Source: Styela clava (lineage: Eukaryota; Chordata; Ascidiacea; Stolidobranchia; Styelidae). Taken from it: a stretch of DNA of 64,000 nucleotides. Every line of letters begins with the position of its first letter. The stretch's first letter is position 1. The notes beneath the pieces were generated by a model, which worked only from the letters and a program-made list of their open reading frames with translations, was not told the DNA's origin and ran no database searches. Shown piece by piece: positions 1-64,000 of this stretch. The position numbers were made by a program, and so were the translations under genes. Location of the stretch: assembly GCF_964204865.1 (NCBI RefSeq), contig NC_135263.1, positions 4,714,501 through 4,778,500 of the forward strand. The letters are read 5' to 3'.

Positions 1-15111
<15,111 letters not shown>

Positions 15112-18100
15112 TTCTCAAAGTACATTCCAGAACGAAGGTTATAATTACCTGCCTAGGTAGCTAGATTGCATTGCTATTAAAGTATGATAATTCACCTAAT
15201 CTATGCTGGAAAAATGAGGAAAACAGTTTCTGGTTTGCACGAACTAAAGTTAAAAGTAGGGCCCTGGATATAAAATACAGTAAGTAAATTAGATTTTCCG
15301 AAATGGATTGTCATAATACCATTTTAGGCATACAAAGCCTAAATTTGATCGAAATGTACTGAATACTTGAAATGACAAAGAGTAGAAATGAAAGTGACAC
15401 ACAATATGACATCCTATAAACTAAGAAATACTTGATGATATTCGTAATACAAAAATATATCAAAATATCTTTTTCTGTCTCTTTGAGTAATTATTATATT
15501 GACAAGAAGACAATTTCCCATTACTTAAAAAAATTGATGAATTAATACAACTCAGGACTCAACCATTCGAAATCAATGAAGCATAGCTCGCCAGAATAAT
15601 ACCATCTTAAATAATGTGTAGCAGAGCTGCATGGTTCCACTTCATTGACTACCACATTAAAATAAGATTCATACCAAACAGACTGGACTACAATAATGAC
15701 AAAAATGACATTTTCCTCTAATCTGCACTTTCAAACTCATTTACTTAGAAGATACAAAACTGTTGCTTTTTATATCATGTGAAATATTCTAACTTATTCT
15801 TAGTAATACTAATACGTAGACTAATGTTTATTCCAATTTTTCTTCTGGGCCAATCGTTTCTAGATAATCGATTCTTAATCATTAAGCAACAAGTCTAGAA
15901 AATATCTCTAGAGACAAATTAGAAGGGAATAGATGCATCAATAAAAACCTTGCTCAGCTGAAAACGACCTAAGGGAACTGAATGCAATTTGGTAATTTCT
16001 CCGAGATGATTAAACCATACTATTAAATAGTAATTTAAACTGTAAGTGTTATTGAATACTACATTTATTAAACGTTTAAGAATATTAAAATTCAGTTGAA
16101 ATGGAATATATTGGGTCATACTCATACCCCTAGGATTTGGTATGAAAAATCGTGAAAAATGAATATAATTTGAAAAGTTCCTTTAAGAAATAGAATAAAC
16201 TAAAGTATCAGTTGTAAATGTTGCAAGTGTTTCAAATTTCTAGTTGCAATACTCTATGAATAACCCACAATAGATATTTTCACTCTTGTTTCAGCATACA
16301 TGGATAATACAGATTGACCGCCTCTAGGGCATAGAAAAAGGATAATTAGTTGAATTAAAAAAAAACGATTATCAGCATAAAATATTGTTTGAACCCGCCA
16401 ACCTGAGCAAGCGCGCACCTAATGCTACTATCTAATAGAAACCAGATAAAACTTCTTTGCACACAACACAGTTCCAGAAAATCTATTTTCTTCCATGCGT
16501 AAGTTACAAATGCATTGTATTGAAATCTAAACTTTGTAGCGTAATTACCCTCTTAACAAGAATACTTTGCGGTTTAAATTGATTTATATGCATAACTGAA
16601 CAACAAAAGTCTATCATGTTACTTCACATTACGTTCACTCCAATGCTTATGAGCTATTGATTATAGATCAAGTATTTGAAAGGTGAGACAGTTGACGAGA
16701 CTTGAAGTGCGCATTCTAGGATATTTATTTATTTTTTATTATTTATATGAGTTAAGTTTATTTCGGCTCCATAATCAGCATAACAAATGATAAGATAATT
16801 AATTGATAACTGATTATAAAACCAGGATAGCAAACAAAACCTTAGGTAATGTTCAAAGCGTACAAAATATAAGTTGAAAGGTTTTGCCAAAGACAAGCGG
16901 AATTGATTTTTAAATTTATTTTAAAAGTCAGAATGATTAATTCAAAATAAATAAAAATATTGCAAAAAGATTTAATATAGACATTTTGTAATATATGGAT
17001 ATTGATCTAAAAATCAATTTAGGCCATTAATCATGTAATCCTAAAAAAATGCTTAAATGGCTTCAATTAGACTACATTGGAAAGAACTAAGCGGTATCTT
17101 TTCAATGATAAAAACTGCCTAGGACGCAATCCTTTTAGTCTAAGACCTGAAAACGAAATGCAATATCTGAATATTAGGCAATATCTTTTGGGATACAGAA
17201 ATAGATTTAAGGTTAATTAAGACTAACAAAATTGTTATAAATAATATTATTTATATAATTATTTATAAATTTTTATTTTCTGTCTTTGTTATCTTCTCAA
17301 GTTGATTAGACCTAAGGTTTGAATACAAATTTTTTTAAAGTGCCGTCATCGTCTTAATGATTCACAATTTCGTTAATAAATTCTGCGATCTCAAGTCCAA
17401 TTTGGTTTTCAAATCCACTAAACCAGTGAACACTCAAGCTTAGCACTGCGAGCATAGCATTCTGATGAATTGCAATATAAACTTCTCAACCCTAATTTAA
17501 AATCTAGTAACGAAAACGTGTTCTCTAAAAATTATATAACTTTCAAAAACAGGTCGTGACGAGATGCACCAAGCCATCGACCAAGCCGCTAGCAAACAGA
17601 TTAGCAAGTGCGGCGTTGCAAAGCGAGCAACTCTCACGAAATGAGAACGAAGAGACAAAATTTTGGCATAAACCACATCCGCGAGATGACGCCCATGGGT
17701 ATTTATGAAAGAGCCATAAAATTTGTTTTGTGGTGCAAAATTTTAAAACTATTTAAACCCATTTTTTTAACTTTCTAGTTATCGAAAAAAATGAAGTATT
17801 GCGAAAACTGTACAATTAGAACGTAAAAATTTGTAAAAAATCTGTTAAAAGTAAAACTAATTGTCGGACAAAAGATACGCATCGGTGGTCATAATTGTAG
17901 CATGTAATTTTGATAGTTGTCAGATATACAGAAATTTAAATTTTTTAAATTTGCAATTAAGTAACAAATCCCCAACAGACTTGCATAAAATTGATGTTTC
18001 CATAATTGTATTTTTTTTTTTTTAATTTTGGAAACTTATCAAAAATTTATAATGTTACTTTTAGTAAAAATTTTGCAAGGATGTCAAATGTGATTTACTC

Positions 18101-18197
18101 CAATCTGGTAACCCTTCCCTAAATCGACAAAGTTTTAATATCTGTCTTGCTAAATTTCGCCGTTTTTTCGTCATTTTGTGATTCAATTTTACACAAA
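15112..18197. other. divergent intergenic region between PPP1R16-like and RRS1 starts
   Basis: The two genes are transcribed away from each other, so both promoters should lie here. Immediately upstream of the RRS1 ATG a short non-repetitive stretch (18100-18197) probably holds its 5' UTR. The only element I can define is a dispersed repeat at 16752-16900. The rest is AT-rich and unassigned. Confidence 0.6.
16752..16900 (+). repeat. dispersed repeat 'R2', copy 1
   Basis: Shares TTTATTTCGGCTCCATAATC, AGCATAACAA, AGCAAACAAAACCTTAG and AAGGTTTTGCCAA, in the same order and orientation, with 18560-18710. About 150 bp; no terminal repeats found, so the class is unknown. Confidence 0.75.
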
Positions 18198-21100
18198 ATG
18201 GAGGAAGTTGCTGCGGATGCGTCACAACTATTAAAAAATATAACTGAAGAGGAGAAAGAAAAATTAAAATCTATCACTGTTGAGAAAGATATTGACCTCG
18301 AATTCGACCTGGGAAATCTTATTGCAACGGACTCCAATTTACTGGATTCACAAGCTTTCAAGTAAGATACATCTAATATTATACTGCTGTATTAGTGAAC
18401 AAGTTTTAAAGTAAACAGTATATGGAAGAACAATTTTGTTTCTTTACTTTTTTTGCTGTTGATTCTCAATACCAGATTTTTCTTGTACTGGTATAATCAA
18501 GTTATATTAAACTTATACTTACAAATAACTGATAAACTACATACCTATCTATTTAAGTATACGTTTATTTCGACTCCATAATCAGCATAACAATAAAATG
18601 ATTGGTAAAAAAAATGATGATTATGAAATCAGGAGAGCAAACAAAACCTTAGATAAGGTTTAAAACGTACAGAATGTATACAAGATGGAAGGTTTTGCCA
18701 AGAAAAAGTGGTACGTGTTCACTTACCTAAAATAATGGGAATATTTCACACACGCTCACACGCACCCACACTCACAACCATACAGAAGTTATAAATTACA
18801 TACGGGTAATTTAAAAAAATAAATAAAAATTACTTGCCACACCATATTAATAAATTTATAACGTTTGCCACTGCCGAATTGATAGATTTTATAAATGGGA
18901 GTGAACAGTAGAGATGAACTTTTATGAAAAATGTATTGCCAAGCAGATTATAGTTATGGAATTACTCAATCTCATTCCAGGAATTTACTGTCTAAGTTGC
19001 ACGTTTTTCTCTTTTTGAGGATAGTTGCATTTTTATACCATTTGCTAGCTCAGTAACTTGTCAAATTTGCATCATGAATTGATCTTTTGTACAATAAACA
19101 AAATGGAATCGTCAGCATAATAAATCTCGCAAAATGACCTTGGGTCTAGTGTAGTTTAGTGCCTCTTTAGTACTTCTAGTGGACGTGGAATAACTATTTT
19201 TGCATATTTTATTCCCAACACTACCCGACGACAAAGCTTTCTCGGTTTAGGGTAAGCATCTACACGGTGGGAATAACTGTTCGTGTATTTTTCCGTGTCT
19301 TAACGTGTTACAGTGAAGTCATCATGGTGACATAATTTTTGGATGACGTAGTCAAATGGGGGGTAGGAATTACATATGCAAAAATTGTTGAACTAATCCC
19401 TTGTACTATACCAGACCCACCTGCTCAACTTAATTAAAATAAATTGGTTTAGAATGCTATTTGGCTCTAAACAACCCCAGCATCATTTTCATATAAAATT
19501 TTTGAGCCATGTTTACAAGCCGCCACTTTTTAGTGTTTCCCAATTCTAATCAGCTCCCTTGGCACTGGTCCTTTGCATAATCGCACATTCCGTTCGCATC
19601 AACTGGCCATATAAGGGAACGGTGTTTACTGAATGTGTGCCTAGTTTTTGTAGTCATACAAATTATCAGTTTTCAATCATTTTTTTCAGGCAAAATTCAG
19701 AAGACTACATCAAGAAACTAACAAGAGACAACACACAATTGCTATTTAATGAAATATGGAAAGTGAGAAAGTTGTTTTTGTTTTAATATTTGCAACAGAG
19801 AATTGGCAATACTAAATAATTATTATACTTGAATGATTTTGAATTGGGTAATCAAGTCCATGCATCCGAAAACGAATAACTGACTAACTAAACTATTCCC
19901 ATACCCGACATGGACTGGTAACCGGACGGAAGGGTGTGGTTCACCATATGATTAAGCTGTGTTATAAATATATAAATCCTCCCCTATCCTATTGATTTTA
20001 TTGAGAAAAGAAATCACTGTTGTGGAGTCTGGTCCTGGTGATATAAAATCGGACTCTTAGTAATGTGATTTGGGTTCTGACATATCAGAATTTGATTCTT
20101 TTATGGTCATCTTTAATCTGTAGTGTAAAAAGTTTCAATCTCGTCTTTTAACCTGAATATCAATGAAGGATAAATGGCAACATTAGTGCTTCATTGATAA
20201 TGTTGTAAAATTAATAATTGCTATTTTTGTTTTACAGTTACCAGTTGAACGAGTACAAGAAGCCATAGTTGCCAAGGTATAATGTAAAAAATAATTATTT
20301 GTTATGGGCATTCCCGTAGCATGTGTACCAGGTTAGGGTTAGGCCATAATTTTATTCTGATTTTTCTTATTTTAGTTCTTTTACGAGTTCAGGACTGTCC
20401 GTGTGAGACAAGTAGATATACCCCCTGCCCATAGGTTTCAGTCCCTTTACACAACTTGATGTAAAGTAGGCAAACAAAATTAGTTACCTCCATATTGGTA
20501 CACACACTTCTAGATGCACTATACTCTCATGATTAATTTAAATCTAACCTTGAGTTTACAATCTTGTTTGAAAATCAAATGAGACGTTTTGCTCAGAACA
20601 GGGCTGTAAACAGGTTGCAATTCAAACTCAGATCAATTGAATTTTGATTATGTTTGCATAAGGATCAGTGGTGAGCTGCAGCCGAAACGCACCGGTAGGC
20701 TACCTAGTTTTGGTTGTTAAACATTTAATGGCATTTGCGCTCCTGTTGTTGGAATAAAATTATGTCATGGGGAGTCCCGTTTAACTTAGTTAATAACTGT
20801 ACGGTTTGTTACGGTCATAGTACGTTTTCACAAGTTAGGTACATACTGGTTGTTACAATTTTTCCATCTCATCACTGATAAGGATGCCAATATCAGTTAT
20901 GGCTATTAGTCATTTGTATTAATAAAGCCATTGTCCGCTTGTCAATGATCATTTTGTATGTAAAAACTTCTGCTTTGTAGAGTTTCCACTTAGTTATTTT
21001 TCTGACAGGGATAACTTGAATTGTTTCAAGTTTTTTCAACTGTCATCTATTAATAATTGCAGAGATAACCTTGTATAAAGCTCTTAAAACTTCTTTTTAG

Positions 21101-24100
21101 CACACTTTATACTAGAGCAGGAGTGTGCAACAGGCAGCCCGTGGGCCACAACCCGGGCCGCCAAGCCTCTTTGTGTGGCCCATGTCAACACTCAGATTTT
21201 CCCCCTTCAAGCATGAATTTCTTATACGACGTTTTATTTTTTGAAAAGTCGCTCACATGGACAAAAATACATAATTTTTTTTTTCTGCGTTAGATCTTTC
21301 GCCATTTTGCCTGGTACTTTTATTACTGTAAGGCTGAGCGATAGCCGCATGCTCTTCTCATTGTGTGGCCTGGCTAGATGATGAAGTTGGTAATATGGCC
21401 CACTAACAAAAAATGTTGCAATGTTGCACACCCTTGGATCAGGGCTGGGGAGCTGGTTCGAAATCATGATGACTCCGGCTCCAGCTCCGGAGTCGCAGTC
21501 TATTCAAACTTTAGCTCCAACTCCGGCTCCGGAGCTTCATTTTTTTTTTGCCGGAGCTGGCTCCAGCTCCGGCTCCATAGCCATTATCAGTAGTGCAGCC
21601 CAATAACGCATTTTGCTAATTGTTTTCTAAGTGTGACATGTTATTTAGGCTGTAAACACCCTTCAAGTCGGTGTCATGATAATTCCTTTTTGTTCCTGCA
21701 TGTAACTTGTGAATCCACTGAGAGTTATTATATGCTGTATTTCCGGGCGAATCGGTCTACCCAGCATAGAAGGGTTTTACATATAACCCCACAATAAGAC
21801 GGGAAGGAAAATCGGCTTCTGGAATGGTCGCAGCGTTTGCGAATTCGGAAAAATAGCTCATAATGACTTTTTCTACCACATAATATTTAACCCATAATTA
21901 CTGTCTTTTTATTTTAATTTAATTGTTTTCAACATAACTGGCAATCATGCCGGCCAAATAAAATCTGTCGTGGGCCATTCTAAAGCAAAACTTATGGTGT
22001 TTTCTGTTTTATTTTTAGTATTTTATAATGTGCTTTTTAATCAGGAAAATTTGGTTTGCGTATTGACTTCTTTATTTATCTTAGAATTTCATCACCGATG
22101 ATTATGTAATAACTCGTGTTCTCACAAATATGGTGCGCGACACAAAACATATGTCTCGAGAAATTGTGATTAAGGGAAAAATAAACACTGAAATAAAAGA
22201 TGTTATGGCCTAATGTTTATGGCGACTAAAACAATTGACGCTTTTCACGAAATGCAACGCACATGTGATAGTAACGACAATAGCCCTTCAACTCATGATA
22301 ATTTAAACTGGCCTGACGGGGAGGCAGTATTTTATGGTCCAAATTGAATAAGCAGACCCAAAATAATGGAAATTACCATCGTCACCCAATTAGATGCCGT
22401 CCCCCTCTCCCAAATCAGGCCAAAAGTTGGTTCTAGAATCGAGGCGTTTTCATAATTATCATCAATGAGATGTTAAAGATAAATTTGCAAAAATCAATTC
22501 GCAAGCCGAATTTCCACATTGGAGAGTTATTATAAGATACTAAAATGAAACGGAAAACAGAAAAACACTATAAACTTTGTTCTAGGAGACTCCCAACAGC
22601 TAAAAAAAATGCCTTGTTAATCTCATTATTTTTTTTGCCTACGACATATTATTTACCGGTTGACTTATACAGTCACCATACAGTCAATAAATCTAAACGC
22701 AATCGATCTTACTCGCGATATACTTTTTATATATTCAAAAAATAACAACGGAAATTGATGAGACCTTTCTCCAGAACATGCTATGTTATGGATCAAAACA
22801 AGATATAATGGGGCACTTTGCCATACATTTTTATGCCAGGTGACTGCTGCGGAGCATTTTAGAGTAGTTAAACCTTTCTTTTGTCGTAAAACGACTCAAT
22901 CTCGAGATACGTTGAACAGAATTGAAGACATTTGAAATGGATTGGATATTCAACGCCACGAAAAAATCATAATATGTTACATGGAAATTCCAAAATCACT
23001 ACTTCGAAAATCCCTGGCCATTAGGGTTTTTGAGCTTGACCGCAATCATGAAAAATTGCAGCTTAGTGGAAATGAGAATCAAAATTTTGATAAAAGTGAA
23101 CCGCTTCAAGTTTTGATACTAAACTTTCAAACATACAGAATAACTGGAAACTTTTTGAAAAATATTAAGAACTAAAATTTTTAAAATGAATTATAAGCTG
23201 AAAAGAAAAGATTTTATCATTTGTAACGCTATCAGAAAAAAATTATAAATTTGGAAACCAAAAAATGAGATATTTAGGAGCTGGAGCCACTAAATTTTTG
23301 GTAGCTCCAGCTCCGGCTCCAGCTCCATCTGTTATGAAAAGCTTGGCTCCAACTCCGGCTCCATCAAAATGTAACGGCTCCATGGCTCCAGGCTCCGACT
23401 CCAGCTCCGGCTCCCCAGCCCTGCCTTGGATAAGAGACTTTGCCTTGAGCAAACTAGCCACCCTTTCATCAATAATAATGTTCCTACTTATTGTTGTTGT
23501 ACTTTGAGAGCTAATCTTCTGTAAAAAAACTGAATTTTTTTCATCATTATCAAGTATAATCAAGTTTTATTGAGTGTTTATATTGTTTTTTTCAGTTGCC
23601 TGATTGTACAACGGTATTACCAAGAGAAAAGAAGGTAAAATATTAACGAATGTTTACAATTTAATAAAGTGGCAATTTCATATTTTATTTCTTTTCTAAT
23701 ATTTACTTCTTATTTTTAGATTCCAAAACCAAAACCTCTGACTAAATGGCAACAGTATGCGCAGTTGAAGGTAAATAATTATAGTTTATGCAACACAGTT
23801 GTAGAAAGAATTCTTTATGCTTCCAGACCATAGGTTCTCAAAGTGCCCCATATTGAGTCCGCGGGAGAAACCTAGGGGCTCTGTGAGCTATTTGTTTACT
23901 CCTTAGAATACTGACTTGGCTAATTTTGTAACTGTCCAAGAAAAGCAATAAATACATCTGAGTCATTAAAAAAGTGATTTTAATTTACCCAGGAACATTA
24001 ATTGGTGTGTAACAAACTAACAATGTGTTTTTTGGTTTTTATTTTATAAATTCATTGTGAAGCTCTGTGAATAATATCTCTTCACGGGCTTCATAACACC

Positions 24101-27100
24101 AAAAGTTTGAGAACCCCTGCTTCAGACTATGACCTGGTATTGGGTGAATATTATAAAAATATAAAAACAGAAAACAATTACCGGTAATTTATTTAGGCCA
24201 TAGAAAAACTTGATAATATACTATTCTGTTACTTTATAAAGTATTTTCAAAACTGGTATATGAAATACACTCATATTTGAATAAGATATTTTTCTTTGTT
24301 TACATGTAATTAATGAATAGGTAATATTGAGTTTAATTTAAAAACAATAATATTTATTATGTTTCAATTAACAGGGAATTCAAAATAGGAAAAGAGGTGC
24401 AATGGTTTGGGATGAAACCGCCAAAGTAAGTTATTTATGTAAGCTGTAAGATCATAATAGTTTTGGATAAATTATTAGTAAACCTTACTCACATGGTCAT
24501 GGATAAAACTTCTAGTTTCAAAACTGTAGCCTATATGATTTACATATTTATCCTGGGAGAGAGAGTCTATAAGACGGCTTAATCATATGATGTACCACGG
24601 CTTCTCATCTAGTTACCAGTCTATGTCAGATTGAGGGATTAGTTAGCCAGCACTTTGTTTACGGAAGCATGGACTTGATGGTGGAGGAAGCTGTAACCGA
24701 CCAGCGGTTACATGAACCGTCCTACGGTGGTGAGGTGTCCAGCAATCCTCTCGCACATTACTATCCTCATATGGAACCCATGCAGGCAGAGGTGCGGTGG
24801 CAAGCGTCTTCCTAATGCTTAGCACATTGCACCACACTGCCGGGCACTCTCTCATCTTATTCTGGCTGATATTGCTTACTTCAACTGGGGTTTACATTAG
24901 CAAGACAACTTGTTACCCATACAATATAAAATCGTGTAAGTTTTGTCCATCTCTAAGCTTCGTCTAATCTGTTTATAATAGTTGGTCTTTGTTTTAGCTA
25001 CAGCCGTAATGGAAGAGATTGGTCAAGTTTTAACAAATCGTTACAGTTGGCCATTCAAAGTCTGGCTTTGCTATATCTTCTGCTAGTATTAAGTCTTAAG
25101 AGTGAAGGTATGAACTGAAAAAAAATAGAATAAATTTTTTTCCACAGGATTGGAAACCAAGATTTGGTTACAAGAGAGCAAATGATGAATCAAAGGAATG
25201 GGTTCTCGAAGTTCCAAGTAACGCAGGTGAGAATAAAACTAGAAAACCTTTGAATGTTCGGTATTCCCGAACGATTCCTGTAATAATGCTTTTATCCTGT
25301 TTATTATTCATGCTGATTGTAAAGTTGCGATTTGCTTTGGTAAATGATACTTGATACTTAAATGATACTAAGGGATACTGAAAATGTTTCACATATGGAA
25401 AACCATGGCCTCTAAGACATTTATCAGTTAGATGATCGAAATGGTGCCATTTTACACTTCAAATCAAGAATATAGTTGTACACTATCGTACACCATGTTT
25501 CGGTGACTTTGCATCAGACCGAAGTAAGATGTCTTCAGAAAACCATATTTGAACAGCGAATAGCAGTCATATAAAAATGGTAATCGCAAGATGAATTTGT
25601 TCGCAAAAGGGGAAAATGAGTTATTTACTTAATAACAATTGTGAAGCCAAGGTGCAAACTCATCACTGAAGATCCATCCCCCCGTGTAACGCCAACTTAC
25701 AGTTAATCGAAACTTTATTTCTTCGGCACTCTAGATCCATATGAAGATCAGTTTGAAAAGAGATCAAAAGCAAAGAAAGAGAGGGTTGCAAAGAATGAAC
25801 TACAAAGATTGCGTAATATTGCTAAGAGAACAGGAAGACCAATGCCTGGTGCTGGAGCAGTCACAGGCAAAAAACAGTCTACCAAAGAGGTGGGGTATCT
25901 TTTTTGCCACCTGGGTTGTGGAGTTCAAACTCCTGACTGACGATTATTTGGTCTGGCTTCTTTGAGGAAACCACGTTTTGAAAGAAAAACTGTGGCTTTG
26001 AATGCTCGTTTGTTGAGAATAGACTTGATGGTGTTTCAGTTTCTATAGAGAATTATAATTTTAATTAGTACCATTAGAAGTCAAAAACCTGATATCTCTG
26101 ACTACATTAAATTTAAATTCTTTTTTGTCTTGGATGTATGGCTCTAGCCTTAATATCATTAAAAATATGTTAAACCAGTGGTTCCAATCATTTATGGCTT
26201 GTGGCCCTCTTCTGCGGGCTTTTAGCACACCTGGCCTGCCTGTTTATCAATTCACTGGAATTTATAATGGTGTTTTTATTGGTAGATTTCATATCCCATT
26301 ATGTTCAAACAATTCATACTTAACAATTTGAGAACAGCTTGTGAAATAACCTTATAAAGTAATGAAACTAGGAAGGTCGTGGAGTTTTTTTGTAAAGTGA
26401 AAAGTAAAATCAGTTTTGCGCCTCGAACTTGGAAAAGCTGTGCTAAACAGTCAAATTTGGTTTCATAGTCCTTATTGCCACAGATAAGTAAAGTGGTCCA
26501 TATTCAAATAGTTTATATCCTAGAATTTTCTGTCGGAATGCATTACCATTTTGAATATTAAATATATTTATTTCTCAGAAACTTATTTGCCAGAACTCCA
26601 CCAGGATATCTTACTTGAACCATGATTTGCAAAAATAGAGAAAATCTTTGAAATTATTTGAATTGCATTAATTGCATTGAAATGAGTATTTCAATTATTT
26701 GGACAGTCTGAGTATGCTGCGGAAGGTTATTGTGAACAAATATTTTGTTTTTTAGCTTGAATCTCAATTTCATGTTGCTAAAAGATCAACAGCTTCTTTG
26801 GGAAGATTTGAAGATAAAATAGTAAGTATATACATATTCTTTATATTTAGTATAATCAAGCAAAAGTATTGTATTGACTGCGACGAGAGAGACTGCACAC
26901 TGAATTATAAATTTAAGTCAAAACGGGAAAAAAAATAATACAGTAATTGGTCGTTAATAAGATTTCTGTATTTGTCATGGGAGAAAAAAAAATGATAAAG
27001 CGGCCTAATCATATGGAAGACCGTGGGTCACCCCTGGTCAGGGGTCCATGTCGCAGTCACATATAGTAGTAGTTAACCAAATGCCTGTTTCAGATGCATG

Positions 27101-29287
27101 GACTTGATCACTGTTAAGTGTGAGTCACTTTACAAGACTGATAGCGGCTTCTGGATATCCTCACATAGGTACACATGCTATTTATGAGCAATGATAAATA
27201 TAATATACAAGGTGTCCATAGCATCCCTTTATAATTTCAATTTTGTTATGAAGTCCGTTCTCAATATATCTTAACCAAGTTTTGTGTTTTTTTTAATCAG
27301 TGATTGTTCAAGTATTTTTACTTCATTCAATACATCTGTGACAGCCAAAACAATATTATGGTATCGATGAATTCCCTTTGCGATTTTAAAAATATTTTAA
27401 GGCTTCATGGACACCCTATATATATATATAAATATAATAAATACATTATATTAATGACAAAAGAAAATGAGATGAAATGAAAGTTAGCTAGGATATAGAG
27501 TAATTTTCAAAGCGATATGACTTTTAACATATAGTTGAGTTTGTTTTAACCGCTAGCTTTTCATTGGTGACTTATTTGGAATGTCCAAGAATAAATCGAA
27601 TATCAAAGTTCATGTGGTATATATTTCATAGTAAATTCTTAAATTCAACATTAATAATAACCCAGAATACTCCCATAACCCAAACTTCACTTCATGGCTT
27701 TCAAAAATAAATTGCTACAATTTTAATGTTATCGAATTATTTATGTGGAATAAGTTTTAAAGTGATATGAATTTTGACATATATTTGAGCTTGTTGCAAC
27801 TGCTAGCATTTCATTGGTAACTTATTTGAGTGACTTGCAATTGCAATGTTATTGATTATTTGGGGCTCTCTAAGTATGCGAACCAAGATGGCGGACATCG
27901 GAATGTAATATGTGTACTAGGTTAGGGTTAGGCCATAATTTTAGGTATAAATACTACGGGAGGCTCTTGGCTAGTCTTCGAACTGATTATAGGACTAAAA
28001 TAAGGAAAATTGGAAAAAAATTATCGCCTAACCCTAACCTGTTACCCATGTTACGTTCCGATGTCCGCCATCTTGGTTCGCATACTTCGGGAGCACCGAT
28101 TATTTACTTGGTGGATTCTTTGTGAGTGAGAAGACTGTTTTTACAGAAGAAAGTGGAATAATACATGTTTATTTTCTACTTCAGAAAAATGAGAAACCAC
28201 AGCGGAATATGGGCAAAAAGAGAAAGGTGAGTAATTTTATATTAAGTATAGAATTGACTATAATCTATTTTAATGCGGACTTCATCAATTTTCTAACTGT
28301 TCGGTTCACAACCATTTTGAGGTGGGTCACAGAAAAGTGATATAGTCATATTTGTCATAGTCAATTTTTGCATCCGCTCAGACACGTTGTTCGCACAGAC
28401 ATTTATTTCTGGAGTCAAGGGGGAAACATCCATTATAAAGACAGTAAATTCGAATTTATTTCTATATCTTTTTTTTAGTTCGATCCAGTTGTGGGAAGTC
28501 TTGAAACAGAAAAAAGCAGACAACTCAAGATTTTGAGTCAGTTAACGAGTAATCAACCTAAGTTAAATAAAGAAAAAGCTGCAAATAAGATTATTCATGA
28601 GGAAAATAAAAGGTGAATTTTGTTTTATTTTTGCTTACTTTATTCATATGCAGTCTAATTTTGAGTTCGCAGGTTTCAAAAAAGTGTTATTTTAATTTGG
28701 CCTTATACCTACTCCTCCATAGTTGTCTCTTATGTGAGCCATTGTGGAAGTTTTTGCCTGACACCGACGGTTCGCAAGGGATGTTCAAAATATATAAAAT
28801 TGAAGGTGAACATAAATCCATCAAGATCTTGTCAACGGGAAGTAATGTGAGCAATTAATAAAGTGGCAAAATTTAGGTTAAAACAAACAGGAAAAAATAT
28901 GAATGTTTCGCTTGCTGACACTCCTATCTTTGACTTAAAATTGTTGGTGGTGGTTAAAGGTAAAAGCGGTAAAAACATGCTCAACAAGAACTGCACAATG
29001 GGGGTTGGTTGTGACATTACTTTGTATTTAATTCGGTTATATGAAAGTATAATTTATCAAAGTACCTCTGGTTCAACTGTGCACATCTTTGCTCTATTCA
29101 ATGATTATTAAACCCTGCTGGTGGGCTGGCATTTGTTTATCCACTCTGATCTTATGACACCATTCATTTCAATTTCAGTCGTGAGAGCGATAAACCGAAG
29201 GGCCAAAGAAAAGGTGGCAAAAATCAAAGAGGGAATAAGAAATTCAATAAAAGAACTGGTGGGAAACCAAAGACAGTAAAAACTTAA
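18198..29287 (+). CDS. RRS1: RRS1 ribosome biogenesis regulatory protein, 12 exons, 333 aa
   Basis: RRS1 acts in the nucleolus in 60S assembly; with RPF2 it loads the 5S RNP (5S rRNA, uL18, uL5) on the pre-60S particle. Exons: 18198-18361, 19690-19762, 20238-20276, 23596-23634, 23720-23770, 24375-24425, 25148-25226, 25735-25889, 26756-26821, 28185-28226, 28479-28612 and 29179-29287. They sum to 1002 nt in one frame, and every intron starts GT and ends AG. The conserved core is clear: DLGNLIA near residue 35, LPREKKIPKPKPLTKWQQYA around 100-130, then KRGAMVWDETAKDWKPRFGY and NVA-like AKNELQRLRN. The tail is lysine-rich (KGQRKGGKNQRGNKKFNKR), as expected for a nucleolar protein. Human RRS1 is about 365 aa. 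The exon 8 donor (GTGGGG) is weak. Introns carry SINE and hAT insertions without breaking the gene. Confidence 0.93.
18560..18710 (+). repeat. dispersed repeat 'R2', copy 2, in RRS1 intron 1
   Basis: Second copy of the repeat at 16752-16900 with about 80 % identity by eye. A (CA)-rich stretch follows near 18748-18775 (CACACACGCTCACACGCACC). Confidence 0.75.
19895..19985 (+). repeat. SINE family 'S1', tail fragment in RRS1 intron 2
   Basis: Contains CCCGACATGGACTGGTAACC and GGTTCACCATATGATTAAG, the reverse complement of the left part of the copies at 24553 and 60398. Its orientation is opposite to theirs and the tRNA-like head is absent. Confidence 0.65.
20306..20519 (-). mobile_element. short MITE family 'M1', full-length inverted copy in RRS1 intron 3
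   Basis: Runs from GGGCATTCCCGTAGCATGTG through GGTTAGGGTTAGGCC and the core in reverse complement to TTGGTACACACACTTCTAG. It keeps both the CCTAACC-type end and the TGTGTGTACC end, so it shows the family's full length of about 210 bp. Confidence 0.75.
21118..21439. mobile_element. older hAT-type MITE, interrupted at its right edge by a younger hAT
   Basis: Left end CAGGAGTGTGCAACA pairs with right end TGTTGCACACCCTTG (21421-21435). Flanks TACTAGAG (left) and GATAAGAG (the right flank once the younger insert is removed) match at 5 of 8 bases, consistent with an aged 8-bp duplication. The subterminal GGGCCACAACCCGGGCCGCC is of the type seen in other animal hAT MITEs. Confidence 0.7.
21440..23423. 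mobile_element. hAT element (1.98 kb) with perfect 8-bp TSD and GGCTCC-rich subterminal repeats
   Basis: Ends CAGGGCTGGGGAGC and GCTCCCCAGCCCTG are inverse of each other. The 8-bp TSD CCTTGGAT is exact at 21432-21439 and 23424-23431. Both subterminal regions (21470-21585 and 23278-23415) are arrays of GGCTCCAGCTCC-type hexamers in inverse arrangement, likely transposase binding sites. The middle (about 22080-23160) has short broken frames that might be transposase remains, but I cannot identify a domain. It lies in RRS1 intron 3. Confidence 0.9.
23829..24119. mobile_element. hAT-type MITE (291 bp) in RRS1 intron 5
   Basis: Left end CATAGGTTCTCAAAGTG pairs with right end AAAGTTTGAGAACCCCTG, the classic hAT terminus. 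Flanks TTCCAGAC (left, preceded by C-rich sequence) and CTTCAGAC (right) are an imperfect 8-bp duplication. Internal GTCCGCGGGAGAAACC is typical of these elements. Confidence 0.78.
24553..24856 (-). repeat. tRNA-derived SINE family 'S1', near full-length copy in RRS1 intron 6
   Basis: Aligns throughout with the copy at 60398-60716: TAAGACGGCTTAATCAT, ACCACGGCTTCTC, TTACCAGTC, GGAAGCATGGACTTGATGG, GAAGCTGTAACCGACCAG, GAGGTGCGGTGGCAAGCG and AGCACATTGC.CCACAC. The tRNA-like part is at the right end, so it is in minus orientation. The B box seen in the 60398 copy is deleted here. Confidence 0.8.
26979..27185 (-). repeat. SINE family 'S1', diverged copy in RRS1 intron 9
   Basis: Shares AAGCGGCCTAATCATATGG, GTCCATGTCG and GATGCATGGACTTGAT with the other copies. 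The tRNA-like head at the right end is lost. A TA-rich microsatellite follows near 27417-27436. Confidence 0.6.
27514..27829. repeat. spaced direct repeat (two ~66-bp units, period ~249 bp)
   Basis: GATATGACTTTTAACATATA ... CCGCTAGCTTTTCATTGGTG ... ACTTATTTG (27514-27580) recurs as GATATGAATTTTGACATATA ... CTGCTAGCATTTCATTGGTA ... ACTTATTTG (27763-27829). Purpose unknown; within RRS1 intron 9. Confidence 0.65.
27862..28097. mobile_element. MITE family 'M1-long TIR' (236 bp) with perfect 8-bp TSD
   Basis: Long inverted ends: left AAGTATGCGAACCAAGATGG and continuing CGGACATCGGAA; right TTCCGATGTCCGCCATCTTGG continuing to CATACTTCGGGAGCACC. The 8-bp TSD GATTATTT is exact at 27854-27861 and 28098-28105. 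The interior shares AGGTTAGGGTTAGGCCATAA and ACTAAAATAAGGAAAAT with family M1, so the two share one end and are related. It lies in RRS1 intron 9. Confidence 0.88.
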
Positions 29288-30784
29288 ATGAGAAAATGGT
29301 TGTAATGAAGACTGGTGAATTATTCAATGCAGCTTGGTATCAAAAGTGGATCCGGGCGTCATGGAGCTCTTGATTTCTAGGGCCCTGTGGTGGTCATTAT
29401 TTGTGGTAGAATTCCAAAAAAGTGGTCGCACCTTGAGCATGTATTCTGCCCTCGTACATTTGTACACATTATCTGTTAAAGATGACTGCCAGCGGCTAAA
29501 TTTGAATTAGTGTCTTATGTGCTATTATTTTTGTTCAAGTTTGCTCAAAGTTAGGTTTCTGGCCCTAAATATAAAATTAGGAAGAGTAGGCTACTAATGA
29601 TAGAACTGCTGATGTACCAAAGCTGTGCATAGGTTATGTGTAGTTTTTTAACCTATTTTTATCTGCTATTATTTATTTTACAATTTTGCTCAAAGCTAGG
29701 TTTCAGGCATTCAATCGCTCTTGTCTCAGTAAATATAAGAGATTGATATTCCAAAATGAGCAAATAAATGAATTCATCTTTTCCCCTCCGGTATTCGAAA
29801 AACATTATTCGCCTTTTAATTCTACCACTTCTGCTATTAAATAAATTACAAAAAAATCTCAATCATGATATATTTTTTCAAACACAAGAACAGTTATCAG
29901 ATAAATATTTATTTTGAAAACTTACAAATCTGAAATAGGGCATTATGTCACATATATGGGCGCTCCAGAAGTGTGTGTACATACCAATATGAAGTTTACA
30001 TCAAGTTGTGTGTAGGTACTGAAAGCTATGGGGTATGTTTACTAAGGAAAATCTGAATAAAATTATGGCCTAACCCAATACACACACTACAGGAGTACCC
30101 ATATACGACCCCATTGATAATGAGCCAGAGATTCGGAGTGACTCGGTGAAATGTCTCTTTAAATATTTGATTTGAAGGTTGGCTCATTCCCCAATAACGT
30201 TTCATTTATAACATAAGTATAAAGTATTTATTTGAAGAGATTGCTAATTATAATAGGGTTTAATTTCAACAGTCTTTATGTTGCAATTGCAAAACAATAC
30301 AGATAAGATTTTATAAAAAAAATAATTGCAGTAACACCCATATATATATATATAAGTGCAAAAAGGATATAATAGCCATTATATTTCATACTTTACTGTA
30401 ACTGACGAAAATGGAACCTCTTCGGAACTGATTAATCATCTGGTAAGGCAAGATCGTGGTTAAACCGACTGCTAAGGTTGATATAGCGGAGCGTAGTTTA
30501 TAAATTGGCTTAGTAGCAATAACTTCTTGAGCAAGGCCGTAAATACATTCCAAACCCTAGAATACACAATTCTCTGTTTGGGTTTGCTCTTTGATTCAGA
30601 ATAATTGTAGAGTAAGCTTCTACATTTTGAAGATTTCATTGCGGCTTATCAATTTATCGAATGTTTTGGGTAAACTTGAAATATAGATAAAATATTGAGA
30701 ATTGAGGACATTATTGTGATGTGCTAGGCCGACATCAATTTACCCTGATAAATGTGATTGAACAGAAACAAACACTTGAGCATA
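29288..30784. other. intergenic region between RRS1 and spartin-A 3' ends (convergent)
   Basis: The two genes converge here, so it should contain both 3' UTRs. An M1 MITE copy lies at 29958-30101 and a TA microsatellite at about 30340-30352. The rest is AT-rich and I see no gene. Confidence 0.6.
29958..30101 (+). mobile_element. short MITE family 'M1', internally deleted copy
   Basis: Starts GGGCGCTCCAGAAGTGTGTG, keeps CATCAAGTTGTGTG and GGAAAATCTGAATAAAATTA, and ends CACACTACAGGAGTACCC, so both ends are present. The middle is shorter than in the copy at 20306. Confidence 0.72.
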
Positions 30785-32326
30785 TCAGATATTTCTGAAA
30801 CTGTCTGGTTGCTGATCATCTTTAAAACTGTTATGAAAAGAAACCGTTTCATTTGCAGATTTATATTCAACTCTTTGTTCATCGCAACTCGCTGCTATAT
30901 CAGCTATAACCTTAGTGCCCAAGTTATCAAGTGCAAATGCCGTAGCTCCAAGATTCACTGCGGCCCCCATGGCTAGATTTGTGGCTTCCGCTGCATCTGG
31001 TCCATATTTATATTCCATATTCTTAACTGTTGCTGTGGTAACGGCTTGGGCAATAGTTGAGCCGGCTTTTTCCAGTTCTGTCCAGATTTTACCGAATCCT
31101 GCAAGCCCCGATTTCACCACTTTTATCGCACCGTACACATTAGTGCTCGTATTTTCTGGGCTATCTTCTATTGCCTTCGTGAAATATGGGGCAACTTGTT
31201 GACCAACTGAAGTTGTGACCGAACATAACCACTGAATCAACCAATTTTTTACCCGGACTGTGGTATCAGCTGCATTGTATGTATATTCAAGGCCTCTTTT
31301 GATATATGGATTGACCGTTACTTTCCCTTCTGCTGGGGTCAACTTTGCTTTAATATTGTTTGCACTGCTTTCAACTAAATTGGTAGCATAGTCTGTCCCA
31401 TTTCGGACATGTTGGGACAAAGCGGTCGCTCCATTTGTTACCGATGCTGCCATGCGGTCACTCATGCTTGGCGGAATGTAATCATCCGCTTCTGAAAATG
31501 CTCCTATAAATTCTGATAAATCAACAAATCCTTCGTCTGGATTTTCAATTTGAAAAGCAGCATAAGTTTGAAGAATATTCTCGAACATTTCCACATACTC
31601 TCTCGACACATTGCTCGAAATTACGACCCCTATTGCGTACCCTTCTTGAATTCCATCTTCTGTGCACTTGGGGAACATATAGGCACCGTTCGCAGATTTC
31701 AAAACCGGCATCTGGTTATTTGCGAGTGGATACACCCAGTCTCCGACTTGAAGTATAGCTTGAGGTCCTCCTGGTGTTACAGAATCTTCCTTCAATAATA
31801 CAATTTGTAAGGATGCTGGGTAAGACGGAGGCATTGATTCTACTTGGCTCTCTGCTGAGACAAAATATATTTGTGCGCCACTCTCTATAGATAAAAGTGG
31901 ATCGGCCATAATGTCACTATCGTGGAATTGGGGACCAGACTGAGATGAAAGTGGGTCGTGTAGAGAATATGAAGGCGGGCTTTCGGGCTGTGGAACATCG
32001 TGATTAACTGGTTCATCAAAAGATTGTAAATGATAAATTCTCTGTCTTATATTAGCTATGGTTGATATGATCTGTTCTTGCATCTGCCTGGCTTGTTCCC
32101 ATCCTGCACTGGATTGTTCAAAATCGTGGATATTGTGTCTCAAACCATTCTCACTATGTCTCAAAGCCTGAAGATAGAGTGCCATAGCGTCTGCGTTGTT
32201 GTTTGCATCATCTTGTGCCAAAGCCTGCGAAGCTAGAGACACTGATTTAGCATGGCATGATCTGATTTCGTTGAGTATTTCGTCAAAGGCTGGAGGTGCT
32301 GACGGTCGAATTACTTGCTGTGCCAT
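30785..32326 (-). CDS. SPART: spartin paralogue A, single exon, 513 aa
   Basis: Spartin (SPG20) is an adaptor on endosomes and lipid droplets; loss of the human gene causes Troyer syndrome. I start at the ATG at 32326-32324 (MAQQVIRPSAPP). The in-frame extension to 32389 lacks family similarity. Residues about 13-100 form the MIT domain (KSVSLASQALAQDD; LYLQALRHSENGL; AGWEQARQMQEQI), which in the family binds ESCRT-III. There are two PPSY motifs at residues 117-120 and 166-169; PPxY motifs recruit Nedd4-type ligases in the human protein. A conserved block follows (SGAQIYFVSAES..., then LQVGDWVYPLA). The C-terminal half is the senescence/lipid-transfer domain (KVVKSGLAGFGKIWTELEKAG; MGAAVNLG). 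No intron is needed over 1.5 kb. A diverged sister copy lies at 49328-50854 in the same orientation. Confidence 0.93.
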   Translation of the reverse strand: MAQQVIRPSAPPAFDEILNEIRSCHAKSVSLASQALAQDDANNNADAMALYLQALRHSENGLRHNIHDFEQSSAGWEQARQMQEQIISTIANIRQRIYHLQSFDEPVNHDVPQPESPPSYSLHDPLSSQSGPQFHDSDIMADPLLSIESGAQIYFVSAESQVESMPPSYPASLQIVLLKEDSVTPGGPQAILQVGDWVYPLANNQMPVLKSANGAYMFPKCTEDGIQEGYAIGVVISSNVSREYVEMFENILQTYAAFQIENPDEGFVDLSEFIGAFSEADDYIPPSMSDRMAASVTNGATALSQHVRNGTDYATNLVESSANNIKAKLTPAEGKVTVNPYIKRGLEYTYNAADTTVRVKNWLIQWLCSVTTSVGQQVAPYFTKAIEDSPENTSTNVYGAIKVVKSGLAGFGKIWTELEKAGSTIAQAVTTATVKNMEYKYGPDAAEATNLAMGAAVNLGATAFALDNLGTKVIADIAASCDEQRVEYKSANETVSFHNSFKDDQQPDSFRNI

Positions 32327-34524
32327 GGCTTTATAGTTTGAAAAATATACTGTCACCCCGATATACCAAGTTACTGCCAAATTACCCATTCATCGGGTTT
32401 TATTGCGCCTACTTCTGCCCGATATACGTGGCCTAAAGCCCGCTATATCATTTCCCGGTAATTCACCTGCATGTAAAATGAGTCTTAAAAAGGGGATTTC
32501 CCTTTGAATCTTGTGATCTCTGAAAATGACATCACCATTCGTCAAGCGTCACAGCTATGAGCCTATGATTCAGCTTTCAAAGCTTTGTTTAGGCTGCAAA
32601 CACCATCGAGATGTCATCCACAAAAAATCTGCATATCGATAAATAAATTAATGGACATAAACGAGGAAAAGTCAAGAATGAAAAGAGCAGACCAAACCAA
32701 TCAAGAACTTGAAATGAAAAATTGAAAATTTTTATCTGAATCATTTAAATTTTTAGACCAATATATCACATTTTTTTTTTATATCAAACTCATATGAATC
32801 TAACACAATTAGAAAACTTTAGTTGCTTGTTTTGATCATAAATCATGTACGGAGACCAGTTGACCTAGTTACAACCGCGAGATGTCAGACGTCAGCAATT
32901 TATTTTCTTCGTTCGAGTGTTGCCAGATTTTATGATCATTAATACATCAATATATATTTTTAAAACACATCTTGTACGAATAAAACAAAAAATGTTATTT
33001 CCAAGTGTGAAATTATTGTTAATAAAGGAATTTTGATTTAAAAAAAGTAATGCATGCGCTCTATTATCCACCGTATCTGCATTGATTTCAAATATTTGAG
33101 TGATTGTGGCAAAGGTTTATGTAGGTCGTAGAATGCAGTCGGTTTCAGTTCGGTCGGCGCCATTTTTTTTTCATAATTGAGGCGTTTATAAAAATATCTG
33201 AATTTCAATTGCCTATTATTTATTTATCGTTATTTAAAGGTATTTATTATTTTATTTATTCTTCAAAAATTGATCAATCCACACCAAGGAACTATAAAAA
33301 AAAATTTTTACGGAAATTATGAATTAATGTGGAATATTTTTCCCTCAAAAGTCAGATAGTGTATCTAGAATTAGATTTATTGCTGGAAATGACTTGTGTG
33401 TTATAGAAACAGAATTAGTATCACATTTGTTCATGAATTGTCCATTTGTAAAACAATACCGTAGGCCTAGGTATATGATTACCGTATGCAGGTAGGCTAT
33501 GTTTCCTGATTATCGTGAAAATAACTGGCAGAAACAATTTAATTGATTATGAAACTTGTGTATTATTACATTTGAGTCCCCCTTATCATGCACATTTATT
33601 GAATGTAAAAAAAATGATATTATTTTGTTTAACGATAACGAACTCACTAACGCTAGCGATCTCTCACATATCGGGATCGTTACGCCGAGTAAAACAGCTT
33701 GCTCGATTTCGATTGATTGTCTGTGCGTCTTGGATGACAGTTAGTACTGTAGTATACCTCGGATGGCCTTATTACATTACTGTGGCATCGTAGTGCAGTA
33801 GTGAGTGATATTTTTTTGGCGGATTTTGCGGAATAAACACTGTAACTGCTTAAATAACGCCAAACAGTAGTACCATGCTCAATTATTATTTTTAAGATTA
33901 GTTATGCGAATAGTCAGCTGATAGTTTACATAGACTTCGGAAGTGAAATATATAACATATATTTTTGACATATTGTTTTGTTGAAATTTGTAGTTATGTA
34001 TGTATGGTTATTACAGTAGGGCACACTTTCCAAATTCCAAGAATGTCCCGTTGGTTCAATAAAATAAACACTTCTATGTGTCTCAGAAACGAGGGGCATC
34101 GTGCTCAACGGCAGATGCATCTTATTGGGCCATGCTTGTCTCGATAATAATCTACATTATTCCTGGCCGTCACATGATCTAAATTCCCATTATTTGCTAA
34201 AAACTCTAAAATGTCATGGTGAAAAAAAAATTTTCTTTTAGTAAATCGGATTATATTTTCCTGAGGAACTCAATGATGACGTTTTCTAGCTACTTCGTAG
34301 TTTTTTGTGCAGCTTCATTTTACTATATTTTCACCTATTATTAGAGGTGACAATGTCCAGACGTCCTTTCCCTTGTTTATGGGATTCTTTGGGACGAGAC
34401 AATGTCTCTCAATCTGTAAGGTGTGCTGTACTGTATAATGATACTAATCAAACCATTCACATTTCAGATCCGTTACCTAACATCCATATATTTGACCTAA
34501 TATTAATTTATTCCCATCACCAAT
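32327..34524. other. divergent intergenic region upstream of spartin A and symplekin
   Basis: The promoters of both flanking genes should lie here. A GGCGCCATTTTTTTT motif near 33158-33173 could be a GC-containing core-promoter element, but this is only suggestive. I see no coding segment longer than chance and no clear transposon ends. A candidate splice acceptor for symplekin is listed separately. Confidence 0.5.
34415..34467 (+). other. 5' UTR splice acceptor (cis or SL trans-splice) before symplekin
   Basis: CATTCACATTTCAG ends at 34467, 57 bases before the symplekin ATG. A possible cis donor GTAAGG at 34415 would make a 53-base intron. Otherwise the acceptor would serve SL trans-splicing, which the similar sites before NELF-A and YAE1 suggest. 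Confidence 0.45.
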
Positions 34525-37500
34525 ATGGGGAAACCCAAAAAAACTGGTACAAAATCGCAAAGGTCATCAAATTCCAAAGACCAAGATGATGAGTCAGCAT
34601 CTTCTCATCAGTCAACATCAGAAAGAGTAATTGATCTGTTAAATCAGGCTTCTATGGCCTCAACGGACCCTGACAAAGTTAACAAACTCAAACAAGTTCA
34701 GGAATTAATTGTGAATAAAGAACCAGCATTACTGGATAGTTTTACTGATGAAGTTCTAGCATTCCAAGCTGATAGGTCGCATGACGTTAGAAAATTTGTT
34801 GTCGGATTCATGGAAGAGGCGTGCAAAAAAGATAATGAACTTCTCATGAAAGTAATGGCGAATTTAAATTTATTACTCGCTGATACCAATGCGAATGTCA
34901 CTAAAAAACTCATTCAGTCTATGACACAGTTATTTAGAATTGTGATCTATTGGTTAACAAAGGGTAGTTTCATCTCTGACAGTCATAAAGCTTGTTGGAA
35001 AGTGACATGCAATATTCGAGATCATATTTACGAATTACTGGATTCTGTCAATGACGGAGTCCGAACCCAAACTGTCAAATTCGTTGAAAAAGTGATCTTG
35101 ATTTTGTCAGAGATACAGCGAGGATCAGAGGTACCTAAGAAAACAGAACCTGCGTCTTCTATTGATGAGATTCCATTAAACCACGCATTACTAAAACGGG
35201 ATGAACTAAAAGCAGACGGAGAAAAAGCTCTTCAGAAATTGTTGGGTTTTATTGCTAATCCTGCTATATCGAGCGTTAATCTTATGGCAGCCATGGGAAC
35301 CTTATCAGCCATCGCAAAGCAAAGACCACAATTTATGGGAACGGTAGTACAAGCATTTGAAGCATTACATGCAAATTTACCACCAACACTGGCAAAAACT
35401 CAAGTCGCGAGCGTGAGAAAACATTTGAAAATGCAACTAATGAACATGTTACGGCTTTTTTCATCAACACAATATCATCCACAAATTACCAATCTACTTT
35501 ATGACTTGGGTACGACATCATCTGAGATAGCAAAAAATATGCCGAAATTGTCACAACGCCAAAGTGCCGGTAGCTCGCGAAAACGTAGCCCGGATGAAGA
35601 TAAAGGAGAGGGGAGTGGAAATAAAAAAATGAAAAAAGAGGTGAACGAATATGATGATGATGTTGAAATAGGACCTTCTACGAGCTCAGCACCTGCCCCT
35701 GTCCCATCAGAACCTGTGGTCAATCAACACAGTGTTGCTATTGATATCACAGCTAAACAGTTAGTCCCTTTATTATCACCAGAAAATGTCGCTAATTTAG
35801 TATTATTGAGCATGGTTATGTTGCCCGATAAAATGCCAGACGCGTTTCAAGCTTCATACACCCCTATTGAATCCGCGGGCACAGAGGATCAGATCAGTCA
35901 TTTAGCGAGATTACTTTCTATACAAATGACAGCCATGGGTGTCGGATCTGGAGTGCAAAAAGCTGCTGAAATGGCGGCGGAAGAAGACGCAAAAAAGAGA
36001 GAAAAGAAGTTAGAAGAAGAAGGAAAACAGAAATTACAAATTCAAACTGTTATAGGAGGAACAACAAAACCAACACCAGTTCAAGAAGACACTGCTCAAG
36101 ATAAATCGAAGAAAAATATCGAAGCAATGATATCATCTCAGACAGTCGTACCGAACCGTGGTTTGCCTCGCAGAATCCAGGGTTTTCGATTAGAAAGTAT
36201 CACTACCCCTCTCGATTTAGACACAAAAGATAAAATCATCAAAAATGCAGTTTTGAGAGTCTTGAGATCAGAACAAGCTGCTAACGCTGCTGGAGTTCAT
36301 GCCCAATGGTCAAAAATTTTAACCAGTCTTGTGGCACAGTTTGGTGGAGATCTTCATAGAGCTTTAGCAATGTTTATTTTAGAAGATATTAGGAATCGTT
36401 CTTCCCTTGCATTTGCATGGTTGTATGAAGAATTCAATATATATTTAGAAAACAGTCGTGGCTCGAATGACAAATCTGCACAAGAAAATTACGATGCCTG
36501 TCTGACAGGACTTTTACAAGGATTCAGAGAAAAACCAGAAACACGAGACAGTCTTTTCAATAAATTGGTAATGCAGGCACCTTTGTTAACTGATGGGGCG
36601 ATAAAACAAGTCCGTTTGTATTGCGAAGATGAAAAAAGATCACAATCGGGAATTAAACTTGTTAAGGACTTATTGCATTACAGAATAACGAGAAAAATGC
36701 AGTTTCTTCGTTTATTACTTGATCTTTGCGTCAGTAAAAATGAAAGTACCCAAACCGAAGCTGTTGAATGTATAAAATCAATTTTCCTACAAATTGAATT
36801 ACAGGATTTCATCCGAACATATGCTGTCACTCATCTTGAATATTTATCAAACTCCGCACCACCTTTGACCCTAGTCCCAGAGGGAACACCGGTAGATGCT
36901 AAATCAACATGGACGGAAACCCAAATGAAACAATGCATGACGTTATTTCTCGCTTTGCTACCGTTGGATCATAATTTAATCGAAACACTTGCCGAAGTTT
37001 ATGTAAAAACAAGCGCAGATGTGAAACGAGTTGTCTTACGAATCCTTGATAAACCTGTGAGCCAAATGGGAATGGAATCGCCACAATTATTGCGCCTCGT
37101 TGAAGGATGTCCAAAAGGTGCGGAGACTCTTGTTACTAGAATGTTGCATATACTTACAGACAAGACCCACCCAACTGTAGAACTGGTGCAGCGTGTCACA
37201 GACTTGTATGCAAAACGCGTCCCTGATGTACGTTTCCTTATACCAGTCTTGAACGGTCTCGAAAAGAATGAAGTTTTAAAAGCTCTTCCGAAGCTTGTTC
37301 GATTGAATCCTCCGGTGGTGAAAGGAGTATTTAATCGATTGCTTGGAGTCAATAGAGGACAACAATCCGAACCATCTGTGAGTTCTCTGTCACCTGTGGA
37401 GTTACTGATCGCACTTCATAATATGGATTCAAATACTGCTGATGTGAAAAGTGTAATAAAAGCTACAAGTTTATGTTTTGCTGAAAAAGCAGTTTACACA

Positions 37501-38379
37501 TCGGAAGTTTTGGTTACTGTTATCAACCACTTGGTGGAGCAAGCAGAAATTCCGACTCTGTTAATGAGAACGGTAATTCAGTCCTTGATCACTTATCCAC
37601 GTTTATCAGGTTTTGTTATGAATGTTCTTCAAAGATTAATTTTAAAAAAGGTTTGGGAACAAGAAAAAGTATGGGATGGATTCATAAGATGTTGTCAGCG
37701 TATGAAACCCCAGTCGTTTCAAGTGTTACTACAGCTTCCTTCCGTGCAATTATCTTCTGTTTTCGATTCCGCGCCGGAATTACGGGAACCTATGTTGCAA
37801 TACGTAGAACGCTTTACTCCGCAACAAAAACTTCACGTCAATAAAGACGTGCTGGCGTTGTTAGAACGGAAACCAACTCGAATTGAACTGGAAAAAGCTG
37901 TAACTTTGACTATTCAACAACAAACTGCGGAACTTGCTCTCACCGTTGCTGAACAGCAAGCCAGAGAAGAACAACAAAAGATGGCCGAAGAATATGATAG
38001 AATCCAGAAAGAAAAAGAACAGAGTGAAGCTAAAACAAAACTAATCGATGAACAGGTAAAAAAGGCGGCAAAAATGCTTCAAGAACAAGAGGAAAGAACG
38101 AAAGCACTCGAGCTGTTCCAAAAACGTGGATTCACCAACGTTAAAATGGAAACGAACGAAGAAAATGTTGCTCGAGGAGGATTTCCCACTGCAGCTCCGG
38201 GTCCGTCTCAAGTTGTTGCACCAGGGATTAGCTCGACACCAATGTCCAGTGAACAACAACAACCACAGCAAATGAAATTGACAATGTCTACTGATGCAGA
38301 AGTTCCACAGGGGAACAGAGATCGGCAGCGTAGCGGTACTCCTACGTTAGATGAAGCACCAGAGCCAACCATTACTTGA
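34525..38379 (+). CDS. SYMPK: symplekin, single exon, 1284 aa
   Basis: Symplekin is the nuclear scaffold that joins CPSF and CstF for cleavage and polyadenylation, and works with CPSF73/100 in histone mRNA 3'-end cleavage; it also binds the SSU72 phosphatase. Length is close to human symplekin (about 1274 aa). Residues about 30-350 form the N-terminal HEAT/ARM domain (LLADTNANVTKKLIQSMTQL; FISDSHKACWKVTCNIRDH). A basic nuclear-localisation-like segment (SSRKRSPDEDKG ... KKMKK) follows near 350-375. The conserved C-terminal symplekin domain covers about 880-1130 (LPKLVRLNPPVVKGVFNRLL; FIRCCQRMKPQSFQVLLQLP). A charged coiled coil (QQKMAEEYDRIQKEKEQ) and a low-complexity tail end the protein. 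The ATG (MGKPKKTG) is the first in frame after a splice acceptor. An unbroken 3.9 kb frame is unusual for this gene, which has many introns in vertebrates. Confidence 0.96.
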   Translation: MGKPKKTGTKSQRSSNSKDQDDESASSHQSTSERVIDLLNQASMASTDPDKVNKLKQVQELIVNKEPALLDSFTDEVLAFQADRSHDVRKFVVGFMEEACKKDNELLMKVMANLNLLLADTNANVTKKLIQSMTQLFRIVIYWLTKGSFISDSHKACWKVTCNIRDHIYELLDSVNDGVRTQTVKFVEKVILILSEIQRGSEVPKKTEPASSIDEIPLNHALLKRDELKADGEKALQKLLGFIANPAISSVNLMAAMGTLSAIAKQRPQFMGTVVQAFEALHANLPPTLAKTQVASVRKHLKMQLMNMLRLFSSTQYHPQITNLLYDLGTTSSEIAKNMPKLSQRQSAGSSRKRSPDEDKGEGSGNKKMKKEVNEYDDDVEIGPSTSSAPAPVPSEPVVNQHSVAIDITAKQLVPLLSPENVANLVLLSMVMLPDKMPDAFQASYTPIESAGTEDQISHLARLLSIQMTAMGVGSGVQKAAEMAAEEDAKKREKKLEEEGKQKLQIQTVIGGTTKPTPVQEDTAQDKSKKNIEAMISSQTVVPNRGLPRRIQGFRLESITTPLDLDTKDKIIKNAVLRVLRSEQAANAAGVHAQWSKILTSLVAQFGGDLHRALAMFILEDIRNRSSLAFAWLYEEFNIYLENSRGSNDKSAQENYDACLTGLLQGFREKPETRDSLFNKLVMQAPLLTDGAIKQVRLYCEDEKRSQSGIKLVKDLLHYRITRKMQFLRLLLDLCVSKNESTQTEAVECIKSIFLQIELQDFIRTYAVTHLEYLSNSAPPLTLVPEGTPVDAKSTWTETQMKQCMTLFLALLPLDHNLIETLAEVYVKTSADVKRVVLRILDKPVSQMGMESPQLLRLVEGCPKGAETLVTRMLHILTDKTHPTVELVQRVTDLYAKRVPDVRFLIPVLNGLEKNEVLKALPKLVRLNPPVVKGVFNRLLGVNRGQQSEPSVSSLSPVELLIALHNMDSNTADVKSVIKATSLCFAEKAVYTSEVLVTVINHLVEQAEIPTLLMRTVIQSLITYPRLSGFVMNVLQRLILKKVWEQEKVWDGFIRCCQRMKPQSFQVLLQLPSVQLSSVFDSAPELREPMLQYVERFTPQQKLHVNKDVLALLERKPTRIELEKAVTLTIQQQTAELALTVAEQQAREEQQKMAEEYDRIQKEKEQSEAKTKLIDEQVKKAAKMLQEQEERTKALELFQKRGFTNVKMETNEENVARGGFPTAAPGPSQVVAPGISSTPMSSEQQQPQQMKLTMSTDAEVPQGNRDRQRSGTPTLDEAPEPTIT

Positions 38380-39374
38380 ACTCAATTTTATATTTACTAT
38401 AATTAGCTTTATTTTTGCTCTTTATGCTCAACCGCCAGATTTTGACTCGCCAGATATGAAATTTGTAAACATTACAGACACGTCAGACTCGCTTGTTTTA
38501 GGGGTATTCATGATAAAATTATTTAGGTGATATCATGGTCACTAGGTTTTTGTGGATTAATATTGTATTTTGACATTAAAGAATTTTGTTTTTGTCAACT
38601 ACCATCTGTTAGCTCCAGAACTTTGTATTCCAACTGATTTTCGAACCCAACGCTATGGATGCCGATTTAGGAAAGAAAAGTGTGCTTCTTTTCTGGAATA
38701 TTTACAGTTAAATTTAACAGTGTTTAATTTATAACAATTGAGAATGTCTGCTATTGAATATCAGCAAAACATTTCATTTTTTCAATTCTTTGTTTAACAT
38801 TTTTAATCGTGTGATTCAGCTATCCATGTTCATGGCTTATTTGTGTCTGTACCATGCTCTGCATAATCTGTTTTAATTAATCTTTCCTGCGTCTACAAAT
38901 GGTTCAAGAAATTATTTCAGTGACAAATTTCAATTCAAATCACATTGAATGAATGACATTTTCAACCATGATTCCAATTCTTACGATGTCCATATTTGAG
39001 AATTCTTATAACTTTTTCAATTTACGAATGTTCAAAATTTAAATCTTAATTTTTTAAATATTTATTCCAAAAAAACTACAGTATGTTTTGTTAGTAAAAT
39101 TATTACTGTATGCTTTATTAAGTTAAATTTCGACGATGTGATTTTGCTGCATAATACATCCATTTAGAATATCAATATGGCATACCAGTAATTCTGAAGT
39201 GTTGAACTTTATAGATAAGAATTTACAGATGCTTTACTTCACATACCCTTGTGTTTCATTTAACCAAAAGATTCCTTAATCTGACTTGCCAATTTTCTAA
39301 TGTTCCCTTTTCCCTTTTTTTTCAGACAGTGATATAATTATTACATATTAGATAGATTACAGTTTGGCCTAAAA
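38380..39374 (+). other. symplekin-NELF-A intercistronic region with trans-splice-like acceptor
   Basis: 995 bases with no gene. A strong polypyrimidine tract and acceptor (CCTTTTTTTTCAG, ending 39325) lie 49 bases before the NELF-A ATG. I find no matching strong donor nearby. No canonical AATAAA is obvious after symplekin; an ATTAAA is near 38575. The arrangement fits either separate genes or a loosely spaced operon. Confidence 0.55.
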
Positions 39375-41621
39375 ATGGCCGCCCCTCGTGCCATGAGAGA
39401 CAATGATACTGCTTTATGGCTTCATAATAAGCTGGGTTCCGCTGAGGAACTCTGGGTTTCGTCAAGTATTGGAGGAATTATAAAGACTGACACAATTGAC
39501 AATATATTCCGCTGTTTTTCTGTCTTATCGACAACAGTAAAAATGAAACTTTTATTGGGAATATTACATCTTCCTCGGAGAAGTCTAGAAGAGATGAAAC
39601 ATACTATTGATGGGCTAGTGGAACTCGCTTTAGACGACGGCGACCAGTGGGTAAAACTCGTTGCCAACGTGGTAAAAACTTACCCAATGAGGTGTAAGTT
39701 GAGTCTTGATTTAAGCTCAAATCAAATCGCGGAAAATGTCATTCACCAGTTGGAAGAAAAAGTTCGGGATTCTGATGTTTTTGCAACTTTGCCTTTAGAG
39801 TGTCAATACGTTAATAAAAATGCACTTCAAAATTTGGTCGGTAATCAACCCCCTCCGCAGAGACATTTTGCGCTTAAAAGAAAGCCGAAGTCCGCTGCAT
39901 TGAGAGTGGACTTGATGCAGAAGTCAACTAATGCGTCAAGTCAAGTTAAAAAGGGTGTATCGAACAAAATGGTTCCTGTAAAACATAGAGACATGACAAG
40001 AAAGCTTTCGGATGCAAGTCCTATGAGGGGAATACCAAAAACACCGGCTGGTGCACATCGAGCTGAAGGATTCAGGACGCAGTCGACTCCAGGCTCTCAC
40101 ATGACACCTGGTGGGGCTGGCAGAACAGCGTCGAGATTTTCATCAAGAGCAGAGCGAGGAACAAAATTGCTGGATATTTCTGAGCAACCTCTCGGAATTC
40201 GAGAACAGAAAAGACGAAAGAAGCAACAGCAGGAAGATGACAGTTCACAGCAGACTCAGCCTGAAGAAAAAATGGACGAAACACCGGAGTATGCCGCTGG
40301 TCTCGTCCCTCCAACAATGGCACAATCTACTGCACCCGAGGAAGAGCCATCGGTTCCAACAGATGCAAATGATGACACAGATGAGGCAGATGAAGATCAA
40401 CAAGAAGAAATGGAGGATGAAGATGAATACTCTGCTCATTATAGCCCTGCAGAATCACCAACCAACAAAATGCCGGTTAATTATAGTTCTATTGACCAAG
40501 AAGAAATGCCTGCCCCGCCTTCAGCCCCACCCCCTGAACCAACTAAGAAAAATCCGCCAATTGAAAAACGTCCTTCGATTGAAGATTATCCTGTATATGC
40601 AATGCCTGCAACACCTTCGCCGTATTTTAAACCGACGCCAACTCCAGCTCATATTATTACTTCTCCTTCACATTCTAAACCGGCTTTATCAAGTCCGAAC
40701 ACCCCATCTTCTCACACCTCATCATCTAGCACTTCATCTAGCAGTCCTTCCCCCGCTCGCAGAACGCAAGAGCAACCAACAAATATTCCGAGTCCAGTAA
40801 GGGTTATGCAAAGCCCACAAATCACACAGAATAAGCAAATCAGTCCTGTGCACTCTCAACCCCAGCAGACAAATTTATCACTTCCAAAAAACACTCAAAA
40901 CTTTCCTCAAGTACCAAGGTTCTATTCCCCACCTGTACAAAACCAGCCAAGATTACATACCCCTTCTCAGCCCCAGATTTCACAACAACAGCAGCAGCAA
41001 GTCTCAATACAACAACCAACAACGGTGCTACATGGTTACCCTGCAGGAATTTATCGTACTCAAGTACCGGTGCGACCTGGAATGCCTTATATTGTATCTC
41101 CTAATATGGTGCAACGTAGCGTACAAATCCCTGCACAAACTATAAGATTCGCTCCTTCCGCAAACGAAGGACAAATTCGAAGTTCAATTCCCGGCTTACA
41201 AACAGCTGTTTCGAGTAACCTACAACACCAGTTACAATTACAGCAGCATGCTCAACAGCAGGCTGCTGCAGCAGCAGCTCAGCAAGCTGCACAGCAAGCC
41301 CAACAACAGCAGCAACAGAAAAAGACTTTGACACTTACACATGAGCAGTGGTACCAAGCACAAGAAATGTTCCGAAACGCTAACAGACTAACTAGACAAG
41401 AGAAGTCGATTATATTAGGTTTTATGGCGGGGTCAAGGGACAACCCCAACCCAGATAAGGGTGATGTGGTGCAAATTACTCTCTCTGAGCATGAGCAAAC
41501 TGTACAGAACCCTGTTGGTGGAAGCTTGATTCCTGTTGTGGTTGAAACTTATTTTGAAATGAATTATAGGACTGGTACCACTGCTAAAAAACAAAGATTA
41601 AAACAAGTAGTGGCTCGGTAG
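39375..41621 (+). CDS. NELFA: NELF-A, negative elongation factor A, full-length, single exon, 748 aa
   Basis: NELF-A is the subunit of the NELF complex that contacts RNA polymerase II and stabilises promoter-proximal pausing. The start (MAAPRAMRDNDTALWLHNKLGSAEELW) matches the family N-terminus. Residues about 10-185 form the NELF-C-binding/HDAg-like region (KLLLGILHLPRRSLEEMK; LPLECQYVNKNAL; FALKRKPKSAALRVDLMQKST). Then follow GIPKTPA and the conserved RGTKLLDISEQ. The long middle is acidic, then Pro/Ser/Gln-rich with poly-Q and poly-A. The C-terminus is the conserved 'tentacle' end (AQEMFRNANRLTRQEKSIIL; GFMAGSRDNP; VETYFEMNYRTG). It is longer than human NELF-A (about 530 aa) because of the low-complexity region. 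A polyadenylation signal AATAAA is at 41636-41641. Its 3' part is tandemly duplicated downstream. Confidence 0.95.
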   Translation: MAAPRAMRDNDTALWLHNKLGSAEELWVSSSIGGIIKTDTIDNIFRCFSVLSTTVKMKLLLGILHLPRRSLEEMKHTIDGLVELALDDGDQWVKLVANVVKTYPMRCKLSLDLSSNQIAENVIHQLEEKVRDSDVFATLPLECQYVNKNALQNLVGNQPPPQRHFALKRKPKSAALRVDLMQKSTNASSQVKKGVSNKMVPVKHRDMTRKLSDASPMRGIPKTPAGAHRAEGFRTQSTPGSHMTPGGAGRTASRFSSRAERGTKLLDISEQPLGIREQKRRKKQQQEDDSSQQTQPEEKMDETPEYAAGLVPPTMAQSTAPEEEPSVPTDANDDTDEADEDQQEEMEDEDEYSAHYSPAESPTNKMPVNYSSIDQEEMPAPPSAPPPEPTKKNPPIEKRPSIEDYPVYAMPATPSPYFKPTPTPAHIITSPSHSKPALSSPNTPSSHTSSSSTSSSSPSPARRTQEQPTNIPSPVRVMQSPQITQNKQISPVHSQPQQTNLSLPKNTQNFPQVPRFYSPPVQNQPRLHTPSQPQISQQQQQQVSIQQPTTVLHGYPAGIYRTQVPVRPGMPYIVSPNMVQRSVQIPAQTIRFAPSANEGQIRSSIPGLQTAVSSNLQHQLQLQQHAQQQAAAAAAQQAAQQAQQQQQQKKTLTLTHEQWYQAQEMFRNANRLTRQEKSIILGFMAGSRDNPNPDKGDVVQITLSEHEQTVQNPVGGSLIPVVVETYFEMNYRTGTTAKKQRLKQVVAR

Positions 41622-42916
41622 TATTTTACATATAAAATAAAATTATTGCAATTCTTACAAAAGTGTTTAAATGTAGTTGTCTTCTTGTCATATCGTTGAA
41701 GCAAAGGTCTGTGTGAAAGTTTGATGACTTTTCTCTGCAGTTTCGAATTTGGAGAATAGATATTCTGATCAATGGAATAGCTCACTTAAAATTATAACAG
41801 AAAGAATAGTATTCAAAGATAAATCTGTATGGCTTTTCGAATAATTGTCAACGAGTTTTAAATTTATAGCATTGGAAAGCCTCATTAAGTCCTTTCAGCT
41901 AGCCCTGCTGGAATATACAGGAAATTTGAAAATACGACAAACATCATATCCCGACCACCCTGAGTTATTAGTTGTAATAATTTTGCCAGACTTTCACAAG
42001 CTAATTTTCTTACGGAAAAATCCCTGGGAGCGCATAAACATTGGCCATTGTGGCCTTTGATTTGTTTAGTACGAAACCTAATAACTATTGAATGAATAGT
42101 TATATATTTCACTGCCATTTCATGTTACTGTAACTTACGAAAGTCTGTCATTATTGGTGCAAAACAACGGTATGTAAAAGATTACCCAGGGCAGTGGGGT
42201 TCAACCTTTATTCTCTTGTCGATAGAAATCTTAGGCCCACAAACCTTTATTAAGATTTTCGAGTTTCGTAAAAATGTTAATATAAACAATACAGTAAAAG
42301 TGTCAATGACCAAACTAATCTTCTTGTTTATTTAATAATAGCTTGTCAAGTTGAACTTCCATCCTTGGTTCTCCAGCCATACATGTTTCTTCAGGCCTAC
42401 TGTAGGCCCAACAGAAACTCCAGACTCATTTTAAAAATCCTGACTGATTTAAAAAATCCTCAAGCCCACTTGGACCACCTTGAAAAAACACTGACTTAGG
42501 CATATAAAAGTGGAATATTGCGCCAATTTGAATCTTTATACTGAGTAAAGATTATTATAGACTTTGTTTCAATGAAACTTAAAAGCAATGTTATCTGCAG
42601 AAGATTCATTTCAAAATATCTGTGCTTTTTTGGTAAAATTAGCCATTTTTGCAGTTTATCTCTGACAGAAATACCAAATGGATAAAATGCTTGAGACACA
42701 ATTCATGATGTTATTATAATGATCTATGAATTTTATTGTGAATCATGATTTTTTCACCCAATCTCAAATGCCTGGACAAAATTTTTGGACATTTAAACAC
42801 ATCAACAACCCTTACTATTGTGCATTCTATGGGAAGTTTTTTATTTTATTTGATTTTGTTATTTCTTTATCATATTTCGATTCTGCCATACTTATTTTTT
42901 AGAATTTTTTTATATA
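39759..42916 (+). repeat. tandem segmental duplication, unit 1 (about 3.16 kb)
   Basis: From inside NELF-A (AAGTTCGGGATTCTGATG) through its 3' end and the spacer to the bases just upstream of the YAE1 ATG. It repeats nearly base for base at 42917-46109. Unit 1 has a 33-base deletion relative to unit 2 between two TAATAACT copies (near 42082). Boundaries are good to about 10 bases. Confidence 0.93.
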
Positions 42917-43071
42917 AAAGTTCGGGATTCTGATGTTTTTGCAACTTTGCCTTTAGAGTGTCAATATGTTAATAAAAATGCGCTTCAAAATTTGGTCGGA
43001 AACAACCGCCACCGCAGAGACATTTTGCGCTTAAAAGAAAGCCAAAGTCCGCTGCATTGAGAGTGGACTTG
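42901..43071 (+). other. duplication junction with copied splice acceptor and short upstream frames
   Basis: CTTATTTTTTAG (ending 42902) and AATTTTTTTATATA are the copied upstream flank of YAE1, followed directly by NELF-A interior sequence starting AAGTTCGGGATTC. The acceptor may therefore now supply 5' ends to the truncated NELF-A copy. Short frames start at ATGs 42933 and 42966 and end before 43072. A one-base deletion near 43005 relative to unit 1 puts the upstream NELF-A remnant out of frame. Confidence 0.7.
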
Positions 43072-46000
43072 ATGCAGAAATCAACTAACGCGTCAAGTCA
43101 AGTTAAAAAGGGTGTATCGAACAAAATGGTTCCTGTAAAACATAGAGACATGACAAGAAAGCTTTCGGATGCAAGTCCTATGAGGGGAATACCAAAAACA
43201 CCGGCTGGTGCACATCGAGCTGAAGGATTCAGGACGCAGTCGACTCCAGGCTCTCACATGACACCTGGTGGGGCTAGCAGAACAGCGTCGAGATTTTCAT
43301 CAAGAGCAGAGCGAGGAACAAAATTGCTGGATATTTCTGAGCAACCTCTCGGAATTCGAGAACAGAAAAGACGAAAGAAGCAACAGCAGGAAGATGACAG
43401 TTCACAGCAGACTCAGCTTGAAGAAAAAATGGATGAAACACCGGAGTATGCTGCTGGTCTCGTCCCTCCGACAATGGCACAGTCTACTGCACCCGAGGAA
43501 GAGCCCCCGGTTCCAACAGATACAAATGATGACACAGATGAGGCAGATGAAGATCAACAAGAAGAAATGGAGGATGAAGATGAATACTCTGCTCATTATA
43601 GCCCTGCAGAATCACCAACCAACAAAATGCCGGTTAATTATAGTTCTATTGACCAAGAAGAAATGCCTGCCCCGCCTTCAGCCCCACTCCCTGAACCGAC
43701 TAAGAAAAATCCGCCGATTGAAAAACGTCCTTCGATTGAAGATTATCCTGTATATGCAATGCCTGCAACACCTTCGCCGTATTTTAAACCGACGCAAACT
43801 CCAGCTCATATTATTACTTCTCCTTCACATTCTAAACCAGCTTTATCAAGTCCGAACACCCCATCTTCTCACACCTCATCATCTAGCACTTCATCTAGCA
43901 GTCCTTCCCCCGCTCGCAGAACGCAAGAGCAACCAACAAATATTCAGAGTCCAGTAAGGGTTATGCAAAGCCCACAAATCACACAGAATAAGCAAATCAG
44001 TCCTGTGCACTCTCAACCCCAGCAGACAAATTTATCAGTTCCAAAAAACACTCAAAACTTTCCTCAAGTACCAAGGTTCTATTCCCCACCTGTACAAAAC
44101 CAGCCAAGATTACAGACCCCTTCTCAGCCCCAGATTTCACAACAACAGCAGCAGCAAGTCTCAATACAACAACCAACAACGGTGCTACATGGTTACCCTG
44201 CAGGAATTTATCGTACTCAAGTACCGGTGCGACCTGGAAAGCCTTATATTGTATCTCCTAATATGGTGCAACGTAGCGTACAAATCCCTGCGCAAACTAT
44301 AAGATTCGCTCCTTCCGCAAACGCCATTCTCCAAGGACAAATTCGAAGTTCAGTTCCCGGCTTACAAACAGCTGTTTCGAGTAACCTACAACACCAGTTA
44401 CAATTACAGCAGCATGCTCAACAGCAGGCTGCAGCAGCAGCAGCTCAGCAAGCTGCACAGCAAGCCCAACAGCAGCAGCAACAGAAAAAGACTTTGACAC
44501 TTACAGGTGAGCAGATGTACCAAGCACAAGAAATGTTCCGAAACGCTAACAGACTAACTAGACAAGAGAAGTCCATTATATTGGGTTTTATGGCGGGGTC
44601 AAGGGAAAACCCCAACCCAGATAAGGGTGATGTGGTGCAAATTACTCTCTCTGAGCATGAGCAAACTGTACAGAACCCTGTTGGTGGAAGCTTGATTCCT
44701 GTTGTGGTTGAAACTTATTTTGAAATGAATTATAGGACTGGTACCACTGCTAAAAAACAAAGATTAAAACAAGTGGTGGCCCGGTAGTATTTTACATATA
44801 AAATAAAATTATTGCAATTCTTACAAAAGTGTTTAAATGTAGTTGTCTTCTTGTCATATCGTTGAAACAAGGGTCTGTGTGAAAGTTTGATGGCTTTTTT
44901 CTGCAGTTTCGAATTTGGAGAATAGATATTCTGATCACTGAAGACCTCACCCAAAATAGTAACAGGAAGAATAGTATTCATAGATAAATCCGTATGGCTT
45001 TTCGAATGAATGCCACCGACTTTTAAATTTATAGCATTGGGAAGCCCCATTAAGTCCTTTCAGCTGGCCCTGCTGGAATATACAGGAAATTTGAAAATAC
45101 GACGAAAATCATGTCCCGACCACCCTGAGTTATTAGTTGTGATAATTTTGCCAGACATTCACAAGCTAATTTTCTTACGGAAAAATCCCTGGGAGCGCAT
45201 AAATATTGGCCAATGTGGCTTTTGATTTGTTTAGTACGAAACCTAATAACTTTGTCTCATGTTTTTGTTGGATTAATAACTATTGAATGAATAGTTATAT
45301 ATTTCACTGCCATTTCATGTTACTGTAACTTACGAAAGTCTGTCATTATTGCTGCAAATTATGTGAAAGATTACTCAGGGCAGTGGTGTTCAACCTTTAT
45401 TTTCTTGTCGATAGAAATCTTAGGCCCACAAACCTTATTAAGATTTTCGAGTTTCGTAAAAATGTTAATATAAACAATACAGTAAAAGTGTCAATGACCA
45501 AACTAATCTTCTTGTTTATTTAATAATAGCTTGTCAAGTTGAACTTCCATCCTTGGTTCTCCAGCCATACATGTTTCTTCAGGCCTACTGTAGGCCCAAC
45601 AGAAACTCCAGACTCATTTTAAAAATCCTGACTGATTTAAAAAATCCTCAAGCCCACTTGGACCACCTTGAAAAAACACTGACTTAGGCATATAAAAGTG
45701 GAATATTGCGCCAATTTGAATCTTTATACTGAGTAAAGATTATTATAGACTTTGTTTCAATGAAACTTAAAAGCAATGTTATCTGCAGAAGATTCATTTC
45801 AAAATATCTGTGCTTTTTTGGTAAAATTAGCCATTTTTGCAGTTTATCTCTGTGACAGAAATACCAAATGGATAAAATGCTTGAGACACAATTCATGATG
45901 TTATTATAATGATCTATGAATTTTATTGTGAATCATGATTTTTTCACCCAATCTCAAATGCCTGGACAAAATTTTTGGACATTTAAACACATCAACAACC

Positions 46001-46109
46001 CTTACTATTGTGCATTCTATGGGAAGTTTTTTATTTTATTTCATTTTGTTATTTCTTTATCATATTTTGATTCTGCCATACTTATCTTTTAGAATTTTTT
46101 TATATATAA
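42917..46109 (+). repeat. tandem segmental duplication, unit 2
   Basis: Second copy of the 39759-42916 unit. It carries the truncated NELF-A frame, the same AATAAA (44802-44807) and spacer, and the authentic YAE1 upstream flank with splice acceptor CTTATCTTTTAG (ending 46092). Identity to unit 1 is roughly 97 % by eye. Confidence 0.93.
43072..44787 (+). CDS. N-terminally truncated NELF-A copy, open frame of 571 codons
   Basis: Starts at the first in-frame ATG (MQKSTNASSQVKKG). A five-codon upstream extension to 43057 begins with TTG. It lacks the region corresponding to about the first 180 residues of the full-length gene, including the NELF-C-binding part. It keeps LLDISEQ, the acidic and Gln/Pro-rich middle, and the Pol II-facing C-terminal end. 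Compared with the full-length copy I count about 15 amino-acid replacements plus a 9-base in-frame insertion (N-AILQ-GQI), and about as many silent changes; there is no stop or frameshift. It could be a recent pseudogene that has not yet decayed, or a shortened protein able to touch Pol II without assembling into NELF. Two differing residues (M in GEQMYQAQ, E in SRENP) match human NELF-A better than the full-length copy does. Confidence 0.75.
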   Translation: MQKSTNASSQVKKGVSNKMVPVKHRDMTRKLSDASPMRGIPKTPAGAHRAEGFRTQSTPGSHMTPGGASRTASRFSSRAERGTKLLDISEQPLGIREQKRRKKQQQEDDSSQQTQLEEKMDETPEYAAGLVPPTMAQSTAPEEEPPVPTDTNDDTDEADEDQQEEMEDEDEYSAHYSPAESPTNKMPVNYSSIDQEEMPAPPSAPLPEPTKKNPPIEKRPSIEDYPVYAMPATPSPYFKPTQTPAHIITSPSHSKPALSSPNTPSSHTSSSSTSSSSPSPARRTQEQPTNIQSPVRVMQSPQITQNKQISPVHSQPQQTNLSVPKNTQNFPQVPRFYSPPVQNQPRLQTPSQPQISQQQQQQVSIQQPTTVLHGYPAGIYRTQVPVRPGKPYIVSPNMVQRSVQIPAQTIRFAPSANAILQGQIRSSVPGLQTAVSSNLQHQLQLQQHAQQQAAAAAAQQAAQQAQQQQQQKKTLTLTGEQMYQAQEMFRNANRLTRQEKSIILGFMAGSRENPNPDKGDVVQITLSEHEQTVQNPVGGSLIPVVVETYFEMNYRTGTTAKKQRLKQVVAR

Positions 46110-46136
46110 CCTTTATAATTACCGGTACAAAGCATC

Positions 46137-46781
46137 ATGAACAGTGATGACGATGAGATGGACCAAGGTTCGGAATTAGAATTAATGTCGCAAGAATGGA
46201 ATAAAATTTGTCAAAATCGATTTAAAGAAGGTTTCGTTGACGGGACCACAGTCGGACAGAAGCAGTCATTACAAGAAGCGTTTAACGCCGGTTTTCATCA
46301 AGGATTTTTGTCAAATTTTCTTCTGTCAAAAATTAGAGGAATTTTGAGTGCGTTGTTAGCGTATCAAGTTTCATATGAGGGGCATCCAATAACTGACGCT
46401 ACGTTACTAGAAACACACTCTCTCTTGGAAGAAATTGAATCTTTAGAAACAAATGCGGTAGCAGAAGAGTTTTTAAAAATGTCTTTGCATCAAAATAGCC
46501 AATCACAGTCTGTCCCTGATGAAATCATCCAATCGTTTTCCGCTTCAACGAGTTTACACCCATCAAACAATTCTGCTCAAACTTCAAACAAAATTGGCAA
46601 TGAACCAGAACAGGCGTCAGAAATTCAAGATATTGATTTAGAAGGGGCGAAAAATTTAACTATAAAACAAGTGAATGCAATAATTCTTCAGTGCCCTCCC
46701 ATCATGAAAAGTGTTAATCGTTGTAAAAATATTTTAAAAAGTTTGAATTGGACTGATGCAATGATTGATAGTTTGTTATAA
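46137..46781 (+). CDS. YAE1: YAE1 domain-containing protein, single exon, 214 aa
   Basis: YAE1 pairs with LTO1 (ORAOV1) to hand the cytosolic Fe-S assembly machinery its client ABCE1/Rli1, needed for ribosome recycling. Residues about 25-62 carry the family's repeated glycine (deca-GX3) motif: RFKEGFVDGTTVGQ then LQEAFNAGFHQGF. An alpha-helical stretch follows (KIRGILSALLAYQ), then a serine/asparagine-rich linker. Human YAE1 is of similar length (about 226 aa). The start lies 45 bases after the acceptor CTTATCTTTTAG. Its immediate upstream flank is the right border of the tandem duplication that produced the partial NELF-A copy, so the duplication did not touch this frame. Confidence 0.92.
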   Translation: MNSDDDEMDQGSELELMSQEWNKICQNRFKEGFVDGTTVGQKQSLQEAFNAGFHQGFLSNFLLSKIRGILSALLAYQVSYEGHPITDATLLETHSLLEEIESLETNAVAEEFLKMSLHQNSQSQSVPDEIIQSFSASTSLHPSNNSAQTSNKIGNEPEQASEIQDIDLEGAKNLTIKQVNAIILQCPPIMKSVNRCKNILKSLNWTDAMIDSLL

Positions 46782-46889
46782 GGAACACATTTATTCTGTA
46801 TATTCTAGCACTGTCTGATCACTTTGATCTCCCAGTATTATACTGTACTAAGCATGACATGAAGCCTATATTATGAAAAAGGCCTAGTG

Positions 46890-47446
46890 CAGTACTTCCC
46901 AACCTTTGCAATTCTTGAAGTATTGTATTATCATTTCTTTGTGCGACCCACAATGAGATGTTGATATATATGATAAAAGGAACAATGTATCCCCATGCAA
47001 TTTACTATTAATGCGAAACTTGAGCTTGCATATTGTATATTATCAGATCAAGTCAAGGCTTGATTGGAGACGAGCTCACACGCAACGCAGCTTTAACACT
47101 CAGCAAATTGTGCTTTTGGCTCAAAGCAATACCATGCCTCAAATGAAAGCACATTTGATGTAATCAGACAAGCTTTCCTTTTACTTTGTTAGGGTGTCAA
47201 ACAAAGTTAGGGTATTAAAATAACGCATATTTACTGTCCACACAAATTCAACAAATTACTGATCTGCCTAGTCGCCTACCTGCCGTTTCCAAACTGAAAA
47301 TATTAACGAGATGCAATGCATAATTATAATTGTTTCGTAATAATAATGCCACAATTTCCCGATGTAATAGAAAACTGTATGTAACATTTGGAAATACCTG
47401 CGGCTCATTTTGATTGGCTTTGCGACCCACTGGTTGGGAAGCACTG
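46890..47446. mobile_element. hAT element (557 bp) inserted in a tRNA-like SINE head
   Basis: Left end CAGTACTTCCCAACCTTTGC pairs with right end TGGTTGGGAAGCACTG; subterminal GTGCGACCCAC and GCGACCCACTGG. Flanks GCCTAGTG (46882-46889) and GTCTAGCG (47447-47454) match at 6 of 8, differing by transitions only, as in an aged 8-bp TSD. Confidence 0.75.
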
Positions 47447-47535
47447 GTCTAGCGGTGAAACTTTACTGTGCAGGTATCACAAATTTCATTTACGTCCCTG
47501 GTTCAAATCCCTTGACACCACCTCCTCTGAATATT
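47447..47535 (+). repeat. tRNA-like SINE head
   Basis: TCTAGCGGTGAAACTTTAC (A-box-like) is followed about 45 bases on by CCTGGTTCAAATCCC (B box). The long arm between is like tRNA-Ser/Leu-derived SINEs. The target duplication of the neighbouring hAT falls in its A box. Confidence 0.6.
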
Positions 47536-49327
47536 GATTGTGTATTCAAATTTAGCTTGCTACTAATCAGTTTGTCTTTTTGGCAGTTTTTAAATTGTTT
47601 TTGAGCATTGTGCATAGGCTCTTCATTCGCACTAGTATATAAACGTTTTATGACTGTATATCTTACCAGCACTTGTTGAGCAATTTTCTTTATTATCACA
47701 TTTTACAAAATCATAATATAAATACTCATGGAAGCACCATATTATTATTTGAAATCAGTGTCTTGATGTGACATTCGAGCCTAACAGTGCTTGCTCATTA
47801 GAGATAAATAACGTGATCCAAAAGGGATTTATCCAGATTGATATCCTCGTAAACTAGGTATAGAGAAAATGTGTTAGTCAGACCCAGGGCTTAGAAAATT
47901 CATACTCAACTTCAAGCCATATCAAAAGTGACTCCTGATTGAGAAAATTGAGGTAGATTTGGACTCAAGCTCCCAACTATACAAACTTTTGCGTATGCGA
48001 GCTCAGCTGAGTCGGGGGCCTTTTCAGTTTTCTATTATCACCATAACGAATTTTCCACACATACCCAATTCACCACACCTCTGTTTCGGCACAATTTTTT
48101 CTTGTTCAAAATTAGTGATAAATGTATATAAATTCCCTGAGCATGACGTCACATGATCTCTATTTATGATAAACTTTGTTTGCAAAAATCTGATCAACAA
48201 CCTGTAAATACCCGTTCTATTGAGCACAGTAACAATTCAATTTTTCGTCTTTTTTGTATTCAAGATGTTCAGTTCAGCAATAAACAAAGTGCAATTTTGA
48301 AGAAATTATGAGAAACAATAAATTGATAAAGACAGTACAAAGTAGCTTTCAAAGTTAGTGTGTTTTATAGGGTCAGTATATATTTATTCATATCCGTTCA
48401 ACACCCATTGACATTCAGTATGTTGCCTATGCAGCTGACAAGGGACTCTGTTTGAGGAAAAATTGACCAGTTGACCACCATTCCATGCCCTTGGTAATTG
48501 CTTTATATAGCTGTTCATCATACTGGGACACAATCAGGGAACCCTGCTCTAGAACTATTTCAATGTGGTTCAAGTTCATATGGAAATATGTCCAAATTAT
48601 TGACATATGTCTTGTTAGTTAGTGATGAGTCAAGCAGCAGCTTTATTGTTGGAAAACCCAACGAAATGCACCGGCGCTCAATTGTTGAATATGCAATATT
48701 TGACCAATATAATAATGTAATGTAAAGAAGAAACTGTTTATAAAGTAACATTTGTGTATATAAGTACTGTTTCTATATTAAAAGGGAACAAATATTAGTA
48801 CAAATTACAAATATATTAGTGTAAATATATTTATTCTTTTGGGTAGACCTGAAAACCATGGAATAAATACGAAAATTTTTGCGAATCAGTGCTCTGCTCA
48901 CTAAGCAGATTCCATATCCAATTTTGCAACAAGCAAAAAAAAATCATAAGATTGTTGAAATCAGCCATATGGCACACTATTACCCAAAGAGCTTATATCA
49001 ATCTTGGAGAGATTAATTATTTTTGCCCATCTAGCCATTAGGCTTTGTCATAGAATTCCTTTGCTCGCATCACTGGATCACAATCCCCAAATTGGCCTTA
49101 AATCTTACAACCAAATGTATTTACTCCGGCACCATTAAGTCAGTAACTTCTCAGAAATGAGAGTGTATTTTGAGTGATTTTGTTCAGTCTTGCTTTTAGC
49201 AAATTCAGTTGAAAATGCCTGAAACTATGGTAACTATATATGGCTACAACTGGGCATATAGCTAATCAGATATGGTAGGAACTTTATGATTAGAGACAGA
49301 TAATAATTTACTACTAGCAAATTTCTG

Positions 49328-50854
49328 TCAATGTTTATTAGGCTTATCATTTAACATGTTTGATTTTGTACATTTTGAATTATCTTCTTTTGCTTCTGCT
49401 GAATATTCTTTTAAAACAGCTTTTCCTGTGTCTTTTGCAGCTCTTTTTGCAATCGCTTTTAGTCCAAGATTATCGAGATTGAATGCGGTTTTGCCGACGT
49501 TAACAACTGATCCCATTGCATGGCTTGTAGCAGTACCAGCCTCCTGTCCATATTTCAGCTGGACGTTCTCTACTGTGGCAGATGAAACTGATCGTGCAAT
49601 AGCTAAACCGGATTTTTCCAGTTCTGCCCAGACTGTACCGAATCCAGCCAGTCCAGCACCAGCAACTTTGATCACGCCATCCATTTTAGATTCTCCTTTT
49701 TGGTCTTTTGATGTTACCGAATCTGGTAAAACTTTTTTACTATAATCCTTAACATGTGGGGCAATTTCTTGACTTACTTTGCTTGTTATAGCACATAGAC
49801 CATCGACCAAAAACCTACTGACTTTAACAGTTGCTCTTGATGCTTCATGGGTGTAATATAACCCCTTTTTAACAGTTGGGTTTACTGTAGAAGGCTCATC
49901 ATTTGGTGTTATACTTTCTTTCAATTTATTTGACCCCTTTTTTATCAGATCTGTTGTAATTTCTGCTCCCTTATTGAGGCCGTAGCTCAACCATTCAGCA
50001 CCCGTTTGTATACCACCAACAATTTTATCACTTATAGACGATTCCTCCGTAACATGTACAGAATCGGACAAGTTCAAAACATCTTCTCCTTCAGCGATTT
50101 CTTGTGAACGAAACAGTGCCAAATTCTGCAGGATATTCTCGAATGTTTCTACCAACCCTGGATCTATTTCACTAGATATTACTATGCCAATGGAACCAGG
50201 CGATATGCCACCAGATGTGCGATTCGGAAACACATAAGCACCATTTGACATTTTTAAGGCCGGTGTCTCACCGCTTACAAGAGGGTAAATCCAATCCGAA
50301 ACTTGCACAAATGCTTGTCCAGTGCTTTCTAGGACATGGACTTTCAAGAACGTAGGATAAGAGGGTGGGGTCGTCCCTACTTCTTGATCCGCAGATACGA
50401 AAAATATCTGGACACCGCTTGGGATGGCAAGTAGTTCCAAAGCACCAGACATGTCATACATTTCCTCCGCTGCGACAGATAATGATTTATGACCTTCTGG
50501 TAATGCTGAAGAATAAGTAGGAACATCCGGTGAGTTGTTATAACTATGAGCATCTGCATTAGATTCCTGAATATCATAAAGTCTTTGCTTTGTTTTTACT
50601 TGTGCTTTAAGCATATTTTCTTGTTGGCGTTTTGCAACTTCCCATTCGGCTCCAACATATTCTGGCCCAGTAATATCCACCCTTACTCCATCTTCTAAAA
50701 ATTTCAAAGCCTTCATATAAATTTCAACAGCAAGGTTTGTATTTCCATTTTCATCAGCTTCCAGAGCATTCCCAACGAACGTCATAGAGTTTTGATAACA
50801 TGCATTGATTTCACTTAACTTATTGTAATCTGCACTTTTACCACCAGTTGCCAT
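49328..50854 (-). CDS. SPART: spartin paralogue B, single exon, 508 aa
   Basis: Second spartin-like gene. The start ATG is at 50854-50852 (MATGGKSADYNKL). The MIT domain covers about residues 8-95 (VGNALEADENGNTNLAVEIY; AEWEVAKRQQENM). A single PPSY motif is at 163-166; paralogue A has two. The conserved block IPSGVQIFFVSADQEVG and then VQVSDWIYPLVSGETPALK follows. The C-terminal senescence domain is intact (IKVAGAGLAGFGTVWAELEKS; MGSVVNVGKTAFNLDNLGL). Identity with paralogue A is moderate, so the duplication is much older than the NELF-A one. The shared single-exon structure suggests either an intronless ancestor or a retrocopy that later duplicated. Confidence 0.92.
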   Translation of the reverse strand: MATGGKSADYNKLSEINACYQNSMTFVGNALEADENGNTNLAVEIYMKALKFLEDGVRVDITGPEYVGAEWEVAKRQQENMLKAQVKTKQRLYDIQESNADAHSYNNSPDVPTYSSALPEGHKSLSVAAEEMYDMSGALELLAIPSGVQIFFVSADQEVGTTPPSYPTFLKVHVLESTGQAFVQVSDWIYPLVSGETPALKMSNGAYVFPNRTSGGISPGSIGIVISSEIDPGLVETFENILQNLALFRSQEIAEGEDVLNLSDSVHVTEESSISDKIVGGIQTGAEWLSYGLNKGAEITTDLIKKGSNKLKESITPNDEPSTVNPTVKKGLYYTHEASRATVKVSRFLVDGLCAITSKVSQEIAPHVKDYSKKVLPDSVTSKDQKGESKMDGVIKVAGAGLAGFGTVWAELEKSGLAIARSVSSATVENVQLKYGQEAGTATSHAMGSVVNVGKTAFNLDNLGLKAIAKRAAKDTGKAVLKEYSAEAKEDNSKCTKSNMLNDKPNKH

Positions 50855-51980
50855 CTTTATAAATAAATATTAAACACTCTTGCACATAATAAAATAATAG
50901 TTTTTCAATTAGATAGTAAATTGGGAAATAATCGTTTCGTTTCCATGTTTCGGTTTTTTAATTTAAATCCCATCCCCCCAAATATAAATATGAATAATAT
51001 AATAAAAATCTAAACAAATACAAATTAATACCATTAGCATGATGTCATTAATTTAATATATTCCAATATTATGTCCACAGGAATTCAGTTTATTCACTAA
51101 CTGAAAAACAGTAACTAAATCCCTCCATCCGCCCTTCCTAATTGCTATGATAAATCGGCGGGGACTCCCCTATAAACATCATAATCACGTGCACAAGCGC
51201 GTGACGATAATCGATATCCTGTTTTATGAGAGAAAGAGATTTATTGCCACAAAACAAAGTCAACATTATTATAAACATAATACAATAACGAAAATATGTC
51301 AGCGGTAATGACAGTGATTGATTATTGCGGACATGCCCAATGATAAGATTTTCGCAAAAAGCATTTTTTTATTGGGCATTGACCGGGATAAAAATGGAAT
51401 AATAGGGACGAGAAATAATATCATCACAGATTCAGCATTATAGCGAGCGCATGAAGAAAAGTATCATTTCCCACCTCAATTAGTTCACGAGAAGAATACA
51501 GGAAAAAAAATTGTAATAAGCACATGAAATGGATGTTTCCCCCGATTTTGATGCTTATTTTGACAGTGTTTCTGCTGATAGTCGCTTATAAAATGGTTTA
51601 CATATTTAAAACTTCTATTTTTATTAAAATATTCAACCACGTGCAATTTTAGCCCAGTGGTTTAACTATCTCTGTGGTTTAACGCTGCAATTCCTGATTA
51701 TTGCACCTAAAGTAAGGCGCGTCGGAAGAAAGAATGACAATCAAGCTATTTGTTTTGAAACTGATTTTTGGAAACACAAATAAAAACTGACAAATAACAC
51801 GCAACACTACGAAAACAACGCAATGTTTACAACCACGATTAAATATCTGTCTGAACGGAAGAAATATCCGAGTACCACAAATTACAATAGTTACGTCCTT
51901 GTTAACTTATTGATGATTAGCCTTTGTTACGACAATAAAAAGGAAATCAATCCCGGCGGAAAAAAAGTATTACAATAAAA
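50855..51980. other. upstream flank of spartin B
   Basis: Probable promoter region for the minus-strand spartin B gene. It has a CACGTG E-box (51186-51191) next to GCGCGTGACG, the only recognisable candidate regulatory motif. No coding potential seen. The left border of a large hAT element begins at 51981. Confidence 0.45.
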
Positions 51981-52466
51981 CATTTGTTCTCAAAGTGGGG
52001 TCCGCGGTCGCATAGGGGTCCGCGAAGCGATTCTGGGAGGACCGCGAAGCAACCGACACAGAAGCACTGCTGTGATGGTTTTCATAAGAGAGAGTGCTGA
52101 AAAAAGTTTTGATATTTTTTGTAAAAAATAAACAGTTCTCTACAAGAAGTAAAACATGATTTAGGGCCCATTCACACCAACGCAGTGCGTTGCGTTATAT
52201 TTTGACGCAGATGCAACGCAATGCGCTGAACTTGTTCACACTGCGTTGCGTTGACGCATGTCAAAAGGTCAAAAGGCCCGTATTTTGGATCAGGAACTTG
52301 ATAGGCATTGTGTTTAAGAGCAGAGTAGGTAAGACAGCTGTTGTTTGGATATAAATTTGAGACGTTTTGGCGATTGTATAATGCCGTTGTATATCAATGA
52401 TAGTTATTATTTTCAAAACAATGAAAAATGTACAATGATTTTTATACAGATTGATTAGATATCGGT

Positions 52467-53441
52467 ATGGCAGGTATGGACTTAGAACATCTCATAGTTG
52501 AGGTCAGAGAAAGGAAGTGTCTTTACGCTGTAAAAGAAGCAGCCTACGGGGATACAATTAAAAAGGGAAAGGCGTGGGAAGAGGTCGCAGAGGCGTTGGG
52601 AAGAAGTGGTAAGAAAATGAGTATGAGCCTAGAATAGTTATCTGTTACTATATTGCATCTAAAACCAATTAGGAAGAAATTAAGTAAATGCAAGATAACA
52701 GAATAAACTTCAAAGTTAATTGCTTTTCAGTGACAGATTGTAAGACCAGATGGAGATCTACAAAGGATAGGTATAGGAAAGAGAAAAGAAGGGAATCAGA
52801 GGCTACGAGGAGTGGGGCAGCAGCAGGGGGATATAGAGCATGGAAGTTCATGGAGGTGCTAAAGTTCCTAGACGAGCACGTCGACTTTCGAACGTAAGTA
52901 TTATTTGCTTTCGTAACAAACGCAATAATATTTCTAATCCCTACCCCACAGTATCAACGGTCGCAAATGACTGACTGACTACTCCAGATCTCGGAACCCC
53001 AAACTATGACCATGTAACTTACTCTTTTCCAAAGAACGTCTTCAAATATTGACGAGGATGTCACTCTTGTGGTGCTCCAAGATGGAAATAATGTCCAAAT
53101 GAGTGGTGAAGCTGACAACTTACCTAATATGAACACCAGTTGCACTACATCAGCATCTGATAAAGATGCACTTACAAAAGCGACTGATCTTGACGAAACT
53201 ATCATGAGTCTTGTCAACAAAGGTATTTAATTCTAAAACCTTTCCATGAGGCATATTTGTGTCACACAAATGATTTCCAATCTAATAATCATACCTTTAT
53301 TTACATACAGAGAGTGATGATGCTGAAAAATTTGCATTGAGCCTCGTAGATACTCTACGCAGGCTACCAGTACAACGTTTGCAACTTGCGAAAATTAAAA
53401 TTCATGAGCTTCTGTACAACATCGAATTTGGGGAAATATAA
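52467..53441 (+). CDS. Harbinger accessory protein with MADF and BESS domains, 4 exons, 207 aa
   Basis: In PIF/Harbinger elements a Myb/SANT- or MADF-like protein binds the element's ends and helps bring the transposase to the nucleus and DNA. Exons 52467-52608, 52731-52893, 53035-53222 and 53311-53441 sum to 624 nt in frame with GT/AG borders. Residues about 1-100 are a MADF domain (LEHLIVEVRERKCLYAVKEA; AWEEVAEALGRS; CKTRWRSTKDRYRKEKRR; AWKFMEVLKFLDEH). An acidic linker follows. The C-terminus is a BESS motif (FALSLVDTLRRLPVQRLQLA then KIKIHELLYNI), used for protein-protein contact. No disabling mutation is seen. The start ATG is the first in frame; an internal Met (residue 4) is the next option. 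Confidence 0.88.
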
Positions 53442-53479
53442 TTTACTTGGAACACATTGTTTTCAATTATTGATTATAT

Positions 53480-53698
53480 GGTAATCCTGAAGTATGTGAA
53501 CGAAGATGGCAGACACCGAACTTAGTATGTCTACCAGGTTAGGTTTAGGCAAAATTTTCAGGTACAAATACTAAGGGAGTCGCTTGTCTAGTCCCCGAAC
53601 TAAAATAAGGAAAATTGGAATAAATTATGGCCTAAACCTAACCTGGTAAACATACCAGGTTCAGGTGTCCATCTTGGTTCACATCCTTAGGGAGTACC
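53480..53698. mobile_element. family-M1 long-TIR MITE inside the Harbinger element
   Basis: Ends GGTAATCCTGAAGTATGTG and CATCCTTAGGGAGTACC are inverse. The inner sequence (GAAGATGGCAGACACCGAAC, then ACCAGGTTAGGTTTAGGC; ACTAAAATAAGGAAAATTGG) matches the element at 27862-28097. Flanks GATTATAT and AAATATAC match at 5 of 8, so it is not a fresh insertion. It sits between the two convergent Harbinger genes. Confidence 0.75.
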
Positions 53699-53767
53699 AA
53701 ATATACTAGCATATCAGATTTGTAATACCTCTGCAGTTCAGTAATCATCTATAAAATTGTTAAAAGA

Positions 53768-56174
53768 TCAGCAATGGTGCCATTGCCAGGGCACAGCACC
53801 TTCCCCTGCAAAGTAGTTGGCAAAGGTGTTGCGAACAGATTGTGCGCTCTGTGTTGCACGGCCACCACTCCCGGGTATGTCATGCAGCAGTTGAGTGGAC
53901 ACTGTAATATTATCGTCAACTGGTGCAGCCCCAGCAACATCTCTTCTCAAAAAATTGTGTAGGCAGCATGTTGCCTTTATGACAGAGTCGATATTGCTGG
54001 GCTTCAATGGTATTGGTCTGTGATAGACTCTCCACTGATTAGCTAAGATGCCAAATGTGCTCTCTACCATTCTTCTTGCCCGCGATAGGCGATAATTAAA
54101 GATTCTTTTCTCCTGCGAGAGACCATTGCCAGGAAATGGTCTCATCAGATTTTCTTTCAAGGGAAAGGCTTCATCCCCAATGAATACGAACGGAACAGTA
54201 GGTCCATCCGTTACTGGCAATGGCCTGAAAATAAATTTGCCCTATTTAGCCAGAAATACAAAATGAGGTTTAGGTAGGAGGTTTTTCTGCATAAACATGC
54301 TTCATTTTTATGGGTTATTACTAAGTTGTTAAAATAATAAGCCTTTATTACTTAGGTGTAAAGAAAAATCATAGCCTGTTTCGTTATAGAAAAAAACATC
54401 AGCAGTCATTTTCAAGTCTAGGTGGACTACTAGCTTAAATAACCCACCTTGGTGAGGGTAGACTCAAGGTTCCATTCTGCAGGCGACGGCCAAAACATGA
54501 GTTCGCAAATATTCCCCCATCGCTTGCTCTGCCATAGGCGCCAATGTCCACCGCAAGAAATTTATAACTGAAAAATATGAATTTCATTGAATTCTTGATG
54601 GCACTGTTTGGAATAAATGCCCATGTATAATCCACATAATATTGGGAAATAATTGGTTTCTAATTTATTTAGCCATTCATAGAAAGCAACCACAAGTGGT
54701 AAGTTACAAAAATTGTTTACCTATGAATACAAATTAGTGTGATACAAAATCAGGTTTAATATTTACCATGCATCAACGATAGCCAGGAGCACAATGCTAT
54801 GCGTTTTTTTGTAATTGTAATACAACGATCCAGCATTGCTAGGACATTTAACAACAACATGCTTTCCATCAATAGCGCCCAAACAGTTTGGAAATTGCCA
54901 TTTTTTGTGAAAAACATCGGCAACCTCAGTCCATTCGGAACAACTTGATGGGAATTTGAGGAAATCCCCTCTCAATGCATCCCATATTGCAGAACATGTT
55001 TCTGAGACAATGTTGCTCACAGTTGATATGCCAAGACGATAGCTGTTAGCTATAGTTCTATAGCTATCGCCAGTAGCTAAGAATCTGAAAAAATGAAAGA
55101 TAAAGTAAAGCAATTGACACATTATGTAATAATAAATAACAAAATATGCTCATGTGTGAATGAATTTATAAATAATAGTCTATCATAAAATGGAAACATA
55201 TTTTTATATGCGGCCAATGGCAAACACGAGTGCACATTATTATCAGATACAAGCTGATTACTGTGATGTTTATCCCTGGATATACAAATGTTTGTATTTG
55301 CTATCTGAATAAGTGTTTCTTAACCTGTTATATCATAGACATAAACTTCTGAATAGCTCATCCATATTTTTGGTTTCACAAAGTGATATAATGAACCGCT
55401 TTTGCTAACTTATCAGCTAATGTACCTCAATGTTACTGCAATTCTCTCTTCTGGTGGTATCGGCTTCCTGAATGCTGTAGCTTGTTTACTTATAACAGGC
55501 CCAACTAAAGTTATTAAAATTTGAAAGTCTTCGACTGACATGCGGAGGTAGGTCTCAAAATAGCTTCTCCTCTCCAATCTCATCTCTTTCAAAAGCCTGT
55601 GGTACTTGCCTGTTAACGTTACAATATTCAGATATTTCCCGTTAAGGTACCGGTAATCATTCAATATGATATATATTTTCAAACCTCTCAAATACTACTT
55701 TTTGCACTAAAATGAGCTGTAGACTATCAGTAGAGGGTACCGTAATACTACAGTACTATGATAAGCACTGTCCAGACTGTCAGAACACCTTTCAGCTTTT
55801 TAACTACTGAACTAGATCAAATACCTGAATACTGGAATATGGCACCGGTCTAAAGGGCTAGTATGGTATGTTAACTGTTAAATCTAGAACCATGTAAGTA
55901 GCAAATTCTGTTTATTACAAACGGCTAGAAATACGGTGCAGTCGTATACGTACGGTACCGTACCCAGGTACGGTACCGTACCGTACTGGGGTACGGTAGG
56001 CCTACCTACTGCTGTACTGTGAAAATACTGCAATACTGGTACCGTACCTCTAGTCTCTCTTCTCTGCAAAATAGGATGCACCCACCACCTTCTTCTTTTG
56101 CATCTATTTTTTTTATCCTTGCGTCTTTTCAGCCACAACAGTAATCCCAATTTTTGATGTTTGCTCAAAGCCAT
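53768..56174 (-). CDS. PIF/Harbinger DDE transposase (HARBI1-like), 5 exons, 401 aa, intact
   Basis: This DDE-type nuclease cuts and joins the element at TTA-like targets. Minus-strand exons 56174-56048, 55609-55426, 55084-54767, 54567-54448 and 54224-53768 join in frame to 402 codons including the stop, all GT/AG. The first exon gives MALSKHQKLGLLLWLKRRKD then RRWWVHPILQRRETRG, the typical family N-terminus. Then come YLRMSVEDFQILITLVGP, FRKPIPPEERIAVTLR and FLATGDSYRTIANSYRLG (helix-turn-helix-like). The DDE core has IDGKHV (D near 176), the VDIGAYGRASDGG aspartates (near 217-225) and RRMVESTFGILANQWRV (E near 304). FIGDEAFPLKENLMRPFPG is also conserved. The length fits autonomous Harbinger transposases and HARBI1 (about 350 aa). 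Being inside TIRs with TTA TSDs, it is a transposon gene rather than a domesticated one. Confidence 0.93.
55925..56050. repeat. GTACGGTACC palindrome cluster in transposase intron 1
   Basis: CGTATACGTACGGTACCGTACC, repeated as GGTACGGTACCGTACCGTAC and GTACGGTAGGCCTACC, then GGTACCGTAC up to the exon 1 donor at 56046. The units are self-complementary and mutually complementary, so the stretch can fold into alternative hairpins. Confidence 0.7.
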
Positions 56175-56628
56175 CGCCAAACCACAGAACAAAGCACCGG
56201 AACTCAACTCAAATCTCAGACAACGCAGCGCGTCAACGCAAAGGAATGTTTCCTCGAGAATTCGTTGCGTTGACGCAGTGCGCCAAAATGATGCGTTAAC
56301 GCAACAACGCAAGTTTACTTAAACAATTAAAGAATAACGCACTGGTGTGAACAGATGTGAATGGGCCCTTACATGACATAATCATTTGCATGATGAAACA
56401 AAACATTGTTTTCTGGCGCTTGCCTCTGACACCCTACTCGATACTAAAAAAAACTATTTTCCCAAACTATGGGTCACGAATCCGGATGGGTCGCGTGAAG
56501 ATTTTCCGGGGTCGCCTTTTTTGATCATGTTACATCCGAATACGTTGTTGACCCGCTCGTACGCGAATTGGATTTATTGCAACAATGCAAGTCTGCGAGA
56601 AATTACGTTTTTTTTTATCAGAGTCGTC

Positions 56629-57016
56629 CAGCGTTTATCACACTGTGTGTCGCAAGAGCTTCTCAGGTGTGCCGCGGAGCTTTTTGAAATTTTAGAAAAT
56701 AAGCTATTCGTATTACACATAGACAAGCATGCAACGGGAAAGCTTGTGAGACTTGAGTATATAGTATTAGACATGTAATATAAATACAATTGCCCTTACG
56801 TTGTAGTAAGAGTGATTTTCTACTATTACTGAAATTAAAAGCAAAAAAGGGAGCGACGGAACCTCATTTCAGTTGCTTCTCAAAACAGACACACACATCG
56901 CATTAACATTTGCAGAATATTTTGTTTAAAGATAACTTTATTTTGTTACAAGTGTGCCGCAGAATATTTTTCATTCGCCAAGTGCGCCGTGAGCAAAAAA
57001 AGTTCGAGAACTACTG
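56629..57016. mobile_element. decayed small hAT element (388 bp)
   Basis: Left CAGCGTTTATCACACTGTGT with subterminal GTGTGCCGCGGAGC; right GTGCGCCGTGAGCAAAAAAA ending TTCGAGAACTACTG. Flanks GAGTCGTC and GTGTAGCC match at 5 of 8. The termini are of hAT type but degraded. Confidence 0.5.
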
Positions 57017-57906
57017 GTGTAGCCGCTTGGTTGTGGAATATACAAAGCAAAGTTGCTTTATTTAGCGGAGTATTGGCACTTAGGTTTCGATCAGTTTCGA
57101 AAGCACTTTGTTAATTTGCGCACGTGTTCAAAATCCACGAGTCGGCTGCGTGTTTTGTCCACATCGACCCCACAAAAAAGTGAACATTTTCGTATTGCAA
57201 TATTTCGTATTTAGGTGTTTCATATATAATTTCGACGCGTTCCGAGCATTCAAACACAAAATCACAACAAGTTCCAGCATAATAAAAAGCACCTGGAAGA
57301 TGTGATTCCGTACACGTTTTCCCTATTTTACTCTAATGCTCTGTTTTACTTTAAAATCAATAATGGAGCAATCTGTAATATGTTAACATTGTACTAAAAT
57401 TAATAAAGACACTGTTAGAATATACTAAATAAGATTGGAAATTTATGTATGAAGAAGCATCTTACTATTTTCGAAGTATATATATATATCATAAGCTTTC
57501 TTACAATCTACCACGTTTATCAAGTCCGTCTATGTTTTGCCAAGGAACCGTTATGATTCTGATTTAAAAGATTTTTACATTGTGGTTTTCATACGAAGTC
57601 ATGAGTTATCAAATCTTCCTAAGTTCCTCCGTTTTCCGGCGCATTGCCGGACTCGTTCCTATATTTTTGGTCCAATGTACACCGGCAACGTCCAGTTCCC
57701 ATTGAGTTAATTAAAATGATGAACAGTAATGATTTCTGAAGTTGCTCAACGTTTGTGGGGTCGCGAGTATCTGTGGGCTTTGATTTTATGAAAATTGGGG
57801 TCGCGAAAAAAAAGTTTGGAAACCACTGCTTTAGTGGACCGCGAGTCCTCAAAAAAATTGCAGGGGTCCGTCAAACAAAATTTTTCGAAAAGTTTGAGAA
57901 CCACTG

Positions 57907-58637
57907 CAATAAAAGGACGCGAACTCACACTTTCTTTATTAATAGGCTTACTATACGTCCCGACGAGTGAGCCAAAAGTCCCGCATTTGCGTTCAGCCAT
58001 CCAGCATAATACACGATCATGTTCACGTTACTGTTGTTGCTGTGTAGCGCAACGCTAGCGTACTTACTGAAGGTGAATGTGGTATTTTGTCTGTTTCGTT
58101 GTTTCCCGCTAACATTGTTAGCGAACGTATCACATGAAAATCAATTCTAATTGGTCCTGTTCGGACATTCGTGTGAATGTAACATTGAACAACGTTTTTT
58201 TAAAGGTGTTATCTACACAAAAGCATGCTTGGGCGAATAAGTAAATTCTCAATGCTCGAAAACGGCAAACTATTTCATTATTATTTATCCCTTTTGCTGT
58301 ACATAAAAAATCTAAACTTGGATCATTTGTATCGTTAGCGTCTATTCCTTTCTATTTTTCGAACTGAACCCGATATTTAGACAGAGAATATGCGCATGAA
58401 CTCTCGATGACAATAAATATGGTCAACGAAGACAGCCGGGATGGCTTGAATGTAGGCCTATGTAGTAAAATCGGAAACTGTAAAGTTACAGGAGGGGTCC
58501 CGCTTCGAAGTCAAAAAATTTGTTGCAGTGACTTCTAGATAGCAAATGCATAGACATGTTCGGATTTTGCAAAGATGGCTCTGAAAGTGCTCATTCCCTT
58601 TGCTGCAATAACCTACGAGTGCGAGGCAGCTTTTTCC
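57907..58637. other. sequence between hAT elements, partly transposon-derived
   Basis: Begins with the TSD of the outer hAT. Includes CCCGCTTCGAAGTC and other stretches that probably belong to the hAT whose transposase tail is at 58570-58860. No host gene seen. Confidence 0.4.
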
Positions 58638-58995
58638 ACTATACTCAGTAGTGGGATTCAGTCGGTTCGCACCGGTTCTATAGAACCGTCTCACGGAATT
58701 TTATGAAATCAGCAAACCGGTTAGCATTACTGGTTACTGTCAATGTTAAGTTTGTAACAGAACCGGCTGAAAAATATGACTTTTGTGAAGGAACCGGCTG
58801 ACAAAAAATTTGAATCCCACCACTGACTATACTTCATATCGAAACAGACCGGGTGTCACACATGACATAAAAGTTGCGCTTTCCAAAACCCAACCCAAAA
58901 TATATGTTTTGTTTTAGTGCACAAGGCCGGGAATCATTAAAAAATTGCAAGGGGTCCGTTATTGGATTTTGTTCAAAAAGTTTGCAAAACCACTG
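58570..58995 (+). pseudogene. hAT transposase C-terminal remnant plus right terminus, split by a MITE
   Basis: 58575-58645 reads on plus as LKVLIPFAAITYECEAAFST, the hAT C-terminal dimerisation motif (consensus like ...LLPFATTYLCESGFS...). It continues after the MITE 58646-58825 with HIETDR. The right terminus, with AAGGGGTCCGTTATTGG then AAAAGTTTGCAAAACCACTG, ends at 58995. The left end is not found, so the copy is truncated or masked by later events. Confidence 0.7.
58646..58825. mobile_element. hAT-type MITE (180 bp) with perfect 8-bp TSD inside a transposase remnant
   Basis: Ends CAGTAGTGGGATTCAGTCGG and TTTGAATCCCACCACTG are inverse. TSD ACTATACT is exact at 58638-58645 and 58826-58833. 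Interior has AACCGG-rich repeats (GGTTCGCACCGGTTC, CAAACCGGTTAGC, GAACCGGCTG). Confidence 0.93.
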
Positions 58996-59003
58996 CGCTA
59001 GGC

Positions 59004-60088
59004 CAGTGGTTCCCAACCGCCGGTCCGCGAAAAATTTCGTTGTTTGTATATGATCGTCTCAATCGCTTTACCGAAGACGAAGTTGCATTGTTTATTACGC
59101 AATTTCTCTTCCTCCGTCATATTGCGACATCTTGGCGCCGAGTAATCATACTTTTCGCTTTTTCGGGTCTGATTCATCGCGAATACGCTCCATCAAATCT
59201 CGCAAGATTCAGAAACCTAAAAATCAGCACGCGTTCTTTTTCTGTTCTACGTGCTTATCCTGATTAATATGACCATCCGAATAAAACGTTATGCATATTT
59301 CTTCCTTTAAACCGGAAAACAGTCAGGAAGAGTATAATATGAACTTGCCTGGTACCAAGTTACCTTAGTCATTAGTCATTGTAATGTAAATTCATTTTAT
59401 TTGACGCATCGATCAACTCCAGAGTGATATGACGAACCCGATGAAAAAGCTTGATTAAAATTGTGATTCTACTTCACAGTCCAGATTCGACAAGAAACAC
59501 TGTCACAATTTTGGATATATACATCTCTTGATAACGAATACCCATCGCTAGGTAATCTGGCAATCAAACTGTTGTTCGTATTTTCAACCAGTCAATGCGT
59601 TATGCGAAAAAACGTTTTCACCAACATCAATTCGATTGCACGCCGCTGCAGAGCTACGTGTTGTATAAACTTATTTGAGGCCTCGTTAGAAATTCTATAT
59701 TGGAAACGAAACAGCAGCAAAATTCTCACTAGAGTTAATTGTGTTTGTACATAATTTGGCAAGGTACATGTTTTTTATGTGAGATGTTTTATGCTTGCTA
59801 TTCTTACGCATAATGAGTGCCCAGCACTGCATTTTATTACGCAAATATTATTTTATGCTTCACCTATTTCAATTTTGGCCGGCACATTATCTGATACTTT
59901 TTCTTCGTGTGAGATGTTTTCAAGTGAGCCTTTTTGTCTAGAAACATATTGAGTGGAGTGCCCGATATTGCATTATATAACGCAAATATATGTTATTCTT
60001 TTCTGTTCCGGTCATTTCAATTTTTTGCCGGTCCGCGATTATATTTAATTTTAGCGGTCCGCCAGGGTAGGAAGGTTGGGAACCACTG
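59004..60088. mobile_element. hAT element (1085 bp) with perfect 8-bp TSD and decayed transposase tail
   Basis: Left end CAGTGGTTCCCAACCGCCGG pairs with right end GGTTGGGAACCACTG; subterminal GGTCCGCG occurs at both ends. TSD CGCTAGGC is exact at 58996-59003 and 60089-60096. On plus, 59521-59754 encodes SLDNEYPSLGNLAIKLLFVF then a degraded FTNINSIARR, the C-terminal hAT dimerisation region. The catalytic part is missing, so it is non-autonomous. Confidence 0.9.
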
Positions 60089-60096
60089 CGCTAGGC

Positions 60097-61568
60097 AATC
60101 ACGCCGCCCAAAATATCCCAGATACCTTTTTGGAAAAGACCATGAAAAAAAAAGGTCGATTATTATCACGAATCCGGTATTTGTCCGCCTTCTCGCCGTA
60201 ATTCTAAATCCATGGTGTAGGGCTCTGATGGCTACAACATTTTTTCTATAAAAGGCCTCTTTACGTTTTTGTAATGAAATACGGCCATCAGTGATACCGA
60301 AGTGTTTATGAGTTATGCTTATTCGAAGAAATGGTTTATATATAATATACGTCATTCCGCCTGAAACTTAGGATAGGATATGATTTACATATTTGTACCG
60401 GCGGAGAGGAAAGGTAATAAGACGGCCTAATCATTTGGCGAACCACGGCCTCTCGTCCGGTTACCAGTCCAGGTCGGGTATGAGATCAGTTAGCCAGTTA
60501 TTTGTTTTCGGAAGCATGGACTTGATGGTAGAAGAAGCCGTAACCGACCAGTGGTCACTTGAACCATCCTACGGCGGCGAGGAGTCCAGCAATCCTCTCG
60601 CACATGATCATCTCCGCATGGGATTCGAACCTGCGATCCCACGAAGGGTAATCAGAGTTGCGGTGGCGAGCGTATTCCTAACGCTTAGCACAATGCGCCA
60701 CACCGCCGAGCATTTCATGAAATGTTAAAATTCATAAGAATTGACTGACTGGTGGCCATTTTTTGAAATCGAATATACAGTCAGGGCACTGGGAATCGAT
60801 ACCCTGTTTCTTTGGAAATTACCATAAGTCGGAATAAACATTACCTACACGGCATATGTTTACTCTTCTTATTATCTCGTGTGTATTACTAAATCTTGTG
60901 CCGCAACGGACAACAAGGTTTATTTATATTTTATTTCACGCAGAACTGACGTTTCGTCAGACCAATGACATATAACAACATGATGCGCAACTGCGGCTTT
61001 TTCTGCCGGAGATCGTATTCGACAGCACGCTTCAGTGCACATACTTTGTGCCTCTAGAACGAGTGGCTGTATCGCCACCAAGGCATTTAGAGATGGAGCC
61101 TGTGCCTGCTTTAACGGTCGTTGTCGATTTTGATAATGTTTTAGAAAGTGGAGTTGGGAAGGAAATCGCAAGAACGTAAGTAAATACAATTTTTGTATCC
61201 TACATAACCTACCGGCCTGGTATCACACTACCAAGTGCCTGTGCTGCTAATACCATAGACCTACTAGTTGCTCATTTCTGCATTTGCCAAAATTGCTTTT
61301 ATTTTGAATGAGAGGCTGACCCCTGGATGTTTCAAATAGTAGTTTATGTAGATGTTAAGTAATGTTAAGGCAGGAATTATATACGGTACTTGTTTATTCG
61401 GGAAAATTGCTTTTTAGGCTGACTTGCAATAGTTTATGTAAACATATTTATATTAGTGCTGCATCCTAAAACTAACTAGCCTAAATGGGTAATATCAGTT
61501 TTTAAGCACACGGTCCACCTAACATGGAAAATCAGTCCTATAAGTTGCAGTTCTCTTACGGTATATAG
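60097..61568. other. intergenic region with one SINE; no gene recognised
   Basis: A near full-length S1 SINE lies at 60398-60716. Around 60905-61190 there is a GC-balanced, non-repetitive stretch with short frames on both strands, of which I can identify none. The rest is AT-rich. Confidence 0.5.
60398..60716 (-). repeat. tRNA-derived SINE family 'S1', best-preserved copy
   Basis: On the minus strand the head reads GGCGGTGTGGCGCATTGTGC (A-box region) and about 50 bases later ATCGCAGGTTCGAATCCC (B box), then the shared SINE body (GAGGATTGCTGGACTCC, CTGGTCGGTTACGGC, CAAGTCCATGCTTCC). This defines the family, with further copies at 14753, 19895, 24553 and 26979. Confidence 0.88.
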
Positions 61569-62032
61569 CGGAGTGGTCCAAAGTTGAGGGCCTTGCGGGC
61601 CACACTATTAATTTCGTATTGTTCGCGAGCCACAATAGGGCCAAAAGCCTACCGTAGGTGAACATTGCAATACAAAACAAACACTTTTATTGTCCAAACA
61701 CCTTGATCATTATTTGTCTTTTATCAAGCTAAAAACTTCCAAAACCACCAAAAACTCACAATATCTACATTTAGTATAAGATCCCCCCCTCCTATCCAGT
61801 CAAACATCTGTTCGAATGTGTCAGCTTTCTTTCAAACTTATATTTACAAATAAAATAACTGCAGATCAATTGATTACTGAATTTTACCAAATTTGAGATA
61901 CAGGAGGGTAATTACTAAATTTTCTGACATAAAAGCAGCATTTTTACTGTTTAGGCTTGTTAGAAAAAAACACCCGGCAGGAATTAAATTGTTCGGCCAT
62001 TACATTAATATTTAATTATCAGGCATAGTTAA

Positions 62033-63652
62033 CCCTTTCCGTGCGGTGGGCACGTATACGTACCCACGACAAAACTCGCTAGATTGCGGCGGGTACGTTG
62101 ATGTACTCCACTGTTTTATTTAGCAATCGGTCGCAAACTGTTGGTCTAGTTTTCCCGGGTTTTAGTTTATTGATAAGAAATCTTCTTCGAGATTAACATA
62201 AGCGACGGTAAATCTTGCTTTCGTTTACCATGGGAATTTTATTTGCGGCGGAACGAGGGAGTGTTTTTGGGCGGTAGGGGAAAGTGGGGAAGGTTGGGAC
62301 ACTTTTTTTCTTTTGCATATTTTGAGCCGTTAATTCTGCATATTCTCTTAAGTTTGCGGGACTAATGCATAGAGGGGTAAATGTAGTTTTTATTCAGCAA
62401 CAAAGAAATTCTCTTGCGACACACATTTTACTACCAAAATGCTTTGAAAAACGTCTGTCAAGTGTCCCACTGTACCCCACTTGTGGGGCACAATCGGACA
62501 GACCCTGGGGCACAATGGGTCAGTCTGTCAAAATTCAACGAAGTATGCCCTTAAAAATAAGCAATTAATCAGCATAATCGTCTAAAGTACGGGGAGACTT
62601 CGAATTTGAAGATTTAATATTTTTAAAATCAATGTTCAACTGAAATAGTTCAGATATTTTGACAAAACATTTTGCAAAAAAATTGATTATTTTCTTCCTC
62701 GAATCTAAATCTGGAAATATTATTGATTCTCGAATATATTCCATATTAGGCCATGGGTCGAAAGAAACCATTATATTACACAAAATATAACGCATCTCTA
62801 AGTCTCTAAGCACTTATTGTATCAAACACTGTCGAATTGTGCCCTGTAGAGCATGTCCCACTGAACCCAGGTCCATTGTTCCCCATAGGAAACAAATACT
62901 TTCAGACCATCCCACGGCAAAATTCGGAAGGCACAGCCAATCGCTAACGTTAGGAATATTTTACAGTGGACTGACGCTAAAGAATATCAGACGATGGTTT
63001 GTCTCGTTGGAAAGGCTAAACTGAAAAAAAGAAAAAACTGGAACGGTGAAAATTTTTTTTCAACCTCCCAATACCAATTTCACCCCATAGCTTGCGCCGC
63101 TCTACCCGTCCGTTGTCCGTTCGCGGGGACGTTGTAACTCACCGAAGGGCGGATTGGAACATCGAGCCGCGGACAGGATTGCAGATATAGTATCAGTGTA
63201 ATAGCTGATTTTCCACTGTGCCCCATGTCCCAACGTACCCCACCTTCCCCTAATAGAAGACATATTATCCCTTCCATCTACCAAAGTATTTTGAATTAGA
63301 TAACGAAATTGCTACAGCAATATTATGCTATTGTTTGCCAACCAAGAAGCGGTAACAGTAAAGGATTTAGCGAATATTTCTATTTTTTATCACGGTTTGA
63401 AGTTTCAACACCCAAGAAAAAAAAATGCCTTTTTTCTATCCGGTTTGTGACTCAGACCACCCCTTTCAGAAAAAATTTTTTTTAATCGCCAATTGCAAGC
63501 TCTTTAAATAAGCTTTCCAACGAGCCGTCAATGGGCAGCAGAGGATCATTACTTTTTCGTTAGTCGATCGATTAGTTGTGGGGGTACAAATGCATAAAGT
63601 CGGCGTAGCAAATACGATTATTTAATAAAAAATAAAAATCGCATGGAAAGGG
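62033..63652. mobile_element. piggyBac-like non-autonomous element (1.62 kb), TTAA TSD, middle layer
   Basis: Ends CCCTTTCCGTGCGG and GCATGGAAAGGG are inverse (CCC...GGG) and flanked by TTAA at 62029-62032 and 63653-63656. TTAA target duplication and CCC termini are the piggyBac signature. No transposase; the interior mostly consists of a further insertion. Confidence 0.82.
62277..63250. mobile_element. TA-flanked MITE (974 bp), inner layer
   Basis: Ends GGGGAAAGTGGGGAAGGTTG and CAACGTACCCCACCTTCCCC are inverse and flanked by TA on both sides (62275-62276, 63251-63252), as in Tc1/mariner-type elements. Inside, GTGGGGCACAATCGGACAG and CACAATGGGTCAG, and TGTCCCACTGAACCC near 62853, repeat a common theme. 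No transposase frame found. Confidence 0.72.
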
Positions 63653-64000
63653 TTAACATAGGCTAATTCATAGATTCCTCATTCGATTTATAGTTTTATA
63701 TTAAGCCTATTTTGCTGGCATATATTTCTGACCAAAAAATAGTTAAAAATTTAGACTAGCCAAACACAATATTAAACACAGCTAGCATTCACACTAGTCA
63801 ATTCCGTGACATTCATTAGAGATGTAACAATATGTCGAACGATTTTCCTGGTTATTTATATGACACAACAATACCAAATGCAAATAATGGAGTGGGGGCC
63901 ACATGTGGCCCTCGGGCCTGGGTTTGGACCACCCTGGTATATAGTATAAACTTTTAAATACATATAGACATAATGAGTGCTACACCCTATTATAAGTTAA

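Follow-up and report, generated by a model that had tools for sequence, protein, structure and literature searches.

The segment at positions 52164-56368 of the window (the whole 64,000-nucleotide stretch of Styela clava DNA that was analysed) very probably represents, in complete form, a young cut-and-paste transposon of the PIF/Harbinger type with two genes. The element was 4,205 bp long and carried two convergent genes between terminal inverted repeats (TIRs). The earlier note had described a complete PIF/Harbinger element here, and this description was borne out: the 13-bp TIRs, GGGCCCATTCACA, matched exactly between left and right (13/13 bp), TTA flanked both sides, and both gene models spliced as claimed into predicted products of 207 and 401 aa. 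All seven introns of the two gene models were of the GT-AG type. A longer ungapped pairing of the ends, between 52163-52203 and 56329-56369, was 71% complementary over 41 nt. The coordinates of all features are listed in the table.

Features of the PIF/Harbinger element and its insertion site (window positions)
Feature	Positions	Strand	Basis
TTA target-site duplication, left	52161..52163	no strand	sequence
Left 13-bp TIR, GGGCCCATTCACA	52164..52176	+	sequence, end pairing
MADF/BESS gene, exon 1	52467..52608	+	gene model, Pfam
MADF/BESS gene, exon 2	52731..52893	+	gene model, Pfam
MADF/BESS gene, exon 3	53035..53222	+	gene model, Pfam
MADF/BESS gene, exon 4, stop codon included, encodes the BESS end	53311..53441	+	gene model, Pfam
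Nested MITE-like snap-back repeat, GGTAATCCTGAAG...CTTAGGGAGTACC, lying between the convergent genes	53480..53698	no strand	sequence, genome matches
Transposase exon 5, stop codon and putative catalytic E304	53768..54224	-	gene model, Pfam, alignment
Transposase exon 4, putative catalytic D226	54448..54567	-	gene model, alignment
Transposase exon 3, putative catalytic D176	54767..55084	-	gene model, alignment
Transposase exon 2	55426..55609	-	gene model
Transposase exon 1, basic N-terminus	56048..56174	-	gene model
Right 13-bp TIR, reverse complement of GGGCCCATTCACA	56356..56368	-	sequence, end pairing
TTA target-site duplication, right	56369..56371	no strand	sequence

The transposase gene was modelled with five exons on the minus strand and the MADF/BESS gene with four exons on the plus strand. 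The predicted 401-aa transposase matched the whole DDE_Tnp_4 profile over residues 175-340 (Pfam, 6.3e-34, passing the curated cut-off). Residues D176, D226, and E304, assigned from motifs familiar for such enzymes, are presumably the catalytic residues. The best Pfam match for a helix-turn-helix in the transposase was Sigma70_r4 over residues 94-134, at 0.034 and below the cut-off, and a PDB sequence search with this protein gave a best match of only E = 0.81. Near the N-terminus, residues 16-29 formed a basic stretch, LKRRKDKKNRCKRRR, and our guess from these residues is that it could let the transposase enter the nucleus alone. The predicted 207-aa product of the other gene matched MADF_DNA_bdg (1.4e-17) and BESS (2.4e-5) at values that passed the curated cut-offs, and it also matched Myb_DNA-bind_4 (6.4e-7, passing the cut-off). 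By its Pfam domains this protein belongs to the Myb/SANT-like DNA-binding proteins, MADF included, that are encoded by the second gene of PIF/Harbinger elements.

Copies of the element, which the earlier note had proposed to seek by their shared TIRs, were found in the animal's own genome: at least six, 0.12-0.36% apart. The search covered 376.6 Mb, and 40 of 2,692 first-look candidates were scored, so that all copy counts are lower bounds. The near-identical copies lay on six sequences and are designated C18 (the window copy), C2, C13, C19, C1, and C9; in the genome search, their main aligned parts were 98-100% identical. When only the element sequence was compared, pairwise divergence was 0.119-0.358% (15 pairs). 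Across 4,148 gap-free columns there were 28 private substitutions and no shared ones, distributed as 10 in C18, 5 each in C2 and C13, 3 each in C1 and C9, and 2 in C19. This substitution pattern comes close to the star expected when one founder gives rise to a burst. Departures from it were seen at two indels, both at short repeats: C1 and C13 had a 6-bp GGTACC repeat insertion in common, and the MADF genes of C2 and C13 had similar 10-bp deletions that differed by one base. Given these positions, both may have arisen twice; if the deletion of C2 and C13 was instead shared, a copy with a broken MADF gene could have moved in trans. With mutation rates between 1e-9 and 1e-8 per site and year, which are general values rather than this animal's own, the 0.06-0.18% of change per lineage would give the copies an age of roughly 0.06-1.8 million years.

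The insertion sites of the six copies were distinct. TTA was found on both sides of C18, C2, C13, and C19 and TAA on both sides of C9, while C1 had no 3-bp duplication, so that a TWA duplication was present in five of the six copies. The left end of C2 began with GAACCC rather than GGGCCC. When the 500 bp outside each end were compared (12 flanks, threshold E 1e-3), no left flank matched a left flank and no right flank a right flank. The sole matches, between C1 right and C2 left and between C13 right and C19 left, lay inside the flanks, a pattern to be expected of dispersed repeats. Because the corresponding flanks did not match, the six copies were taken as separate insertions; and because the same two ends recurred in six near-identical copies whose flanks had no match at corresponding positions, the element boundaries are not due to chance. 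These data also bear on the reading that near-identity arose by segmental duplication, gene conversion, or an assembly artefact and not by transposition. C9 did contain a tandem duplication, with a unit of 926 bp that comprised flank and element end and was 100% identical, but the unmatched flanks, the separate TWA duplications of five copies, and the private indels and three distinct inserts that set the copies apart make this reading very improbable. Segmental duplication was rejected on the TWA duplications and the unmatched corresponding flanks. A dispersed repeat made up part of the left flank in the window and was matched at 69-74% by L016/L008, L023, and L011/L004. When the two window flanks were joined and compared with the window and the retrieved loci, no other sequence spanned the joined site. 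At three solo right ends (L024, L026, and L027), a left end was absent within the retrieved kilobase on either side.

Recent mobilisation of the family is thus well supported. The earlier note had proposed that the element may be active or recently active, and the second part held, given the 0.12-0.36% divergence, the lack of shared substitutions in gap-free columns, and the TWA duplications; present activity is no more than possible. Only one of the six copies, that in the window, was uninterrupted and open in both genes, with intact ends. Apart from it, C2 and C13 were full length without inserts; the transposase of C2 was open and its MADF gene frameshifted, and both genes of C13 were broken. 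In C19, 8 bp were inserted in MADF exon 1 and 3 bp, in frame, in transposase exon 1, and transposase intron 1 contained a 3,362-bp insert. In C1, both coding frames were open when read by exons, but transposase intron 1 contained a 9,738-bp insert and another intron showed a 30-base alignment gap. The transposase of C9 was interrupted in exon 2 by a 3,938-bp insert. One intact copy among six is also the picture that a short, finished burst would leave.

Being intact does not mean that the window copy is active, since three amino-acid changes were private to it: its transposase had K44 and F148, and its MADF protein had G28. All five sisters had another base at these sites, and the sister residues were E and C in the transposase and R in the MADF protein, as read directly where frames were comparable, which was in C1 and C9 for both genes and also in C2 for the transposase. 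The family may therefore have jumped recently while the window copy itself was disabled or weakened by its private changes and is mobile at most in trans. The window copy had the most private substitutions of the six, in keeping with this account, with four of its 10 forming one complex change at 52272-52275. On the other hand, neither of its frames was broken, its putative DDE residues were present, and the effect of K44, F148, and G28 on function is itself putative. We consider such a loss a serious prospect, at slightly less than even chances. As judged from its sequence, present activity of the window copy is possible.

Older relatives were about 68-84% identical by aligned piece and fell into two sets. 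The closer set (C8 and C19b) showed 81-82% identity and a dS of about 0.15-0.24, and the more distant set (C3, C16, C6, C1b, C9b, and C10) a dS of about 0.50-0.83. The left ends of the distant set read GGGCCCGTTCACACCAACGCAATGC in four members and ...AATTC in C1b; no left end was seen for C6. C3 and C16 were 99% alike and occupied two sites, with TTA on both sides at each, and a large middle part was absent from them. The sequences suggest fairly recent movement of this deletion derivative, for which the proteins were presumably supplied in trans. In comparison with the window copy, dN/dS was 0.15-0.44 (eight older relatives, 16 comparisons over both genes); the value of 0.44 came from 63 codons of C19b, and all others were at most 0.27. 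Several relatives contained in-frame stops, up to four in the transposase and up to one in MADF. The dN/dS values imply that, as single copies decayed, both genes were maintained by selection in the mobile lineage.

Open frames and purifying selection in older relatives would also be seen if the transposase and MADF genes were a domesticated pair with a host function, and co-domestication of such pairs has been published (PMC9710019). The same paper gives the absence of related copies and of TIRs as marks of domestication, whereas TIRs, a target-site duplication, and near-identical sisters in several copies were all present here. Domestication was rejected on the ends, the duplications, and the multicopy state, and we regard it as extremely improbable.

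The nested repeat between the two genes bears on the origin of the burst. Its relatives, about 80% identical, were scattered over the genome, and C8 and C19b aligned through this stretch, whereas C3, C16, and their set did not. A recent arrival of the family from another species by horizontal transfer would account for the near-star burst and for the gap that separates the young copies, all less than 0.4% divergent, from the next long relatives, which are about 81-84% identical; among the retrieved loci, only one 208-bp right-end fragment (91%) lay between these levels. However, repeats of this MITE-like family are dispersed through the genome, and the 81-82% relatives align through the same stretch, which points to a lineage that was resident in this genome or in that of a close relative before the burst. 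This argues, mildly, against a distant species as a very recent source, and horizontal transfer is considered unlikely, though less so than duplication or domestication.

A mechanism for the preferred reading, a recently mobilised two-gene transposon, can be proposed from related elements. For zebrafish Harbinger3 and rice Ping/Pong, the relevant parts of PMC2836001 describe that both proteins are needed, that the partner binds the ends and aids nuclear entry of the transposase, and that excision is usually precise. By analogy, the MADF protein would bind the element ends and bring in the DDE transposase, the transposase would cut the element out, and insertion would follow at a TWA site, here mostly TTA, with duplication of 3 bp.

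The earlier note had regarded a MADF/BESS partner in place of the Myb/SANT type as unusual. This view did not hold, as passages of two papers already tie MADF to PIF/Harbinger: PMC9710019 lists MADF among the names for the Myb-like domain of the partner and treats it as the partner in insects, and a PIF/Harbinger origin has been proposed for a fish MADF protein (PMC11893794). According to these descriptions, the MADF partner here is ordinary. As to BESS, the term did not occur in PMC9710019, appeared only in reference titles among the matching passages of PMC11893794, and was not reported on a still-mobile partner in the titles and abstract openings covered by a literature search. The Drosophila MADF-BESS family is one example of host transcription factors with the same MADF-plus-BESS layout. 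It is a speculative idea, and rather doubtful, that the BESS end may be a docking surface for the transposase and that host MADF-BESS genes may derive from such elements with the docking motif retained.

The family is a clean animal example of PIF/Harbinger seen shortly after its burst: one copy has both genes open, and the sisters are at various stages of decay. It offers a reasonable starting point for studying the separate roles of the MADF and BESS parts in transposition, and it leaves knowledge of the superfamily unchanged; 88 potentially active PIF/Harbinger families have been counted under a criterion of two intact ORFs (PMC4482050).

The element is a new member of the known PIF/Harbinger type: a DDE_Tnp_4 transposase, TIRs, TWA duplications in five of six copies, and multiple copies at unrelated sites were all found. 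In the sections of PMC4482050 that describe the PIF/Harbinger group of the PHIS superfamily, the group has TWA duplications, two ORFs, TIRs mostly shorter than 60 bp with A or G usually as first base, an average length of about 4,124 bp, and a helix-turn-helix in the transposase. The present element is similar in its DDE transposase with a separate Myb/SANT-like gene, its TWA duplications, and its short TIRs starting with G, and its length fits the group; no difference of kind from this description was found, and the helix-turn-helix was not clearly detected. Other PHIS groups have a YqaJ partner, a single ORF, or a non-TWA duplication, and ISL2EU, Spy, Pangu, and Nuwa were ruled out by the MADF partner and TWA against the descriptions extracted from PMC4482050 and PMC9179366. 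By the descriptions in PMC9710019 and PMC2836001, the element resembles zebrafish Harbinger3_DR in combining a DDE transposase with a Myb-like DNA-binding partner. The zebrafish transposase is described in PMC2836001 as lacking a nuclear localisation sequence, whereas the transposase here has a basic N-terminus, a difference that is suggestive only. The insect PIF elements and the co-domesticated transposase/MADF pairs treated in PMC9710019 (DPLG7/DPM7 and the Anopheles and Lepidoptera pairs) are similar in that a MADF partner lies beside the transposase gene. The domesticated Anopheles and Lepidoptera pairs are described there as having neither TIRs nor a target-site duplication, whereas the family reported here has both and is mobile and multicopy.

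The 9,738-bp insert in C1 (locus L029), one of the near-identical young copies of the Harbinger element, was a large palindromic element of the foldback type. Its long inverted arms were 95% identical across ~3.4 kb and were accompanied by internal repeats, and an 8-bp duplication, GAAAATAC, was found at both sides of the insert. Because this foldback element sits inside a very young Harbinger copy, its family has itself been mobile recently. Two more inserts were present in the young copies C9 and C19. The insert in C9 (locus L014) was 3,938 bp long and had foldback-like ends, with GCGGAGGT at each side, and the 3,362-bp insert in C19 (locus L011) carried short inverted ends (CCAGTCTGGATT.../...AATCCAGTCTG) and a duplication of ~9 bp. 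Additionally, MADF exon 1 of C19 contained an 8-bp insertion, TAGAACAG, adjoining TAGAACA at window-equivalent position 52482, which could be explained either as another transposon's footprint or as simple tandem duplication.

At locus L038 (copy on C9), a tandem duplication with a 100% identical unit of 926 bp occupied positions 5066-6920 in reverse-complement coordinates. The unit combined flanking sequence with the Harbinger copy's first 70 bp, and the junction showed a 3-bp overlap. Aberrant repair at the end of the element may have given rise to this duplication as a by-product.

Outside the element, the unbroken symplekin and NELF-A frames adjoined each other in the window. The second NELF-A-related frame had no NELF-A N-terminal domain and is a partial tandem duplicate of the first.

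Gene frames in the window outside the Harbinger element
Frame	Window coordinates	Strand	Details
Senescence-domain, one of two	30788-32389	-	
Symplekin	34528-38376		Single unbroken frame, 1,283 aa
NELF-A	39378-41618		Uninterrupted; Pfam 5.9e-46
Second NELF-A-related, after NELF-A	42976-44784		97% match to residues 157-747 of first
Senescence-domain, other of two	49331-50869	-	

The symplekin and NELF-A genes were flanked on either side by one Senescence-domain frame, both of which we take to be spartin-like.
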